From assembly GCA_024697865.1 (NCBI GenBank), contig JAILSC010000025.1:1-62345 (forward strand): a DNA stretch of 62,345 nt, read 5' to 3'. Each line of letters begins with the position of its first letter. The stretch's first letter is position 1. Under the pieces are notes generated by a model, which was not told the DNA's origin, did no database searches, and worked only from the letters and a program-made list of their open reading frames with translations. The stretch comes from Candidatus Saccharimonadota bacterium (lineage in GTDB: Bacteria; Patescibacteriota; Saccharimonadia; Saccharimonadales; Saccharimonadaceae). The translations under genes and the position numbers were made by a program. Positions 1-62,345 of this stretch are shown piece by piece.

Positions 1-230
<230 letters not shown>

Positions 231-384
231 TGAGAAGGAAATCAGCGCCTGAAAGCCTCCGGGCTTGCAGGTAGCTAGGTCGGTTACGGTTATGATTAAG
301 AGCTTAAATCATAACAACTCTGGTTTACCAGACGTAACACTAAGCTATTTGGCGATGATTTGCACAACTAAGTTGTTAAACACT

Positions 385-410
385 AAATCCGCCCGTAAGG
401 GCGGATTTTT
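385..410 (+). terminator. Intrinsic terminator of the 16S transcript
   Basis: An 8-bp GC-rich stem (ATCCGCCC at 387-394 with GGGCGGAT at 399-406, GTAA loop) is extended by A/T pairs and followed by T5. Between the 16S end and this terminator (231-384) lie further hairpins, including GTTATGATT with AATCATAAC and TCTGG with CCAGA, which probably form the structured 3' trailer processed during 16S maturation. Confidence 0.9.
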
Positions 411-482
411 GTTGATGTGCTACAATAAATCAGATTACTGAGCACAGTGCAAGATAGTAAGCTTATCTCGTAATAATATTTA

Positions 483-491
483 TGCTATAAT
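483..491 (+). promoter_or_regulatory. Extended -10 promoter TGCTATAAT
   Basis: The nonamer TGCTATAAT ends 28 nt before the ATG at 520, predicting a 5' leader of about 20 nt. It is an example of the extended -10 motif that recurs throughout the window. Confidence 0.7.
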
Positions 492-519
492 TATTTTGAG
501 AGCTAAATAAAGAGAAAAA

Positions 520-2763
520 ATGTCATTCAGTGCAGAGAAAATCAACAATAATCCCGAAAATCAGCAATCTTTATCTCATCCACTAGAAGATATGCCATCC
601 TTTGATGAACATTTACGTCAGATTGAATCTGCAGCAGAAAGTCCAGAACCGTTTCCTAAGTCAGACGAAATCGTTGACCGAATTTTCGATAGAACAGGTC
701 GAGGCCATCGTGAGGGTTATTTTGGCGATCCGAACCGATTGGCGCATCGTTTTGATCAGGCATTACAGCGTAGCCCCAGAGAAGTTATTCAGGGCTTTAG
801 ACAGCAAATCCAAGACTACGAAGTGAATGTCGATGATGAGCATGCACAAGCAGCGGAGCAGCTTTTTCGCGACACTGAGCAAAATGTTAAACGCCTGATC
901 AGAGAACATCTGGTTGGTGGTGATACTGTTAAAGCTTTTTTGACACCGGATTTCCTAGACCAGAGATATGGTATTTCCGAATATAATACTATCCAAAAAG
1001 ATGAATCACGCAGAAAAGCCAACCCAGAAGAAGTTTGGGCTGATAGCCTTCAGATCTCAAATAGGTATCAATTTCGTACCAAAGAATTGGCTGATAGTTA
1101 TGTGAGACGTGGCGGAGATGTCATCTATCAAGGACATGATCCATATAATCCAGATGATCCAATCATGAGTAATTTTATTCACGTCAATGCTAATAAGCCT
1201 CGTGATAATAAGAATATGCTTAGATGTTATATTTCGCCAGATATGACTAAAGATCCTTCTGCTGTAATATATGCTTGGAATGAGTGTATTAACGAGTCTC
1301 CTCTACGAGACGAACTATATTATAAGTTTAATACTAAGTTGAATCCAGAGAGAAATGCCTCCCAGCGACCCGATAGTATAGTGATCTATAAAACTGAGAA
1401 TATAGACGACGGGCAGTTCAGGGAACTTTTACAAAATTTTCAGGACAAGTGCAACGGAATGTCACCAGATCTATTATCGGCTGACGATAGTAAGATGCCA
1501 GCTGCTACTCAAAAGATAGCTAATGGTATTTCGATTTCAGCTGAACCGGACTATATTAATAACTACCTGCGTTACACTGGCAAAAAAGCTGGCAAACATT
1601 CTTGGACTACTTTTGTGGATAAAATGACCTCAATGAGTTTGACTGTTGCTGCGAACCGTCTCGGTGTTACCCCTGAATCGCTAGATACGCCTGGTCTCGA
1701 GGAAGAAACTAAGCAAGTATTTCGTGAGTTTATGTTACTTTCTAAAATAAACCCAAATACAATGTTACCTATGGAATTTGGGGATGACTTACCATCTTGG
1801 ACTAATCTCAAAGATAGTTCTGCTTCAGAGCCGATAAAAGGACCAGAACATTCTCAACATAGCTCGCAAATAACGCCAGAACAGATTCCTGACAGGAAAT
1901 CATTAGCCTCTGGTGACAAGTCTTTTCTTTACGAACTTACGCGACCAGATGGGTCAAAACGTCGTCAACTAGAGAGTGAATATTTTGATATAGCCAGTAA
2001 ATTTGCCGACGAGCATGACATTAAGAGCTATAGTCGTGATATCAGGTTAGCCATGACCGGCTTAGCCACTGATCTAGCAGTGATAGACGTCTCGCATGGC
2101 GAAGAATTCAAAAATGGCGATGCTGAAGTCAAAGAATCACTTTTAGAAGATTTTACTACTCTCCGTTCAATTCTTGATGATCCCAATGCCGACCCCAGAG
2201 AAAAGCAATTAGTTAAGGATTATTTTAATTCAATGAACGGTAAGGCCATTCATTTTTTAGATCGTCAGTACATGAGAAATCAAGGTGACAAGCAGAGCAA
2301 AGATAATCAAAATGAGAATCCTCAGGCTGAAGCGAAAGATAGATATGAATCTAGGCTATCTGAAGCCAGAGAAGAGTTAGAAAGAGCTAAAAAAATATTT
2401 GTAGACGATTTTCAGGAGTTCAATTCATCATTTTTACGTATTAATGAACTATTTGAAAGCCGTTCAATGGATCTAGATGAATTGCAATCTCAGCTAAGTA
2501 ATTTAGTTAGAAAATATGAAGAGATGATGTCATCTAGGGGATCTTTCATTAAAACCAATAAAAATTATGAATCCAAACTAAACGCCGGGCGAGCAATTCT
2601 GATAAAAAGTGATTATAGCGCCAGTCGAATAGAAGTCAATCATAATGAAAGTATTCTAGATAAAACATCCCACGAAATAGCCTTAGCTGAAGAGCGTATC
2701 CCTAGATTTCGCAATTATATATCTAGAGTCGAGGAAGCCATAGATAGCCTTAGGCGTTTTTGA
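520..2763 (+). CDS. Large soluble protein of unknown function, possible HopA1-like core
   Basis: The 747-residue product has no signal peptide or membrane segment. It is hydrophilic, with a disordered acidic N-terminus and a C-terminal coiled coil (about residues 600-745). The middle part (about residues 230-380) has a pattern reminiscent of the HopA1 / lanthipeptide-synthetase-associated family: a 'RCYISPD' strand, then a 'FNTKLNPE..QRPDSIVIY' segment, then 'NGISISAEPD' and a His-containing helix. I see this by eye only and rate it weak. The start has only a poor purine-rich site (AAAGAG). It stands alone between the 16S terminator and a convergent mazG-like gene. It could be a cytoplasmic structural protein or a protein acting on the host cell. 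Confidence 0.85.
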   Translation: MSFSAEKINNNPENQQSLSHPLEDMPSFDEHLRQIESAAESPEPFPKSDEIVDRIFDRTGRGHREGYFGDPNRLAHRFDQALQRSPREVIQGFRQQIQDYEVNVDDEHAQAAEQLFRDTEQNVKRLIREHLVGGDTVKAFLTPDFLDQRYGISEYNTIQKDESRRKANPEEVWADSLQISNRYQFRTKELADSYVRRGGDVIYQGHDPYNPDDPIMSNFIHVNANKPRDNKNMLRCYISPDMTKDPSAVIYAWNECINESPLRDELYYKFNTKLNPERNASQRPDSIVIYKTENIDDGQFRELLQNFQDKCNGMSPDLLSADDSKMPAATQKIANGISISAEPDYINNYLRYTGKKAGKHSWTTFVDKMTSMSLTVAANRLGVTPESLDTPGLEEETKQVFREFMLLSKINPNTMLPMEFGDDLPSWTNLKDSSASEPIKGPEHSQHSSQITPEQIPDRKSLASGDKSFLYELTRPDGSKRRQLESEYFDIASKFADEHDIKSYSRDIRLAMTGLATDLAVIDVSHGEEFKNGDAEVKESLLEDFTTLRSILDDPNADPREKQLVKDYFNSMNGKAIHFLDRQYMRNQGDKQSKDNQNENPQAEAKDRYESRLSEAREELERAKKIFVDDFQEFNSSFLRINELFESRSMDLDELQSQLSNLVRKYEEMMSSRGSFIKTNKNYESKLNAGRAILIKSDYSASRIEVNHNESILDKTSHEIALAEERIPRFRNYISRVEEAIDSLRRF

Positions 2764-2814
2764 ACAAGGCGATGATTGCCTTCGGCAAAACTGAAATGGC
2801 AACTGAAGGTCAGG

Positions 2815-3162
2815 CTATCGCTCATCCCCCGCACCGTGTAATTTGTTCCTCTGATAACGACTTTCAAGTTTGTTAATATTGGTTTCAGCCACGTCTGACA
2901 GGAAAAAACCTAGACGTCGAGAGATGTTAGCAACATACCACAGGACATCTCCGAGCTCCTTCTTGATCGCGTCTTTGTCCTCTTCGGTAGCTACACCCTT
3001 TTTATCTCGAATGATTTTCTTTACCTTATCAGCAGTCTCGCCCGCTTCACCTACTAATCCCAGGACTTTTTCACTGAAAGACGGATCGGCTAGATTATCG
3101 GCCACAAGGTCATCAAACAGATCGTATTTTTTTGCTTTTTTCTGATATTCATCAAATTCCAT
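2815..3162 (-). CDS. MazG-like nucleotide pyrophosphohydrolase
   Basis: This 115-residue protein matches the all-alpha MazG/dUTPase-like NTP pyrophosphatase fold. The metal-binding motif is visible as 'GLVGEAGETADKVKK' (about residues 36-50) followed by 'KKELGDVLWYVANISRRLG' (about 67-85), the EExx(E/D)...ExxD arrangement. Such enzymes hydrolyse non-canonical nucleoside triphosphates for nucleotide-pool sanitation. The start is well supported by AGGAGG six bases upstream and by an extended -10 (TGATATAAT on the minus strand at 3194-3186). It is divergent from trmH; the -10 boxes of the two genes are separated by only six bases. Confidence 0.9.
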   Translation of the reverse strand: MEFDEYQKKAKKYDLFDDLVADNLADPSFSEKVLGLVGEAGETADKVKKIIRDKKGVATEEDKDAIKKELGDVLWYVANISRRLGFFLSDVAETNINKLESRYQRNKLHGAGDER

Positions 3163-3185
3163 GTTACCTCCTATCTGTTAAATCT

Positions 3186-3203
3186 ATTATATCATGGTAT
3201 AAT
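3186..3203. promoter_or_regulatory. Back-to-back divergent -10 elements (mazG-like / trmH)
   Basis: Minus-strand TATAAT occupies 3191-3186 and plus-strand TATAAT 3198-3203; both are preceded by TG at the extended -10 position. The plus-strand box ends 7 nt before ATG 3211, so the trmH mRNA should be leaderless, while the minus-strand transcript has a leader with AGGAGG. Both promoters can hardly be melted at the same time. Confidence 0.7.
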
Positions 3204-3210
3204 GAAAGTT

Positions 3211-3732
3211 ATGGAAGATTCGCGTAATCTTATTGATAAATTCAAAGGCCTCGAAAACGAGCGAGTTAAAGCTGAGCTAGACAAATCTCGTACACCCCTA
3301 GAGGTCGCTATTGAAAACGTTGAACACGACTTCAATATTGGCTCTATCGTTCGCACGGCTAATTCTTTTAATGTGGCGAAAGTTCATATTATCGGCAAAA
3401 AGAAATACAATCGTCGTGGCGCTATGTGCACGGATAAATATCTCGAAATTATACACCACTCTACCGTAGCAGATTTTCTAAAAACTCAAGCAGGCAGGGA
3501 ATTAATTGCAATCGAGAACAATACCAAAGAGGCTAAACCTCTCCATGCTAAGCAATTTCCCCCTGATACTACCCTAATCTTTGGTTCTGAGAACAATGGC
3601 ATCACTCCGGAACTTTTAAATCAAGCTCACGAAATTAGGTATATCGAGAGTTTTGGCTCTACTCGCTCAGTTAATGTCGGCGTTGCCGCGGGGATCGCGA
3701 TGTATGAATATGCTAGACAGGTTATTCTCTAA
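3211..3732 (+). CDS. TrmH/SpoU-family RNA 2'-O-methyltransferase
   Basis: The three SpoU motifs are present: 'NIGSIVRTANSF' (motif 1), 'LIFGSENNGI' (motif 2) and 'STRSVNVGVAAGIAMYEYAR' (motif 3), giving an alpha/beta-knot methyltransferase that uses S-adenosylmethionine on rRNA or tRNA ribose. The 173-residue length suits the minimal catalytic domain. An in-frame ATG at 3202 lies inside the -10 box TATAAT (3198-3203), so I prefer the ATG at 3211, which falls where transcription should begin. The following deacetylase gene overlaps its 3' end. The exact RNA target cannot be told from sequence. Confidence 0.92.
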   Translation: MEDSRNLIDKFKGLENERVKAELDKSRTPLEVAIENVEHDFNIGSIVRTANSFNVAKVHIIGKKKYNRRGAMCTDKYLEIIHHSTVADFLKTQAGRELIAIENNTKEAKPLHAKQFPPDTTLIFGSENNGITPELLNQAHEIRYIESFGSTRSVNVGVAAGIAMYEYARQVIL

Positions 3733-4657
3733 AGAGATTCAGCGTCGAACCGGGGCTCATGCCATTAATGTTATTATTGAAGGTGACCTAAAAACCAGGA
3801 AACGTTCTCGTTCTGTGGGCTCTAAAGCCCTCGAATCTACCACGCGTACTGAAGTCGTTCCCAGAAAAACTTCGCTCCTGCATCGTCTTAACGTTCGTTT
3901 GCCGTGGCTTAAGTTTGCCGCCATTTTTGTGATCGGAACTATAATTTGCTTGGACCTTTTCGGGCTGACTATTTCCAAGGTCGATTATTTAAGCCAAAAC
4001 CTAATTGCGCCGATGCAGCATCACGTTAAAGCTACCGAGCGCACTCTAGAAGGGAAAAAACTAGTCGCACTAACCTTCGACGACGGCCCATTTCCGGAAA
4101 CTACCCCTAAAATTTTAGATATTCTGACTAAAAAAGACATTCCTGCTACCTTCTTTATGCTGGGCAACTTAGCCCGTACTTACCCAGATATCGTCCAGCG
4201 TATAGCCAAGGAGCATCATCAAGTTGCCAGTCATACCATGTATCATCAAAATCTCATTCGTCTTACTCCCGAAGCAGCCCAGGCTGATTTAGACGAGTCT
4301 AAGACGGTGATCAAAAACATCACTGGCTCCGATCCGGCCTTTGTTCGTCCACCTTACGGGAACTATAATGATTTCATAGCCGCTGCCGCTGCCCGTCCGT
4401 TAATTCTGTGGTCCGTAGATACCGAAGATTGGTCCAGTAAAGACCCTGAGGCTATTGTTGCTACCGCTATGCGAGAGGTTTACGACGGGGCTGTTATTCT
4501 AATGCACGATATCTACCCTACTTCTGTAGATGCCTTACCCACGCTCATTGACACTCTGCGCGATGCTGGCTACGAATTCGCCACCGTCTCCGAGCTAGCC
4601 CAAGCTAAAAATATCGCCTTAACCCCAGGCCAAGCCTATTATGATTTTTGTCCCTAA
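3704..4657 (+). CDS. Membrane-anchored polysaccharide (peptidoglycan) deacetylase, NodB family
   Basis: After about 70 basic cytoplasmic residues there is one membrane helix (about residues 70-90), then an extracytoplasmic NodB domain with all five motifs: TFDDGP (catalytic base and metal Asp), 'SHTMYHQN' (metal His pair), 'RPPYGNYN', 'LWSVDTEDW' and 'LMHDIY' (catalytic His). These enzymes remove acetyl groups from GlcNAc or MurNAc in cell-wall glycans, often giving lysozyme resistance. The frame opens at 3653 inside trmH; ATG 3704 or 3710 are the plausible starts, overlapping trmH by about 25 nt, which suggests cotranscription and translational coupling. Confidence 0.9.
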   Translation: MNMLDRLFSKEIQRRTGAHAINVIIEGDLKTRKRSRSVGSKALESTTRTEVVPRKTSLLHRLNVRLPWLKFAAIFVIGTIICLDLFGLTISKVDYLSQNLIAPMQHHVKATERTLEGKKLVALTFDDGPFPETTPKILDILTKKDIPATFFMLGNLARTYPDIVQRIAKEHHQVASHTMYHQNLIRLTPEAAQADLDESKTVIKNITGSDPAFVRPPYGNYNDFIAAAAARPLILWSVDTEDWSSKDPEAIVATAMREVYDGAVILMHDIYPTSVDALPTLIDTLRDAGYEFATVSELAQAKNIALTPGQAYYDFCP

Positions 4658-4658
4658 T

Positions 4659-4892
4659 TTATCTGTTGAATAATAAGTTTACGATCAAGCTTAGTAAGAA
4701 AGTGTGTAGATTTGCCGTACAGATCAGTCCCACAATGATGGCTATCACACCAGCCAATTTCACCTTTTCATAAGATGATACCCCATTCGCCAAATTATCG
4801 GCAATCGGTTTATAAAAGATTACAATTAAGCCCCCAACTAAAGCAATCGCTAGTCCGCCAAATAGCCACCCAATACTAAATTCATATTCCAT
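4659..4892 (-). CDS. Small two-helix membrane protein, unknown function
   Basis: The 77-residue product has two hydrophobic helices (about residues 8-28 and 48-74) joined by a short basic linker. I do not recognise the family. Two ATGs are possible (4898 and 4892); the minus-strand TATAAT at 4905-4900 ends 7 nt before the 4892 ATG, so that start fits a leaderless transcript, whereas 4898 would be too close to the -10 box. It is convergent with the deacetylase gene, ending one base after it. Confidence 0.75.
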   Translation of the reverse strand: MEYEFSIGWLFGGLAIALVGGLIVIFYKPIADNLANGVSSYEKVKLAGVIAIIVGLICTANLHTFLLSLIVNLLFNR

Positions 4893-4940
4893 GACCATTA
4901 TTATAGCATAAAAAAGACCGCATTAGCGGCTTTCTTTAGC

Positions 4941-5017
4941 TGGTGGGGATATGTGGACTTGAACCACAGACCTCTAAATTATCAGTTTAGCGCTCTAACC
5001 AGCTGAGCTATATCCCC
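4941..5017 (-). tRNA. tRNA-Ile (GAT)
   Basis: The minus strand folds as a complete cloverleaf: acceptor GGGGATA with TATCCCC, anticodon loop CTGATAA with anticodon GAT, T-arm GTTCAAGTC, and an encoded CCA. It lies 3 nt downstream of tRNA-Ala and is surely cotranscribed with it. This Ile/Ala pair usually sits in the 16S-23S spacer; here it is 4.7 kb from the 16S gene and on the opposite strand. Confidence 0.96.
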
Positions 5018-5020
5018 GTG

Positions 5021-5097
5021 TGGTGGAGTAACTGGGACTCAAACCCAGGACCTCTGCCTTGCAAAGGCAGCGCTCTAATCAGCTGAGCTATTACCCC
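5021..5097 (-). tRNA. tRNA-Ala (TGC)
   Basis: The cloverleaf has acceptor GGGGTAA with TTACTCC, giving the alanine identity pair G3-U70, anticodon loop TTTGCAA (anticodon TGC) and encoded CCA. An extended -10 box, TGCTAAAAT on the minus strand (hexamer 5111-5106), ends 8 nt before the mature 5' end, so the primary transcript should carry a leader of only one or two nucleotides. Confidence 0.96.
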
Positions 5098-5139
5098 ATA
5101 CCTTTATTTTAGCAAAAAAATCAAAAAAGTAAAGGGCCA

Positions 5140-5226
5140 AAGAAGAATACCCTCAAATTGAGGGTATTCTTCCAGGTCATACATGTATTTTAAGTAGCCT
5201 CGCAATCGTACTACTCAAAACTACCC
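5140..5226 (-). ncRNA. Candidate small RNA upstream of tRNA-Ala/Ile
   Basis: A consensus promoter (5257-5229, minus) drives an approximately 85-nt segment without an ORF. The RNA would begin GGGGTAG, fold a 13-bp hairpin (GTAGTTTTGAGTAG with CTACTTAAAATAC, one bulge, loop about 13 nt), and end in a 15-bp perfect hairpin (5172-5142) followed by TTT. I do not recognise an SRP, 6S, RNase P or tmRNA signature. Promoter, internal stem and terminator-like end make an independent sRNA likely; a tRNA-operon leader is the alternative. Confidence 0.6.
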
Positions 5227-5228
5227 CT

Positions 5229-5257
5229 ATTTTATATCACAAAATGCATAATGTCAA
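5229..5257 (-). promoter_or_regulatory. Consensus promoter for the candidate sRNA
   Basis: On the minus strand TTGACA (5257-5252) is followed after 17 bp by TAAAAT (5234-5229). The transcript start is expected near 5222-5226. Confidence 0.75.
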
Positions 5258-5346
5258 CACCTTTTTTCCACATTTTGTGCAAAAAGTCACAAAAAAGTGT
5301 TCGGAAAATCTAAAAATATTAAAACATAAATTTAAGAAAAAGCATA

Positions 5347-5375
5347 TTGACAAACTTTAAGCACTATGATATAAT
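5347..5375 (+). promoter_or_regulatory. Perfect consensus promoter of the KGG gene
   Basis: TTGACA (5347-5352), a 17-bp spacer and TATAAT (5370-5375) with TGA at the extended -10 position form a fully consensus sigma-70 type promoter. The leader to ATG 5442 is about 60 nt and carries an AGGAG site. High expression is expected. Confidence 0.9.
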
Positions 5376-5441
5376 GTAGATATTCACTCGCAAGGGTGGT
5401 GTGTTTTATTAAGTATTCGGTGGGCAGAATAGGAGTCAGAA

Positions 5442-5645
5442 ATGGCTGGAACTAAAGCTGGTGGCATGAAAGCTGCTGCAACTAATAAGGCTAAATACGG
5501 TGCAGAATTTTATGCTCGTATCGGTAAGAAGGGTGGCCAGAACGGTCACACCGGTGGTTTCGCTGCGAACCCAGAACTCGCACGTATCGCGGGAGCTAAG
5601 GGCGGTCGTATCTCTCGCCGTGGTCCTGCGAAGAAAGCTGCTTAA
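5442..5645 (+). CDS. KGG-repeat (GsiB-like) small basic protein
   Basis: The 67-residue protein is Gly-, Ala- and Lys-rich with repeated 'KKGGQNG' and 'GAKGGRISRRG' units, as in the stress-induced KGG-domain family. Such proteins are small, hydrophilic and often made under general stress. It has a perfect consensus promoter and AGGAG ribosome-binding site, so it is probably abundant. Its last four bases overlap the convergent metallopeptidase gene. Its direct function is not known; nucleic-acid binding is possible from the charge. Confidence 0.88.
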   Translation: MAGTKAGGMKAAATNKAKYGAEFYARIGKKGGQNGHTGGFAANPELARIAGAKGGRISRRGPAKKAA

Positions 5646-6085
5646 AAGTTTTCACATCGGGGACAGTGGTACTGTCCATCAGGGGTCTCAAATCGCGTTA
5701 GTCCGCATTTAGGGCAACGCGATTTTTGATGCAGCCAATCCCTGTAAGTGTCTAATTCTTCCTGGACTATTGTTTCGTCGAAGATCACTCCGTATCTGGT
5801 CGCTAATTCACGGGCTTTCTCCCAGGCCTCCATCTCCATCTTTATTCGTCCAACATCTGTCTCGAAATTTTTGTGCCCCGAAACAGCGTGTCCTACTTCA
5901 TGTAGGGCCAAAAGCTGCCAGGCCGGTTCTTCTGGTCCAATAACAATAGTTCTAGGTGGTCGAAAGGCAAATTTCCGTCCTCGTTTAAAATTAAAATCGG
6001 CAAAGTCTCGCTTTAGCATGTTCAAAAACTCTGCTTTATCAATATTATCACCACCCTCAATCTTGTCCCCAGGGCGGGGAATCAC
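5642..6085 (-). CDS. Small HExxH zinc-peptidase-like protein with zinc ribbon
   Basis: The 147-residue protein contains 'LLALHEVGHAVSGH' (about residues 59-72), an HExxH metallopeptidase signature with a further His four residues on, and a C-terminal zinc ribbon ('CPKCG' and 'CPRCE'). The layout suggests an ImmA/IrrE-like or similar minimal metalloprotease fold; its substrate cannot be told. No signal peptide is present. Its ATG overlaps the end of the ROK kinase gene by four bases, so the two are one translationally coupled unit. Confidence 0.8.
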   Translation of the reverse strand: MIPRPGDKIEGGDNIDKAEFLNMLKRDFADFNFKRGRKFAFRPPRTIVIGPEEPAWQLLALHEVGHAVSGHKNFETDVGRIKMEMEAWEKARELATRYGVIFDETIVQEELDTYRDWLHQKSRCPKCGLTRFETPDGQYHCPRCENF

Positions 6086-6855
6086 TTACGCTCCTTTTGG
6101 CGAGCTAGTAAATAGCAACCATAGATTACAGATTCGTTCGGCCGCTTAGGGCGGCGGTACTTTATTCCTTGGTCCTTTGGCAAAAAATCTTCGTATAATC
6201 TGAAAATTTTACCTAGAGGACCGCCCAGGACAATTTTATCGGGCTGATATTCTTTCACTACATCTGGTATTCCCAAATAAACGCGCTTGGCGATATCTTT
6301 CATCACATCTTTCTTTCGCAAATCCGTAGCGGTATCCACATGATAGAAGTTACCGATCGCCTCAGCCGAAGCAATATCCTCCCACTCTTTGAGCTTACCG
6401 TCATAGCGATACTTTTTATGGCCGGGCTCAAATTTGCTAGATTCTGGTAGGATACGGTTATGTTCTACTATGCCGCCACCAATTCCCGTTGAAAAAGTCA
6501 AAAATACTGTCTTTCCGGGCAGCCGATAAGCTTCATATAGGGCGCCTAAGTTAGCATCGTTTTCAAAATAAATCGGGCAGCTGAACATATTTTTTATAGG
6601 AGTAAAAATGTCGATATCGCCCCATTTACGGTTGCCGAATTGGACTGAGTAATTTTTTTGTACAACTCCCGGAACAGCTACCACGATTGATCGGATTTTG
6701 TATTTCTGAAAGTCTGCTAAATGTCCTGTTAGATCATGCAAGAAAGTGCGTGAACCTTGCGCTGTCTTGAATTTGCGTCGCCTCATCAACCGGCCCCGTT
6801 TCGAGAACAAGGCAATTAAGGTTTTTGTCCCCCCGATATCCACGCTCAAATACAT
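6082..6855 (-). CDS. ROK-family sugar kinase
   Basis: The 257-residue protein starts with the phosphate-binding loop 'VDIGGTKT' and contains 'FENDANLGALYE' (catalytic Asp region) and 'STGIGGGIV', as in ROK glucokinases and N-acetylhexosamine kinases. 'EPGH' is followed by a lysine-rich segment, and the usual CxCGxxGCxE zinc motif is missing; the protein is also shorter than typical members (about 300). The sugar specificity is unknown. The ATG lies 6 nt after a minus-strand TATAAT (6867-6862), so the mRNA should be leaderless. Confidence 0.88.
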   Translation of the reverse strand: MYLSVDIGGTKTLIALFSKRGRLMRRRKFKTAQGSRTFLHDLTGHLADFQKYKIRSIVVAVPGVVQKNYSVQFGNRKWGDIDIFTPIKNMFSCPIYFENDANLGALYEAYRLPGKTVFLTFSTGIGGGIVEHNRILPESSKFEPGHKKYRYDGKLKEWEDIASAEAIGNFYHVDTATDLRKKDVMKDIAKRVYLGIPDVVKEYQPDKIVLGGPLGKIFRLYEDFLPKDQGIKYRRPKRPNESVIYGCYLLARQKERK

Positions 6856-6858
6856 ACC

Positions 6859-6887
6859 TTGATTATATCACGGATCTCTGCTATAAT
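6859..6887 (+). promoter_or_regulatory. rpsA promoter, overlapping the divergent ROK -10 box
   Basis: TTGATT (6859-6864), 17 bp, TGC and TATAAT (6882-6887) form the promoter for rpsA. The ROK gene's minus-strand -10 hexamer (6867-6862) overlaps the -35 hexamer, so the divergent promoters share DNA. Confidence 0.75.
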
Positions 6888-6896
6888 AAAGGGAGT

Positions 6897-6947
6897 TTTA
6901 GACTCACTCAAAAGTGTCAAATAAGGGCATTTTTGAGTGAGTCTAAA
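6897..6947 (+). promoter_or_regulatory. 17-bp perfect hairpin in the rpsA leader
   Basis: 6897-6913 (TTTAGACTCACTCAAAA) and 6931-6947 are perfect inverted repeats with a 17-nt loop. The right arm ends at the AAGGAAGG ribosome-binding site (6946-6953), 16 nt before the ATG at 6964. No T-tract follows, so it is not a terminator. S1 genes of other bacteria are autoregulated at the leader; this hairpin is a candidate site for such control. Confidence 0.75.
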
Positions 6948-6963
6948 GGAAGGAAAATATAAT

Positions 6964-8031
6964 ATGGCAACAGCCAAAAAATATACTATGGACGAACTTC
7001 TAGCTGAAAACGCAGAAGCCTCCAAAAAAGCAACCGTAGGGGATAACGTTGAAGGAACTGTCCTCTCTATCAAAAAACATGAGATCTTAGTTGATCTTGG
7101 TCCTCAAGGCGTTGGCTTAGTCCCGCGTCGAGAAGTTTCTTTTGCTCGCAATTTGAGCGAAGGAGACAAAGTTACCACCTCAGTCATTGATTCTGAGATG
7201 AAAGACGGCTATGTCTTGCTCAGTCTCCGTAAGGCTGTTAAGGACAAGGGTTGGGATGAGATCCAAAGCAAACTAGATAACGGCGAGATTGTCGAGGTTA
7301 CTCCGTTCGATGCTAACCGCGGTGGTCTTCTGGTCGAGTACGAAGGTATTCGTGGCTTTATGCCGGTTTCGCAACTTTCTGCTGAACACTACCCACGCGT
7401 AGGGTCAGCCGACAAGGATGAAATCCTGCAACGCCTAAACTCACTAGTTGGCAAATCAATCAAAGCCCGTATCCTTGATGCTAACAAGAAGGAGAATAAA
7501 CTTATTTTCTCCGAGAAGGAAGCTATCAAAGATGGCCTAGCTGAACGCTTCGCCGAACTCAACATTGGCGATATCGTCAAGGGCGTCGTTACTGGTGTGG
7601 TCGACTTTGGCGTTTTCGTTAACGTTGACGGCATCGAAGGATTGGTTCACATTTCCGAGATTTCTTGGGAACGAGTTAATAACCCGTCTGACTACGTCAA
7701 GGTAGGTGATACGGTTGAAGCCAAAATCATCGCTATTGATAAAGAGCGTCTTTCGCTTTCTATCAAGCAGTTGATGGAAGATCCATGGCTCTCTGAAGTC
7801 GAAGGACTCAAAAAAGGTTCTAAGGTTGAAGGAACCATCACTCGGATCACCCCATTTGGCGCTTTTGTCCAAATTAGCCCAGCCGTAGAAGCTCTAGTTC
7901 ATGTATCTGAGCTTGGCGAAGGCTCCGACGTCGATCCAGAGAAAATCTTCACTCTTAACGAGCGCAAGAACTTCAAAGTTCTCGATATCGATAAAGAAGG
8001 ACGCAAAATCTCGCTATCTATCACTAAATAG
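6964..8031 (+). CDS. rpsA: 30S ribosomal protein S1
   Basis: The 355-residue protein contains four S1 (OB-fold) domains, at about residues 20-85, 100-175, 190-265 and 275-352; the third ('GVVTGVVDFGVFVNVDGIEGLVHISEIS') and fourth are the best conserved. This is a short S1, as in low-GC Gram-positives (E. coli has six domains). S1 helps load structured or leader-containing mRNAs on the 30S subunit. The frame extends to a GTG at 6937, but that lies inside the leader hairpin; ATG 6964 has a strong AAGGAAGG site. Confidence 0.96.
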   Translation: MATAKKYTMDELLAENAEASKKATVGDNVEGTVLSIKKHEILVDLGPQGVGLVPRREVSFARNLSEGDKVTTSVIDSEMKDGYVLLSLRKAVKDKGWDEIQSKLDNGEIVEVTPFDANRGGLLVEYEGIRGFMPVSQLSAEHYPRVGSADKDEILQRLNSLVGKSIKARILDANKKENKLIFSEKEAIKDGLAERFAELNIGDIVKGVVTGVVDFGVFVNVDGIEGLVHISEISWERVNNPSDYVKVGDTVEAKIIAIDKERLSLSIKQLMEDPWLSEVEGLKKGSKVEGTITRITPFGAFVQISPAVEALVHVSELGEGSDVDPEKIFTLNERKNFKVLDIDKEGRKISLSITK

Positions 8032-8042
8032 TTGGCGAATTT

Positions 8043-8075
8043 AAAAAAACAACCCTCCAAAAGGGTTGTTTTTTT
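8043..8075 (+). terminator. Terminator after rpsA
   Basis: A 13-bp stem, AAAAAACAACCCT (8044-8056) with AGGGTTGTTTTTT (8062-8074), is closed by a short loop and ends in a T-run. Confidence 0.92.
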
Positions 8076-8133
8076 ATGGATAAGCGTTATAATATAGAAA
8101 AGCGCTTAAACTTAAAAGGAAAGTTACACCAAA

Positions 8134-9621
8134 ATGAACGGCGAAACATTACCAAACCAAAATGAACAGTCGGCCTCTCAAGCAGAAGAGTGGCAATCTC
8201 TTCAGACTGTGCCTCTATCGAGCGAAATGAAGCAGCTCGTCCAAGAAGGGATCTATGATCTCGATCAAAAACCCACAGAGGATTATTTAGAATCTGTGGC
8301 CGGCCAAAAAGCTCTCAGTGCTGAAGAAAAATTCAACCAAGACACAGAGAAAATTGATCGTTATTTGACCAATCTCCAAGAGCAAGTCGATTCCGGCGCT
8401 ATTTCCGAAGAATCAGCTCAAAAATATCGTGAGGCGTACTTAGCCAAACAGGAGGCGGCCCTGGACGAAGCGATCAACCAGATAGATGGCTACCGCCAAG
8501 ATTATATAGACAGCCAAGTAGTCGGCACGCCGGAGGCGGATTGGATTGATAGTCCAGAAGTATTTAGCAGGGAAGAGGTCTTAAAACAAAACCCAGCCGT
8601 CGAGGCAGAGGGTGCTGCTATTTCAGCCAACGAAAAAGAAGCCGCTCTGGCTGATGAAAAAGAAAAAGAAGCCGCTCTGGCTGATGAAAAAGCCGAAAAC
8701 CTCGCCCAGGTAGTTGAAGCCACATCTACCGAAGAAGCTGAACTTAGGACCGCTGAACGTCAAGACGTGATTAAACACGCCGAAGCTTCATTAGAGGAAT
8801 CCGTCTCTCCAGAAGAAGCTGAGCGCAGAGCCACCGAACTTCAAACCATGATCGAGCGCGCTAAACATATGGAAGCCGTTGATTATAGGTTAAATAAGCT
8901 CCGATCAGATTTAGCTGAACTTTACGTCAAGAAAAGCCGTATTTTTGGGCCTAAACACCGAGCTGAATTTGACGAAACCAAGAAAAAATACGAAGCCACA
9001 TTAGACGAGTATCTTCGACTCCAGCCGCATACCACCAACGAAGAGTTCCTTGAAAATTATCTCGAACAAGATCAAAAGCTGCTTGATGCGGTTGAAGATC
9101 GGATCGACAACGGTAATTTCTACCGTAAAATTGTCAGTAGAATATTAGGGAACGAATACTATAAGAAGGCGCTACTCAGTCGTGGTGTGGAAAGTTTAGG
9201 TGTCACTGGTGCGGCTAATGCTATTCTACCCGAAGCTCCTTCCGCAGAAGCTCCTTCCGCAGAAGCTCCGCAGCCAGTCGCTCAGTCTAACCCTCAGCCC
9301 GAAGTGGTATCTGAGGCCAGCCCACAAGAACAAAAGTTAGACGATCACAATAAAGCAGTTACCGGCAATGAACTTCAGGAGCTCACTAGGCGAGAAGGTA
9401 TCTCCGATTTCACTGAAAAGGACATTGAAATGGTTGCTATGTCGGTTACCGCGGACAAGCTACCCGCCGCTAACGATCATATCAGTGAATGGTGGGACAA
9501 TCTAGATGAGGCACATCAGAAGGTCCTTCTTGAATACGGGGAAAAACACAGTCGTCCTAGCGCTCATGGCAATGCTTTTCGTTTCTTCTTGGGGACCTTG
9601 AATCAATTTGGTAATTTATAA
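8134..9621 (+). CDS. Glu/Ala-rich coiled-coil protein, unknown function
   Basis: The 495-residue acidic protein has long predicted coiled-coil stretches, a tandem 'KEAALADEK' repeat (about residues 168-190), and a Pro/Ala linker with three copies of 'SAEAP' or similar (about 370-385). No signal peptide or membrane helix is seen. A GTTATAAT promoter lies at about 8087-8094, and a poor AAAGGAAA site precedes the ATG. I do not recognise a domain. It may be a cytoplasmic scaffold; the short DNA repeats may vary between strains. Confidence 0.8.
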   Translation: MNGETLPNQNEQSASQAEEWQSLQTVPLSSEMKQLVQEGIYDLDQKPTEDYLESVAGQKALSAEEKFNQDTEKIDRYLTNLQEQVDSGAISEESAQKYREAYLAKQEAALDEAINQIDGYRQDYIDSQVVGTPEADWIDSPEVFSREEVLKQNPAVEAEGAAISANEKEAALADEKEKEAALADEKAENLAQVVEATSTEEAELRTAERQDVIKHAEASLEESVSPEEAERRATELQTMIERAKHMEAVDYRLNKLRSDLAELYVKKSRIFGPKHRAEFDETKKKYEATLDEYLRLQPHTTNEEFLENYLEQDQKLLDAVEDRIDNGNFYRKIVSRILGNEYYKKALLSRGVESLGVTGAANAILPEAPSAEAPSAEAPQPVAQSNPQPEVVSEASPQEQKLDDHNKAVTGNELQELTRREGISDFTEKDIEMVAMSVTADKLPAANDHISEWWDNLDEAHQKVLLEYGEKHSRPSAHGNAFRFFLGTLNQFGNL

Positions 9622-9723
9622 TCAGGCACTTTTAAAGCAACCCTAATCAACTTTATTTAGCTCGAATCTTCTCATTTTGTCTCGCTTATGATATAATAGA
9701 GAGTAGAGTATAAGGAGTTTTTC

Positions 9724-11442
9724 GTGAAAAAATCTAAAAAAACAACAGCCAGTCCTTGGCAAAAATTTTACAAAGAAGATAATATTCCTGAGCACATTGA
9801 GTATCCAGATTGTTCCATAGTGGACATGGTAATTCAATCTGCCGAAAAATGGCCAGATAATACCGCTTACATCTATTACGGTCATAAGGTTTCTTATAAG
9901 AATTTTGTTAAAAAAATCGAAAAGACTGCCCGTGCCCTTAAAAATTACGGCGTAAAAGAAGGCGACAGGGTTACTATTTGTATGCCTAACACCCCAGAGG
10001 GTATTACTATGGTCTACGCTGTCAACATGGTGGGCGCCATTTGTAATATGGTTCATCCCTTATCATCGGAAAAAGAGTTAGAATATTACATCAAGGTTGC
10101 TGAGTCTAAATATGTATTAGTTATCGATGCTGTCTTCGATAAAATTTATAAACTTCGTGATACAGCTCAATTAGAGCGAATCATCGTAGTTCGCCCCTCT
10201 GATGGCCTAGGCTTTTTGAAACAACGGATGTACAAGTTATTACATGTCAAGAAGGTCAAACTTCCCTCTAATGATAGCCGCGTGGTGCTCTGGGAAGATT
10301 TCATCGCTAACTCCTACTTCTATCAAGGCAACTACCACGAAGAGCGTGGCGGGGAAGATCCAGCCGTAATCATGTATTCCGGTGGCACTACCGGTGCGCC
10401 TAAGGCCGTGTTGCTTTCTAATCGCAATATCAACGCCGAGTCTATCTGTGATGCTACTATGATTCGGCAGATTGAGCCCAATGCGACCGTTCTCTCTATT
10501 TTGCCCCTATTCCACTGTTTTGGTCTAGGTGTTTGTATTCACACTCCTCTTTGTAAAGGTATGGGATGTATCTTAATCCCGGTCTTTTCTCATAAGCAAT
10601 TTGGAGAAATCATCCGTAAAAACGAACCTAACTTCATCGTTGGGGTACCTACTTTATTTGAAGCCCTGGTTAACACTAAATTAAAGAAAGATGATCTAAA
10701 GTCTGTCACCGCCGTTATCTGTGGTGGGGACGCCCTGAACCAGACCCTAAGAGACAAAGTTAATACCTGTCTTGAAAATTATGGTTCTTCTGCTAAGATT
10801 CGCGTTGGTTATGGCTTAACCGAGGGGTCTGGTGCCGTTTGCCTCTCCCCCGAGCGAGCTTTTGCTGATGGTATTATTGGTTTACCGTTGCCTGATACCG
10901 ATTTCAAGATCGTCAAAAACGATACCTTTAACGAACTTCCGGCTGGGGAAGAAGGTGAAATTTGTATCAGTGGACCTCTAGTGATGATGGGTTATCTTGG
11001 CGACGAGGCTGAGACTGCCCAGGTCCTTCGATTACATGACGACGGCAAACTCTGGCTGCATACTGGCGATCTTGGTTATATCGGTGAAGACGGTTTAGTT
11101 TACTTTGCTCAGCGCCTCAAGCGAATGATTATCTCTTCGGGATACAATATCTATCCTACTCATTTGGAGTCTATTATCAACTCGCACGAAGCCGTACTTA
11201 CTTCTACAGTAATCGGCATTGATCACCCTTATAAGGGTCAAGTTCCAAAGGCCTTCATTGTCTTGAAGCCCGGTTATAAAGCTGGTCGTCGGATTGAGCG
11301 TGAAATCCGCGAACTTCTAGAGCGTAACATCCCGATCTACGCCCTGCCTGCCGCTTATGAATTTCGTGATAAACTTCCTCAGACTAAAATCGGCAAAGTC
11401 GCCTTCCGGGAATTAGAAAAAGAAGAGAAAGTTAAAGAGTAA
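9724..11442 (+). CDS. Acyl-CoA synthetase / AMP-dependent fatty acid ligase
   Basis: The 572-residue protein is a full-length ANL-superfamily adenylating enzyme: P-loop 'YSGGTTGAPKAVLLSNRN' (about residues 217-234), 'VGYGLTEGSG' (A5), 'LHTGDLGYIGEDGLVYF' (A7-A8 hinge) and a C-terminal catalytic Lys in 'LPQTKIGKVAFRE'. It is closest by eye to long-chain fatty acid CoA ligases. The start is GTG with AAGGAG upstream and a TGATATAAT box at 9689-9697. CPR bacteria usually lack fatty-acid synthesis, so activation of scavenged host fatty acids is a reasonable inference. No partner gene (acyltransferase, ACP) is adjacent. Confidence 0.9.
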   Translation: MKKSKKTTASPWQKFYKEDNIPEHIEYPDCSIVDMVIQSAEKWPDNTAYIYYGHKVSYKNFVKKIEKTARALKNYGVKEGDRVTICMPNTPEGITMVYAVNMVGAICNMVHPLSSEKELEYYIKVAESKYVLVIDAVFDKIYKLRDTAQLERIIVVRPSDGLGFLKQRMYKLLHVKKVKLPSNDSRVVLWEDFIANSYFYQGNYHEERGGEDPAVIMYSGGTTGAPKAVLLSNRNINAESICDATMIRQIEPNATVLSILPLFHCFGLGVCIHTPLCKGMGCILIPVFSHKQFGEIIRKNEPNFIVGVPTLFEALVNTKLKKDDLKSVTAVICGGDALNQTLRDKVNTCLENYGSSAKIRVGYGLTEGSGAVCLSPERAFADGIIGLPLPDTDFKIVKNDTFNELPAGEEGEICISGPLVMMGYLGDEAETAQVLRLHDDGKLWLHTGDLGYIGEDGLVYFAQRLKRMIISSGYNIYPTHLESIINSHEAVLTSTVIGIDHPYKGQVPKAFIVLKPGYKAGRRIEREIRELLERNIPIYALPAAYEFRDKLPQTKIGKVAFRELEKEEKVKE

Positions 11443-11443
11443 G

Positions 11444-11533
11444 AAGGCGGGTGACGGACCTGGAAGGGGACCCCAAAATGTTTTGCTTTAGCAAAAATTT
11501 TGGGGAAGGAGAAGGTCCGGCAGGACCCGCCTT
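11444..11533. terminator. Large nested palindrome shared by two convergent genes
   Basis: Outer arms AAGGCGGGT (11444-11452) and ACCCGCCTT (11525-11533) enclose GGACC/GGTCC and a CCCCAAAA-type inner stem. The right arm overlaps the stop codon of the glycosyltransferase gene and the left arm begins one base after the acyl-CoA ligase stop. It probably serves as a bidirectional terminator, though no long T-run follows. Confidence 0.6.
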
Positions 11534-12458
11534 ATCTATAATAATTCATTTTAATTTTTAATCTCAATTTCAGGGGTTTTTCTTTAAGAAATCGATTTTT
11601 TCGCCAGTCAGGGAAATAATGAGTAAGCGTCTGGCGCGACTGTTTAAATCCGGGTTTTCCCTCTGGGAATTTTTCAAAATCTTTCGTCGAATCAATTAGT
11701 AAGTTCCAGATAAAGAACCACTCTAACTCCGCATAATATCTTCGTTTTACTCCAGCCTCTTCGAATCTTTTATATAATCCTTCCAGAGCTGGAAATATGT
11801 CGAAAATATGGGGGTTGAATTTGCTTTTATGTAACACGGATTCTGGATTATCGCAGTAGAAATACAGCGGCTCATCAACACTGGCGAATTGATCGGTGTA
11901 AAGAATTAGTGCTGACATTAGTTCCATATCTTCGTGAATTATTCCTTCTCGAAAAGTGAACCGATGCTCCTGCCACCATTGACGTCGGATTAGCACTTGC
12001 CATGGACCCATTCCATAACGAATAAACCGACTCTTAGTATCCGATCGCCCAATCTCTACGGCTGACAAATAAGAAGTAGAGCCATTTCGGGCCAACCTCT
12101 TAGCTCCCAGCATTACTAAATCTGCATTTTCTTGCTCGGCTTTCTCTAATAGTTTTGCGATTGCCGTCTCATCAATGTAATCATCCGCGTCGATAAACCA
12201 GAGGTAGTCGCCCCTAGCTTTTGTCGCCCCATAATTTCGTGCCGCTGCCGCTCCTGGCGTTTTGCATTCTAATAGCCGGACTATTTTAGAGTGTTTTTCC
12301 TGATAGCTTTTAGCAATTTTCGGGGAATCATCCGTGGAATTATTATTAACTAATAAGATCTCCCCCTGAACTCCTTCTAGCGCCTGCAAAACGGAATCTA
12401 GACACCTCCCTAGGTATCTCTTCGCATTATATACCGGTATTACGATTGAAATCTTCAT
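11532..12458 (-). CDS. Family 2 glycosyltransferase
   Basis: The 308-residue GT-A enzyme begins 'MKISIVIPVYNAKRYLGRCL', with the DxD-type metal motif 'FIDADDYID' (about residues 92-100) and the catalytic-base motif 'IIHEDMELMS' (about 165-174). It transfers a sugar from an activated donor, probably to a surface glycan or lipid carrier. The frame runs upstream past 12600, but the ATG at 12458 starts the conserved domain and lies exactly 6 nt after a minus-strand TATAAT (12470-12465), so the mRNA should be leaderless. It is divergent from the adjacent membrane-protein gene with overlapping -10 boxes. Confidence 0.92.
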   Translation of the reverse strand: MKISIVIPVYNAKRYLGRCLDSVLQALEGVQGEILLVNNNSTDDSPKIAKSYQEKHSKIVRLLECKTPGAAAARNYGATKARGDYLWFIDADDYIDETAIAKLLEKAEQENADLVMLGAKRLARNGSTSYLSAVEIGRSDTKSRFIRYGMGPWQVLIRRQWWQEHRFTFREGIIHEDMELMSALILYTDQFASVDEPLYFYCDNPESVLHKSKFNPHIFDIFPALEGLYKRFEEAGVKRRYYAELEWFFIWNLLIDSTKDFEKFPEGKPGFKQSRQTLTHYFPDWRKNRFLKEKPLKLRLKIKMNYYR

Positions 12459-12464
12459 AAATCT

Positions 12465-12474
12465 ATTATACAAT
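12465..12474. promoter_or_regulatory. Overlapping divergent -10 boxes, both leaderless
   Basis: Minus-strand TATAAT is at 12470-12465 and plus-strand TACAAT at 12469-12474; they share two base pairs. Each box ends 6 nt before an ATG (12458 minus, 12481 plus). Only one RNA polymerase could use this site at a time. Confidence 0.65.
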
Positions 12475-12480
12475 AAGTTC

Positions 12481-12969
12481 ATGCTTTGGAAATATCTAAT
12501 CGTTTTCCTAATCTCTATGGTGCCATTAATTGAGCTTAGGGGAGCCATCCCTGTAGCCGTTGGTATGGACCTCGGCTTGCCCGAATGGGCTGTTTTACTT
12601 ACTGCTATTTTTGGCAATATGCTCCCCGTGCCTTTCATCTATCTCTTTGCTCGTAAATTTTTAGAGTGGGGTGACAAAAAAAAATGGAAACCGCTTAAAC
12701 AATTTTGCAATTTTTGCTTAAAAAAGGGTCAAAAGGGCGGCGAGAAACTTCTGAAAAAAGCGGGGAACAAGGGCACCTATTTTGCGCTATTCCTTTTTGT
12801 AGCCATCCCAGTTCCGGGCACCGGCGCTTGGACCGGCACTCTCGCGGCTAGCATTCTTAATTTAGATTTCAAAAAGACTATGTTGGCTATTCTTGCCGGC
12901 GTACTGACCGCTGGTCTAATTATGTTATTGGCTTCTCTTGGCCTATTCAAGGTTATTTTTGGTGGTTAA
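12481..12969 (+). CDS. Small multidrug export family membrane protein (COG2426-like)
   Basis: The 162-residue protein has about four hydrophobic helices and the family's conserved 'MVPLIELRGAIPVAVG' near the N-terminus and 'FVAIPVPGTGAWTGTLAA' in the middle, which matches the Sm_multidrug_ex family. The name comes from an old drug-efflux assignment; its real substrate is unknown. A plus-strand TACAAT ends 6 nt before the ATG. Confidence 0.82.
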   Translation: MLWKYLIVFLISMVPLIELRGAIPVAVGMDLGLPEWAVLLTAIFGNMLPVPFIYLFARKFLEWGDKKKWKPLKQFCNFCLKKGQKGGEKLLKKAGNKGTYFALFLFVAIPVPGTGAWTGTLAASILNLDFKKTMLAILAGVLTAGLIMLLASLGLFKVIFGG

Positions 12970-13020
12970 AATTCTTAAACTATGCTATCATTAAAACATA
13001 AGCAATAAAAAGGAGATTTT

Positions 13021-13320
13021 ATGTTTGGGATCGCAGATAATACAGAGTTTCTCGCCGCGATTGGCATTGCCAATGCTCCAGAGGAAACCAAGGCTAAGCT
13101 TATCGCTGGGATCGAGGATTCAGCCCAGAAACGATTAGTCGTTAAATTATCCGAACGCCTCACCGAAGCGCAGGCTGAAGAATTCAATGCTATCACCGAC
13201 GAAGCGCAGGCCGCTGATTGGTTGAAAGTCAATGTGCCAGATTTCGATCAGATTATCTCTGAGGTTCTTTCTGAAGTTCGCGAAGATATCCTTGCTCATC
13301 GCGCTAAAGTTGTTGGCTAA
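13021..13320 (+). CDS. DUF5663-like small acidic protein (paralogue 1)
   Basis: The 99-residue helical protein shares its whole pattern with the protein at 16354-16641: 'FL..IG(L)...PEE.K', 'ERL(S)..LTEAQ..EF..ITDEAQA..WL..N.PD(F/Y)..I', then a C-terminal 'EI(L/R)A(H/N)R'. This matches the DUF5663 family, common in CPR genomes and of unknown role. AAGGAG precedes the ATG, and a weak TATCAT box lies at about 12985. Confidence 0.82.
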   Translation: MFGIADNTEFLAAIGIANAPEETKAKLIAGIEDSAQKRLVVKLSERLTEAQAEEFNAITDEAQAADWLKVNVPDFDQIISEVLSEVREDILAHRAKVVG

Positions 13321-13358
13321 CTGTGATATAATTAAACCAACTAAAAGGAGTCAAAAAA

Positions 13359-13652
13359 ATGGCAGATTCAAAAGGTAAAAAAGCTAAGAAAGCGTCTACT
13401 GTTTTAGTTTTCGCCCCAGAGAAGCCAGGCACGTTCAAGCTTTATTTTATTCAATTCGTCGCTATTTTCGTTATCGGTATAATTCTTTGGCCAGTCCTCG
13501 ACATTATCTACAACGCTGTTCTTACTCATACTCCATTTGTTTATACTGCTGACCAATATATTCTCCAGCCGTTCATTTTTGCCGTTATTTTCGCGATCCT
13601 GTCTTATCTCATTGATCTTATCCGCTTTAAGACTAAAAAGTCCAAGAAATAG
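13359..13652 (+). CDS. Small two-helix membrane protein, unknown
   Basis: The 97-residue protein has a Lys-rich N-terminus, two membrane helices (about residues 29-52 and 67-88) and a basic C-terminal tail (KTKKSKK). The ATG follows an AAGGAG site, and a TGATATAAT box lies at 13324-13332. I do not recognise the family. Confidence 0.8.
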   Translation: MADSKGKKAKKASTVLVFAPEKPGTFKLYFIQFVAIFVIGIILWPVLDIIYNAVLTHTPFVYTADQYILQPFIFAVIFAILSYLIDLIRFKTKKSKK

Positions 13653-13730
13653 ATATGATATAATGGTATTGTCTAGGGTTGATTTATTGAACTCCCGAAT
13701 AGAGAGTAATAGATAAAGAAAGGAACCAAA

Positions 13731-14300
13731 ATGGCAACAAAGGCGAAAACAGGGCTGGAAGAGTTCTGGAAACAGAACGACGGCAAACTAATCAAGAGTT
13801 ACGGCAAATGGCTAATTGCTTACGGGATAATTATTGCCTTAGTCTGTGCCTTTTGGATTTTTTATATAATAACTCAACTAAAAGGTCTTGAATTAACAGG
13901 GCTTGGCATAGCTGTAGTGACATTCTATTTTGCTTGTATATGTTCGGCCTTCTATTATGTGTATGCTGGAGAAAACATTGTCAAAGGAAAGTTTTCGCCA
14001 AATAAGATTCAGGGTGCAAGCACAACTATTATCGCCCTAGTCCTTATCACTGCCGCCTGCCAGGTATTTCTTACCTCTCAACTCGGCGGAGCGATAACTG
14101 TGGTTTTTGGCATTTTAGACATTGTCACTCTTGTCGACTCAATTCGCTATAAAAGTCGCTGGCATAGATCATATCAAGATTTTTACTCTGGCAATACAAA
14201 AGTAACTAAAAGCTCCTCTAGTAATAAAAATAAAGACAAAAAACCGTCAAAGGATAAAAAGAATACAGATGTTGAGGACGAATATGATGACGGACTATAA
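13731..14300 (+). CDS. Four-helix membrane protein with charged tail, unknown
   Basis: The 189-residue protein has four predicted helices (about residues 26-48, 55-78, 95-112 and 116-133) and a long Ser/Lys/Asp tail. Its TATAAT (13659-13664) is preceded by TGA, and AAAGGAACC lies before the ATG. It sits beside tRNA-Asn and a duplicated tRNA 3' end, so it could have arrived by integration; that is only an inference. No recognised domain. Confidence 0.75.
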   Translation: MATKAKTGLEEFWKQNDGKLIKSYGKWLIAYGIIIALVCAFWIFYIITQLKGLELTGLGIAVVTFYFACICSAFYYVYAGENIVKGKFSPNKIQGASTTIIALVLITAACQVFLTSQLGGAITVVFGILDIVTLVDSIRYKSRWHRSYQDFYSGNTKVTKSSSSNKNKDKKPSKDKKNTDVEDEYDDGL

Positions 14301-14332
14301 ACATAAGGTAACAAAGGATATAAAATAAAAAT

Positions 14333-14351
14333 TAAGACCCTTCGGGTCTTA
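14333..14351. terminator. Bidirectional terminator between membrane gene and tRNA-Asn unit
   Basis: TAAGACCC-TTC-GGGTCTTA is an 8-bp stem. T-rich stretches follow on both strands (the better run is on the minus strand), so it can end the tRNA-Asn transcript and the 13731 gene. Confidence 0.8.
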
Positions 14352-14362
14352 CTTTTTATCTG

Positions 14363-14383
14363 TGGCTCCCCGGGCCAGACTCG
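14363..14383 (-). repeat. Duplicated tRNA-Asn 3' end (21 bp)
   Basis: These 21 bases are identical to 14440-14460, the acceptor and T-arm 3' half plus CCA of tRNA-Asn. The sequence just 5' of it on the minus strand still resembles a degenerate T-arm (loop TGCGAGT versus TTCGAGT in the gene). The copy lies 77 bp downstream of the tRNA and forms an inverted repeat with neighbouring DNA. It looks like an integration scar or partial duplication. Confidence 0.8.
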
Positions 14384-14439
14384 CACCGGAGCTTTAGCGT
14401 AGGTCCGAGTCTGCTGTTTGAAACATTTTTGCAAAAAAA

Positions 14440-14514
14440 TGGCTCCCCGGGCCAGACTCGAACTGGCAACCTCGAAGTTAACAGCTTCTTGCTCCACCAT
14501 TGAGCTACCGGGGA
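14440..14514 (-). tRNA. tRNA-Asn (GTT)
   Basis: On the minus strand the acceptor TCCCCGG pairs with CCGGGGA, the anticodon loop is CTGTTAA (anticodon GTT), and CCA is encoded. TGCTATAAT (hexamer 14528-14523) ends 8 nt before the mature 5' end, predicting a leader of one or two nucleotides. Confidence 0.96.
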
Positions 14515-14562
14515 ATAAACCTATTATAGCATATTTTTCCGTTTTGTGGTAAAATTATTTAA

Positions 14563-16329
14563 ATGGAAGAAAAGACAATTCAAATTGCTGGGTCTATCAC
14601 TGTTGACGAGCTAAGTAAATCGCTCGGTCTTTCTGTGACCGAATTAATCGGTACCCTGTTTAAGAATGGGATTGTTGCTACTATCAATCAGAGGCTAGAT
14701 TTTGAGACTGCCAGTATCATCCTTGAAGAACTTGGCCTCAAAAACGTTAAATTGGAGAGAAAAAATACCTCCACCAAGACCTCTAATTATCATCGTGAAT
14801 TATCTGACAAAGCCGTACTCCGACCGCCAGTAGTCGCTGTAATGGGCCACGTCGACCACGGTAAGACTACTCTTTTGGATACCTTACTCCATAAGAAGAC
14901 CGTAGATGACGAAGCGGGCGGTATTACTCAACACATCTCTGCCTATCAGCTAAAACACAATGACCGATTGATCACTTTTCTTGACACTCCTGGCCATGAA
15001 GCCTTTGCCGCTATCCGTCAACACGGGGCAATGCTCACCGACATTGTCGTGATCGTGGTTGCTGCTGATGATGGCGTTAAACCTCAAACTGTCGAGGCTA
15101 TCAACTTCGCCAAGACCGCCAACGCTAAAATTATCGTTGCTATTAACAAGATTGACCGCGAAGGTGCCGATGTCAATCGCACTATGGCCGACTTATCCCA
15201 ACACGGTCTCCAGCCGGAAGAATGGGGCGGCGATATCGTGATGGTACCGATTTCCGCTAAGCAAAATCAGAACCTCGACCAACTCCTAGATATGATTTTA
15301 CTTACCGCTGACTTAGAAGAACTTAAGGCTGACGTTGATATTCCGGCCGAAGGCTTGGTGATCGAATCTCACATGGAGACTGGTAAAGGCTCGGTTGTAA
15401 ACCTCTTGGTTACCGGCGGGGAATTAAAAACCGGTGAGTTTATCGTGGCTGGTAATACCTATGCTAAAGTCCGCACTATGCTAGATTGGCAGGGTCGACC
15501 TAGAGGCAAAGCTACTCCTTCTACTCCAGTTACAGTGACTGGTTTCAAGGAGCTACCGAGCTTCGGCGATCGTTTTGAAGAGGCTAAAGATGAAAAAACT
15601 GCTCGCAAGATGGCTCTACTTAATGCCCAAGCCGCCTCTGACGAATCCGCCAGCACCAACGTTACTTCTTCCGATCTACTTCGAATGATGAGTACTGCCG
15701 ATAATTCCAAAGTCTTCAACGTTATCGTCAAGGGCGACGTACTTGGTTCAGTTACTTCTGTGGTTGATAGCTTAAAGCTGATTGATACTGGTGGTGAAAT
15801 CACCCTCAACATCGTGCATACTGGGGTTGGTGACATCTCTGAAAATGACGTCTATATGGCCGCTGGTGACAACACCGTGATTTATGGCTTCAATGTTAAC
15901 GTACCGATTAATATCTCTAAAATGGCCGCTCGCGACGGCGTACCGGTTCGCATCTATAAGGTGATTTACGAATTGATCGACGATGCTAAGCGCGAAATGG
16001 AAAACCTCTTAGAAGCTGAGATTGTCGAAGAGGATAAAGGCGCGATGAAAATCAAGGGTGTCTTCCGTACCGAGAAAACCAGCATCATCGCTGGTGGGGA
16101 AGTTCTGGATGGAGACGTTAAGGCCGGTTATCTCGCTCGCGTGATTCAGGGCAAAAAACAGATCGGCGAAGCTGAAGTCATTTCTGTGCAAATGGAGAAG
16201 AACAAGGTCGATAATCTCGTCGCTGGCGAAACCGGCGGCCTCGCTCTAAAAACCACTTCTAAGATTGATCTTCAAATTGGCGACCGTCTCGAGTTCTTCA
16301 CTCGCGAATCCAAAAAACGCACTCTATAA
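14563..16329 (+). CDS. infB: Translation initiation factor IF-2, short form
   Basis: The 588-residue GTPase has an IF2_N-like domain (about residues 1-55), then the G domain with 'GHVDHGKTT' (G1), 'GGITQH' (G2), 'DTPGHE' (G3), 'NKID' (G4) and 'SAK' (G5), followed by domains II-IV that bind fMet-tRNA. It lacks the long N-terminal extension of E. coli IF-2 (890 residues). It positions initiator tRNA on the 30S subunit, or directly on 70S for leaderless mRNA. Its own ATG lies 7 nt after TAAAAT (14550-14555) with TGG before it, so the IF-2 mRNA itself should be leaderless. Confidence 0.97.
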
Positions 16330-16353
16330 GCATAAGTGTGTTATAATGTAGAT

Positions 16354-16641
16354 ATGGAATTCGACGAAAAGTTTTTGCAAGAAATGGGCCTCTCGGCTAT
16401 GCCGGAGACAGAAAAACAAAAATTCTTAGATTACCTGCAAGAAGAATTAGAAGTTCGCATTGGTGAACGTATTTCTAAGGGCCTTACTGAAGTTCAACTT
16501 AATCAGTTTGATATGATTACCGATCAGGCCAAAGCTACCAAATGGCTAGAGGTCAATCGCCCTGATTACCGTGAAATCGTCAATCGCACCATTGAAGAGA
16601 TGAAGGCCGAAATTCGCGCCAATCGCTCAAAACTGATATAG
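16354..16641 (+). CDS. DUF5663-like small acidic protein (paralogue 2)
   Basis: The 95-residue product is a paralogue of the 13021-13320 gene (shared 'LTE.Q...F..ITDQAKA..WLE.N.PDY' and the C-terminal 'EIRANR'). The frame extends to 16336, but TATAAT (16342-16347) lies in that extension and ends 6 nt before ATG 16354, so the real start is 16354 and the mRNA should be leaderless. Function unknown. Confidence 0.85.
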   Translation: MEFDEKFLQEMGLSAMPETEKQKFLDYLQEELEVRIGERISKGLTEVQLNQFDMITDQAKATKWLEVNRPDYREIVNRTIEEMKAEIRANRSKLI

Positions 16642-16741
16642 GGTGTAAATAAATCCGTAAGATGTGTCCTAAGGGACATAAGGACTTGGCCAGAGCGGCC
16701 CGGAGCGTGCCCGAAGGGCACGCTTACGGATTTATTTACCC
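16641..16741. repeat. Palindromic intergenic element between convergent genes
   Basis: Arms of about 19-21 bp (16641-16661 and 16723-16741, AAATAAATCCGTAAG type) enclose three small hairpins: TGTCC/GGACA, GGCC/GGCC with a GAGC-containing loop, and GCGTGCCC/GGGCACGC. The right arm overlaps the 3' end of fmt. The internal 13-mer GAGCGTGCCCGAA recurs in the palindrome at 24644-24724. It may act as a terminator, but it is larger and more branched than one. Confidence 0.7.
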
Positions 16742-17514
16742 CTGTAACCATTAATAAAGCTTTGTGCGTCCATCGGGCGCTTGCCCTCTGGCTGTAATCT
16801 GTCGATACTTAAAATTCGCCCGTCCGCACACGTTAAAGGTAACACCGCCGCTTCACCCGGCTTCAATATATGTGCCTCTAAAACAATACAATTTTTGTTT
16901 AAAAACGGATATTTTGCTTTCGGAAAATCAGCATAAGCTACGATTTTGCGCAAAATCTCTTCCGCGCTCTCTGTTTTAGGATTCAATACCCCCATAGATT
17001 TCACCATTTTCTCGGTATAGGTTGCTTCTATATCGTTCTGATTAACAGGGGTGGGTAAATTATCTAAATGCTGAACAATCCATTTTGCCCCCGTTTCGGC
17101 CAGGGCCCGATAAATCGCTGCTTTTTCAAGAGGTAGATCGGCTAAAGTCTCTTGAAAATACACTGGTCCGGCATCCATCGCTGGGGCTAATTTCATTACT
17201 GATACGCTAAATTCTGTATCTCCGTTTAAGATTGCACTCTCTATTGGCGATGGTCCGCGGTATAGGGGTAGGAGGGAAGGGTGGATGTTTAGGATTCCTT
17301 CTGGCTCGAATAGTTCTAACACCTGGGCCAGAATGATTACCCCGAAAGAGGCCAGCACTGCCTGAGCTTCTGGATATTCGCGTTTTAATCGGCAAACTTC
17401 TTCCAGGTCTTCTTTGGTATGAGCTACGAACAGTATTTGGCACTCTTGCTCTAATACTGCTAATGCATAGTCTGCTAGTGGCCCATTACCGAGGAAAATG
17501 ATCTTAGGCTTCAC
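16732..17514 (-). CDS. fmt: Methionyl-tRNA formyltransferase
   Basis: The 260-residue protein contains the formyl-folate-dependent transferase signature 'LNIHPSLLPLYRGPSPIESA' with the catalytic Asn/His, and 'MDAGPVYFQE' downstream. It formylates initiator Met-tRNA, pairing with IF-2 and with the deformylase encoded just upstream. It is shorter than E. coli Fmt (315), mainly in the C-terminal tRNA-binding domain. GTG 17514 is the best start because it has AAGGAG 7 nt upstream, inside the end of def; the upstream frame to 17550 has no site. The 11-bp overlap implies translational coupling. Confidence 0.93.
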   Translation of the reverse strand: MKPKIIFLGNGPLADYALAVLEQECQILFVAHTKEDLEEVCRLKREYPEAQAVLASFGVIILAQVLELFEPEGILNIHPSLLPLYRGPSPIESAILNGDTEFSVSVMKLAPAMDAGPVYFQETLADLPLEKAAIYRALAETGAKWIVQHLDNLPTPVNQNDIEATYTEKMVKSMGVLNPKTESAEEILRKIVAYADFPKAKYPFLNKNCIVLEAHILKPGEAAVLPLTCADGRILSIDRLQPEGKRPMDAQSFINGYRGK

Positions 17515-18076
17515 CCCAGAGCTCCTTGTTACCAGCGATTTTGGCGTCATAATCTACCGGTATCAAATCTCCCTTGTCGTCCATTTCATAGAACGCGTCC
17601 TTCACTCCCTTAATATGATCAATGAACAAGATTCCGTCTAAATGGTCTATTTCATGTAGCAAAGTTCTTGCTAGCTCCCCTGTGGCCTTGATTCTCACCT
17701 CTGTGCCGTCCTCTAATTTGGCCTTGATTCGGACTTTCGAATGTCGTGGTACCATCCCGTAAATCGAGGGGACCGAAAGACAGCCTTCTTGGCTTTTTTC
17801 TACTTTACCATCTGCTCGGATCACTTCTGGGTTGATCAGTGCCGTAAAAGTCGCCCTTTCTTTGTCCTCCATATCATCACGAATAATGATGATCCGTTTC
17901 AGTACGCCCATCTGGGGTGCAGCCATTGCCGCCGACAGCTCATAAGGGTGTTCTTTCTCCCAATCCAGAGATAATTTGCGCATATCAGCAATTATTCCCA
18001 AGATTTCGTCGTCAATCTTGCGAACTTTCTCCGACTTCTCTCTTAGTCGTGGATCTGGCGTGGTAATTATTTTCAT
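17504..18076 (-). CDS. def: Peptide deformylase
   Basis: The 190-residue enzyme has the three deformylase motifs: 'SAAMAAPQMG' (motif 1, variant of GxGLAAxQ), 'EGCLSVP' (metal Cys) and 'LLHEIDHLDG' (HExxH). It removes the formyl group from nascent peptides. The minus-strand TATAAT (18088-18083, TGG before it) ends 6 nt before the ATG, so def-fmt mRNA should be leaderless at def and Shine-Dalgarno dependent at fmt. Confidence 0.95.
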   Translation of the reverse strand: MKIITTPDPRLREKSEKVRKIDDEILGIIADMRKLSLDWEKEHPYELSAAMAAPQMGVLKRIIIIRDDMEDKERATFTALINPEVIRADGKVEKSQEGCLSVPSIYGMVPRHSKVRIKAKLEDGTEVRIKATGELARTLLHEIDHLDGILFIDHIKGVKDAFYEMDDKGDLIPVDYDAKIAGNKELWGEA

Positions 18077-18083
18077 AAGAGTA

Positions 18084-19028
18084 TTATACCACAGTCAGCT
18101 CTGTTGAATCAAGGTTGTGGTCCTTTAGACTTACGCTCTGGATCGCTGGGTCTTCGTAGGTGTTATAGTAGTAAGTCTGCGTAGCCGTAGAGTATCCCCC
18201 AGTGTAGACTGTCTTTTCAAAATTTCCATCTGCCATCGCCGCCCCGCCGTCAATCATTGCCACTCCAGCTAAAGTATGGAACAATCGCGATACGTTAGTG
18301 GCTTCGTCCGCCTGTACTGGATAATGCGTATTGAGGTAGGCTACCCGGATAAAACGGTCCGTAGAATAGAATCCACCTGGTAGGCCCCGGATCAGGGAGC
18401 CACTACCGAAGGCTGTCATCGTGGCTTTCCCCCATTTGACCTCTTTAGGCATCTGCGGGAACAGGTTCATATAATTGCGCAAATTCTCCTTATGCCACTC
18501 GTATCCTGGCTGGTTAGTCAAAATATCCACGTCGTTTTCGAAAATTTCCATACCCTTGGCGGTGTATTCTACCACTATAGATCGCTTGGCATCACCGATA
18601 ATCCAGTGCAGCTCAGATACCGGGTATTGGTCGTTAATTGGTTTAGCCACGATCACTACCTCTTTTAGAGCTTTTTCGGCTTCGTCTACGGTCTTAAAAT
18701 TCAAGGCTACCCACAGCGGAAATTCGTAGGCTGCTACATTGGTCTTACCTTCAACGGCATCGGGCGCATAAGAGGCATAGCCAGGGAAGTTCAGCCCGGC
18801 TACTCCTAGTCCATGCTCATTGGCGCAATCAAAATAAAGTGGCACATTTTCTGCCACAATCGCCATTCCTATCACTGCCGAACCGCCCATCTGCCCCAGG
18901 AAAGCTGAGTCGTATTTATATTCTCGCGGCGTGATTACTACTTTTTGGCCGTAACCGCAGGACCAATCTAAATTTCGGCCAAAATACATATTTCCCGCCT
19001 TATCGCTGAATCTCACCCCTGTACACAT
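18084..19028 (-). CDS. Choloylglycine hydrolase family (bile salt hydrolase-like)
   Basis: The 314-residue Ntn-hydrolase starts Met-Cys, so Cys2 is the nucleophile after Met removal. The family's catalytic residues are all visible: 'FGRNLDW' (Arg and Asp), 'GLNFPGYA' (Asn), 'ILTNQPGYEWH' (Asn) and 'STDRFIR' (Arg). By eye it resembles conjugated bile salt hydrolases more than penicillin V acylases, but the two cannot be separated without alignment. It has no signal peptide. AGGAGG precedes the start. It would deconjugate glycine- or taurine-linked bile salts, or cleave other N-acyl amides. In a reduced genome it is probably acquired by transfer. Confidence 0.9.
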   Translation of the reverse strand: MCTGVRFSDKAGNMYFGRNLDWSCGYGQKVVITPREYKYDSAFLGQMGGSAVIGMAIVAENVPLYFDCANEHGLGVAGLNFPGYASYAPDAVEGKTNVAAYEFPLWVALNFKTVDEAEKALKEVVIVAKPINDQYPVSELHWIIGDAKRSIVVEYTAKGMEIFENDVDILTNQPGYEWHKENLRNYMNLFPQMPKEVKWGKATMTAFGSGSLIRGLPGGFYSTDRFIRVAYLNTHYPVQADEATNVSRLFHTLAGVAMIDGGAAMADGNFEKTVYTGGYSTATQTYYYNTYEDPAIQSVSLKDHNLDSTELTVV

Positions 19029-19078
19029 AGAACCTCCTATTTAATCCTTGTGTTTATTTTACTATAAAAAATCTATCT

Positions 19079-21112
19079 TTACAATAATCCTGGTGGGTCT
19101 AGGGAAATCTTGAAATTCTGATCTAGGTCGTTACAGACCTCTATCAGTGCTTTTCGCGACTTGGCTCGCACGATAATTTGCCAGGTATAACCACGAACTG
19201 TTCGCTCGTGAAAGGCTGGCTGGGGCGGGGAAACAATTAGCCGCTTATCTGCCGCCAATTTTGCCGCCAACTCCTGTACCTTTTTAACTACAAGTCGCTC
19301 TGTTTTCATCGTAATTGTCAATTTCGTTACGAATTTGAACGGCGGAAACCCGGTCTTTCGTCGTCGAACTATCAAATATTCGTAAAATCCTTTGTAGTCC
19401 TCGTTTAAGGCGAATTTTAGCACTGGATGTTCTGGGCGGAAAGTCTGTACAAACACCTCTGCTTCTGAGAGGTGTCCCCGTCCTACGCGCCCCATCACCT
19501 GAGTTAGTAATTGGAAGGTCCGCTCTTCCGCCAAATAATCTGGCAGAGAAAGTCCGGCATCGGCCTGCACTACTCCTACTGTAGCTAGCCGCGGCAAGTC
19601 CAGCCCCTTCGCCAGTGTCTGTGTACCTACTAGAATATCCACTTCGCCCGCTTTTACGTCGTCGTACATTGCTTCCATTCCTTCGCCCTTTTTGTTATCT
19701 GCGTCAAATCGTCGCACCCGGGCTTTCGGGAACAGTCTTTGCAATTCGCTCTCTAGTAATTTAGTTCCAAACCCCTTATGTACTAGCCCTGGATGTCCGC
19801 ACTTGGGACATCCAGCAGGGACTTTCTCGCTAAAACCGCAGGTATGGCAGACTAGCTCATAACTATCGGCGTGTAAAGTCAGTGGCAAAAAACAATTCGG
19901 GCAAATCAATTCCTCCCCACAATTTTCGCAGATCGTCAGAGGTGAAGACCCTCGGCGATTATGGAAAATCAAGGTTTGTCGTCCCGCCGCCAGATTTTCG
20001 GTGATTTTCATGAGTAAATCATCGCAGAAATACCGATTTTTTCGGAAGTTATCCCTGTTTTTAAAGTCCACTAGTTTAACTTCTGGCTTTACTGCCGAAG
20101 CTTTGGCCTTTTCGGTAATCTCTACCACTGCCTCCTGCCTCAACGCCAAATAATAATCTTCCGCTGTTGGGGTGGCGGACCCTAAAATCAAATCTATCCC
20201 CAGCCCCGAAGCTATTTTGCTCGCCACCCGGATAGCTGAGTATCTTGGGGCGTTTTCTTGATAATAAGCCCCTTCGTGTTCCTCATCAACGACGATTAGT
20301 CCGAGGTTATCTAGGGGCGCAAACAGTGCGGAGCGCGGGCCAACTACGATTCTAGGCTCCTTAGCTAGCAATAGGGAATCGAAGATTAAATGTCTTTCGG
20401 CCTCGGTCTGTTTAGAATGGATTACCGTTACCCTTTCACCAAAGACTTCCTCGAAGACCTGTACTAATTGTCCAGTTAGGGCGATTTCGGGCACTAATAT
20501 GATACTAGACTTTTGTTGTTTGAGGGCCTTAGCGGCCATTTTTAGGTAGATATTGGTTTTACCACTACCGGTAACGCCAAACAGTAGTTTTGTGGCTCCT
20601 GGAGCCTTCTGAAGGCCTTCTAGCGCCTTTTTCTGGGCACTATTAAGTGGGATAACCAGTTGTGGATGATTAAAACATTCCGGCGAAGGGGCATTTCGGA
20701 GCGCGGCAGCGCGAGAATTAGCGCCGGCCGCCCGTGGCGACGGGCCGGCCGGACGCGGCCCCAAGCGGGATGTTTTATCATCGTTCCCGAACATTTGTTC
20801 GGTTTTTCGCTTCCGCCTCTGTTTTTCAACTCCTTTAGGCAGTACCAAGCCTACAGCCACGCCCAACGGCGCCAAATAATATTCATGCACGAATTTAACC
20901 GCATCCAGTAAATGTCGCGGCAATGGTTTTGTATACAAAACTTTCAAAATCGATTTTGTAGCAAAGTCTGGTTGCGCAACTTTTTTAATAACTACACCCG
21001 GTACTTCGCGTCGGCCTACCGGCACTAACACGATTTGCCCCACGGAAAGGGAACTATCATAAAAATACGTTAACTCCTCCGTCCTCCCCTCCGGTATCAC
21101 CTCGTAATACAT
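19079..21112 (-). CDS. priA: Primosomal protein N' (PriA helicase)
   Basis: The 677-residue helicase has the N-terminal DNA-binding domain, Walker A 'GVTGSGKTNIYLKMA', 'VVDEEHEGAYYQ' (DEEH box), paired zinc-binding motifs ('CENCGEELICPNC' and 'CHTCGF...CPKCG') and helicase motifs V-VI ('GTQTLAKGLDLP', 'QVMGRVGRG'). It restarts collapsed replication forks. Residues about 114-145 are encoded by a GC-rich palindromic insertion (20664-20782) in the linker before the helicase domain. TGATATAAT (21127-21119, minus) ends 6 nt before the ATG, so the mRNA should be leaderless. Confidence 0.95.
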   Translation of the reverse strand: MYYEVIPEGRTEELTYFYDSSLSVGQIVLVPVGRREVPGVVIKKVAQPDFATKSILKVLYTKPLPRHLLDAVKFVHEYYLAPLGVAVGLVLPKGVEKQRRKRKTEQMFGNDDKTSRLGPRPAGPSPRAAGANSRAAALRNAPSPECFNHPQLVIPLNSAQKKALEGLQKAPGATKLLFGVTGSGKTNIYLKMAAKALKQQKSSIILVPEIALTGQLVQVFEEVFGERVTVIHSKQTEAERHLIFDSLLLAKEPRIVVGPRSALFAPLDNLGLIVVDEEHEGAYYQENAPRYSAIRVASKIASGLGIDLILGSATPTAEDYYLALRQEAVVEITEKAKASAVKPEVKLVDFKNRDNFRKNRYFCDDLLMKITENLAAGRQTLIFHNRRGSSPLTICENCGEELICPNCFLPLTLHADSYELVCHTCGFSEKVPAGCPKCGHPGLVHKGFGTKLLESELQRLFPKARVRRFDADNKKGEGMEAMYDDVKAGEVDILVGTQTLAKGLDLPRLATVGVVQADAGLSLPDYLAEERTFQLLTQVMGRVGRGHLSEAEVFVQTFRPEHPVLKFALNEDYKGFYEYLIVRRRKTGFPPFKFVTKLTITMKTERLVVKKVQELAAKLAADKRLIVSPPQPAFHERTVRGYTWQIIVRAKSRKALIEVCNDLDQNFKISLDPPGLL
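20664..20782. repeat. Palindromic element inserted in-frame in priA
   Basis: Locus-specific arms (20664-20681 and 20766-20782, GATGATAAAACAT type, one indel and one mismatch) flank a GC-rich core (20687-20762) with two hairpins: GCGC-GGCA-GCGC and a long stem ending GCCCGT-GGCG-ACGGGC. The core is clearly homologous to the element inside der (46630-46703), with stem bases changed in compensating pairs. The insert adds about 30 residues rich in Pro, Ala and Arg. Rickettsia palindromic elements are a known parallel for such in-gene insertions. Confidence 0.8.
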
Positions 21113-21188
21113 ATCGTAATTATATCACGGAAATTGTTGTAATTTTTACTAATCCTGTGCTATAATAGGGGTAATTAAGCGAGGTAAT

Positions 21189-21479
21189 ATGTTAGATATA
21201 TTTGTTACGTCTCGGGTTCGCCGCAAAATCATCGTGGTTTTTGCCAAATATCCAGATTTTAAAACTCACGTCAGAGGTTTAGCTAAACTAATCAAAGAGG
21301 ATCCGGGCAATATCCAACGAGAATTAAACCGCATGGTCGAAGGAAAATTTCTTATTGCTACCAAGAAGGGCAAGACCAAAATTTACCAAACCAACAAACG
21401 TTTTCCTATCCTTAAGGAGTTGCAATCTATCGTGATAAAGAGCCAAAAGGGCAATAAACCCAGCAAAACTATCGGCTAA
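21189..21479 (+). CDS. Winged-helix transcriptional regulator-like protein
   Basis: The 96-residue protein has the compact wHTH pattern seen in many archaeal and CPR regulators: 'VTSRVRRKIIVVFAKYPDF' (helix 1), 'HVRGLAKLIKEDPGNIQREL' (HTH), and a wing 'FLIATKKGKTKIYQTNKRFP'. TGCTATAAT (hexamer 21163-21168) lies about 20 nt before the ATG, with GAGGT as a weak ribosome-binding site. The next gene, recJ, begins two bases after its stop, so the two are cotranscribed. Its DNA target is unknown. Confidence 0.82.
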   Translation: MLDIFVTSRVRRKIIVVFAKYPDFKTHVRGLAKLIKEDPGNIQRELNRMVEGKFLIATKKGKTKIYQTNKRFPILKELQSIVIKSQKGNKPSKTIG

Positions 21480-21480
21480 A

Positions 21481-23097
21481 ATGAACAAAATTTTTGCACA
21501 ACTCGTCAAAAAGCGTGGCCTTGACCCCAGTTTTTTGCAGCCTCAGTACGAAAACCTCATCGACCCTTATCAGCTCCCCGATATACAGTCAGCGATTAAG
21601 CGGATTAGGCGAGCTATTCAAGCCCAAGAAAAAATCCTGATCTACGGAGACTACGATGCTGATGGAGTTACTGCTAGCACTGTAATGGAGCAAACTTTAA
21701 TTTTCGCCGGAGTTAGACCAGAAGACATCATTATTATGCTCCCTGATCGTTTTACCGATGGCTATGGCATGAGCCCAAAACTAATCAAGCGCGCCCAAGC
21801 TGAAGACATTACCCTTGTTATCACCGTAGATTGTGGTTCGCACAACCATGAGATCGTCGATGAACTAAATACTTTAAAGATTGATAGTATTGTCACAGAT
21901 CATCACGAAACCCCCGATCATTTACCTGAGGCTGTGGCCGTGATTAACCCTAAACGTCAAGACCGACCCTGCCCGGAGCTAGCCAACCTGGCCGGGGTTG
22001 GAGTAGCTTTTAAACTAGCTCAAGCCCTAGTTAAAGAAGGGGCAATTAAAGCTGGTCAGGAAAAATGGCTACTTGACCTAGTTCTAATCGGCACGATTTG
22101 CGACAGCATGTTACTCACGGGCGAGAATCGCATTCTTTGTTATTACGGTCTCAAAGTATTAAAAAGGACTCGCCGCCCTGGACTTAAAGAACTGATGCGT
22201 CGCGCCGGTGTCAAAACTTTAAATTCCGAGGCGATTGGATTTCAGATTGGCCCTCGTCTTAATGCGGCCGGCCGCTTAGATACCGCCGAAATCGCCCTCA
22301 ACCTCCTCCGCACCAATAAGCCTACTGAAGCCGCTTCTCTGGCTAATCAGCTAGAAGAGTTGAACAAAAAACGTAAAACTGAACAACTTTCTGCCACTCG
22401 CGAAATTAAAGAGCGGGGGATTAAGGACGGTTCGGTCATTATCGAGACCGGCCACTGGCATGAAGGTATTATCGGTATTGTCGCCGGCCATCTCGTCGAG
22501 GACTATGCCAAGCCCGCCTTCGTGCTGACAGAGGTGGAAAATAATATCTATAAAGGATCTGGTCGTAGTTTTGGCGATTTTAACCTAGCCAAAGCTCTAG
22601 ACCAAGTCCGAGATACGATTATCGGGGGTGGTGGCCACGCTGGCGCTGCCGGAGTGAAGATCAAACAAGAAAATCTCTACGCTTTCCGTGAGCAAATCAA
22701 CGCCTATTATGACAGTCTTAAACTTAAAAACCAATCAAAATATCTCAAGCCTATCCCAGACCTAACTTTAGACGATTTTGCCGATCTTTCTCTTGAATTA
22801 TTAGAGGAATTACGGGTTCTTGAACCCTACGGACCAGGGAACGAAGAACCCATCTTCCGCCTTACGAATGTTAAAATCGCCGAGATTCGCCGTATGGGGG
22901 CCGACCAAAATCATCTCCGTTTAGATCTTGTCGACAAAAATGGCAAGTTCCTAAAGCTCCTCGCTTTCTACGCCCCTGAAAAGTGGCTTCAGCTTACCCC
23001 GGATACTGAGGTCGAACCTATCGTCAAGCTGATGGAAAATGACTTTAACGGCGTCAAATCTCTTGAAGCCCGCATCTTTGATCTGGCTGTGTTATAA
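21481..23097 (+). CDS. recJ: Single-stranded-DNA-specific exonuclease RecJ
   Basis: The 538-residue protein shows the DHH-phosphoesterase motifs 'YGDYDADGVTAS' (I), 'VDCGSHNHE' (II), 'IVTDHHE' (III, DHH) and 'GGGGHAGAAG' (DHHA1), with a C-terminal OB domain. It degrades single-stranded DNA 5' to 3' in recombination and repair. It follows the wHTH gene by one base and has no clear ribosome-binding site. Its stop codon TAA is part of the TATAAT box (23093-23098) of the next gene. Confidence 0.95.
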   Translation: MNKIFAQLVKKRGLDPSFLQPQYENLIDPYQLPDIQSAIKRIRRAIQAQEKILIYGDYDADGVTASTVMEQTLIFAGVRPEDIIIMLPDRFTDGYGMSPKLIKRAQAEDITLVITVDCGSHNHEIVDELNTLKIDSIVTDHHETPDHLPEAVAVINPKRQDRPCPELANLAGVGVAFKLAQALVKEGAIKAGQEKWLLDLVLIGTICDSMLLTGENRILCYYGLKVLKRTRRPGLKELMRRAGVKTLNSEAIGFQIGPRLNAAGRLDTAEIALNLLRTNKPTEAASLANQLEELNKKRKTEQLSATREIKERGIKDGSVIIETGHWHEGIIGIVAGHLVEDYAKPAFVLTEVENNIYKGSGRSFGDFNLAKALDQVRDTIIGGGGHAGAAGVKIKQENLYAFREQINAYYDSLKLKNQSKYLKPIPDLTLDDFADLSLELLEELRVLEPYGPGNEEPIFRLTNVKIAEIRRMGADQNHLRLDLVDKNGKFLKLLAFYAPEKWLQLTPDTEVEPIVKLMENDFNGVKSLEARIFDLAVL

Positions 23098-23104
23098 TAG
23101 ACTT

Positions 23105-23635
23105 ATGAGAAAAGCTATTTTGAAAGCTAAATTAAAAAATCACGATAGTTTTATGAAGAAGCTCAGTGATATTGAATTTGATTTTTCCCCTGTTTATTGG
23201 CAACATGATCGAGTTTACGTGCCTAAAAACTATAAGCCGCACGCTAACTTTCCGCGTCTAATTATGCGCACCGAGATGAAAGCTGTCGATAAACCCGCTA
23301 AATATTACTTTATCTTAAAGCGCCATATCGAAGATTCAGGGGTCGACATCGTTGAAACTACTAATGTCAAAGATTATGAGAAACTAGTTCACATCATTCT
23401 TCAACTCGGGTTCAAACCTGCAGCCGAAGTATCCCGTCGCCGGCAAACCCTCGATATGGGCGAAGGCACTTTTATTCACTTAGACAAAGTCGATAATCTT
23501 CAGGGGTACTACGCCAAAATCGAATCCGAAATCAGCCCCAAAGACTCCGTCACCGAAGCCAGACTGGATCTAAAGAAGACTTTCGAAACTCTCGGTGAAC
23601 CCCAAATCGTGGAATCCACTTATTTTGAGCTTTAG
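23105..23635 (+). CDS. CYTH-domain (CyaB/ThTPase-like) protein
   Basis: The 176-residue protein resembles the CYTH superfamily: basic strands ('RLIMRTEMK', 'YYFILKRH'), 'VSRRRQTLDM' and the metal-binding acidic pattern 'HLDKVDNLQGYYAKIESEI'. Family members bind triphosphates (thiamine triphosphatase, class IV adenylyl cyclase, inorganic triphosphatase). The first strand reads 'KAKLK' instead of the classical ExExK, so catalytic ability is uncertain. The frame opens earlier inside recJ, but TGTTATAAT ends 6 nt before ATG 23105, giving a leaderless mRNA. Confidence 0.8.
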   Translation: MRKAILKAKLKNHDSFMKKLSDIEFDFSPVYWQHDRVYVPKNYKPHANFPRLIMRTEMKAVDKPAKYYFILKRHIEDSGVDIVETTNVKDYEKLVHIILQLGFKPAAEVSRRRQTLDMGEGTFIHLDKVDNLQGYYAKIESEISPKDSVTEARLDLKKTFETLGEPQIVESTYFEL

Positions 23636-24603
23636 CCGCGTGGTGGCTCGCCGTCTGGTTCACCCAGTAATTTCTTAGACTTGATTTCGTATCTTTTGCC
23701 GTTCACCGGCGATACGTAATAATCTTCATTTAATAGATTCACGAACATCGTCAAATCTTTATCATCCATGATGATAATCGATCCATCGTCATCGGTCATT
23801 AATTCTAATTGCATTTCGTCTGCATATTCAATCAACTTTTCTTGCGGCATTTCTTCAGCAATTTCCATGGCTTGGACTTTTTTCAAAATCGGCTTCTTGT
23901 CTGCTAACAGGGAATCCAAAGTCAATCCTTCAGCGAATGATAGTTTGTATTTCTCGGTCAATTCTTTAGCCTTAGCCTCAGCAATCACTTGTGATTTGTA
24001 ATCATATTGGAATAAATTCTCAAATTTCGCTTGATTGAACACTACGATTACGCCGTCGATAATTGCTACCTGATTGTCGTCCGGCATTTTAAGGGCGATT
24101 TCGGCTGAGAATGGTTCAAAGCTCTCGCCGTTTATTTCCCAAGAAGAGGCACCTTTTAAGGCTGATGAAGCCGGTAAGACTTTCGCAATATAGAAAGTCT
24201 TCATGCCCGTATCACCTGGGTAAGTAAACTTGGCGATAATCCCCTTCACCTTCTTAAAATCGTACTCGTTCTCGGAGAAATAGTCGATATCTTTATATTC
24301 ATTCTCGATCAAATGAATCAAAGTTTCCGCTCGCCCTACCTTGGAAAGGGAAGTACGATAGACTACCTTGTCTTCACCGTCGGCCTTCTCGTATTCGCGG
24401 CACTCCAGCCCCTTATCGGCCTCTTTGATAATATATGATACCGCCTCATTCATAAACATAGCCTTGACCGCGCCAGCTAGTTTATCGGAATATTTAATCT
24501 TATATGGGGTGTAATTTTTATTAAACAAAAATAGCTCTGCTGAAACATTATTCTTCATCTCGTCTACTTCGTTCGCCCACAGAAACACATCAAATTCTTC
24601 CAT
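23632..24603 (-). CDS. DUF4868 / KwaB-like protein
   Basis: The 323-residue protein matches the DUF4868 pattern I know from KwaB of the Kiwa antiphage system: a mixed N-terminal half, then 'AIIDGVIVVFNQAKFENLFQYD', an alpha-helical segment, and a C-terminal 'FVNLLNEDYYVSPVNGKRYEIKSKK'. In Kiwa, KwaB acts with the membrane sensor KwaA against phage. No KwaA-like gene is adjacent here; neighbours are a convergent CYTH gene (4-bp overlap) and the rsmH region. AGGAGG precedes the start, with TGATATAAT upstream. Confidence 0.7.
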   Translation of the reverse strand: MEEFDVFLWANEVDEMKNNVSAELFLFNKNYTPYKIKYSDKLAGAVKAMFMNEAVSYIIKEADKGLECREYEKADGEDKVVYRTSLSKVGRAETLIHLIENEYKDIDYFSENEYDFKKVKGIIAKFTYPGDTGMKTFYIAKVLPASSALKGASSWEINGESFEPFSAEIALKMPDDNQVAIIDGVIVVFNQAKFENLFQYDYKSQVIAEAKAKELTEKYKLSFAEGLTLDSLLADKKPILKKVQAMEIAEEMPQEKLIEYADEMQLELMTDDDGSIIIMDDKDLTMFVNLLNEDYYVSPVNGKRYEIKSKKLLGEPDGEPPRG

Positions 24604-24643
24604 TTTTCCTCCTTAGTTTACTTGATTATATCACATGGAGAGG

Positions 24644-24724
24644 CAATCAGAAAATGCCTTTTCACAAGGATCGTAAGCTTGAGCAAGCGCCCTCGAGCGT
24701 GCCCGAAAAAGGCATTACTGATTG
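24644..24724. repeat. Palindromic intergenic element related to 16641-16741
   Basis: Arms CAATCAG..ATGCCTTTT (24644-24662) and AAAAGGCATTACTGATTG (24707-24724) enclose a hairpin GCTT-GAGC-AAGC and the 13-mer GAGCGTGCCCGAA shared with the 16.7-kb palindrome. It lies upstream of the KwaB-like promoter. The rest of 24604-24936 is A-rich and holds one DnaA-box-like TTTTCCACA (about 24808-24816, minus) and no ORF. Confidence 0.65.
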
Positions 24725-24936
24725 TCTGATGTTCGGTTATTATAAAACAAAATCAAGAAAATTCAACAGGCTTTGTTCGGGAAAATAACAGGGGGAATTT
24801 TACACAGTTGTGGAAAACTTTAGCTAAAAAAAGTCCAAAAAAAGTCTTGCCAAAACCGAAAATTTATCATAAACTAAGAACAAGCGATTACAACAATAAA
24901 AACGCTAAACAAAAAGAAGTCGTACATTAACAAAGT

Positions 24937-25192
24937 TTGAGACCGATCATCTAGGAGCTTTGGCGCGCATTAAATATTAAGCGAGATGCGTCAAAACAAT
25001 CGTGTGCACCTTCCTCAAAAAACACACCTCCCAATAAACTCTATATGGTCTATTACACAATAAGTCTCTCAACGGCCAGGATTATGAAATCCGCTTCGCG
25101 CGGGTCAGAATCGTGGTGACTGATTGTGTTCTATATAAACAAAAAACAAAGCAGAAACAAACACGCTGAAGTTTCTAGTTGAACGGTCTCAA
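24937..25192. ncRNA. Structured non-coding segment upstream of rsmH (candidate RNA)
   Basis: TTGAGACCG (24937-24945) and CGGTCTCAA (25184-25192) can close a 256-nt domain. Inside are GCGCAT/ATGCGT, a long stem ACACAATAAGTC (25055-25066) with GACTGATTGTGT (25118-25129), and CCGC/GCGG hairpins. No ORF is present. A weak promoter candidate (TTGCCA-17-TAAACT at 24847-24875) would transcribe it on the plus strand. No terminator is evident before the rsmH promoter at 25214. Strand and independence are unsure. Confidence 0.45.
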
Positions 25193-25226
25193 GCAAAGAA
25201 AAACAAAACAGTGTATAATAATACAC

Positions 25227-26105
25227 ATGGAGAAACTACATACCCCAGTATTATTATCGGAAGTCCTAGCTGGATTATCCCCGCAACCGCAGGAATCTTA
25301 TTTAGATCTTACTGCTGGTTATGGTGGCCACGCTAGTGCTATTTTGGGTGCAACACAGAATTATAAAGACTCAGTTTTGGTGGATCGCGATGAATTCGCT
25401 GTCAAATATTTAACACAGGAATTCTCATCGCCGATTAAAATCATGCATACAGATTTTTATAATGCGGTGCTGCAGCTTTTACAGTGTGGACAGACTTTCG
25501 ATCTCATACTTGCGGATTTTGGAGTTTCTTCTCCGCAGCTAGACATGGAAGCCAGAGGTTTTTCGTTTAAGTACGATGCGCCTTTGGACATGCGGATGGA
25601 TCAAAGGCAGACTAAAACTGCCTATGACGTAGTTAATAAAACTAGCGAAAGGGAACTGGCCGATATTTTTGTCCGATACGGTGAAATTTCCTCGGGCCGT
25701 GCCCACCAACTTGCTAGAACTATCGTGCATCATCGTCCAGTCAAAACTACCGTGGAACTTGCCGAGTTAATTAAATCTCGTTCTCGCGGTCATTCCAAAA
25801 CCCATCCTGCTACTTCAGCCTTCCAAGCGATTCGGATTGTCGTTAACGAGGAACTAAAGCAAATTGAAGATACATTACCGTTGCTCCCTCGCCTACTCAA
25901 TCCTAACGGTCGTCTTGGTATCATTACTTTCCATAGTCTAGAAGATCGGCTAGTGAAAAATTTCTTCAGAGAAGCTGCCAGTTACGGCGAAGAATCATCT
26001 TTAGAAATTATCAATAAAAAGCCTATCACGGCGGAGAGTGAGGAGTTAGTTATCAACCCGCGTGCTCGTAGCGCCAAATTGCGCCTGGCACAAAAGCGGA
26101 ATTGA
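25227..26105 (+). CDS. rsmH: 16S rRNA m4C1402 methyltransferase RsmH (MraW)
   Basis: The 292-residue protein has 'HTPVLLSEVLAGL' at the N-terminus, SAM-binding 'DLTAGYGGHASAIL', 'LADFGVSSPQLD' and 'GFSFKYDAPLDMRMD', and the C-terminal 'FHSLEDRLVK', all typical of RsmH. It methylates C1402 in the decoding centre and heads the dcw cluster in most bacteria. The frame opens at 25179, but TATAAT (25214-25219) ends 7 nt before ATG 25227, so that start and a leaderless mRNA are preferred. mraZ is absent upstream. Confidence 0.95.
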   Translation: MEKLHTPVLLSEVLAGLSPQPQESYLDLTAGYGGHASAILGATQNYKDSVLVDRDEFAVKYLTQEFSSPIKIMHTDFYNAVLQLLQCGQTFDLILADFGVSSPQLDMEARGFSFKYDAPLDMRMDQRQTKTAYDVVNKTSERELADIFVRYGEISSGRAHQLARTIVHHRPVKTTVELAELIKSRSRGHSKTHPATSAFQAIRIVVNEELKQIEDTLPLLPRLLNPNGRLGIITFHSLEDRLVKNFFREAASYGEESSLEIINKKPITAESEELVINPRARSAKLRLAQKRN

Positions 26106-26141
26106 TAAAAATAAAAACATAAAACAAAAAAAGGAGGCAAT

Positions 26142-26207
26142 ATGCCAAAACAAATCGTTGTGACTAACAAGTCCCGCAAACAAAAAGTCAAAGTACACTT
26201 TTGCTAG
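26142..26207 (+). CDS. Predicted 21-residue basic peptide (possible leader peptide)
   Basis: A short ORF encodes MPKQIVVTNKSRKQKVKVHF plus a final Cys. It has an excellent AAGGAGG ribosome-binding site 5 nt before the ATG, unlike rsmH, and is followed at once by strong hairpins before ftsL. It may be a leader peptide controlling the division genes or a functional small basic protein. Nothing like it is recognised. Confidence 0.5.
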   Translation: MPKQIVVTNKSRKQKVKVHFC

Positions 26208-26220
26208 TTAAGCTTCCTTA

Positions 26221-26416
26221 CCGAGTGGGGAATTAACCCCACTCGGATTCCGAGGCAAACGTAACTATATATGGGCCTAGTAAGGCCTACCACATGAGAG
26301 TTTTTCGTAGTGTGTGTGAGTGTATGACCTTCCCGGGCGAGCGCTTGATGAGTCACTTATAGCTCTGCTTGTCAGCAGCTCCCCGGACTACGAATAAGGT
26401 CCTAGCTACGAAAAAC
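26221..26416 (+). ncRNA. Structured leader RNA ahead of ftsL
   Basis: The segment contains a perfect 10-bp hairpin CCGAGTGGGG/CCCCACTCGG (26221-26246), a GGCCT/AGGCC hairpin (26274-26287), and a long rod closed by GTTTTTCGTAG (26300-26310) with CTACGAAAAAC (26406-26416), containing nested GACCTT/AAGGTC and CCGGG.GAGC/GCTC.CCGG stems. No T-run follows these stems. It is probably part of the 5' leader of the ftsL-to-ftsQ transcript, or an RNA processed from it. Confidence 0.6.
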
Positions 26417-26467
26417 AAAAACAAACACTGAAACCAAAAAACAAACATAAACCAAGCGAGGATTAAC

Positions 26468-26809
26468 ATGAATCAAACTTATATATCGAGAAGGCAGCCC
26501 GTCAACAGTTTTGCCCGTAACCGCAATACCGTGCGTCACACCAAGCGCAGCTTAGGTTCCATCTCCCAGATCGTCATTGTCGGTATGCTGACTTTAGTTT
26601 TTGGCTTGATTTATGTTTCCGAAGGTACCAAAGCTACCAGTTTTGATTATGAATTATCCAGTGTAGAAACTGAAATTACTGAAATGACCGCCGAAAAAGA
26701 AGATCTCGCAGTAGAAAAAGCGCGTCTCACTTCGGTCGCAGCCGCCAAAAACAGTGCCGTTGCCGCCACCATGGAAGACGCTACGGTAACTGGCTATGCC
26801 GCGGAGTAA
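26468..26809 (+). CDS. ftsL: FtsL-like cell division protein
   Basis: The 113-residue protein has a basic N-terminus, one membrane helix (about residues 32-52) and an extracytoplasmic coiled coil ('ELSSVETEITEMTAEKEDLA'). This bitopic layout and the position between rsmH and ftsI are those of FtsL; sequence identity is not diagnostic. FtsL joins FtsQ and FtsB in activating FtsWI septal synthesis. GCGAGG is the ribosome-binding site. It overlaps ftsI by 14 bp. Confidence 0.75.
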   Translation: MNQTYISRRQPVNSFARNRNTVRHTKRSLGSISQIVIVGMLTLVFGLIYVSEGTKATSFDYELSSVETEITEMTAEKEDLAVEKARLTSVAAAKNSAVAATMEDATVTGYAAE

Positions 26810-28577
26810 TTTTTCCAAACCAGTCGCTGCGTCCGATCATTCGCACCGTCGAATCGAGATTTTAAGGATCGTGCTCTTAGTCGCCCTAGGTGTTATTTTG
26901 GTGCGACTTTTTGCTATCCAAATTTTTGAGCATAGTAGTTGGGTAGCTAAAGCCGACGAACAGCACACTATCCTTGAGACCATCTCTGCCGGACGAGGCG
27001 AAATCTATATGTTAGATAAGGGTGAACCTGTCGCCGTAGTTCTTAATCAAACTACTTATCAATTAGTAATTGACCCTACCGTTACCAAAAAAGAAGACAT
27101 TAAATACGTTGTCGATACTTACGCTAAAGATTATGCCATCGTAGATTTAGACGAAGTTTATGATACAGAAGGCTTGCGTTATTCGATTGTCGCTAAAAAC
27201 ATCCCTCGTGAAACTGCTCAACAGATTGCTGATGCTGCCGTACCAGCCGTTTGGCTTAAAAAAACTAACCAACGCGTGTATCCCGAAGGCCAATTAGCTT
27301 CTGGTTTGCTAGGATTTGTCAACAACGATGGAGTCGGTCAATATGGTGTAGAAGGTTCGTTAAATAAACAGCTAGCTGGCGAGGATGGTTTAATTAAGGC
27401 CACTGCCGACGTCAACAAAGTCGCCCTTAGCATCGGCAACGATAATATTAAGATTCCTGCCAAAGATGGTGAGAATATCGTCTTGTCGGTTGACCGTAGT
27501 TTAGAACAGGGCATCGAAGAGTTAGCTTCGCAGGCTATTAAAGACACCGCCGCCACTAACGCTAGTGTCCTCATCATGAATCCTAACGACGGAGAAGTTA
27601 TCGCCATGGCTAATTTGCCCAATTACGATCCTGCTAACTACGATAAAGTTGCTTCGGCCGCCGATTACGTTAACTACACTACCGAAGTCCCTTACGAACC
27701 GGCTTCCATTTGTAAGAGCTTTGCTTTTTCCGCCGCCGTCAATGAAGGTAAAATGACCGCTGACACCACTTACTTCAATGAGCATTACACCACTGTTGAT
27801 GGTTGGAAGATTGAAAACGCTGAGCAGCGAGGGATACTCTACGGCACCATCAACATGAAGACCGCGCTTTATTGGTCCTTGAACACTGGCTCAATTCAGG
27901 CCCTTAGATTACTTGGCGGCAATCCCAACCAAATCACCCAGGAGGGCAGGGAAAAACTTTATGATTATTACCATAACAAATTCCGCCTCGGTCAAGCCAC
28001 TGGCATCGAACTCATTGAAGCCGAAGGCTATATCGAAGACCCTAATGAAGGTTGGGGCCGGGATTCCACTTACGCTAACATGACTTTTGGTCAGAATCTC
28101 GGTATCACCATGATTCAGACCGCTTCGGCTTTTTCCGCCGTAGTTAACGGTGGCACTTGGCATACCCCCACCATCGTCAAGGGAGTTCTGAAAAACGGGG
28201 CAGTTGTGCCGGTCGAAAGGACTGATTTAGTCGAAGATAAAATTTTATCCGATGAGACTTCTGCCGCGATGCGTGATATGTTGATCAATAACCGTAGTTA
28301 TCTTGTTACCGCCGGCATTGACCGTCCTGGCTATGCTATCGGCGGGAAATCCGGTACCGCGCAGGTCATCGTTAACGGTGCTTACGATGACACCTTTGCT
28401 CAGCTAGTCGGCTCCTATATTGGCTTCGTCGGACCAAGTGGGGAGTTGCCAAAATACGTAATAATGGTTAAAATGTGGGGAGAGGGTCAAGGCATTGGCT
28501 CAGGCGATGCTATGGATCTCTTCAACAAACTATCCAACTATTTAATCGATTATAAAAAAATCAAACCAAAGGCATAA
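26796..28577 (+). CDS. ftsI: Septal peptidoglycan transpeptidase (class B PBP, FtsI)
   Basis: The 593-residue protein has an N-terminal membrane helix (about residues 24-45), the class B PBP dimerisation domain, and the transpeptidase motifs: 'PASICKSF' (SxxK), 'WSLNTGS' (SxN) and 'GGKSGTAQV' (KSG). It crosslinks septal peptidoglycan together with FtsW. Its start overlaps ftsL, and mraY follows after 3 nt, within one operon. Confidence 0.93.
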   Translation: MPRSNFSKPVAASDHSHRRIEILRIVLLVALGVILVRLFAIQIFEHSSWVAKADEQHTILETISAGRGEIYMLDKGEPVAVVLNQTTYQLVIDPTVTKKEDIKYVVDTYAKDYAIVDLDEVYDTEGLRYSIVAKNIPRETAQQIADAAVPAVWLKKTNQRVYPEGQLASGLLGFVNNDGVGQYGVEGSLNKQLAGEDGLIKATADVNKVALSIGNDNIKIPAKDGENIVLSVDRSLEQGIEELASQAIKDTAATNASVLIMNPNDGEVIAMANLPNYDPANYDKVASAADYVNYTTEVPYEPASICKSFAFSAAVNEGKMTADTTYFNEHYTTVDGWKIENAEQRGILYGTINMKTALYWSLNTGSIQALRLLGGNPNQITQEGREKLYDYYHNKFRLGQATGIELIEAEGYIEDPNEGWGRDSTYANMTFGQNLGITMIQTASAFSAVVNGGTWHTPTIVKGVLKNGAVVPVERTDLVEDKILSDETSAAMRDMLINNRSYLVTAGIDRPGYAIGGKSGTAQVIVNGAYDDTFAQLVGSYIGFVGPSGELPKYVIMVKMWGEGQGIGSGDAMDLFNKLSNYLIDYKKIKPKA

Positions 28578-28580
28578 AAA

Positions 28581-29606
28581 ATGATGGTAATTAGTGACGA
28601 AATATTTCATGGGTTCCTACTGGCTTTAGCTGGGTTTCTCTTTGCGATGGCCTTAACTCCGTTTTATACTCATTTCGCATATAAGTATAAATTCTGGAAA
28701 AAACAAAAAACCGAAACCGTAGACGGCAAAGATTTACCCGTAATGCGCAAACTCCATGCCCATAAATTCAAGCACGTCTTCCCAACTATGGCTGGTTTAA
28801 TCGGCGTAGTAGCCGTCACTGCCGTCACCTGGATTTTCAATTTGGATCGGGGCCAAACTTGGCTCCCGCTCGTAGGTTTTCTCGGTGGGGCTTTGGTCGG
28901 CGTAATTGACGATGTAATCAATATTTTCGGTTCTGGCAGGGGCGCGGCCGGGCTTCGGGGTCCAGTCAAATTCTTCTTGATTACTGTAGTAGGCTTAGTG
29001 CTTGGCTGGTTCTTCGCTGTTAAGCTAGGCTGGACCACCATGCTGGTGCCTTTCTATGGCGATTTCGAAGTAGGCATAGTGGGAATGATTCTAATCTTTA
29101 CTTTTGCCGTAGTAGCTACCTCCAATGCCGTGAATATCTCCGATGGCTTGGACGGCCTTTCTGGGGGCTTAGCCATGATGGCTTATGGAGCTTTTGGTGT
29201 GATTGCCTTCTTCCAGGGTAACTTACTCTTGTTCGGCTTCTGTCTTACTGTCGTCGGTTGGTTGCTTAGCTACATTTGGTTTAATGTGCCACCAGCGCGC
29301 TTTATGATGGGGGACACTGGCTCTTTCGCTTTGGGCGCTGGGCTAGGCGTAGTCGCCATGATGACTAATTCATTCTTACTCTTGCCGGTGATCGGTCTGC
29401 CTTTCGTTATTGAAGCTGGCTCCAGCTTGCTCCAACTTTTCTGGAAAAAAGTTTTCGGCCACAAATTATTTATTTCCGCGCCTTTGCATCATCACCTCGA
29501 AGCTAAAGGCTGGGGCGAAGCCAAGATCGTGATGCGTTTTTGGATTATTGCAGGCGTCTGCGCTATTATGGGCGTCTTCCTTGCCGCAACCGGGGGCGCA
29601 ATCTAG
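28581..29606 (+). CDS. mraY: Phospho-N-acetylmuramoyl-pentapeptide transferase
   Basis: The 341-residue polytopic enzyme has the family's Asp motifs 'VGVIDDVIN', 'NAVNISDGLDGLSGG' and 'FMMGDTGSFALG', and the His-rich 'APLHHHLEAKGW' loop, with about ten membrane helices. It makes lipid I from UDP-MurNAc-pentapeptide and undecaprenyl phosphate. The stop codon directly abuts the ftsW start. Confidence 0.96.
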   Translation: MMVISDEIFHGFLLALAGFLFAMALTPFYTHFAYKYKFWKKQKTETVDGKDLPVMRKLHAHKFKHVFPTMAGLIGVVAVTAVTWIFNLDRGQTWLPLVGFLGGALVGVIDDVINIFGSGRGAAGLRGPVKFFLITVVGLVLGWFFAVKLGWTTMLVPFYGDFEVGIVGMILIFTFAVVATSNAVNISDGLDGLSGGLAMMAYGAFGVIAFFQGNLLLFGFCLTVVGWLLSYIWFNVPPARFMMGDTGSFALGAGLGVVAMMTNSFLLLPVIGLPFVIEAGSSLLQLFWKKVFGHKLFISAPLHHHLEAKGWGEAKIVMRFWIIAGVCAIMGVFLAATGGAI

Positions 29607-30833
29607 ATGAATCGTAAACACAAATCAGATTTAGTGATTTTGTTTGCTACTCTGGGTCTCATGGCTTTAGGGTTAATCGTCATCTATGCCATCGGTCCAA
29701 TGCGAGCCAATGTCTTAAATTCTACCTATGGCACTGACTATGATTCTAATTATTTTTTCTGGGGCCAATTACGTTCCGTAGGTCTAAGCTTGCTCGCTCT
29801 TTACGCTGCCTTCAAATGGATCCCTTGTAAATATATTAAAAAAGCCGCTAAACCTCTGATGATTATTGCACTAGCGTTGTCTGGTTTACTCTGGGTACTT
29901 TCTCTTGCTGGTTCCGGGGCGGTCAAATGTGAGCTCGGGGAATGTCGTTGGTTTAACCTTGGTAGTGTCAGTTTTCAGCCCGCCGAACTTTTAAAGCTCG
30001 CTCTCGTTATCTACTTAGCTGATTTTCTTGCTCGCAAAAAGGAAGAAGGCGTAGTAGGGAAGTTTCGTGAATTCTGGTTGCCTCTTCTTATCATTTGTGG
30101 CGCTTCCTTAGCTTTAGTCGTGGTGGCTCAAGGCGACTTGGGTACTGGCGTAGCCTTGCTGGCTATTATTCTCGGCACACTACTGGTTTCTGGCGTGCCC
30201 ACTCGGCAATATTTAATCGTTTTAGCTATAATTCTGGTGGGGGCGGTGGGAGCCGTAGCTTTTTCTGGTCACCGAATGGAACGGGTGGACGCCTGGTTAA
30301 CTACGCTTACGGGTGGGGAAAGTTCTGATTCTACCTACCACGTTGATAACGCTATGCTGGCTATCGGCGTTGGTGGTTTAACGGGCGTAGGAATTGGCAA
30401 TTCGGTCCAAGCTACCGGCTACTTGCCCGAATCAATCAACGATTCCGTCTTTGCTATTATGGGAGAAACTTTTGGCTTTATTGGACTCTTTATGGTGATT
30501 GCCGTCTTTGCGGCCTTGCTACTCAGAATGTTAAAAGTCGCCGAGCATACTCCTGGCACCGAAGAACGCATTTTGATTGTCGGTGTTTTCTCTTGGACCT
30601 TAGCTCAAGTCGCAGTCAACATCATGGCGATGACCGGTCTAGTCCCCGTCACAGGGATCACCCTACCGCTGCTTTCTTACGGTGGCACCAGTATGATTTT
30701 TATCGCTTTTGCTTTAGGTCTGGTTTTGCAACTTTCGTGTTATACTAGTAGGGAGGTAATTAAAAATGAAGATATTAGTAGTGGGCGGAGGCTCGGGGGG
30801 ACATATCACTCCAGCCGTCGCCGTAGTTCGTGA
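29607..30833 (+). CDS. ftsW: SEDS peptidoglycan glycosyltransferase FtsW
   Basis: The 408-residue protein has about ten membrane helices and SEDS signatures such as 'WFNLGSVSFQPAELLKLALV', 'LPESINDSVFAIMGETFGFIG' and 'VTGITLPLLSYGGTSM'. It polymerises septal glycan from lipid II. The basic C-terminal tail overlaps murG by 68 bp, which is long but both frames are well supported. A possible internal promoter (TGTTATACT, hexamer 30739-30744) and GGGAGG for murG lie in its 3' end. Confidence 0.94.
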   Translation: MNRKHKSDLVILFATLGLMALGLIVIYAIGPMRANVLNSTYGTDYDSNYFFWGQLRSVGLSLLALYAAFKWIPCKYIKKAAKPLMIIALALSGLLWVLSLAGSGAVKCELGECRWFNLGSVSFQPAELLKLALVIYLADFLARKKEEGVVGKFREFWLPLLIICGASLALVVVAQGDLGTGVALLAIILGTLLVSGVPTRQYLIVLAIILVGAVGAVAFSGHRMERVDAWLTTLTGGESSDSTYHVDNAMLAIGVGGLTGVGIGNSVQATGYLPESINDSVFAIMGETFGFIGLFMVIAVFAALLLRMLKVAEHTPGTEERILIVGVFSWTLAQVAVNIMAMTGLVPVTGITLPLLSYGGTSMIFIAFALGLVLQLSCYTSREVIKNEDISSGRRLGGTYHSSRRRSS

Positions 30834-31992
30834 AATCATCAAAGAAAAACCTCGAGCCGAGGTAGAATTTTGGACTGATCCCAAATATTACAAAAACGTC
30901 ACTAAGCTTACCACCGAGATCGGCGTAGCTTGGGGCGAGGAAGCTCGTCGCAAAAAAACCACTTACATCCGCGTGCGCAAAGTTCCCGCCGGTAAATTCC
31001 ATCGCTATGCTAATTGGCATTTCAGGGATTATTTTGTTCATTTCAGACTCACTGTCAGGGAATTAATCGTCGGTAACATTATCGGGTTCTTTTGCTTCCT
31101 GGCCGGGCTAGTGACTAGTTTCTGCCGCTTAGCGCCTAAACGCAATCGCCCCAACATTATTTTCCTGAAGGGTGGATACGTTTGTTTGCCAGTGGGGCTA
31201 ATTGCTCGCTTGTTTAAGATTCCTTATATCATTCACGAGTCAGACGCCGTAGCTGGCCTAGCTAATCGTGTTTTGATGAAGAAGGCCAGAAAGGTCGCCT
31301 TCGGCTTACCAATTTCTGAAGAGACGCAGGAAAAACACCCTAATTATGTCTGGACCGGAATTCCGGTTAATCCGGATTTTAAGACTGTCTCCCCCGCTCA
31401 GCAGAACTCTTATAAGCGCGCCTTTTCTTTCAACGCTAACCAGCCGTTAGTGGTGATTACTGGTGGCTCGCAGGGATCAGAAAATCTAAACGAGGCCACT
31501 CGCGCCATCCTGCCAGAACTCTTAAAGTTCACTTCCGTTGGCTTAGTTGCCGGGCGTAAACATTACGAAGACATGGTAGATCTAAAGAAATACGAAAATT
31601 GGGAAAAGGCCAGTTTAGAATCCAATTTCCGGATGTGGGAATTTAATACCACTATGAACGAGTTAATGGGGGCCGCCGACGTCGTAGTTTCTCGAGCTGG
31701 AGCTACCACCATTGCCGAGCTCGCCGCCTTAAAAAAGACAGTTATCTTAGTGCCGTTTGAACGCCTACCTGGTGGCCACCAGGAAAAGAACGCCGACCGC
31801 TTAAAGCAAGCTCAGGCCGTTTCCGTGATTAGCGACATGGCTATGGTTGCTGACCCAACGAAACTTTTGGATGAGATTCGTCATTTAATTAAATCTCCTA
31901 AGACCCGTGCCGACATGGCTGAGCGCTTGCACCAGGAAGCTCGCACCGACGCCGCTCGCCGTCTCGCCGAGATAATTCTGGAGGAAGCTTAG
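30766..31992 (+). CDS. murG: UDP-GlcNAc:lipid I GlcNAc transferase MurG
   Basis: The 408-residue GT-B enzyme starts 'MKILVVGGGSGGHITPAVAV', has 'IIHESDAVAGLANRVL', 'ITGGSQGSENLNEA' and the donor-binding 'SRAGATTIAELAAL...LPGGHQEKNA'. It makes lipid II. It is longer than E. coli MurG (355), with a hydrophobic insertion at about residues 95-125 that may help membrane association. ATG 30766 follows GGGAGG. Confidence 0.95.
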   Translation: MKILVVGGGSGGHITPAVAVVREIIKEKPRAEVEFWTDPKYYKNVTKLTTEIGVAWGEEARRKKTTYIRVRKVPAGKFHRYANWHFRDYFVHFRLTVRELIVGNIIGFFCFLAGLVTSFCRLAPKRNRPNIIFLKGGYVCLPVGLIARLFKIPYIIHESDAVAGLANRVLMKKARKVAFGLPISEETQEKHPNYVWTGIPVNPDFKTVSPAQQNSYKRAFSFNANQPLVVITGGSQGSENLNEATRAILPELLKFTSVGLVAGRKHYEDMVDLKKYENWEKASLESNFRMWEFNTTMNELMGAADVVVSRAGATTIAELAALKKTVILVPFERLPGGHQEKNADRLKQAQAVSVISDMAMVADPTKLLDEIRHLIKSPKTRADMAERLHQEARTDAARRLAEIILEEA

Positions 31993-31993
31993 G

Positions 31994-32593
31994 GTGGAAG
32001 AACCGCCAAAACTCGCTCGTCGTAAAATGAATCGCCAGTCCACCTTCAAAATGGGCCGGACTATTGGCGAACAACGCGAGAAACTAGAAACCAAAAACGA
32101 ACGTAACGCTGCCAGAAAGCAGGACAAAAAACGCCAAGTCCGCCGGATCATTTTTACTATTTTTGGTTTCGTTATTTTAATCGGCGGGCTGATCTTTTTA
32201 TGTTTCTTCTTTGTGGGTAGCGGGGAACCAGCTCCCATTGTTGCCACTACTGAAGAATCAGTCGCCACTGAGCCAACTATCGAGATTATCGATGAAGACG
32301 CTTCCGCTGGTAGCCGCATTACCAACCGGATGCGCTCTTATATTGGTCAAGCTGAGCAGGATTTTCGCGATCTCGGCTACCGTCCCACTAAGGCCGTCAT
32401 TCCTTCCGGTGCCATCCGCGAAGTGGATTTCTACTTAGAGAGCCACCCAGGTTTTATTAAACTTCATATTGATCGTTCTACGGCAACCAGCGTTGAGGAT
32501 GCCGATCGGATGCTCCGTTATCTCGCCGCTCAGGATACTACGGAATTTCAATATATTGACGTTCGTCTCGCTGGTAAAGCCTATTGGAAATAG
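31994..32593 (+). CDS. FtsQ/DivIB-like bitopic division protein
   Basis: The 199-residue product starts at GTG one base after the murG stop. It has a long basic cytoplasmic part, one membrane helix (about residues 52-74) and an extracytoplasmic domain ending 'FQYIDVRLAGKAYWK', which resembles the C-terminal beta strand of FtsQ ('yiDLRf..gkvy.k'). The POTRA domain is not obvious. Its position after murG supports FtsQ, but the match is weak. It ends the cluster; murC-F, ddl, ftsA and ftsZ are not in the window. Confidence 0.7.
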   Translation: MEEPPKLARRKMNRQSTFKMGRTIGEQREKLETKNERNAARKQDKKRQVRRIIFTIFGFVILIGGLIFLCFFFVGSGEPAPIVATTEESVATEPTIEIIDEDASAGSRITNRMRSYIGQAEQDFRDLGYRPTKAVIPSGAIREVDFYLESHPGFIKLHIDRSTATSVEDADRMLRYLAAQDTTEFQYIDVRLAGKAYWK

Positions 32594-32665
32594 TTATTGA
32601 AAGCCCTTGTGTTTAGCGGCCTAACCGTGCTATAATGAAAATATTAACCTGAGGAGTGGCCATTA

Positions 32666-34255
32666 ATGGTTGGGCGAAATTTGAATACTAAGCAAAATAA
32701 CGGTAAGGTTCAGCTGTCTTTTAGTATTTTTGGTGTTCTTTTTGCGATTACGCTGATTGCGGGTGCTTTTGCTGTCAGCGTCAGCACTAAGGCCACCGAT
32801 ACTTCTAAAGTAGACTCCGTCAACGTTTCCATCACCGCCGCCTGCACTATGACCGAGACTAGTAGCACTAACGGCGTATATAACGCTTCACTCATCCCTG
32901 GGCAATCTATTGAACTTGGTCCCACCAGCATTAAGACTACCTGTAACGACAATGGCGGCTTTGCTATTTATGGTATTGGGTTCTCAGGTGATAGCTATTC
33001 TGCTGCCACTCATACCGACCTCATCTCCAGTATCAATACTGATTACAATATTCATACGAATACTCCTGGCTCCGCCGGCAGCAACTCTTATTGGGCTATG
33101 AAGTTAGCCGCCGTCCCCTCCGGTGCGTATACTCCCACTATTGAGGGTGGCTATGCCAACTATAACGTAGTCCCTAGTTCTTTCACTAAGGTGGCCAGCC
33201 TCAACCAGGCCACCGATATGGGCGAGAGTGCCACCGGTTCTAATATTAACATCACTTATGAGGTTAAAGCCTCCAACGGTCAAGTTGCCGGCTCTTACCA
33301 GGGCAAAGTCAAATACGTCTTAGTCCATCCTAACGGCTTCGCTCCTGGCACCTACTCCATCGCCTACAACGCCAACGGCGGTAGCGGGACGATGACTGGT
33401 GAATCCGGTCTCGACAACTACACCCCACATACTTTGAAGGCTAATACCTTCACTGCGCCTTCTGGCTATAGATTCGCTGGTTGGTGTACTACTAATACTA
33501 GCCAAAACGCCTGTACGGATGGGGATCTCTATACCGACGAGGCAACCATAGAACCTAGCACCATAACCGCCAATACGGCCCTCAACCTTTACGCTATTTG
33601 GGAGGTTATCCCCTACATACAAGATTTCACCGCTGCACAATGTCAAGCGAAGGCTTTAAATACCCCATTTACTGTAATAGATCGCCGTGACGGCTCTGAC
33701 TATACCGTCCGATACATCAACGGCAATTGCTGGATGACGCAAAACCTTAGGATTACAGGTGTTGTCTCTGCTGCGGACTCTAATTTCGAGGGAGCTGATT
33801 TCAATATCTCCGCTGGAGATCTAAAAGGCAACTATATGACTTATTCCGCTGCTCGATCTCATCGGGCAGATAGTGCAGATGTCGCCTCTGCCCCTAGCGG
33901 CTATACGATTGATATATTGGGCGCTTGGTATAATTATTGCGCCGCCTCCGCTGGCCAAGTATGTAGCCAGACTCGAGTGGACGCTACCCAGGACATTTGT
34001 CCGGCTGGCTGGCATTTACCATCGCATAGCCAGAATGGTGGTATTACTAGCTACGCTTCTTCGTTCTTGCCTGTCTACGGTGGGTATTATTACGATGGTT
34101 GGCTCCGTAGTGCTGCCTCTTACGGCTACTGGTGGTCTGCTACTGCAAGCAGTACCAGCAACCAATACTATCTAATGCGCTTCAGTGTCTTTTTGGATAC
34201 TGGTAACGAGGACAAGATTAACGGATACTACATTCGTTGCCTACGCAGCACGTAG
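32666..34255 (+). CDS. Secreted surface protein with InlB-type repeat and FISUMP domain
   Basis: The 529-residue protein has an N-terminal hydrophobic segment (about residues 14-38), a beta-rich Ser/Thr domain, an InlB/Listeria-Bacteroides repeat ('YNANGGSGTMTGESG...PSGYRFAGW'), and a C-terminal FISUMP domain ('NGNCWMTQNLR', 'CPAGWHLPS', 'GYWWSAT', 'YYIRCLR'). Such proteins are common on Saccharibacteria surfaces and may contact the host cell; that role is inferred. TGCTATAAT (hexamer 32632-32637) and GAGGAG precede the ATG. Confidence 0.88.
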   Translation: MVGRNLNTKQNNGKVQLSFSIFGVLFAITLIAGAFAVSVSTKATDTSKVDSVNVSITAACTMTETSSTNGVYNASLIPGQSIELGPTSIKTTCNDNGGFAIYGIGFSGDSYSAATHTDLISSINTDYNIHTNTPGSAGSNSYWAMKLAAVPSGAYTPTIEGGYANYNVVPSSFTKVASLNQATDMGESATGSNINITYEVKASNGQVAGSYQGKVKYVLVHPNGFAPGTYSIAYNANGGSGTMTGESGLDNYTPHTLKANTFTAPSGYRFAGWCTTNTSQNACTDGDLYTDEATIEPSTITANTALNLYAIWEVIPYIQDFTAAQCQAKALNTPFTVIDRRDGSDYTVRYINGNCWMTQNLRITGVVSAADSNFEGADFNISAGDLKGNYMTYSAARSHRADSADVASAPSGYTIDILGAWYNYCAASAGQVCSQTRVDATQDICPAGWHLPSHSQNGGITSYASSFLPVYGGYYYDGWLRSAASYGYWWSATASSTSNQYYLMRFSVFLDTGNEDKINGYYIRCLRST

Positions 34256-34491
34256 TGAACAGGGAAGCAGTGTTCGGGATTTGTTCTATTACTTTGCTTC
34301 TCTTCTTCCAGTTCGGTTTTTGTTCGGAAAATCTAGGTGCTAAAAACTAGGGAACGACACAAAACTACCACGACTAACAGGGGAAGAATAGAAATAGGGA
34401 AATAAACCGGGGAAAAAGTCAAATCCGAAAATCTAGACCATAAATCTTGAAAAACCGAGCTAAACGGGGGTCAAGGGTAAGATTCGCCGGG

Positions 34492-34658
34492 TGTCCGCAC
34501 AGGTTTTTTAAGGCAGCGTAATGATCGATTTGAAATTTTAACACGTATATTCCTGACGGCGCCGAGAAAGTTGCCTTTCAAGGCAATCTTTCTCGGACGC
34601 CCAGTGTATGACGTGCTTAAAATTTCAAGTCCAGCTGCCGGAAAAATATGTGCGGACA
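34492..34658 (-). ncRNA. 167-nt rod-like palindrome (candidate RNA or element)
   Basis: Nested arms pair along most of the length: TGTCCGCACA with TGTGCGGACA, GGCAGC with GCTGCC, a 16-bp TTGAAATTTTAA..ACGT stem with one bulge, and a 20-bp GGCGCCGAGAAAG..TTGCCTT stem with a short loop, separated by internal loops. A minus-strand TATAAT (34681-34676) lies just ahead, so transcription could begin at its base. Its rod shape recalls 6S RNA, but I see no diagnostic sequence and no terminator. The rest of 34256-34922 has a TAAAAGACG/CGTCTTTTA hairpin at about 34718-34745 and no ORF I trust. Confidence 0.5.
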
Positions 34659-34922
34659 GGACTCGTCGAACATGCATTATAGGCTATTTCTCCGCCAGCC
34701 CATAAAAGCTTACGCTTAAAAGACGATAACTTAACCGTCTTTTAAATTTACCTATAATGTCCTAAAATATGCATTGTGCGACATTAGAACTATATAGAAA
34801 AGACAATTGCTGTATCGTCTGGATTTGTCCTATTTTTTAAGCTCACCCGGATTTTATTTGTAATTTTCAAAATTCGGGCTTTAATTCCCTCACGCGTCCT
34901 TTGATTTTGTGTTGCCTGAGTT

Positions 34923-37796
34923 TTAATGCTTGACGGCCAAGAATCCGTCCATTGAATTATCCTTCTCGGCGTGTTGATCACCATTTTTAACAGGGGTCGA
35001 TAAGGGGAGGGGATGATGGGACGGTTTAATGTCTACTGTGGTTTTTTCTTGATATTCCACCTCTGGATGCACAGGGGTGTCAGTTTTAGGCTGAGTAGCA
35101 GACTCAACAGGGGTAGGGGAAGCAGTAACAGGGGAACTAGCGGCTTTAGTTCCCTTTTTTCCGCGTTTTCTAGCTTTCTTGTGTGAGGCGGCTTTAGTAG
35201 TCTTTGCTAGATCGGGCTTTTTATCGGCTACCAATGAGGCTAGATCCTTGAGACCAAGGGCAGTTTTACCTTCAGCAGTATTAGGACTGACCTTATAGAT
35301 AGGCTTCTCTTTGCCGTTTTCGATTACTAATTTTGGAGCCTCCTGGCGACCAGAATCGGCTAATTCCCTCTTGTACTTCTCAGACTGCTCAATCGTTTCA
35401 CGGATCTCTGCCTCGACTTCCATCCGGGGGCGGGCATAATATTCGCGCGAGTGGGTGATAATGGCGTCGAAATTGTCCTTCGGTGTCTCAGGTAACGACA
35501 GAGTAGTAGCAGAGAAGGCGGGAACCTTTTCGCCATTGATGATCATCGAAATCACGAAATGACGGTTATTGAGCTGAATAATGTCCGACTCATCAAAGGT
35601 TGGCTCGAATTGTTTAACCAGGACTGGAGCATCGTCTGCGGATACTCGGAAGGAAATTGTTGTCCCAACGTTGCCAAATACCGCGTCACGGACAGAATCC
35701 GTCATCTGGGCTACGTACTGGTTAGCTACCGTTAAGTTTAAGCCATATTTGCGAGCTTCTGAGAGGATTACCGCAAACGAATCTGTAGCAAAGTTTTGGA
35801 ATTCGTCTACATAAAGATAAAATGGTCGGCGGTCGGCTACGTCAGGGATGTCTGAGCGCGACATTGCTGCCAGTTGGACCTTAGTCACGATGAAAGCGCC
35901 AAGAATCGCGGCGTTATCTTCCCCGATTAAGCCCTTGGAAAGGTTTACTACTAAAATCTTACCCTCATCCATAATTTTACGGATATCGAACGACGATTTC
36001 GGCTGACCAATGATATTGCGAATGATCGGATTAGCCGTGAACGCGCCTACTTTGTTTAGGACTGGAGCAATAGATTCGTTTACTTGCTTTTCGTTCCATT
36101 GGCCAAATTCGTGCTTCCAGAACTGTAATACGGTAACATCCTTACAGTATTCTAAGGTCTCTTTGCGGAAATCTTTATCGGTAAGTAGCCTAGAAATGTC
36201 TAATAGTGTTGCAGAGGGGCGATCTAACAAAGCTAGCAGGGTATAGCGCAAGATATGCTCCAATCTTGGACCCCACGAATCTCCGAACATTCGCTTAAGT
36301 ACCCCAATTACTTCCGAACAAATGTTCGGCTTCTTGGCGGGGTCGGTAACTTCTAGGGGATTAAAGGCTACCGGAAAAGCAGTGTCGGCTGGGTTGAAAT
36401 AAACTACGTCTTTGACCCGCGACTCCGGGACAAATCTTAAGTTATTGATAGCGAAATCTCCGTGCGGATCAACGATGGCATAACCTTGGTTATAAAATAC
36501 GTCGGATAAGGCCAGAAGTTCTAACAGCCCACTCTTCCCTGCCCCAGTCTGGCCAATAATGTACACGTGTCGAGATCTGTCACGACGCAGCAGGCCAAAC
36601 TGATGATTAATCCCGCGGAAATTAGTTAAACCGAAGGCGGAGATGTTTTCATCCTGGGTTTGATCCCCGGTCAACATCGGTAACTTCGCCGGTGGCTCAG
36701 CCGTTTTTGAGGTAGCCCAAACGATATTTGGCGTCTCTACCGAGGTATGCGGTAGATGATAAACAGAGGCTAGCTCTGAGATATTTAAAATGAAGCCATT
36801 ATTGGTAAATTGGCGCATTTTATAAGCGTCTAAATCTTGAGCATTAAATGTACCACCTAGCTGTTTGAAGCCGTTCAGATTAGTAGAGTTATACTGCTTG
36901 AAAGTCCCAACCAAGGCCTGCATGTTAAGTTTAGCGTCGGTTTGGTCTTGCCCCAGGTAGGCTAATCTGATTTTGACTTCGTAGCCTAACTTCGTAGCCT
37001 TCTCTTCGGCCTTAGCGATTTGAGTTTTGGTTCGTTCCGATAGCTCTACTTTTACCTCGGAGTTAGTGCCGCCAGCTGGTGGTCGGAATAGGGCTCCGAT
37101 AGCTTCTACTATCCAGGTCCAATCTATTCCGGTTCCCCCAACGATAGATTTCTTCCCTGCCTTAATTCGGCGTACCCATTTATCCGTGGTGCTTTTATGC
37201 CAATCATCGGGGATTGGCCGAGCTAGAATCTGCACCCACATTTCTTCGGAATTATCTGGATCTAACTTGGCTAAGGTTCCCGTAATCCCAGCTAAGGGGT
37301 CTACCTCGAAAGTGTCAAAAGTCTTAATTGGTAAAGCCTCGTTTTCGATTAGTCCTAATTCAGTCATGTAGCTAACTGAATAATCTCCCCGTTTGTCCAC
37401 ATAGTCTTCGTTCATTTTGTAAATTTGAACCGTGGGATATTGTGAATAAATCTGTCCCTCAACGAAACTTTGTAAAATCTTCGGGACCCAGACATAGAAC
37501 CGTATCTGTCCCTTAGTGGCTACGATTTCAAACGACAGATGTTCCTGTACGCCACCAGAATTTTTTAACTCCTGCTTGTCTCTTAAAATCCCGTGCAAGG
37601 ACGCAAATAGTTGCTCTGCGGCTAGCTCTTTTTTGTCGTTCTCACGCGGAATTTCTAGCATCAACAAAACTGAGTCTACATTTAGCACCTTTAACTTATT
37701 TAGTTTTTTGTAATTTTTATAAGTCAAAAATGCCAGTATCCCCACTACCGGAATCCAGAATATTGGCATCAGAATAAAGTGTATCACCGCGTCCAT
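34923..37796 (-). CDS. TraG/VirD4-like type IV secretion ATPase
   Basis: The 957-residue protein has an N-terminal membrane helix (about residues 5-27), a large N-terminal domain, then an FtsK/HerA-type ATPase with Walker A 'IIGQTGAGKSGLLELL', 'DPHGDF', and Walker B 'FYLYVDEFQNFA', followed by an RNA/DNA-translocase-like 'EARKYGLNLTVANQY'. The C-terminal 150 residues are a Lys/Pro/Ala-rich tail. Such proteins accompany the type IV pilus/secretion machinery of CPR bacteria and may move DNA or proteins. No VirB4/VirB6 partner is in the window. TGATAAAAT ends 6 nt before the ATG, predicting a leaderless mRNA. Confidence 0.88.
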   Translation of the reverse strand: MDAVIHFILMPIFWIPVVGILAFLTYKNYKKLNKLKVLNVDSVLLMLEIPRENDKKELAAEQLFASLHGILRDKQELKNSGGVQEHLSFEIVATKGQIRFYVWVPKILQSFVEGQIYSQYPTVQIYKMNEDYVDKRGDYSVSYMTELGLIENEALPIKTFDTFEVDPLAGITGTLAKLDPDNSEEMWVQILARPIPDDWHKSTTDKWVRRIKAGKKSIVGGTGIDWTWIVEAIGALFRPPAGGTNSEVKVELSERTKTQIAKAEEKATKLGYEVKIRLAYLGQDQTDAKLNMQALVGTFKQYNSTNLNGFKQLGGTFNAQDLDAYKMRQFTNNGFILNISELASVYHLPHTSVETPNIVWATSKTAEPPAKLPMLTGDQTQDENISAFGLTNFRGINHQFGLLRRDRSRHVYIIGQTGAGKSGLLELLALSDVFYNQGYAIVDPHGDFAINNLRFVPESRVKDVVYFNPADTAFPVAFNPLEVTDPAKKPNICSEVIGVLKRMFGDSWGPRLEHILRYTLLALLDRPSATLLDISRLLTDKDFRKETLEYCKDVTVLQFWKHEFGQWNEKQVNESIAPVLNKVGAFTANPIIRNIIGQPKSSFDIRKIMDEGKILVVNLSKGLIGEDNAAILGAFIVTKVQLAAMSRSDIPDVADRRPFYLYVDEFQNFATDSFAVILSEARKYGLNLTVANQYVAQMTDSVRDAVFGNVGTTISFRVSADDAPVLVKQFEPTFDESDIIQLNNRHFVISMIINGEKVPAFSATTLSLPETPKDNFDAIITHSREYYARPRMEVEAEIRETIEQSEKYKRELADSGRQEAPKLVIENGKEKPIYKVSPNTAEGKTALGLKDLASLVADKKPDLAKTTKAASHKKARKRGKKGTKAASSPVTASPTPVESATQPKTDTPVHPEVEYQEKTTVDIKPSHHPLPLSTPVKNGDQHAEKDNSMDGFLAVKH

Positions 37797-37814
37797 AGTC
37801 TTATTTTATCATAT

Positions 37815-38843
37815 TTATGCTAATGTATAAGAATTTCTATCTATTTTTTTAAACAACTTTTTATTCTGTAAATTCAATAAAATAGTGGTTTCTTTAACTT
37901 TGCGTACGCGCAAAACTTGCTTGACGATTTCTTCCCTAGTTAAAGGCCCGTCCGCCTTTTCTAACACGGAAGTAATAATTTCAGAAATAGTGCCCTTCTT
38001 GTAACCCCAGGTAGACAAAGCATAAATCCCTCTGCCAATCAAAACAAAACGATCATCCTTGATCAACTCGTTATGGATGGCTTGGACAGTAACATTCTTA
38101 CGTTTGAAATTGGATTCCTGAATTTCTTTGGCAATTTCCGAGAAGTGCATCGGCTCTTTCTTGGTTTCTAGAATTACAAAGATCTTATCTCGGATGTTTT
38201 TCGGATTAACGGACGGCCATTTAGCTAAGCCCCACAGACCATTTAAGGTAGCTAACAGTTTAGAAATTGACGCAACAGCTCGAATATGGTCAGGATGTTC
38301 ATAATTTAAAACATTGTCAAGTTCGTCCAAAGTCATTGGTCTCTTGTTCTTACGGATGATGGCTACGATTTCGTCTGCTCGCTCCCTTAGTTTTAAGCTG
38401 TCACCGTATTCGGCGATGCCCACGGAAACGTGGTATTTATCGTTCTCCTCTACGATGGTTAAGCTCTGTGAGAAGGTTGCAATAAAATAAATACCGGCTC
38501 TTTCCTGCGCGGTTGCTTTCTTGTCATAAATCTTATCAGCCAAATCCGAGAGTTTAGCTACTCGTCCCATTTCGGTCAAGTTGCGGATGATTATTTTTTC
38601 GGCGGCCGGGAGTTCTGGAATCTCGCCTTCTTCAGCGCAGATTTGTAGACGGATGAGAATAGCCTTCTCTAACTGTCGCACGCGTTCCCGCGTAATCGAC
38701 AACATTTCACCAATTTGTTCAAGGGTTTCTCGGCTGCCTTTCAGGCCAAAACGCCGCGAGATGATTTCTCGCTCACGATCTTGTTCGATGATTTTAAGAC
38801 TACCTTTAATTGCTTTTTTCAGGATTTCTGCATTTTGGTCCAT
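37815..38843 (-). CDS. Sigma-region-4 plus HARE-HTH transcription factor
   Basis: The 342-residue protein starts with a sigma-70 region 4-like HTH ('REREIISRRFGLKGSRETLE', 'SITRERVRQLEKAIL', about residues 22-65), then a HARE/RpoE-delta-like winged helix ('KNKRPMTLDELDNVL'), and ends with one or two more wHTH units. Regions 2 and 3 are missing, so it is not a complete sigma factor; it may bind -35 DNA or RNA polymerase. ATG 38843 with AAGGAAAA upstream is preferred over an upstream GTG (38864) without a site. The promoter is near consensus. Confidence 0.83.
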   Translation of the reverse strand: MDQNAEILKKAIKGSLKIIEQDREREIISRRFGLKGSRETLEQIGEMLSITRERVRQLEKAILIRLQICAEEGEIPELPAAEKIIIRNLTEMGRVAKLSDLADKIYDKKATAQERAGIYFIATFSQSLTIVEENDKYHVSVGIAEYGDSLKLRERADEIVAIIRKNKRPMTLDELDNVLNYEHPDHIRAVASISKLLATLNGLWGLAKWPSVNPKNIRDKIFVILETKKEPMHFSEIAKEIQESNFKRKNVTVQAIHNELIKDDRFVLIGRGIYALSTWGYKKGTISEIITSVLEKADGPLTREEIVKQVLRVRKVKETTILLNLQNKKLFKKIDRNSYTLA

Positions 38844-38890
38844 CAGTATTTTCCTTATTCCCACCCCTGTTAATATTATCTATTTGTACT

Positions 38891-38919
38891 ATAATATCAT
38901 AGTTTTATAGTAATGTCAA
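38891..38919 (-). promoter_or_regulatory. Promoter of the sigma-4/HARE gene
   Basis: Minus-strand TTGACA (38919-38914), 17 bp, TATTAT (38896-38891, TGA before it). The leader to the ATG at 38843 is about 40 nt. Confidence 0.75.
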
Positions 38920-39030
38920 CTACGAAATTATCCATTTTCTATTACTATTGTAGCACATTTTTTACAATTGTGAAAAAAAATTATAAAAACATAAACATAA
39001 TCAAGAATTTATGCTATAGAATGTAAAAAA

Positions 39031-41370
39031 TTAAGCTTTTTTGGTAGTGGTTTTCTTCTTCGTGGTGGTCTTTTTCTTGCCGCCGCGAGCTCCACGCCGA
39101 GTGGTTTTAGGCTTGTTCTCTAGCATCTCACGCGCCTCGGCTTCGGTGATTTTGGTCGGGTCTGCGTCTTTAGGAATCTTTACGTTATTGCGTCGTCCTG
39201 GACCCTTAACGTATGGGCCATAAGCACCGTTGATGATCATGATTTCATCCCAATCGGCAATGATCGAATCTATCTTTTTCTGGTATAAAGGCAAAACCTC
39301 TTCCAGGGTTACAGTGTATGGGTCATAATCTTTCATCGGAATATTATATTTGCCGGCTTTAAGATATGGGCCAAATGGTCCATTGGCAGCAATAAGCTCC
39401 GTGTCATCTTTGGCTTTGCCTAGTACTCTCGGTAGAGCCGGTAGTTCTAGCTGTTTTAGGGCCTGCTCCAAGGTAACTGTTTTGACGGATTTGCGCTTTG
39501 GTAAAGGCGCAAAGCGAGGTTTTTCGCCTGACTCTTTTTCGTTGTCGCCCAATTGGATGAAGCCACCGTTCTTCCCTACTTTTGCGTAGATTGGTTTACC
39601 ATCTGCCGGGTGATGGCCCAAAAGACGCGCATTGTTGTAACGCTCTACGCCGTTAGCAATCAAAACTGTATCTCTAAATGGTCCATAAAAATCTTTCAGC
39701 ATTTTAACCCGTTCTAGTTTAGCATCAGCTACTAAATCTAGATCTTTCTCGATGTTGGCCGTGAACTTATAGTCTACGATATTCTTGAAGTTATCCGTCA
39801 AAAACCCAGCCACGAGTTCGCCGATTGGTGTAGGTAGGAGCTTGCCTTTATTGGCTCCGTACTTCTCTGTCACTGCGTGCTTGGTGATCTTTCCGGCCGC
39901 AGTTTTAAGCTCAATCACTTCACGTTCTTCACCTTCGCTTTCACCCTTCACCACGTAGCCTCTGGCCTGAATCGCAGTCATGATTGAGGCATAGGTTGAA
40001 GGTCGTCCGATACCCAGTTCTTCCAGTTTTTTCACCAAAGAACCTTCAGTGTATCTAGCGGGCGGTTTAGCGAAACTCTGCTTAGCCGTGAGCTCAATAC
40101 AGGAGATCTGATCGCCCTTAGCTACTTTTGGCAGCTCCAAGTCTTTAGCTTTGCCGTAGACTTTCAGAAACCCATCAAAGATTACGACTTCGCCTTTAGC
40201 CACAAAGGTTGTTTTTTCTTTCTTGGCGGCAATTTTGATAGTGGTCTTTGCGACTTTGGCATTAGCCATCTGCGTCGCCACTGTCCTTGCCCAAATCAAT
40301 TGGTAAAGTCGCTTTTCGTAATTATTTTTACCCGCCGCAGTCAGTGAAATATTAGTCGGGCGAATCGCTTCGTGGGCTTCTTGGGCTGAAGCGTCCTTAG
40401 TCTTAAACGATCTAACTTTCAAATAATTTTTGCCAAATTCCGATTCGATGTAGTCGGCAATGGCTTTTACTGCTTGCCCAGACAAATTCAATGAGTCTGT
40501 TCTGTGGTAAGTAATTAAACCAGCCTGGTACAGCCCTTGCGCTGCGCTCATTGTGGTACGAGAAGAAAATCCAAGCTTAGAGTTGGCCTCGATCTGTAAA
40601 GCCGCCGTAGTAAATGGTACTGGGTTAGCCTTGGTGCCCTCCTTTTCTTCTACTTCCGCAACGGCGAACTCATCAGCGATTAGCTTCCCCAATAATTCCG
40701 TAGCGTCTTTTTCTGTCTTCGGGTTGTCGCCTTCTAGAGTGGCGTCAAAATCCCAGCCGGCCTCATTACCAGCATACGAACCGTCCGCGTCTTTTAAGAA
40801 TTTGCCCGAAACCTTAAAATCAAATTTACTTTCAAATTTTTCAATTTGCTTTTCTCGCTCCACGATCAGGCGTAAAGCCGGTGACTGGACTCGCCCTGCC
40901 GACACCGCTCCTGGCACTTTTCGCCGGACAATATCCGACAAATCATACCCTACCAACATGTCTAGTGTCTGACGAGCTTGCTGCGAGGACACCATGTCCA
41001 TATCCACTTTCCGCGGGTTCTTAATAGCTGCTTCTAGAGCCGACTTAGTAATCTCGTGAAAAGTAATCCGTGCGGTATCTTTTGGCAATTTCAATACTTC
41101 GCAGAGATGCCAAGAAATTGATTCCCCTTCGCGGTCTTCATCTGTAGCTAACCAGATTTTATCGGCGGCTGCGGCCTCTTTCTTCAATTCGGTAATAATT
41201 TTTTTATGGTCTGGATCAATTTCGTAAGTCACGTCAAAGGTGGTTTTGTCTACCTTAGTATCTTTGCGGATATGCCCAATCGAAGCCAAGACCTTAAAGT
41301 CTGACCCCAGATATTTCTCAATTGTTTTAGCCTTCGCCGGGCTCTCTACTATTACTAAGTTCTTTGCCAT
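39031..41370 (-). CDS. topA: DNA topoisomerase I
   Basis: The 779-residue type IA topoisomerase has the TOPRIM start 'KNLVIVESPAKAKTIEKYLG' and 'ATDEDREGESISWHL', the catalytic 'GLITYHRTDSLNLS' (active Tyr), and 'IGRPSTYASIM'. The C-terminus has topo-C repeats ('NGPFGPYLKAGKYNIP', 'NGAYGPYVKG') and a Lys/Thr tail; there are no zinc fingers. It relaxes negative supercoils. Minus-strand TGTTATAAT (hexamer 41383-41378) ends 7 nt before the ATG. The candidate RNA gene upstream ends 12 nt before this -10 box. Confidence 0.96.
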   Translation of the reverse strand: MAKNLVIVESPAKAKTIEKYLGSDFKVLASIGHIRKDTKVDKTTFDVTYEIDPDHKKIITELKKEAAAADKIWLATDEDREGESISWHLCEVLKLPKDTARITFHEITKSALEAAIKNPRKVDMDMVSSQQARQTLDMLVGYDLSDIVRRKVPGAVSAGRVQSPALRLIVEREKQIEKFESKFDFKVSGKFLKDADGSYAGNEAGWDFDATLEGDNPKTEKDATELLGKLIADEFAVAEVEEKEGTKANPVPFTTAALQIEANSKLGFSSRTTMSAAQGLYQAGLITYHRTDSLNLSGQAVKAIADYIESEFGKNYLKVRSFKTKDASAQEAHEAIRPTNISLTAAGKNNYEKRLYQLIWARTVATQMANAKVAKTTIKIAAKKEKTTFVAKGEVVIFDGFLKVYGKAKDLELPKVAKGDQISCIELTAKQSFAKPPARYTEGSLVKKLEELGIGRPSTYASIMTAIQARGYVVKGESEGEEREVIELKTAAGKITKHAVTEKYGANKGKLLPTPIGELVAGFLTDNFKNIVDYKFTANIEKDLDLVADAKLERVKMLKDFYGPFRDTVLIANGVERYNNARLLGHHPADGKPIYAKVGKNGGFIQLGDNEKESGEKPRFAPLPKRKSVKTVTLEQALKQLELPALPRVLGKAKDDTELIAANGPFGPYLKAGKYNIPMKDYDPYTVTLEEVLPLYQKKIDSIIADWDEIMIINGAYGPYVKGPGRRNNVKIPKDADPTKITEAEAREMLENKPKTTRRGARGGKKKTTTKKKTTTKKA

Positions 41371-41394
41371 ATCACATATTATAACACATAAAAC

Positions 41395-41707
41395 AAAAAA
41401 GCCTCAGGTAAGGGTGGGCATCACCTGAGGCTATTTTGGCCCTCTAACGCTTCTCTTTCTATACCGGGAGAACCCCGGAAGCGTAACCCACCTCACACAA
41501 TTTTGGGGCCCGCCGGTTAGAGGGATTGCTGAGCCTTTGAAAGGATCCCTTTCAAAGTGGAGGTAATACTTATAAACACTAAACCATGAAGAAATTTAAT
41601 GCCCGAAAGGGTTTCAAAAGCTCGCAATTTCTGCTACACTAGGAGTAGTATAGCTGAAATTATAACTTATTTAGGTGCGGTGTGAGGCTCTTTTTCAAGC
41701 CCCAACT
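41395..41707 (-). ncRNA. Candidate 313-nt structured RNA gene
   Basis: A perfect promoter (41742-41714) gives a start near A41707 and a strong terminator (GCCTCAGGT/ACCTGAGGC, then T6) ends the RNA near 41395. No ORF is present. Internal stems include GCTATACTA/TAGTGTAGC, a 10-bp CTTTGAAAGG/CCTTTCAAAG hairpin, ACGCTTC/GAAGCGT, and CCCTCTAAC (41524-41516) with GTTAGAGGG (41448-41440). The 5' end can pair twice with the loop closed by that last stem: TTGGGGC with GCCCCAA, and CCTCACAC with GTGTGAGG, a pseudoknot. I found no tmRNA (no T-arm/CCA), RNase P or SRP signature. Confidence 0.75.
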
Positions 41708-41713
41708 GTTTTA

Positions 41714-41742
41714 ATTATATCACAGGAGAAAAAATATGTCAA
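41714..41742 (-). promoter_or_regulatory. Perfect consensus promoter of the 313-nt RNA
   Basis: Minus-strand TTGACA (41742-41737), 17 bp, TATAAT (41719-41714) with TGA before it. The -35 hexamer overlaps the dprA start codon on the other strand. Confidence 0.88.
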
Positions 41743-42638
41743 CACTTTTTTCACACTTTTTTACAAAAATCAACCAAATTTCACCCCTAGAGCATGATTT
41801 TACAGAGGTGTTGGAGGCTATTGCGCTTAAGCCTAAAACATTGTATTTTCGTGGAAAATTGCCCGAAAATGTGTTGAAAACTGTAGCCATTGTGGGCTCT
41901 CGTCATAATACCTCTTATGGCAAAGAGGTAGCCTATAACCTTGCTTACAAACTTGCCCAGAGGGGTGTGGTGATTGTTTCGGGTTTGGCCTACGGAATAG
42001 ACAGTATCGCTCATCAAGGGTGCTTAGATGCTGACGGAGTGACCATGGCCGTGCTAGGGACACCGATCGATCAAATTTATCCTAAGAATCACCTATCTAT
42101 TGCCAAAGAGATTGTCGAAAAACACGGAGCGATCATCTCCGAATATGCACCCGGCACTAAAGTCAACACTAGATTTAGTTTTCTTGAACGTAATCGTTTA
42201 ATTTCTGGCCTCTCTGATGTTGTAGTAGTGGTTGAGGCGGCCGAACGCTCTGGTTCTCTTAACACTGCCACGCATGCGCTCGAGCAAGGTAAAACCGTCT
42301 TTGCTGTTCCTGGCAATATCACCAATCCTTATTCTCAAGGATGTAATAAATTGATTAGGCAGGGCGCGCTTCCCTATACTTCCCCCGATGATGTGTTGCA
42401 GGAGCTTTTTCCCGAAGACTACGTCAGGGAGCGTAAAAAGCTTTGCCAAGCTCAGCTCATTGGCGACACCGACGTCGAAACTAAGATCCTTCAAGCTATT
42501 GCCGGTGGTAGTCGTTCTGGTGAAGAAATTATGAACATAACCAAGCTTCCACCAGAGGTATTCAACCAAGCCGTTACTCTTCTTGAAATTAAATCCCGCC
42601 TCCGCCCACTCGGGATGAACAATTGGGGACTAGTATAA
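41736..42638 (+). CDS. dprA: DNA processing protein DprA
   Basis: The 300-residue protein has the Rossmann-like DprA core: 'VAIVGSRHNTSYGKEV', 'GVVIVSGLAYGIDSIAHQG', 'AVLGTPIDQIYPKNH', 'RNRLISGLSDVVVVVEAAERSGS' and 'VPGNI', plus a C-terminal winged helix. It loads RecA on incoming single-stranded DNA in natural transformation; CPR bacteria commonly keep competence genes. AGGAG precedes the ATG. Its own promoter must lie within or beyond the oppositely transcribed RNA gene; TATAAC at about 41660 is a weak candidate. Confidence 0.94.
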   Translation: MSTLFSHFFTKINQISPLEHDFTEVLEAIALKPKTLYFRGKLPENVLKTVAIVGSRHNTSYGKEVAYNLAYKLAQRGVVIVSGLAYGIDSIAHQGCLDADGVTMAVLGTPIDQIYPKNHLSIAKEIVEKHGAIISEYAPGTKVNTRFSFLERNRLISGLSDVVVVVEAAERSGSLNTATHALEQGKTVFAVPGNITNPYSQGCNKLIRQGALPYTSPDDVLQELFPEDYVRERKKLCQAQLIGDTDVETKILQAIAGGSRSGEEIMNITKLPPEVFNQAVTLLEIKSRLRPLGMNNWGLV

Positions 42639-42642
42639 CAAA

Positions 42643-42667
42643 AAGGGCCGCATCATGCGGCCCTTTA
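42643..42667 (+). terminator. Terminator after dprA
   Basis: AAAGGGCCGCA-TCA-TGCGGCCCTTT is an 11-bp perfect stem followed by a short T-tract and A-rich on the other side. Confidence 0.85.
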
Positions 42668-42722
42668 GGTTATTAACCTCCTTCCTCTTTAGGATGCCAG
42701 ATTATCAATCAACTGGTCCCCA

Positions 42723-43301
42723 TCACCAGTCAATTGGCGCTCCACCGCCGTTGGCCAGGATAATCTGGCGGGTCTGGCGGTACAGGAAATTTTGGTCTTC
42801 GCTCTCATGTTGATCTAGCATGTACCTAAACAGAGAGCCTTTACCCGAGAGCATCTTGTCTTCCACGAACTTTCGGCGTTTCGTCACAAAGATGCTGCTC
42901 ATCAGCAGCGAATGGCTGAAGCTGATTTCTTCCATCCAGTCCATCTGGTCGCTAAAACCAGTGATATCTAGCGTTTGATCGAAGGGTAAATTGAGAGACG
43001 GGAAACGCCTGAGGAACCTTGCGACCCAAACATTCCAAACAGCGCCGCCTGCCAATTCTAGGCACGCCCCTGCGTTTAGCCAATTGGCGCATTCTTCCGA
43101 GTGACGGAGCAATTGTTTAGTGTCGGGCTGCATCCGCCAATTCTCATGGGCGTCACTGATGATGGCCCAAACTGCGTCAACTTTCTCTACCAATAGATCT
43201 CGCTGCAATTCGTTCCCGTGACGTTTGCTTGCTAGCTCGATGTACCTCCCAGTCATCGTTGAGTACAACTCTTCCGGGACCCTACGTCTTACCTCCCCCA
43301 T
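42723..43301 (-). CDS. Unknown 192-residue protein
   Basis: The protein is soluble, helical and Trp-rich, with no domain I recognise. AAAGGAA lies before the ATG. Its last twelve codons fall inside a 74-bp palindrome (42696-42769; arms GCCAGATTATC and GATAATCTGGC) that continues past the stop, so the C-terminal 'GGGAPIDW' is probably encoded by an inserted or duplicated structure. It stands alone between dprA and pth, with its own leader. Confidence 0.72.
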   Translation of the reverse strand: MGEVRRRVPEELYSTMTGRYIELASKRHGNELQRDLLVEKVDAVWAIISDAHENWRMQPDTKQLLRHSEECANWLNAGACLELAGGAVWNVWVARFLRRFPSLNLPFDQTLDITGFSDQMDWMEEISFSHSLLMSSIFVTKRRKFVEDKMLSGKGSLFRYMLDQHESEDQNFLYRQTRQIILANGGGAPIDW

Positions 43302-43410
43302 CAGCGTTCCTTTCCCTTGTAATTTACTTGCCGATTAATAACCTAAAAAATAAAAGTACCCTGAAGTTTCAGTCCTTTAATTATATCACAAATCGGCTAA
43401 AAAATCAACT

Positions 43411-43932
43411 TTATGCAGTCTCTACGTCAATCCTGTCAGCCACTTCTTTCAAAATCTCTGGTAGTGCTGTTTTTTCTTCGGGGGTAAACTTAGATAACAC
43501 AAAATCCACATCTCCTATTTTACCCCTTAATTCTCCGTTTTCTGTGCCGATGCGCAGTCGTGGGAATTCCTCTGTTTTAAGCTCTGCCGTAATTGATTTT
43601 AGCCCGTTATTTCCTCCCGCTGATCCGGCGGACCGGTAACGTATTTTGCCAAATTCTAAATTAAAATCATCACAAACCACTAAAATATCAGCGGTAGGTA
43701 TTTTATAATACTGCATGTATTCTCGTACGGCCTGCCCCGAATTATTATAAAAATCTTGGGGTTTGATAAAAATAACATCGTCCTTGCGACCCCATAGGGC
43801 TCCCAGGCGTGGTTTACTGTTCCATTCCAGCCCTCTTAGCTTAAAATAAAAATCTAGCGCCAAAAACCCGGTATTGTGTCGCGTAAAGTTATATCTGTTC
43901 TCTGGATTACCTAATCCCACAACTAATTTCAT
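43411..43932 (-). CDS. pth: Peptidyl-tRNA hydrolase
   Basis: The 173-residue enzyme has all family residues: 'VVGLGNPENRYNFTRHNTGF' (Asn and catalytic His), 'VVCDDFNLEFGKIR' (Asp) and 'SAGGNNGLKSI' (Asn). It recycles tRNA from drop-off peptidyl-tRNAs. Minus-strand TGATATAAT (hexamer 43944-43939) ends 6 nt before the ATG, so the mRNA should be leaderless; no -35 hexamer is seen at 17 bp. Confidence 0.95.
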   Translation of the reverse strand: MKLVVGLGNPENRYNFTRHNTGFLALDFYFKLRGLEWNSKPRLGALWGRKDDVIFIKPQDFYNNSGQAVREYMQYYKIPTADILVVCDDFNLEFGKIRYRSAGSAGGNNGLKSITAELKTEEFPRLRIGTENGELRGKIGDVDFVLSKFTPEEKTALPEILKEVADRIDVETA

Positions 43933-43958
43933 ATTTTCATTATATCATAAAAGGGGGC

Positions 43959-43981
43959 GCCCCCGCTTTGGTAGCGGGGGC
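43959..43981 (-). terminator. Terminator after phoH
   Basis: A 9-bp G/C-rich stem (GCCCCCGCT with AGCGGGGGC) lies 3' of the phoH stop on the minus strand, followed by CCCCCTTTT and then the pth promoter. Confidence 0.75.
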
Positions 43982-44009
43982 TCAGGGAAAAGGGGAAACT
44001 AATGCCCAA

Positions 44010-45614
44010 CTATTGATGCGGCCGAGTTTTTTCAGCCTTCTGGCGCTTGGCTACTTCTTGCACCAGGGGGTGGCGCACGATTTCGTCCTCGGTGAAGCAG
44101 ACTTGGGCTACATGCTCGTTGTCAAGCAACAGTCTCGAGGCGTAGTTTAAGCCATTGTTGTCGCGATCCAGATAGGGGGCGTGGATCTGGTTAACATCGC
44201 CGGTCAGGATAATCTTGCCCTTCATGCCTAGGCGCTTAATCAGGGTGTCGGCTTGAGCTGCGTTTTGGTCCTGGAACTCATCGTAGATGGCCAGCTCGTG
44301 GGCGAAATCTCGCCCCCTAGCTGATTCGATCGGGACTACGGAGAACCAGTTATCCCAAATGCAATCTACTTTATCCTTGATACGCAGTTTTAAAGGGCGC
44401 CTGGCGTCCTTGCCCTTATCTTTGTCGGAGCCGAATTTATAAAGGTTTTCCAGGCCCTTTTTTAATTCAGAATCTTCGCACAATAGGTAATTTCTTAAGG
44501 CGTTTTTCAGCGGTTGTACGTCTGGATCCATTTTCTCATCCAGGTCGCCCGGCAAAGCACCGATGTTGCTGCGGTTTTCGCACGGTACCGCCGTCACGCC
44601 GATAAACCAGCCATCCTTACAAGCGTTGTAGCCAAAAATCGTAGCCATAAAAGTCTTGCCTGAACCAGCCGGCCCAGTACAGATCACTGCTGCGATGTTT
44701 TGGTCTAGTAGGGCCTCTTTATAGATGGCTTGACCTACGTTTTCCGGATTAGGGAGCCCGATGTCTTTGGTATAGCGCAGCCTCACAATGGCCTTTTGAT
44801 CAGCGTCGTATCGCCCTACATGATCAAAAAACGGGTTGTGATGTGGATCGAAGTCTTTCGGATATTCGGAAGGATCCGCTACGCTCATAACGATGAACTC
44901 ATTGGCCACTAAGGGCGGTTCATCCGGCATTAACTCCTCAAACCTCTCCAGACTGACTTTGGGGCCATTTTTCTTAACGCTGTTAAAGAAATCGGCGAAC
45001 AATTCTGCTGGCACCTCAACTTCGCGCCGCCCTGTATAGGGAGCCGGATATTTATATCCGTAGCGTGAAGTAGACAGTGCACGCACGCGCGCTCGAATTG
45101 CTAAACCATTGTCATTGGTTAGCAGGACTACGTTGTCGAACAAGGTTTTAGCTACAGTCTCAAGCGCTTCTGTTCCGTCTGTATCCAGTCCCTTCTCGTT
45201 CATGCTCGTGGCCAATGCCGTCAGGATGATTTGCCCGTCCATGTCCGTGCTCGAAGGGCGAAAGGGCAGGCACTTCGGGAAGTCTTTGTGCAGTGGCATG
45301 ATCGAGAATAGCTGTTTTCCATTGGAGACCTTGATTGGAGCTTCCAAGTTATAGACTTCGTCCATACTGTGGATATCGTCCTCGAACAGATTGCGCAGGC
45401 GCCATAAAACCGTTCGCGACGCTTCACCGCGCTCCGACTTCTCCCCCTTGAACTTAGACAGTTCGCGTACCACCACCGTCGGAATCACGATATGAGCCTC
45501 GGAGAGGTCAATTGTCGGTTCGTGCGGCGGCCTTCCCCCTTCCCCTGGGATGACATCAACATAATCAATGAGAATGTTGGTGTCGATCACGTAGATAGGT
45601 CGATCTTCAGACAT
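44010..45614 (-). CDS. phoH: PIN-PhoH fusion ATPase
   Basis: The 534-residue protein joins an N-terminal PIN nuclease domain ('IYVIDTNILIDYVD' with the acidic residues, about residues 4-190) to a PhoH ATPase (Walker A 'CTGPAGSGKTFMATIFG', Walker B 'ELAIYDEFQDQN', and 'LTGDVNQIHAP'). PIN-PhoH (PhoH2-type) proteins act as RNA helicase-nucleases. AGGAGG precedes the ATG. It is a single-gene unit ending at a strong hairpin. Confidence 0.92.
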   Translation of the reverse strand: MSEDRPIYVIDTNILIDYVDVIPGEGGRPPHEPTIDLSEAHIVIPTVVVRELSKFKGEKSERGEASRTVLWRLRNLFEDDIHSMDEVYNLEAPIKVSNGKQLFSIMPLHKDFPKCLPFRPSSTDMDGQIILTALATSMNEKGLDTDGTEALETVAKTLFDNVVLLTNDNGLAIRARVRALSTSRYGYKYPAPYTGRREVEVPAELFADFFNSVKKNGPKVSLERFEELMPDEPPLVANEFIVMSVADPSEYPKDFDPHHNPFFDHVGRYDADQKAIVRLRYTKDIGLPNPENVGQAIYKEALLDQNIAAVICTGPAGSGKTFMATIFGYNACKDGWFIGVTAVPCENRSNIGALPGDLDEKMDPDVQPLKNALRNYLLCEDSELKKGLENLYKFGSDKDKGKDARRPLKLRIKDKVDCIWDNWFSVVPIESARGRDFAHELAIYDEFQDQNAAQADTLIKRLGMKGKIILTGDVNQIHAPYLDRDNNGLNYASRLLLDNEHVAQVCFTEDEIVRHPLVQEVAKRQKAEKTRPHQ

Positions 45615-45733
45615 TTTAGTTCCTCCTTTTTAAAGATCGTTGGACCCTAACTACAAAAATGAGAGCCGATCCAAACCTGCTCCCACCTTATGTCTAGTTT
45701 AACACAAAAAAATCGACAAATAAAGACTTTTTG

Positions 45734-47191
45734 CTATTTACTGTCATTACGAAAGGAAAACATAATCGGGGTGCCTACGAAAGGGTATTTTTCCCGAATT
45801 TTTCGTTCTAAAAAGCGCTTCCAAGACCAATGTAAAAGTTCTAAATTGTGCCCATGTACTACGAACCACGGCGGGCAAACATCGGTCTGGACAATATATT
45901 TTGGCTTGGGGCGAGTGTTTTTTAGTCCTGCCGGAATATGCGAGGCGATCGCATCGTTTAGAATCTTGTTTAGTTCAGAAGTCTTAACTTCCGTGTGTCG
46001 GTTTTCGTCGATTTCTAGAGCTAACTCAAATAATTTCGTCACGTTCTTTCCGGTCTCGGAGCTGGTTAATAGGACTGGGGCATAAGGTAAGAAGTTGAAA
46101 TCTCGCTCTAAGTCATCCAAGATGCCGTCAATATCTTTAGGTTGCGGAATAGTAAGCTCTGGCTTGCGGCCGTCTTCGTCTAATTCTTCTTCGCGGGCCG
46201 ATTTCTCTTCGGCGAACTGGTCTAATTTGGCTTGGACTAGATCGGTTTTGGTTACGACCACGATGATTCCCTTGCCAGCTTCAATAATTTGCCCAGCTAG
46301 AGTTTGATCTAATTTGGCGTGCGGCTCAGTCCCGTCTACTAGGAGAGCGCAGATATCAGCTTCTTCAATTGCGGCTAAAGTACGAATGGCGGAGAATTTT
46401 TCAATCCCAACTTCGCGCTTGCCCGGTCGCCTCAAACCTGCCGTATCCAAAATCTCTAAGTCTCGTCCTTTGTATTTAATCTGTACGCGATTTATATCTC
46501 TAGTTGTTCCCTGCCTCGAGCTGACAATCGCTTGTTGCTTCTTCCCTAATGAATTAAACAGTGACGACTTACCTACATTCGGCCGGCCAATCAAAGCGAT
46601 TTTGAGAGAAGTTTTGGAATCCTTTTTTCGGGGGCTTTCGTAGGCTACGGCCGAGAGTGAGGGCGCTTCGCCCGTGACGACGGGCCGAAGCGACCCGTCC
46701 CCCGAAAAAATGGATTCTAAACTTCTCTTCAGATCCGTAGTCCCTTGGCCAGTCGTTGCCGAAGTGTAGTAAATGTTTTCTGGCGCAATCCCTAGCGCGC
46801 GGAATTCAGTTATCGGCAAAGAACTACCCAAGTCGCATTTATTTAAAACTAAATACACTGGTTTACCTGAGCGCAAAGCACTTTTCGCAATCTTAGCATC
46901 CTTATGGTCGAAATATTTGGCAGAATCTAGGGTTACCAAAATCACATCCGCCGCGTCAATTGCGTCGGCGATTTGGTCTTGAATCGAAGCTTCAAAATCG
47001 TCTGTCGGATCTTTCAACCCGGCGGTATCGATCAAGATAAAACTATCATCAATCGTCGCCATCACATTATCCCGCGTGGTTCCCTCCTCGCGCGCTACGA
47101 TGGCAATATTTTTTCGCGCCAGCCGATTCAAAAGGCTGGATTTTCCAGCATTTGTCTGACCGATTAATGCGACTATTGGTAACTTACTCAT
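45734..47191 (-). CDS. der: Ribosome assembly GTPase Der (EngA)
   Basis: The 485-residue protein has two tandem G domains, 'ALIGQTNAGKSSLLNRLARK' at the N-terminus and 'ALIGRPNVGKSSLFNSLGKK' at about residue 197, each with DTAG and NKxD/TKxD motifs, and a C-terminal KH domain. It matures the 50S subunit. Residues about 160-192, between the G domains, are encoded by a palindromic insertion (46608-46725). A second acidic insertion sits near residues 340-365. Minus-strand TGGTATAAT ends 7 nt before the ATG. Confidence 0.95.
   Translation of the reverse strand: MSKLPIVALIGQTNAGKSSLLNRLARKNIAIVAREEGTTRDNVMATIDDSFILIDTAGLKDPTDDFEASIQDQIADAIDAADVILVTLDSAKYFDHKDAKIAKSALRSGKPVYLVLNKCDLGSSLPITEFRALGIAPENIYYTSATTGQGTTDLKRSLESIFSGDGSLRPVVTGEAPSLSAVAYESPRKKDSKTSLKIALIGRPNVGKSSLFNSLGKKQQAIVSSRQGTTRDINRVQIKYKGRDLEILDTAGLRRPGKREVGIEKFSAIRTLAAIEEADICALLVDGTEPHAKLDQTLAGQIIEAGKGIIVVVTKTDLVQAKLDQFAEEKSAREEELDEDGRKPELTIPQPKDIDGILDDLERDFNFLPYAPVLLTSSETGKNVTKLFELALEIDENRHTEVKTSELNKILNDAIASHIPAGLKNTRPKPKYIVQTDVCPPWFVVHGHNLELLHWSWKRFLERKIREKYPFVGTPIMFSFRNDSK
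46608..46725. repeat. Palindromic element inserted in-frame in der
   Basis: Near-perfect 27-bp arms (46608-46634 and 46699-46725) flank a GC-rich core with a CGTAG/CTACG hairpin and a stem ending GCCCGT-GACG-ACGGGC. The core aligns over about 70 bp with the priA element (GGGGC, TTTCGnAG, GAGA, GCCCGTGRCGACGGGC, CCCC in order). The coding frame through the core differs from that in priA. Confidence 0.8.
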
Positions 47192-47229
47192 ACCTTAAAT
47201 TATACCATAAAACCATAAAAAATAAAGCC

Positions 47230-47259
47230 TTGACAAGGCGGGCTTTGCCATGGTACAAT
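47230..47259 (+). promoter_or_regulatory. Distal promoter of the tRNA-Glu unit
   Basis: TTGACA (47230-47235), 18 bp, TACAAT (47254-47259). The transcript would begin at the hairpin GCGGACC/GGTCCGC (47266-47291). A second box, TGATATAAT (hexamer 47298-47303), lies closer to the tRNA. Between 47304 and 47388 there are a GGCTC/GAGCC hairpin and a perfect 30-bp palindrome (47350-47379). Confidence 0.65.
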
Positions 47260-47310
47260 AATTTTGCGGACCTAACCCCCCTTGGGTCCGCTCTTGATAT
47301 AATTGATAAA

Positions 47311-47320
47311 TTGGCTCCGT
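47311..47320 (+). repeat. Duplicated tRNA-Glu 5' end
   Basis: TTGGCTCCGT at 47311-47320 repeats at 47387-47396, where it is the start of the tRNA-Glu gene. The first copy sits at the position expected for a tRNA directly downstream of the proximal -10 box, suggesting that about 76 bp was inserted or duplicated between promoter and tRNA. Confidence 0.6.
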
Positions 47321-47388
47321 ATGTAAGCATACAAGAGCCGACGCTCGTTAACAAATCTAAAACTAGTTTTAGATTTGTTCGCTCACTT

Positions 47389-47465
47389 GGCTCCGTCGTC
47401 TAGTGGTCCAGGACTCCTGGTTCTCATCCAGGCAATCGCGGGTTCGAATCCCGCCGGAGTCACCA
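47389..47465 (+). tRNA. tRNA-Glu (CTC)
   Basis: The cloverleaf has acceptor GGCTCCG with CGGAGTC, anticodon loop TTCTCAT (anticodon CTC), T-arm GGGTTCGAATCCC and encoded CCA. Unlike the other tRNAs in the window its nearest -10 box is more than 80 nt away, so it carries a structured leader. Confidence 0.95.
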
Positions 47466-47472
47466 GGAAATA

Positions 47473-47495
47473 AAACAGGCCTGAAAGGCCTGGTT
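47473..47495 (+). terminator. Terminator after tRNA-Glu
   Basis: AAACAGGCCT-GAA-AGGCCTGGTTT forms a 10-bp stem and is followed by GTTTT. Confidence 0.85.
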
Positions 47496-47566
47496 TGTTT
47501 TCTGGTTGTTTCCGCAGGAAACAGAATCCGCGAAGCGGGTTCGCACCGAGCGAAGCGAGGTTAACT

Positions 47567-47585
47567 ATCCCGCCGGAGTCACCAG
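47567..47585 (+). repeat. Duplicated tRNA-Glu 3' end (19 bp)
   Basis: ATCCCGCCGGAGTCACCAG is identical to 47448-47466, the 3' end of tRNA-Glu including CCA, 119 bp further on. The interval holds the tRNA terminator and two more hairpins (TGTTTCC/GGAAACA and CGCGAAGCG type). It resembles an attachment-site scar like the one at tRNA-Asn. Confidence 0.8.
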
Positions 47586-47590
47586 AAAAA

Positions 47591-47622
47591 CAAAAAAGAG
47601 CCCCGTAGGGCCCTTCTTTTTT
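47591..47622. terminator. Bidirectional terminator before DUF3048 gene end
   Basis: A-run, AGAGCCC/GGGCCCTT stem and T7 make a terminator usable on both strands, mainly for the minus-strand DUF3048 gene. Confidence 0.8.
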
Positions 47623-48899
47623 TAGTATTCTACACTGCCGTAATTTGGCACTGCCGTAACGAAAGTTTGGCCAGGGGCTAGTTTGACCTCTTTTCCGTCT
47701 TGATCTGTAAATTTAATTTGATCTTCGGCACTAGTCTTTTGCCACTTACCATTAATAGCCAAACCATTCTGGAAAATGTAGGCATCACCCGAACCAATCG
47801 CGGTGATATCCTCGTGGTAGTTATCCGAAGCTCGGGATTCCTGTACCATCATCACGGCTACTACCGATGGGGCTACCTGAGTCAAATTACAAACATCTTC
47901 TGGGTTACGTTCACCCAGATCTTCTGTTCCGCAGCTGTATACTTCATGGGCTAGACCGCTAGCATAACTTCTCAAATACACATTATGATCTACGTCGTAA
48001 TTGTAAACCACGTTAAAGTCGGCCCAGCCGCCTAAGTTCAAAGCTATAGAAGGCACCGGCACTTCTACGGCTGAGGTGTCTTTCTTAGTCGCTTTGGTGA
48101 TGTCTAATTTTTCTGAAACTGATTCGTCGGCTCTTTGTTTCTCGGATTCGGCTGGCGTTAAACGAGCGAAGCCTCTGACGTTAGAGGAATCATAGCCATG
48201 ATCAGTGCTGAATTTATGTAAATATGTGGAGGTGGTAAATAGATTATTCCATAAGCGCCCACCGTAAGTTCCGCGGTACATATAAGTGTAATCTTCGCTT
48301 AAATCTTTATATCCACCAGTAGAAACTGCAGCCAAGGCATCATCTGCTCCACCAGCATGGACAATCGTACAATCAAACGGCGTATCCCATTGCAAGTAAT
48401 AGATGCGGAGTGAACGGATTGGACCAATAATCGCGGCCGATGGATCTTGGTAAATTGCTGCGAACCGAGTAATGCCCGATTCGGCAATCGCCTCAAATAC
48501 CACGCCTGCATCAGTCAGCCCAGCCTGCGGCCGAGCTCCATCCGTACCGTTTGGCATCTGTATGCAATAGGTTGGTGCGCTCACATTAGCGCCCTTAGCT
48601 AAGGCTTCACCAGTTAAGGCGCTGTATTCCGCGTTGTCGGCTTGTTTTGAGGGAATGGTGGGGTATTCCAGACTGGCTTTTTTGCCGCCAAAGACCAAGA
48701 AGGCGACTAAAAGACAGGCCACTCCGCCCACCAGGCTGAGCCCACCAATGATTTTAGGAATCAATAATTTCTTGCTTTTCTTAGGTTTGGCTTCCGCTAA
48801 TTTCGGACGCGCTGCTTTAGTGGCATCGTCGACGCTTTCCCCTGTGAATGCGGCTCTCAGCTCTGCATTGGTGATTTTTGATTGTTCTTTGTTGTCCAT
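47622..48899 (-). CDS. DUF3048 (YerB-like) membrane-anchored protein
   Basis: The 425-residue protein has a cytoplasmic basic N-terminus, one membrane helix (about residues 48-70) and an extracytoplasmic DUF3048 domain ('PNGTDGARPQAGLTDAGVVFE', 'AESGITRFAAIYQ', 'IGPIRSLRIYYLQW', 'VHAGGADDAL', and C-terminal 'PSVVAVMMVQE'). The family is found in Gram-positive envelopes, and its function is not established. GGAGTAAAC precedes the ATG. Confidence 0.87.
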   Translation of the reverse strand: MDNKEQSKITNAELRAAFTGESVDDATKAARPKLAEAKPKKSKKLLIPKIIGGLSLVGGVACLLVAFLVFGGKKASLEYPTIPSKQADNAEYSALTGEALAKGANVSAPTYCIQMPNGTDGARPQAGLTDAGVVFEAIAESGITRFAAIYQDPSAAIIGPIRSLRIYYLQWDTPFDCTIVHAGGADDALAAVSTGGYKDLSEDYTYMYRGTYGGRLWNNLFTTSTYLHKFSTDHGYDSSNVRGFARLTPAESEKQRADESVSEKLDITKATKKDTSAVEVPVPSIALNLGGWADFNVVYNYDVDHNVYLRSYASGLAHEVYSCGTEDLGERNPEDVCNLTQVAPSVVAVMMVQESRASDNYHEDITAIGSGDAYIFQNGLAINGKWQKTSAEDQIKFTDQDGKEVKLAPGQTFVTAVPNYGSVEY

Positions 48900-49056
48900 A
48901 AGTTTACTCCACTATTAGACTGTCTGCCTACATTATATACGATACCTTAAAATATTGCAAAATTCTAGTGCTTTTTTAGAAAAAATAAGCAAAAAAAGTA
49001 TTTACAATCCTTTACGCTTGTGTTATTATAAATGCATACCAAGGTCACACATAAAC

Positions 49057-49104
49057 ATGAATTGTGGATTTTTAAGGTACACAGAGGTTATACATAAAAA
49101 ATGA
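49057..49104 (+). CDS. Possible 15-codon upstream ORF overlapping the next start
   Basis: An ORF of 15 codons (MNCGFLRYTEVIHKK) ends in TGA, which overlaps the ATG of the next gene as ATGA. The downstream gene has no close Shine-Dalgarno, so coupling through this ORF is possible. Its own ribosome-binding site (AAGG, 12 nt away) is weak, so this is tentative. Confidence 0.25.
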   Translation: MNCGFLRYTEVIHKK

Positions 49105-50174
49105 GTTATAAGTTTTTAAAAAAGAACCGTGCCCAGCCCAACTTCCTGTGTCAAGATCGGGCTGCTGTTAGATTTCAAACCAAGCTCAAAATAGGGCTAG
49201 TTTGTGTCCTCTCGATTACCTCCGGTGTACAAGTTAGCAACATGGTGGCGCAGCAAGCCGTCGCCGAAAACACCACTTTTCAAGTTAATGTCGTAGAAAG
49301 TCTTTCCGTTTCAGTCACTACCGATAGCAGCGAAAGCTCAGACGTAGCTAATACTTTTTTGCGTGTCCCCGTCACCGTGGATGTCTCCTCTAATAACGCT
49401 AGTGGTTTTACCGCCTCAATGTACGCCACTAACGACAACGCCGATCAAACTATCGGGAGCCATACCGTGTTAAATACCGACCTCACTAACGGCACTACGG
49501 ATTATATTTCCACGCTCAGCAGCAACGTCCAAAAGTCTAACTTTACCGCCAATAACTGGGGTTATTCTCTACAAAATAATACTACTGACTCTACTGAGTC
49601 TACTTCCGGCGACAATCCTGCCGGCAAATCCACTAGTACTTATAGCCCAGTCGTTAGTACTTCGGCTACTCCTACTACAGTTATGCAGCGTAGCGTTGCG
49701 TCTACCGGGACGCAAACTATTTGGTTTGGCACTAAAGCCGATATTACCAAAACTTCCGGCACCTATACCAATACTGTTGTTCTTAGCGTAGTTACGGGCG
49801 ATATCACCGAGCCCGATAATCCAATCACTCCAGACGATCCAGTTGGCCCCAATGACGACACGCCTAACGATAACCAAGCCACTTACACCACTTCTGGCGT
49901 AGGTGCTAGCGGTGTAAGCGGTACCACAGTTTATACTACTACCAGCTCTAGCGGTGCCAGTAGCACCACCGATACGCAAGTCAGTGCCGGCAATATCACC
50001 TCCTCCTACTCTAACCCAGCCGGCGTCACCGATCGTACTTCCAGTACTAACGGCTCTCCGCTTGCCGCTGGTTTAGCTGTCGCTGCCGGTGTGGCTGCTA
50101 CTTCCGGGGCAATCTTCTTCATCTTGGCAAAGCGCAAAAAGGATGACGAAGAGGACGAAGAAGACCAAATCTAA
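49101..50174 (+). CDS. Ser/Thr-rich surface protein with C-terminal anchor
   Basis: The 357-residue protein has a basic N-terminus and signal-like hydrophobic segment (about residues 28-58, 'VCVLSITSGVQVSNMVAQQAVA'), a long Ser/Thr/Val extracellular part, a Pro-rich linker ('EPDNPITPDDPVGPNDD'), and a C-terminal membrane helix (about 320-343) with an Arg/Lys then acidic tail. The end looks like a cell-wall sorting region but has no LPxTG-type motif. A TTTACA-17-TATTAT promoter lies about 70-100 nt upstream. The function is probably adhesive or S-layer-like. Confidence 0.78.
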   Translation: MSYKFLKKNRAQPNFLCQDRAAVRFQTKLKIGLVCVLSITSGVQVSNMVAQQAVAENTTFQVNVVESLSVSVTTDSSESSDVANTFLRVPVTVDVSSNNASGFTASMYATNDNADQTIGSHTVLNTDLTNGTTDYISTLSSNVQKSNFTANNWGYSLQNNTTDSTESTSGDNPAGKSTSTYSPVVSTSATPTTVMQRSVASTGTQTIWFGTKADITKTSGTYTNTVVLSVVTGDITEPDNPITPDDPVGPNDDTPNDNQATYTTSGVGASGVSGTTVYTTTSSSGASSTTDTQVSAGNITSSYSNPAGVTDRTSSTNGSPLAAGLAVAAGVAATSGAIFFILAKRKKDDEEDEEDQI

Positions 50175-50201
50175 TTCCCTGATCTGTGGTATAATATATC
50201 T

Positions 50202-51641
50202 ATGATTGTTACTAGATTTGCTCCTAGCCCTACTGGCTATATTCATATCGGCAATGTGCGGTCGGCGATTTATCCATACCTACTGGCTCGTCAGGCTAAA
50301 GACGGAAAAATGATTCTGCGAATCGAAGACACAGACCGAGCCCGCTATGTCGAGGGAGCTACTGAATTGATTGAAGATACCCTAGAGTGGTTGGGGCTCA
50401 ATTGGGATGAAGGTCCCATTGTCGGCGGCCCTAATGGCCCCTATTTCCAAAGCGAGCGTCAAGATATCTACCTTCAGTGGGCTCAAAAACTGGTGGCTGC
50501 TGGTCGCGCTTACGCCGATCCAACTCCTCCTGAGCAAATCGATGAATACCGTAAGCAATGCAGTCAAAACAAAGTTCCCTTTTTGTACCGCAATTTTCGT
50601 CCAGAGCAAACGCCCGAATGGCAACCTGGCATGCCTCTAAGATTCAAAGCCGAGCCCAAGAATTACACTTGGCATGATGAGGTGATGGGCGATCTTAGTG
50701 CTGGCCCCGAGGTGCAGGACGATATTATTTTAATTAAGAAAGACGGTTTTCCAACCTATAATTTTGCTCACATTGTGGACGATGCTGAAATGGGTGTTAC
50801 TCACGTCATGCGTGGAGCTGAGTATATTTCTAGCACGCCAAATTATCTAGCCTTGTATGACGCCTTGGGCCTAGAACGGCCGAAGTTGGTTTCCTTGCCA
50901 CACATTCTTGCGCCACAGGGCAACAAAAAACTAGGCAAGCGCGACGGAGCTAAATCGGTCACCGAATACCGCGACGACGGCATTTTACCTGAAGCGATGT
51001 TGAATTATTTAGCCTGTCTTGGCTGGAATGATGGGACTGAACAGGAAATCTACACTAAAGACGAGTTGACTAACCGTTTCTCATTGGATCGGATTCAGAG
51101 TTCTGGTGCCCGCTATGACGAAACTAAGCTCCTTTGGATGAATGGACAATGGCTTCGGCGAATTTACGATACGGACGGCCCGGAGGCCCTCTTCTCTCGT
51201 ACTACAGGGTTTTGGCCAGAGTCTGCAGCTGACGTTAGCGATGAATATAAATTAAAAGTGCTGAGTATTATTTATGATCGCTTAAAAACGCTTTCCGATC
51301 TTCGAACTATGACTGACTATTTCTTCAAAGATCCCGTCATTGATTTAGAGATGTTACTTCAAAACAAATTCCTCAAAAAACTGTCTGAGTCGGAGCTAGA
51401 GGATCTATTAAAACGAACTATTGCCAAGCTTGCCGATCTGGAGTCTTGGACGGCTGATAGCTTGCAAGAGGTCCTTAATGCGCTTCTGGCTGAGACCGGA
51501 AAAAAACCCGCCGAGCTGTTTAGCTTGATCCGAATTGCTCTTAGCTTCGCCCCCTTCTCTCCGGCGCTCAATCTTACTATGGAAGTCCTCGGTAAAGAAA
51601 CTTCCCTCGCCAGGCTAAACGCAGTTGCTAGTAGCATTTAA
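50202..51641 (+). CDS. gltX: Glutamyl-tRNA synthetase
   Basis: The 479-residue class I synthetase starts 'TRFAPSPTGYIHIGNVRSAI' (HIGH region HIGN) and has the KMSKS-type motif 'NKKLGKRDGAKSV'. The C-terminal anticodon-binding domain is complete. It charges tRNA-Glu (one is encoded 2.8 kb away) and perhaps tRNA-Gln where GatCAB is used. TGGTATAAT (hexamer 50190-50195) ends 6 nt before the ATG, a clean leaderless example. The convergent gene ends 4 bp after its stop. Confidence 0.96.
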   Translation: MIVTRFAPSPTGYIHIGNVRSAIYPYLLARQAKDGKMILRIEDTDRARYVEGATELIEDTLEWLGLNWDEGPIVGGPNGPYFQSERQDIYLQWAQKLVAAGRAYADPTPPEQIDEYRKQCSQNKVPFLYRNFRPEQTPEWQPGMPLRFKAEPKNYTWHDEVMGDLSAGPEVQDDIILIKKDGFPTYNFAHIVDDAEMGVTHVMRGAEYISSTPNYLALYDALGLERPKLVSLPHILAPQGNKKLGKRDGAKSVTEYRDDGILPEAMLNYLACLGWNDGTEQEIYTKDELTNRFSLDRIQSSGARYDETKLLWMNGQWLRRIYDTDGPEALFSRTTGFWPESAADVSDEYKLKVLSIIYDRLKTLSDLRTMTDYFFKDPVIDLEMLLQNKFLKKLSESELEDLLKRTIAKLADLESWTADSLQEVLNALLAETGKKPAELFSLIRIALSFAPFSPALNLTMEVLGKETSLARLNAVASSI

Positions 51642-51645
51642 CTAG

Positions 51646-52554
51646 TTACAAGGATACGGCAATAGAGCGGATTTGCTTGTTAGTTAGTGAGCCGGAAGTA
51701 GTGTCAATCTTATAAACAATACCCCCATTGACCCAAGCTGCATCACTGCCACTGATATAGATAGTTAGGCCTTGTTCTCGGATGACGGTGTAATTTTCAC
51801 CGTATTCTTCTTTAACGAAATTCGAAAGTAAGGCGTTAGTGTCCCAGGAAGACTTCTCTTCAGTTAGGGTGAAGCTGCTATCAGTAGCGCTGTTGGTAAA
51901 AGTCATTGTTACTTTTCCTTCTTCAGAGGTAATACCGGAAACGCTGTAATCTCGTGGGATGTAATTAGGATAAGTCGGCTCAATGCCAGTTTGCATCGCC
52001 GCTACTCTTAAGGAAATATCTGGCATATTCAAATTGACAAAGTAAACTACTGCAAACACTGCCGCAGCGGCACACGCTGTAGCCAACATTATCCGCCCGA
52101 AACTAAAATGCATCTGTTTGCTGAGTTTTTTGGTCTTTTTCTTGGTTTTGACTTGGTCTGTCATGTTTTTTCCTTCTTCCATGGTTACATTCTCTGCTGA
52201 AGCCAAGGCTTTCTGAATCGCCTGATCTTTCAGTTGTTTAGCGGTAATTCTGGACGCGCTCTGCTGCTGCATGGCCTCTGTCCGCTGGCGCATTCGGGAA
52301 TTCGCCTTGTCTTGCATCGGATGCGGTATGGCTGGAGCCATCGCTCCTCCCGTTTGGACAGATGTTTTTACTCTAGTGGTCACCATCGCTTCTTCTGAAC
52401 GACGAAACCGTTGTACTTTCGGACTACGCTTGATCTTTACGTCTGCATCTGGCTGTTTAGATGGCCGCCGAGTGTACTTTCGACTCAGAGTGGTCGAAGG
52501 TTTTGTTTTGCGGTGATTAACCGTGGCTGCTCGAGTTTGTTTAGATGTTTGCAT
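51646..52554 (-). CDS. Membrane protein with DUF4367-like extracellular domain
   Basis: The 302-residue protein has a very basic, disordered cytoplasmic half (about residues 1-148), one membrane helix (about 152-175) and an extracellular beta domain with 'YPNYIPRDYSVSGITSEEGKVTM' and the final 'WVNGGIVYKIDTTSGSLTNKQI..IA', which matches the DUF4367 layout found in anti-sigma and sporulation-type lipoproteins. Its role is unknown. GCGAGGT is the ribosome-binding site. Confidence 0.72.
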   Translation of the reverse strand: MQTSKQTRAATVNHRKTKPSTTLSRKYTRRPSKQPDADVKIKRSPKVQRFRRSEEAMVTTRVKTSVQTGGAMAPAIPHPMQDKANSRMRQRTEAMQQQSASRITAKQLKDQAIQKALASAENVTMEEGKNMTDQVKTKKKTKKLSKQMHFSFGRIMLATACAAAAVFAVVYFVNLNMPDISLRVAAMQTGIEPTYPNYIPRDYSVSGITSEEGKVTMTFTNSATDSSFTLTEEKSSWDTNALLSNFVKEEYGENYTVIREQGLTIYISGSDAAWVNGGIVYKIDTTSGSLTNKQIRSIAVSL

Positions 52555-52652
52555 AGTACCTCGCTTATTCTTATGTCTATCATACCCTCTTTTTTAGAAA
52601 AACGCAAGAGTTTATTTTCTAAATTATTATGGTATAATTAAGGTACCTAGTA

Positions 52653-54059
52653 ATGGATATGATGGATACAGAAAAATTGAGAAAAAGACAAAGCCTCAAG
52701 GTGATTGTTTCTGAGGCGATCATGGTTTTAGCGGTGGTGATTATGGTCACGGTTCTGGCCTTGATTGTTTCTGGCTATTGGTTAGGGTCTGATTTTAAAG
52801 TCGAGCGTCAAGGTATGATTCAGGTTGCCTCGATCCCCACTGGGGCGGATTTAGATATTGACGGGCAGTCTTCTTGGCTGCAGCGGACCAACACTTCTAA
52901 GGTCCTAGCCAGCGGTCCTCACACCGTTACCATTTCGAAAGAAGGTTACGACACTTGGTCTAGGGAAATTAATATCTCTGAGGGTCTACTTTATCGCTTG
53001 CATTATCCTCGACTGTTCTTGAAAGATCGTACTCCTGAAAAGATATTAGATATTAGTGGCGCCCTGCAAGCTACTATTTCTCCAGCCAGAGATAAGCTAC
53101 TTCTGGTCAATGGCACTACTGAATGGCAATTAGTTAAACTAAAAGATGATACTTTGGAGCCGAAAGAGCTCGACATCTCCGAATTCTTCTCCAATACCAG
53201 CTTAGCTGATGGAGCTAAGGTCGGACTGTTCACGGGTAAAATCCTTACTATGGACTGGGACCGATCAGGTAGCCATGTCTTGTTTAAGGTCGACAATACT
53301 GGTAGTACTGAATGGATCTTGCTTGATGTTGATAATATCAAAAACACGATTAACCTCACTAAGGAGTTTGGCGCCGACTTCGATATTGTCGAAATCTTGG
53401 ACAACTCATCTAGCAATTTGATTGCCTCTCAGGACGGAAATTTGCGCAAGATTGATGTTCCGGGTAAGTCTATTTCCGCCGTCTTAGCAGAAGAGGTCTT
53501 TAGTTTTGACCATTATGAAAACGAAATCGTCTATTCATCCGCGGGTCCGTCCAACACCTACCTCGTTTCCCTCTTGAAAATCGGAGATGATGAATCCACT
53601 CAGTTAGAGACTACTACTGAGCCGGTCAAAGTCGCTATTTCTAAATTCTATGACGATATGTATATTACTGCCCTGCAGGATACCACGCTTAAGCTTTACA
53701 AAAAGGTTGATTTTACTCCGGTCTCAGAGTATCAACTAACCTTTAGCCCTGAGATTATGGAGGTTGGTCACAATGGTGAGTTTATCACCATGTACTCAGG
53801 CGCCCAGCTAGCCACTTTGGATATGGAAGCTGCAACTGTAGTTGAATGGACCATTGACGGTGATACTTTTGGCTGGCTCGATAACGACATGATTTATTCG
53901 GTTGCTGATGGTGAATTATTCGTCTATGATTTTAACGGTTTAAATCGTCGCGCTCTGGCTAAGAACGTTTCCAGCCATTTCCCCGCCGCCATCACCGATG
54001 ACAAATGGCTGTATTATGTCAGCGACGGCAATCTCACGCGTGAAAGAATTACTAAATAA
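52653..54059 (+). CDS. PEGA-domain membrane-anchored protein
   Basis: The 468-residue protein has one N-terminal membrane helix (about residues 20-43), a PEGA domain ('GMIQVASIPTGADLDIDGQ...GPHTVTISKEGYDTWSREINI', about 50-110), then repeated beta strands that look like a propeller or TolB-like domain. PEGA domains bind surface polymers or substrates; the exact role is unknown. TGGTATAAT (hexamer 52633-52638) lies 14 nt before the ATG with AAGG between. It is convergent with the sortase gene, one base apart. Confidence 0.8.
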   Translation: MDMMDTEKLRKRQSLKVIVSEAIMVLAVVIMVTVLALIVSGYWLGSDFKVERQGMIQVASIPTGADLDIDGQSSWLQRTNTSKVLASGPHTVTISKEGYDTWSREINISEGLLYRLHYPRLFLKDRTPEKILDISGALQATISPARDKLLLVNGTTEWQLVKLKDDTLEPKELDISEFFSNTSLADGAKVGLFTGKILTMDWDRSGSHVLFKVDNTGSTEWILLDVDNIKNTINLTKEFGADFDIVEILDNSSSNLIASQDGNLRKIDVPGKSISAVLAEEVFSFDHYENEIVYSSAGPSNTYLVSLLKIGDDESTQLETTTEPVKVAISKFYDDMYITALQDTTLKLYKKVDFTPVSEYQLTFSPEIMEVGHNGEFITMYSGAQLATLDMEAATVVEWTIDGDTFGWLDNDMIYSVADGELFVYDFNGLNRRALAKNVSSHFPAAITDDKWLYYVSDGNLTRERITK

Positions 54060-54060
54060 T

Positions 54061-55278
54061 TTATTGTCCAGTTAACCAATTCCAGATTCCTTCGAAGAAC
54101 GATGGTTCATTGGAGGGCAAGGAGCTGTCCATGTTTTGATCCACCGTCGGCAATGTTTCGGCGGTACTGGCCCCCTCGACGCTAGGTGAAATTTGCTCGG
54201 CTGTCACTAGCAAACGGTAGCGCGAAGTACCTAGTGGTGTACAAGTAACTAAAGTCAGAATCGGTTTATCGGTATCCACCACTAGTGCCGCCACATTGGT
54301 CGGTTCTACCACCTCTTTTTTAACCACACTGTAAGTATAGCGTACAGAATCGTAGTTGATATAAATCAAATCGCCGTCTTCCAACCTCTCTAGACCAGAA
54401 AAAATGTACTTATATTGGTTAGAGCTATAGACATCTCCGGCTGAGTGCCCTGTAATGACTAGGTTGCCGATTTCGCCCGGATAGGCACTAGCTCCAGAGA
54501 TTCGGTAATGGGCCACCCCGTTGTTCATTGCGGGCATTACTTCATCTAGGGTAATTCCAAAATGCACCGGCACGTCGACATTCAATTTAGGAATGATTAA
54601 GCGTGGATCAGCTGACACGGTTTGTGAAATTGTCGGATCTACAGCCTCAATCTGGGTAGCAGGAGTATTGCCTGGCGAGACGTAGGCCATAATGGGGGCA
54701 AAAATTAATCGGTTATATTGCAAGAAAAGAATTAATAACATTACCGCTACTCCGGCCAGTATCGGGATCAGATGCCGATGGCGGCGGGTCTTTTTGGCGC
54801 TATCAGTGGCTTTTTTGCGGATTTTACGTCGCAATTCCTCTTTAATGTCTTCTTCGGTTTCGGTAATTTCAGACGCGCTAGGATTTATTTCTTTCCCCGC
54901 CTTGAGGCCCATCTCAGGTTTTTTGCCTAATCTAGCACTAGACCGCGTTAACGACTGGAGGATTTCTTCCTCCTCAGCCTTTTCTCGAGCTCGTTTTAAT
55001 TTCTCTTTTTCAATATAGGTTCGGGCTGCCTTAGAATAATATTCACTGTAATATTTCTGGTAATAATCTTGCCAAGCTGAGTGGTACTTCTTCCAGGATT
55101 CAGAATTAATCTTGGGCGAAATGGGCTCGTCTTTCATGTGGCCGTCATGTTGGGTTGCTTCACGGGCAGATTTTTTGGCGTTCTCAGCATAAGTCGCCAG
55201 AACTTTCTTTCTGGCTAGGGCTGCTGCTGCTTGTCTCTGTAAATCGCTGGATTTTTGCCCACCGCTTTCGGAATTCAT
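54061..55278 (-). CDS. Sortase (class D/E-like) with long cytoplasmic N-terminus
   Basis: The 405-residue protein has about 170 charged, coiled-coil-like cytoplasmic residues, one membrane helix (about 170-192), and a sortase domain with 'LVITGHSAGD' (catalytic His), 'LTLVTCTPLGTSRYRLLV' (Cys and Arg) and the N-terminal strand 'PRLIIPKLNVDVPV'. It would anchor surface proteins or build pili. No clear LPxTG-type substrate is encoded in the window. Minus-strand TGGTATAAT ends 6 nt before the ATG (leaderless). The large N-terminal extension is unusual. Confidence 0.9.
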   Translation of the reverse strand: MNSESGGQKSSDLQRQAAAALARKKVLATYAENAKKSAREATQHDGHMKDEPISPKINSESWKKYHSAWQDYYQKYYSEYYSKAARTYIEKEKLKRAREKAEEEEILQSLTRSSARLGKKPEMGLKAGKEINPSASEITETEEDIKEELRRKIRKKATDSAKKTRRHRHLIPILAGVAVMLLILFLQYNRLIFAPIMAYVSPGNTPATQIEAVDPTISQTVSADPRLIIPKLNVDVPVHFGITLDEVMPAMNNGVAHYRISGASAYPGEIGNLVITGHSAGDVYSSNQYKYIFSGLERLEDGDLIYINYDSVRYTYSVVKKEVVEPTNVAALVVDTDKPILTLVTCTPLGTSRYRLLVTAEQISPSVEGASTAETLPTVDQNMDSSLPSNEPSFFEGIWNWLTGQ

Positions 55279-55338
55279 AAGCTAATTATACCATAAAAAC
55301 AAAGAGATTTGACTTTTCTGTGTCCAGAGTGCCCGTCG

Positions 55339-55367
55339 TTGACTTTTTATCGTATTTATGCTATAAT
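55339..55367 (+). promoter_or_regulatory. Near-consensus promoter, accessory gene 1
   Basis: TTGACT, 17 bp, TGC-TATAAT (55362-55367). Nearly the same sequence (TTGACTTTTTAT..GCTATAATA) recurs at 56497-56525. The leader to the ATG at 55512 is about 140 nt. Confidence 0.82.
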
Positions 55368-55511
55368 ACAAGAAGTAGATTTTATTTTTCTACCGTAGCT
55401 TAACAGGTAGTGCTAGATATTGAAAAGGCCCGAGAGATAGGAGATGATTTTTTGCCTTTACAACGTTGCATAATCGCTGAATAATCGCAGACTAAACGAA
55501 AGGGTAAGGCT

Positions 55512-56438
55512 ATGAAGCGCGAAGGGCTACAAACGGAGAATAAAGGAGAAGCGCAACTGATCGAAATGCTGCAAGAGCTCAAGGCGAAACTCGATCGGAC
55601 CCCAGACATTTATGACTGGGTCCTCTCGACTGACCAGCCATGGTGGGAAGTTTTCGGCAATTGGTCTGAATTCTTAAGGCAGAGCGGACTTTCTAACGGA
55701 AAAACCGTAGTTTTGCCTGAACCGGGCGAAGCCAAGCTTTATGCAGTGCTCCAGGAACTTGAGCACCGTACTAAGCGGACTATCACGGAGAGTGATTGGT
55801 ACTTAATGATCGATGGGGGCAAAAACGAAAAGCGAGCCCCCGCATTCTATAAGTATTTCTCCGCTCATGTACAGAGGGCTCACCGGTGGCCTAGGCAAAG
55901 GTGGAACACCAAGGCTTATTTGGCTGATAAGAGCAATTTCTATCGGCCAGTTTCTACCAAGGGCTGCTGGCTAAGCTTCAGGTATGCTGCTGGCTTGCAG
56001 AATTACACCGCCGATGACCTCTTGGTTCTTGGGCTTGAACTGCTTAAGAAGATGCGAAATATTAGCTTCAGCAGCGTGCGGACTGAGAAATTTTCGGACT
56101 CTAGGGTCGTGTATACCCTTGACTTCGACGGCGTATCTTACGCCAAGTGTGAAAATTTTTCGGTTCCTCGTAGCGCTGATGAGTTGATGTGTAGCGACAT
56201 GTTGAGAATCTTTTTAGACTTTCTGCCGCATTTGGCTATCTATGACTATTACGGTACTTTGGAAAGCTATGTTAAGGCCGTTTTCCAAGCGTACGATGAT
56301 AGTCTTAGGGGCGCTGGCTTGCTCCGAGATAATGATCCTAGGACGAGCTCAGTTGAAGAGCTGATAGCTTCTATTAAGGCTTTTTCCGACGAGCTATCTC
56401 GGAGGATAGACATGGAGGTTCGAATCAGTATTGTATGA
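55512..56438 (+). CDS. Unknown protein with two HNH-associated-type helical repeats
   Basis: The 308-residue protein begins with two copies of a helical repeat, 'MLQELKAKLDRTPDIYDWVL...WEVFGNWSEFLRQSGLS' (about residues 15-58) and 'VLQELEHRTKRTITESDWYL...YKYFSAHVQRAHR' (about 75-120). The first resembles the DNA-binding repeat found beside HNH and homing endonucleases. No nuclease motif follows; the C-terminal part is unknown. The ATG has AAAGGGTAAGG upstream, and a strong terminator follows. Confidence 0.72.
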   Translation: MKREGLQTENKGEAQLIEMLQELKAKLDRTPDIYDWVLSTDQPWWEVFGNWSEFLRQSGLSNGKTVVLPEPGEAKLYAVLQELEHRTKRTITESDWYLMIDGGKNEKRAPAFYKYFSAHVQRAHRWPRQRWNTKAYLADKSNFYRPVSTKGCWLSFRYAAGLQNYTADDLLVLGLELLKKMRNISFSSVRTEKFSDSRVVYTLDFDGVSYAKCENFSVPRSADELMCSDMLRIFLDFLPHLAIYDYYGTLESYVKAVFQAYDDSLRGAGLLRDNDPRTSSVEELIASIKAFSDELSRRIDMEVRISIV

Positions 56439-56449
56439 CAGGCACTACT

Positions 56450-56478
56450 AAAAGGCCGCTAGAACTAGCGGCCTTTTT
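56450..56478 (+). terminator. Terminator, accessory gene 1
   Basis: AAAAGGCCGCTAG-AA-CTAGCGGCCTTTTT is a 13-bp perfect stem followed by T-residues. Confidence 0.9.
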
Positions 56479-56496
56479 GATTTTATTGAAACATAA

Positions 56497-56525
56497 TTGA
56501 CTTTTTATTCCGTTTGTGCTATAAT
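56497..56525 (+). promoter_or_regulatory. Near-consensus promoter, accessory gene 2
   Basis: TTGACT, 17 bp, TGC-TATAAT (56520-56525), almost a copy of the promoter at 55339. Confidence 0.82.
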
Positions 56526-56608
56526 ATAAAGTATAAATTGATTTTTCGTAGCCTTGGGGTTGCGTGGGAATAGGACTTTAAGAAATCGAGGCGAAAGAGA
56601 GTTTCAAG

Positions 56609-57046
56609 ATGATTGAGATAGCTGTGAAATTCAGGGTTGACAACGTAGATCAAATGCGAGGAGAAGTGAAAGCTTTTTTGGATGCGCTTCGGGAGTACTG
56701 CGATGCGGATGTGGCAATTACGACTACTAGTGAAGGCAAATTAACGGAAGAGACCAATGTTGGGTATAAGTATGATGACGGTAGTCCCATTAATGATGTA
56801 CTCCGAGAGCTGTGTAAAGAAAGGAAGGTTGACGATTGGCGAAAAACTTCGCTTACTAATCTATTTGAAATGGGCCGCCCGGTTGGTTTTAATATGGCGT
56901 TTGCTCGGGCAAATATTTTCACACTTGGCGATTTGGTACAATATTCCGAAAAAGCCGTCTTGTCTATACGTGGATTGGGGTCAAAAAAGGTGGAAATAAT
57001 CCACGAAAAGCTGGATGAGCTGGGGCTTTCTCTCGCTACAGATTAG
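56609..57046 (+). CDS. Small protein with RNA polymerase alpha-CTD-like domain
   Basis: The 145-residue protein has an unknown N-terminal half (about residues 1-95) and a C-terminal helix-hairpin-helix domain: 'NIFTLGDLVQYSEKAVLSIR', 'GLGSKKVEIIHEKLDELGLS'. This is the pattern of the RNA polymerase alpha C-terminal domain, which binds UP elements and activators. It is not a full alpha subunit. It could act at promoters, compete with alpha, or be an unrelated HhH protein. The gene has its own near-consensus promoter and a GAAAGAGAG site. Confidence 0.75.
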   Translation: MIEIAVKFRVDNVDQMRGEVKAFLDALREYCDADVAITTTSEGKLTEETNVGYKYDDGSPINDVLRELCKERKVDDWRKTSLTNLFEMGRPVGFNMAFARANIFTLGDLVQYSEKAVLSIRGLGSKKVEIIHEKLDELGLSLATD

Positions 57047-57047
57047 G

Positions 57048-57094
57048 GGCGCCGAAGGAAAAGGACAATTTGCCTTCTCCGGGCGTCCTTTTCC
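57048..57094 (+). terminator. Hairpin region with two alternative stems after accessory gene 2
   Basis: GGAAAAGGAC (57057-57066) pairs with GTCCTTTTCC (57085-57094); alternatively GGCGCCGAAGG (57048-57058) pairs with CCTTCTCCGGGCG just upstream of that arm. The two cannot form together. It probably works as the terminator; T-rich sequence follows. Confidence 0.6.
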
Positions 57095-57162
57095 ATACCT
57101 TTTATTTTTACTCTAATATGGGCCTATCTTTTAAAACTTTATTGGGGTATAATAGGGAGAAT

Positions 57163-57303
57163 ATGCCAAAATACCAACAGCTTATTTTTATAGATGATTC
57201 TGGCGATCCTGGGTTTAAGTTAAAGAGAGGCTCCAGTCAGTTGTTCGTGATTGGGCTAGGAGCCCGGAGAGGGGGCTATTATGGCCCGTACGTCCACAAT
57301 TAA
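57163..57303 (+). pseudogene. Truncated DUF3800-like gene
   Basis: The 46-residue ORF starts MPKYQQLIFIDDSGDPGFKL, the characteristic N-terminus of DUF3800 proteins (Asp-rich 'DESGDPGF' motif), but stops soon after 'QLFVIGLG'. DUF3800 proteins are normally more than 200 residues. It has a TATAAT box (57148-57153) and AGGGAG, so it may still be expressed. The next gene overlaps its end by 23 bp. Confidence 0.65.
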
Positions 57304-57628
57304 CGTTATTAAGGTCCAGGCTGATCCCGACGAGTATGTCGAATATATGTTCGAGGATGGCCACTGGAGTCGTAGCCTTACGATTGCAGAGATGATCGAC
57401 GGCACTCGCGAAGTGACCATCTCTACTATCATCTGTCCGGCCGAAGATGTGATTACGACGCTCCTACTCAGCATGGGCCAGGAGGGTGTTGAGGTCTCGG
57501 TTAGAAAAAGGGGCGGAACTGCCGTTCCGGTACAGGGTTGGCGGGACTTCTCTGGCCTGATGAGTGCCGCGCCACGCAGCTGGTTTATGGAAGGCCACAA
57601 CCTCAAGATTGAATCTAGTGATTGTTGA
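57281..57628 (+). CDS. Unknown 115-residue protein
   Basis: No domain is recognised; the sequence is mixed alpha/beta with no membrane segment. GGAGAGGGGG lies 7-16 nt upstream of the ATG, inside the truncated DUF3800 ORF, so both would be made from the same mRNA. Confidence 0.65.
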   Translation: MARTSTINVIKVQADPDEYVEYMFEDGHWSRSLTIAEMIDGTREVTISTIICPAEDVITTLLLSMGQEGVEVSVRKRGGTAVPVQGWRDFSGLMSAAPRSWFMEGHNLKIESSDC

Positions 57629-57653
57629 TTCATGTCATGTTTTATGTTATAAT
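57625..57653 (+). promoter_or_regulatory. Near-consensus promoter, accessory gene 5
   Basis: TTGATT, 17 bp, TATAAT (57648-57653). The -35 hexamer overlaps the stop of the preceding gene. Confidence 0.78.
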
Positions 57654-57707
57654 ATAAGGGTACATTGTTGTCGCATGCAGCATTTCATCGTCTAAGGAGG
57701 TACAGAT

Positions 57708-57983
57708 ATGGCAGCGGTAATGGCAGTATGCACAAAAACTAAGGGGGGCTGGCCAATTCATGATTACAGTCATGAACTAAAAGAGGGGGAAACATATGCC
57801 GTATTAGCAGCTGTGGTGGAAGATGAACGCACCCGTATTAAGCTCGCCCTCAATGGAGGGGCCAAGCTTTGGGTCGACTCAACACTGCTAGAACTTTATA
57901 AAGTGCAAAATGGTCAACTATGTCGTGCTTCTTTTAAGGAATGCCCCAACTACAAGGACGATTGCCACGGCTACCGGTGGTAG
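57708..57983 (+). CDS. Unknown 91-residue Cys-containing protein
   Basis: The protein has a beta-rich middle ('KEGETYAVLAAVVEDERTRIKLALNGG') and Cys residues near the C-terminus (72, 78 and 86). I do not recognise a family. AAGGAGG and its own promoter suggest good expression. A strong terminator follows at 58015. Confidence 0.7.
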   Translation: MAAVMAVCTKTKGGWPIHDYSHELKEGETYAVLAAVVEDERTRIKLALNGGAKLWVDSTLLELYKVQNGQLCRASFKECPNYKDDCHGYRW

Positions 57984-58014
57984 TCGTGCATGGTTGCATC
58001 ACCATTTCACTCGC

Positions 58015-58037
58015 GCCCCAGCTCAGGCTGGGGCATT
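58015..58037 (+). terminator. Terminator, accessory gene 5
   Basis: GCCCCAGC-TCAG-GCTGGGGC is an 8-bp stem followed by ATTTTT. Confidence 0.9.
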
Positions 58038-58092
58038 TTTACGGGGTTCGAGCCCGTAAGTTTGTATAAAAAATAACCTCCCCAGGAGGTCT

Positions 58093-58179
58093 TGGTGGGC
58101 GAGGAGGGACTTGAACCCTCACGGTATTGCTACCACAAGATTTTGAGTCTAGCGCGTCTACCAATTCCGCCACTCGCCC
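58093..58179 (-). tRNA. tRNA-Leu (CAA)
   Basis: On the minus strand the acceptor GGGCGAG pairs with CTCGCCC, a long variable arm is present, the anticodon loop is CTCAAAA (anticodon CAA), and CCA is encoded. The minus-strand TGGTATAAT (hexamer 58193-58188) ends 8 nt before the mature 5' end. Confidence 0.94.
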
Positions 58180-58217
58180 TCAGTAGTATTATACCACATT
58201 CCTCGCCGTTTTGAAAA

Positions 58218-59180
58218 CTATTTATCCCAATCAAATCCTTCGCCGTAATGACCCCAGCGTGCGGTGGCCTCGTAGATCGGGCGTTTCAAATCCAGGAATT
58301 TAATGATTCCATTTGGTGTCAAATCGTACCCCTTAATCTCTTCTGGTTCACCATCGATAATTACCGTTTTTTCCAAAGGTTGATCGTGACCGATCGCATA
58401 GGCTAGCCGCACCAACACTTCGTGAGCTTTTCGCTCCCGAAGATAATCCACGGCGATTTTGCGCGCCACGTAGGCCGCCGAACGGTCTACCTTGGACGGA
58501 TCTTTACCGGAGTAACAGCCTCCACCAATTGCTACGCGTGGCCCATAGTTATCTACAATCAATTTTCGTCCAGTTAGGCCAGTATCCGCGTCAAAGCCAC
58601 CCTGGTTCCAATCTCCAGCTGGGTTAATATGCAGTTCTAGCTTTCCCTTCAAGCCTTCTTCATCAATAAACTCTCGTACCATTGCTTCTAATTCTGCGCT
58701 AGGCACGTTCTGAAAGCTGGCCACGATTGAATCAATCGTACCGTCTGGCGCAATCGTGACCTGAGTTTTGCCGTCATAAGGGTATTTTGCGAAAATCATT
58801 TGGTTTAGTCGTCGCGCTAACACTACTTCCAGAGGCAACATTTCTGGGGTTTCATCACAGGCGTAGCCAATCATAATTCCCTGGTCACCCGCGCCACCGG
58901 TGTCTACACCGGCCGCAATTTCTGGTGATTGTTTCACAATTTTAGTGTGCACTTCGATATCGTCGCCAGCAATTCGTTTCACGATTCCTGGGATGTCTAC
59001 GTCTGCTGTCGAAGTGATTTCGCCGGTCACGAACACTACGTCGTGCCCGCCACAAGCCTCTGCAGCTACTCGAGCATTAGGATCAGCGCTTAAATACGCA
59101 TCCAATATTGCGTCGCTAATTTGGTCACATAATTTGTCTGGGTGTTTAGGAGAAACGCTCTCCGCTGTTCTATAGAACAT
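58218..59180 (-). CDS. metK: S-adenosylmethionine synthetase (compact form)
   Basis: The 320-residue enzyme has 'SVSPKHPDKLCDQISDAILD' (substrate His), 'GAGDQGIMIGYA', and 'GGGCYSGKDPSKVDRSAAYVAR' (P-loop-like). It makes SAM from methionine and ATP. It is about 60-80 residues shorter than the E. coli enzyme, mostly in the loops of the central domain. Expression is probably controlled by the SAM riboswitch directly upstream. The promoter TATAAT (59287-59282) starts the riboswitch transcript. Confidence 0.95.
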   Translation of the reverse strand: MFYRTAESVSPKHPDKLCDQISDAILDAYLSADPNARVAAEACGGHDVVFVTGEITSTADVDIPGIVKRIAGDDIEVHTKIVKQSPEIAAGVDTGGAGDQGIMIGYACDETPEMLPLEVVLARRLNQMIFAKYPYDGKTQVTIAPDGTIDSIVASFQNVPSAELEAMVREFIDEEGLKGKLELHINPAGDWNQGGFDADTGLTGRKLIVDNYGPRVAIGGGCYSGKDPSKVDRSAAYVARKIAVDYLRERKAHEVLVRLAYAIGHDQPLEKTVIIDGEPEEIKGYDLTPNGIIKFLDLKRPIYEATARWGHYGEGFDWDK

Positions 59181-59271
59181 ATCTTTCCTTTCTTGGCCGG
59201 ACTTACCACCTTGGCGCTAGGCTAGGTTGGCAGGAGGTCGTGGGGCCGTTCCCTCGCTCCTTCTTGATATT
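59178..59271 (-). promoter_or_regulatory. SAM-I-clan riboswitch overlapping the metK start
   Basis: Read on the minus strand the order of conserved blocks is ATATCAAGAAGG, GCGAGGGAACGGCCCCACGA, CCTCCTGCCAACC, then AAGGTGGTAAGTCC, the order and content of SAM-I aptamers. The 3' half of P1 would be GATAT, which includes the start of the ATG, and TCC/GGA of P4 contains the AAGGAAAG ribosome-binding site. No terminator is present, so control is probably at translation initiation. Confidence 0.85.
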
Positions 59272-59288
59272 AGTATTTTCTATTATAA

Positions 59289-59894
59289 CTATTTTTTTGA
59301 TTTTTTGCTAGACTTTTTTCTAGCTTGAGAACGAGCGACTTTATCTTCAATTTCTTGAGCTCGATTATGGACTCCGTAAATCATACTAGTGATTCCCACT
59401 ACCATCATATAGGCGCCGAAGAAACGCATAAAGGTCATGATTTCAAAATTACCTGCGTTGATAATTACCGCCCCCATAACACAGCCGAAAACACCTGCTA
59501 ATACGCGAATAAAGCGATCGGTTGGGTCAACGGTAGAAAGAAAGCCGTGGAAAATATCAATTATGCCAGAAGCAATCGTATAGATAGAAATTACAATCAA
59601 GCTACTCACCAAGCTGTCTTTGGCAAAAAACAACAGCGCTATTGCCGCGATGATATCGACTAAGGCATCGATGATCGAGTTGATCCAGTCATGCTTTTTG
59701 GTTGAGGCGTAAAGTGCTCCTACAGAGTCAATGATTCCCATAAACAACAGAAATACGCTGGCCATAGCAATGATGTTGTTGACATCTGTGATCCCACTGA
59801 AGAAGATAGCGCAGCCAAAAACTATCGCCATCACACCGCGGATTACGAACATTAACCAATGCTTATCAATATATTTTCGATTTAATTTTGCCAT
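59289..59894 (-). CDS. DUF308/HdeD-family membrane protein
   Basis: The 201-residue protein has six hydrophobic helices in three pairs and the 'RGVMAIVFG' and 'GIIDIFHGF' type motifs of the HdeD/DUF308 family, with a basic C-terminal tail (KKSSKKSKK). HdeD is linked to acid resistance in enterobacteria; its role here is unknown. AAAGGATT precedes the ATG and TGATATAAT lies about 27 nt upstream. Confidence 0.88.
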   Translation of the reverse strand: MAKLNRKYIDKHWLMFVIRGVMAIVFGCAIFFSGITDVNNIIAMASVFLLFMGIIDSVGALYASTKKHDWINSIIDALVDIIAAIALLFFAKDSLVSSLIVISIYTIASGIIDIFHGFLSTVDPTDRFIRVLAGVFGCVMGAVIINAGNFEIMTFMRFFGAYMMVVGITSMIYGVHNRAQEIEDKVARSQARKKSSKKSKK

Positions 59895-59975
59895 AGAAAT
59901 CCTTTATTACTTATGTTTATTATATCACACATTAAGTTCGCGCGCCGATACTTCTCTAGTTAGTTGTTCGTCAAA

Positions 59976-60003
59976 AAAATCTCCCGACTAATCGGGAGAT
60001 TTT
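59976..60003. terminator. Terminator after rpsJ
   Basis: AAAATCTCCCGA/TCGGGAGATTTT is a 12-bp stem with A- and T-rich flanks on both sides, placed right after the rpsJ stop (minus strand). Confidence 0.9.
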
Positions 60004-60016
60004 CAAATAGCTGAAT

Positions 60017-60346
60017 TTACATTTTGATTTCAGCGTCTACGCCTGCTGGCAAGGAAAGATTTTGCAAGCTTTCGATAGTCTTTGGTGTAGCGTTAGAAAT
60101 ATCGATCAAACGCTTGTGTACTTTCATTTCGAAAGCTTCCCCGCCGGTTTTGTATACGTGAGGCGACTTTACTACGGTAAAAGTCGAGCGCTTAGTTGGC
60201 AAAGGGATTGGACCCGAAACTGAAGCCCCAGTGCGGATTGCTGTATCCACAATCTGACGAGCACTCTGATCGATCACTCGATGATCGTAGGCCTTCAAGC
60301 GAATGCGGATTTTAAGTCCAGTATCTTTCTCTTTTTTAGTAGCCAT
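60017..60346 (-). CDS. rpsJ: 30S ribosomal protein S10
   Basis: The 109-residue protein matches S10 throughout ('[17 protein letters not shown]', '[14 protein letters not shown]', '[20 protein letters not shown]'). It is part of the 30S head and also NusE. It usually opens the S10 operon; here a strong terminator follows, so it forms its own unit. GAAAGGAATAAC lies before the ATG. Confidence 0.97.
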
Positions 60347-60488
60347 ATTTTGTTATTCCTTTCTCCTCTATAATCTTAGATGAACCCTAGACAGTTTGTC
60401 GATAAGTTTTTAGAGGTAGATGATTAGTTTTTTGACATTCACCATTATATCACAGTTTGTCGTAAAAAGCAAATCCTTCTAAACATGA

Positions 60489-60513
60489 AAAAGGCCACTA
60501 AGAGTGGCCTTTT
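60489..60513 (-). terminator. Terminator after the 60523 gene
   Basis: AAAAGGCCACT/AGTGGCCTTTT is an 11-bp stem just 3' of the minus-strand gene, with T-tract. Confidence 0.88.
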
Positions 60514-60522
60514 GAAGAGAAG

Positions 60523-61287
60523 CTAGTTGCCGTAACGTCGACCCCTACGCCTACGTCGAGAATTCTGGGCGAACCAGTCACTGGATCTAGTCGCGGGCTG
60601 GTAAGTGTCGACCATAGATGAGTCGGGGTCATCCGAAGAGCTTACTATGAATGCGCCGTTAATTTCTGGCACGGCTTCGACTTCATAGCCTTGTGCCTGT
60701 AGCTCTTCCAGCATTGTCGTCCCAGCGCTATCTAGCGCGAACGCAGTCATGATACAGTTCTCCAGTAGAGCGGTCACTATCGCTGACTGCAATATTAGGA
60801 AGAATGCTCGGTCATCCTGAAGAACCCTTTTGACGCGCTCAGACATCGCCAGCATTACTCCATCAGGCAAAGTCGTAGCGATTTCGCCTTCGGCCGCAAA
60901 CGATAGAATTTGTTGGAATTCCGGTTCTTGGCAGGTGCCAATGATCTGAATTAGCTTCCGAGAGACAGCTTCGAATCTCCCACTCTCTGGCTCCGGTTGA
61001 GCGAAAATTAAAAACTTAAATAAGTTTAGTATAGATTCGCTCGGCATAAATTTATTACCATCATTGATGATTTGATTGGCTGACCAGATTACGTGATGCA
61101 AGCCAACCGATTCAACAGCTTCTTGCAAGATCAGCCTAGTTATGTCGAGGCTGACCCGTCGCTGTTTTGTGGAATACGAGGCCGCTGCTTCGACTACGGC
61201 AAGAAGTTCACCTTCCTCGATCGCCTCCTTAATTTCCACTAGGTCATTCTCTCTGAAACTCTGGCAAAGCTCATCCAAAGTAGCCAT
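60523..61287 (-). CDS. Unknown 254-residue helical protein
   Basis: The protein is all-alpha with an acidic middle and an Arg-rich C-terminal tail ('SRRRRRGRRYG'), suggesting nucleic-acid or ribosome association. No domain is recognised. GAGGAGGGAG precedes the ATG; a minus-strand TGGTATAAT lies about 65 nt upstream, with a GGGTAG/CTACCC hairpin in the leader. It lies between tuf and rpsJ, normally neighbours. Confidence 0.72.
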   Translation of the reverse strand: MATLDELCQSFRENDLVEIKEAIEEGELLAVVEAAASYSTKQRRVSLDITRLILQEAVESVGLHHVIWSANQIINDGNKFMPSESILNLFKFLIFAQPEPESGRFEAVSRKLIQIIGTCQEPEFQQILSFAAEGEIATTLPDGVMLAMSERVKRVLQDDRAFFLILQSAIVTALLENCIMTAFALDSAGTTMLEELQAQGYEVEAVPEINGAFIVSSSDDPDSSMVDTYQPATRSSDWFAQNSRRRRRGRRYGN

Positions 61288-61406
61288 AATTCTCCCTCCT
61301 CTGCTACTTCTCTTTTTAAGTTACGATCAGGGTAGCTAAAACTACCCCACTTATGATTATACCATACTTTGTATAAAAAGCAAATTAAGACCTAGGGGGC
61401 GGACGA

Positions 61407-61435
61407 TTGACAGGGGTCCACCTCAGTGATATAAT
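61407..61435 (+). promoter_or_regulatory. Perfect consensus promoter of the 61480 gene
   Basis: TTGACA (61407-61412), 17 bp, TGA-TATAAT (61430-61435). Confidence 0.88.
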
Positions 61436-61479
61436 CAGAATAGTTATTGGGCGGTCTATTATCAAGGAGGGAGACTATC

Positions 61480-62007
61480 ATGCCCGAGCACATTAGTAAT
61501 GCAAGTACATCAGGATATCCAGTAGAGGATATCAAGGCCTACTATGAAACACTGCTTTTGTTGGTCAAGCTGCCGAAGTACTGGTCGAAGTATAGTGCTC
61601 GTCTGGAAATATTCTTTGACACCGGACATCCGGTGGTCTCCAACCCGCCCACAGAGTTCGAAGAATTCTGCGGGGTCTATCAAAGAGTCCACCAAGCGGC
61701 CGCCAAGCTAGACTTAGAGCAAAACTTCAATAGGCGCATGCTGCGCGCCTTGGCGCGTTATCTCTATTACGGCTGCAGCCGTCGAGAGTTTTACATCGAG
61801 TATATCGAGGGCTGTATTGAACACGCCGGCACCATTCAAGAGCTATCGTCAGTCACTGAAATAGAAGAGCGCTATCAGCATCATCTTTTCTGTCATGAAA
61901 AACACTATAAAGATCAGGGCGTTGACCCCGAGTTTAGAGCTTGGAAGGAGGAGGGCGGTTGCCCGGTTACTTTCTACAGCATCATGTTCCAGGACGAGCT
62001 GTCCTAG
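61480..62007 (+). CDS. Unknown 175-residue protein
   Basis: The protein is soluble, helical, Tyr/Glu-rich, with Cys/His residues near the C-terminus ('HHLFCHEKHYKDQG'); a metal site is possible. The frame opens at 61447, but ATG 61480 has AAGGAGG 9 nt upstream and is preferred. It has a consensus promoter and a strong terminator shared with tuf. No family is recognised. Confidence 0.72.
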   Translation: MPEHISNASTSGYPVEDIKAYYETLLLLVKLPKYWSKYSARLEIFFDTGHPVVSNPPTEFEEFCGVYQRVHQAAAKLDLEQNFNRRMLRALARYLYYGCSRREFYIEYIEGCIEHAGTIQELSSVTEIEERYQHHLFCHEKHYKDQGVDPEFRAWKEEGGCPVTFYSIMFQDELS

Positions 62008-62036
62008 TTCTGGCTCTAACAGGTTTCACTTGCATC

Positions 62037-62066
62037 AAAAAGCCACCCTCATTGTAGGGTGGCTTT
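62037..62066. terminator. Bidirectional terminator between 61480 gene and tuf
   Basis: AAAAAGCCACCCT/AGGGTGGCTTT forms an 11-bp stem; the A-run and T-run serve the two convergent genes. Confidence 0.88.
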
Positions 62067-62082
62067 CCTTAGGTTCGGGTTT

Positions 62083-62345
62083 TTACTTAACAACCTTGGT
62101 GATCACACCAGAACCAACCGTCTTACCACCTTCGCGGATAGCGAAACGGTCATTGTCGTTCATAGCTACTGGTTGTAACAATTTAACCTTGAAGGTTACT
62201 TGGTCACCAGGCATGACGATTTCCTTATCAGCAGGAAGCTCTACTTCACCAGTTACATCAGTGGTGCGGAAGTAGAACTGAGGCTTGTAACCCTTGGAGA
62301 ATGGAGTGTGGCGACCGCCTTCTTCCTTCTTCAAGATGTAAACCT
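62083..62345 (-). CDS. tuf: Elongation factor Tu, C-terminal part (partial)
   Basis: The minus strand encodes the last 87 residues of EF-Tu domain III: '[11 protein letters not shown]', '[15 protein letters not shown]', '[18 protein letters not shown]' and '[20 protein letters not shown]'. EF-Tu delivers aminoacyl-tRNA to the ribosome. The 5' part lies outside the window. The order tuf then rpsJ is the usual one but two unrelated genes lie between. Confidence 0.97.

Follow-up and report, generated by a model that had tools for sequence, protein, structure and literature searches.

OLE, ROOL, GOLLD and the raiA motif are orphan large structured RNAs of bacteria. The RNA gene described here lies on the minus strand of a 62,345-nucleotide stretch of DNA, hereafter the window, whose source genus is Nanosyncoccus or an immediate relative within the Saccharibacteria (counts for the "genus" refer to that group). 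Among named genomes, DprA had its best matches in Candidatus Saccharibacteria MAGs, the majority from ruminant gut, and in Candidatus Nanosyncoccus alces. Like OLE and the others, the RNA is stand-alone, highly structured, devoid of an ORF and conserved within a clade, with a function that is not obvious from sequence, whereas it differs from them in having no Rfam 15 match, in its architecture, in being universal among the sampled genomes of its order, an order of reduced genomes, and in its fixed dprA neighbourhood. RNase P RNA and tmRNA are comparable as pseudoknot-rich housekeeping RNAs of 300–400 nt, but both are encoded elsewhere in this genome. The sole match to the RNase P RNA model (RF00010) was found at C15:19369-19709 and the tmRNA (RF00023) at C15:23078-23428, ARAGORN finding none at the RNA locus, and both identities were rejected. 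6S RNA (RF00013) is similarly a short monocistronic transcript with a strong promoter and presumed abundance, but it forms a long bubble hairpin, whereas the RNA here is multi-branched with pseudoknot candidates and gave no match to the model. With SRP RNA it shares the size class of the large form and a presence throughout the sampled order, but it has neither a model match nor an S-domain motif, and the order has no recognisable SRP54 GTPases.

The search against Rfam 15 returned no match at the gathering score, and none was creditable under a permissive threshold of E ≤ 10, the best having an E-value of 0.71 and 19.1 bits against the 50 needed. No match was obtained at E ≤ 1 for 20 distant homologues, or for one homologue of family f31 scanned alone. 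The sequence-only reading had seen no tmRNA, RNase P, SRP or 6S signature, and this held, as the first two are at other loci and the SRP and 6S models remained unmatched. Covariation-supported structure was found across divergent homologues, and the RNA almost certainly represents a new family that has no detected relative and belongs to no Rfam family. No published description of such an RNA was found in the literature searched, the coverage of which excluded subscription papers and preprints. PGAP lists only two ncRNAs in Nanosynbacter HMT352-KC1 (PMC8830319), which is consistent with the RNA being unannotated. Elsewhere in the window, a SAM-I riboswitch (RF00162, 55 bits) was found on the minus strand at 59176-59273, directly before a metK-like ORF (58218-59180, minus strand).

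The RNA gene is preceded on the minus strand by a -35 element TTGACA (41742-41737), a spacer of 17 nt and a -10 element TATAAT (41719-41714), which together match the consensus at 12 of 12 positions and are accompanied by an upstream TG; the perfect promoter had been pointed out earlier with no strand named. The strong terminator and the lack of an ORF claimed at the same time were also confirmed, with a hairpin at 41431-41401 followed by a T-run at 41400-41395, and with a longest stop-free stretch of 54 codons in any frame (L001) and no conserved or shared reading frame when homologues were compared. The minimum free energy of the fold was -116.8 kcal/mol as compared with -87.2 ± 5.1 kcal/mol for dinucleotide shuffles (z = -5.8), and none of 100 shuffles was as good. 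The locus is a stand-alone, single-copy gene that encodes a structured noncoding RNA about 300–400 nt long and has a near-consensus sigma-70 promoter and an intrinsic terminator; its features are as follows:

41395..41707, minus strand: RNA gene, about 313 nt, placed by promoter and terminator spacing and by homologues; predicted 5' end at about 41707
41714..41742, minus strand: promoter TTGACA-17-TATAAT, conserved in homologues; its -35 overlaps the dprA start codon
41680..41706, minus strand: P1, the 5' hairpin; 5 of 8 pairs changed on both sides
41673..41679, minus strand: segment a, CGCACCU; many homologues carry its complement immediately before the 3' strand of P4, a candidate pseudoknot
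41629..41658, minus strand: P2 hairpin; 6 of 8 pairs changed on both sides
41613..41628, minus strand: P3, 5' strand; 6 of 16 pairs changed on both sides, 100% paired
41555..41571, minus strand: P5 hairpin AAGU-AUUACCUCC-ACUU; loop CCUCC at 41559-41563, nearly invariant
41525..41541, minus strand: P3, 3' strand, from the genus covariation analysis
41516..41524, minus strand: P4, 5' strand CCCUCUAAC; both-side changes in 4 of 9 pairs (genus) and 4 of 10 (order)
41464..41514, minus strand: P4a and P4b, the domain enclosed by P4; weak covariation, size and sequence varying between families
41486..41492, minus strand: GGUGGGU, which may pair with the terminator loop; each of the 68 non-Nanosyncoccus homologues parsed has one or more segments of this kind
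41440..41448, minus strand: P4, 3' strand GUUAGAGGG, from the genus and order covariation analyses
41401..41431, minus strand: terminator hairpin; loop GCCCACCC near-invariant, at 41412-41419; 9 of 9 pairs with both-side changes in the order-wide alignment A5
41395..41400, minus strand: terminator T-run, six T, read from the sequence
41736..42638, plus strand: dprA, an ORF, the divergent neighbour; near and divergent in 121 of 136 homologous loci
39031..41370, minus strand: topA, an ORF, the downstream neighbour; position not conserved

The many stems that had been predicted from the single sequence were found to covary in relatives. In a plain MAFFT alignment of 28 full-length genus sequences (A2), 97.1% of the cells pair, and both-side changes were seen in 26 of 67 pairs as compared with 13.3 ± 1.9 in shuffles and 4–10 with slid structures; the sequences being related, the shuffle counts are not probabilities and the slid controls are the fairer comparison. 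None of 500 shuffles reached any of the covariation measures. At least four both-side-changed pairs were present in each of P1, P2, P3, P4 and the terminator, and one in P5. P4a and P4b had none within the genus and some across genera, and the domain inside P4 to which they belong differs in length from family to family, with a span of roughly 50–150 nt. Across genera (A3), 13 of 24 pairs were changed on both sides, in an alignment that was fitted to its model so that the counts lean towards that model. In the order-wide alignment of P4 and the terminator (A5), 13 of 19 pairs were changed on both sides, with a covariation score of 0.359 versus 0.137; for A5 as for A2, the structure was drawn from the alignment's own consensus. 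Covariation supports P1, P2, P3, P4 and the terminator hairpin, and P5 is mostly invariant. In several other families of the order (L300, L301 and L302), an extra hairpin was observed between P4 and the terminator.

Homologues of the whole unit were found by BLASTN in 33 of the 60 nearest genomes, all 33 belonging to one genus, and BLASTN gave no match in 24 families elsewhere in the order. R1, a covariance model built from 28 sequences of the central domain, matched 47 of 247 order genomes, and these matches extended to other genera within the family and to one additional family. A second model built from 44 sequences (R2) matched 194 of 393 order genomes and 50 of 156 genera, always with one copy per genome. 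Weak matches in about nine further families were read singly, and nearly all of them carried the same promoter and the conserved segments, namely a 5' CGYACCUUAUACCCC, UUCUAAC-hairpin-GUUAG, a UACCCUCCACU hairpin, CUAAYCCCUUUAACC ... GGUGGGUUGAAGGG, and the terminator loop GGUGCCCACCC; because promoter and segments are the same, these matches are true homologues. When a third model made of P4 and the terminator (R3) was run on a phylum-wide sample, it matched 32 of 32 sampled order genomes at E ≤ 1e-8 and, furthermore, a genome from another order of the same class (G412), in which the same promoter abuts dprA. The only R3 match outside the class (E 0.006) has none of the features of the RNA and was taken as chance, and the family was not detected elsewhere in the phylum at the sensitivity of R3. 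The genomes searched are mostly MAGs, and the E-values, which come from a short calibration, are rough. Thus, the RNA family is universal in the order Saccharimonadales by the 32-genome sample and occurs at least once in a sister order, a breadth that the earlier reading had underestimated. The few Nanosyncoccus MAGs with no match probably reflect assembly gaps; in G004, the RNA is cut by a contig end.

From these genomes, 136 homologues were extracted; extraction failed at only six loci, of which some are interrupted by the end of a contig. The -35 element is TTGAC[ATG] in 136 of 136 and the spacer is 17 nt in 135 of 136, counts that hold partly by construction, as TTGAC and an approximate -10 were required at extraction. 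In one region (L013, G007:C5:82029-82877), the RNA gene is closely followed by additional partial copies of the terminator hairpin, which occur in both orientations.

A possible double pseudoknot had also been proposed, and this claim stood in part: both complementarities are conserved or compatible in most homologues, but they are mostly invariant, and covariation offers no proof of them. For segment a, the complementarity is perfect over 7–9 pairs in, for example, L152, L154 (with G-U) and L210, and mostly invariant elsewhere; it is weaker where the partner strand is GGGUGGG, and the segment is altered in L182, L189 and genus g28. Nearly all sequences have GCCCACCC as the terminator loop, with an exact frequency set by construction since this loop was searched for at extraction, and the sister-order genome G412 has GACCACCC. 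A GGUGGG-type segment was located in all of the 68 non-Nanosyncoccus homologues, on the P4 side only in 24, in the domain only in 21, in both places in 23 and in neither in 0 (Fisher p 1.5e-5, not corrected for relatedness). The one genus sequence that had been flagged with neither copy proved to be a parsing error. Both pairings are supported candidates, and the terminator loop would, rather more probably than otherwise, fold back on the GGUGGG segment, whether this lies within the P4 domain or next to it, and close a compact pseudoknotted core.

Of the exposed elements, the loop of P5 is the most suggestive. Nine bases, AUUACCUCC, are common to this loop and to GGAUUACCUCC, the 16S 3' tail in this genome, and CCUCC is the conserved apical part of the loop. 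This motif was found by script in 131 of 136 homologues; of the other five, four had been mis-parsed yet keep CCUCC, and one has CCCUC. In at least one homologue (L213), the motif is seemingly lost at the P5 position. Apart from the Nanosyncoccus-like and g32 sequences, most homologues have ACCCUCC in place of ACCUCC in the loop; this keeps CCUCC but does not reproduce a 16S tail exactly, the tail used for comparison being that of this genome. The closest complements of the P5 loop elsewhere in the genome (the longest of 11 nt) include two apparent sites of a Shine-Dalgarno (SD) sequence plus start codon, GGAGGUAAUAUG and GGAGGUAAUACAAAAUG. GGAGG, as an rRNA target in trans for CCUCC, was absent from the window's first 4 kb, where the sequence opens with the 16S 3' end. 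An SD-binding, translation-linked reading was favoured because the CCUCC loop is conserved, AUUACCUCC is common to the 16S tail and complements occur at SD-plus-start sites. The CCUCC loop would then mimic the anti-SD sequence and pair with SD-like GGAGG in mRNA leaders, which would tune translation globally, and the exchangeable domain inside P4 would serve as a lineage-specific platform. This is our preferred reading, held tentatively, and taken by itself it is rather doubtful.

The neighbourhood of the gene raises the alternative of an action in cis, either as a leader or attenuator of topA or as an antisense or divergent-promoter regulator of dprA. Where dprA is adjacent (121 loci), its start codon overlaps the -35 element of the RNA gene in 100, TGTTGACAT and ATGTCAACA being complementary. 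Transcription of dprA would have to start inside the RNA gene or past it, on the other strand, giving a leader antisense to P1; no consensus promoter for dprA was found inside the RNA gene on that strand at a threshold of at least 9 of 12 matches. Against this, no adjacent dprA was found in 15 of 136 loci, several of them with a stop-riddled N-terminal remnant, and the RNA and its promoter are kept there. Only 50 of 136 loci have topA downstream in the same orientation as the RNA, frequently separated from it by hundreds of bases, and neither a topA nor a dprA role explains the conservation of the whole 300-nt fold. Since the RNA outlives dprA and topA is inconstant, the RNA is neither a topA leader nor merely a dprA regulator; the former was rejected outright and the latter mostly, and a cis-acting role as a whole is unlikely. 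Of the expected placement of homologues upstream of topA and dprA, the dprA part was upheld as a conserved neighbourhood, and the topA part proved incidental. The loci with dprA absent beside the RNA include L145, L146, L148 and L149-L153, in some of which a short stop-riddled N-terminal remnant is left and the promoter over the former start codon is retained. In the window, a TATAAT-like sequence (41370-41393, minus strand) was observed directly after the RNA terminator and a few bases before the topA ATG, so that topA may lack a leader or have its start inside its own promoter region. Retention of the RNA in loci with no dprA, together with the inconstancy of topA, argues for action in trans, and the RNA is likely to be an abundant, constitutive, trans-acting RNA or RNP.

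Among trans-acting roles, a 6S-like regulator of RNA polymerase standing in for 6S RNA would agree with the strong promoter, the monocistronic unit and the single copy, and no RF00013 match was found in the genome even at E ≤ 10, an absence which is weak evidence as the model recovered 6S RNA in only 8 of 14 control genomes; the multi-branched fold, which has no long hairpin bearing a central promoter-like bubble, makes this very unlikely. That the small and large bacterial models (RF00169 and RF01854) find no SRP RNA in the genome would leave room for a divergent SRP RNA or its replacement, but SRP54-domain proteins (Ffh and FtsY) were above the Pfam cut-off in 0 of 45 order genomes as compared with 14 of 14 controls, and a motif scan of 707 kb of the genome found no Ffh/FtsY GTPase motif. 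A published remark that many CPR bacteria lack SRP subunits (PMC8080830) agrees with this result. An SRP identity was rejected as largely refuted and is now highly improbable. A dual-function RNA encoding a small peptide has a negligible probability: the purine-rich GAGGUGGG segment could serve as a ribosome-binding site, but no start codon or frame is conserved, single-base insertions and deletions are frequent in the alignments, and the longest stop-free stretches of six sampled homologues (45–88 codons) are not shared. With no shared reading frame, a coding RNA was rejected. The main rival of the SD-binding reading is an orphan RNP scaffold or ribozyme-like RNA, in which the invariant segments would form a protein-binding or catalytic core, and CCUCC and GCCCACCC would serve tertiary structure and not mRNA pairing. 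The compact multi-helix fold, the pseudoknot candidates, the near-invariant unpaired segments, the peripheral domain, whose size differs from family to family, the single copy and the strong promoter would all fit it, and the invariant loop could equally bind a protein. Such an RNP or ribozyme would be one with no known family or partner protein, and we give it a substantial, though minority, probability. Returning to the SD-binding reading, the package as a whole, comprising a new family, action in trans, a pseudoknotted core, SD mimicry and a lineage-specific platform, falls a little short of being probable. The widest version, a class-wide essential RNP that is pseudoknotted, mimics the 16S anti-SD and regulates translation globally in epibiotic bacteria that have no SRP pathway, would be a type of housekeeping RNA for which other bacteria offer no known example, and we consider it improbable.

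The novelty concerns the RNA family, and a new mechanism is possible. The presence of the RNA in 32 of 32 sampled genomes, its near-perfect promoter and the deep covariation, in genomes of 0.6–1.4 Mb, suggest that it is likely to be fundamental to these bacteria. In the Tn-seq study of S. epibionticum, essentiality was called by ORF (PMC10633639). The RNA is probably a basic, so far undescribed part of how Saccharibacteria work, and existing RNA-seq and Tn-seq data now allow a test of whether these parasites depend on an RNA machine specific to their lineage.
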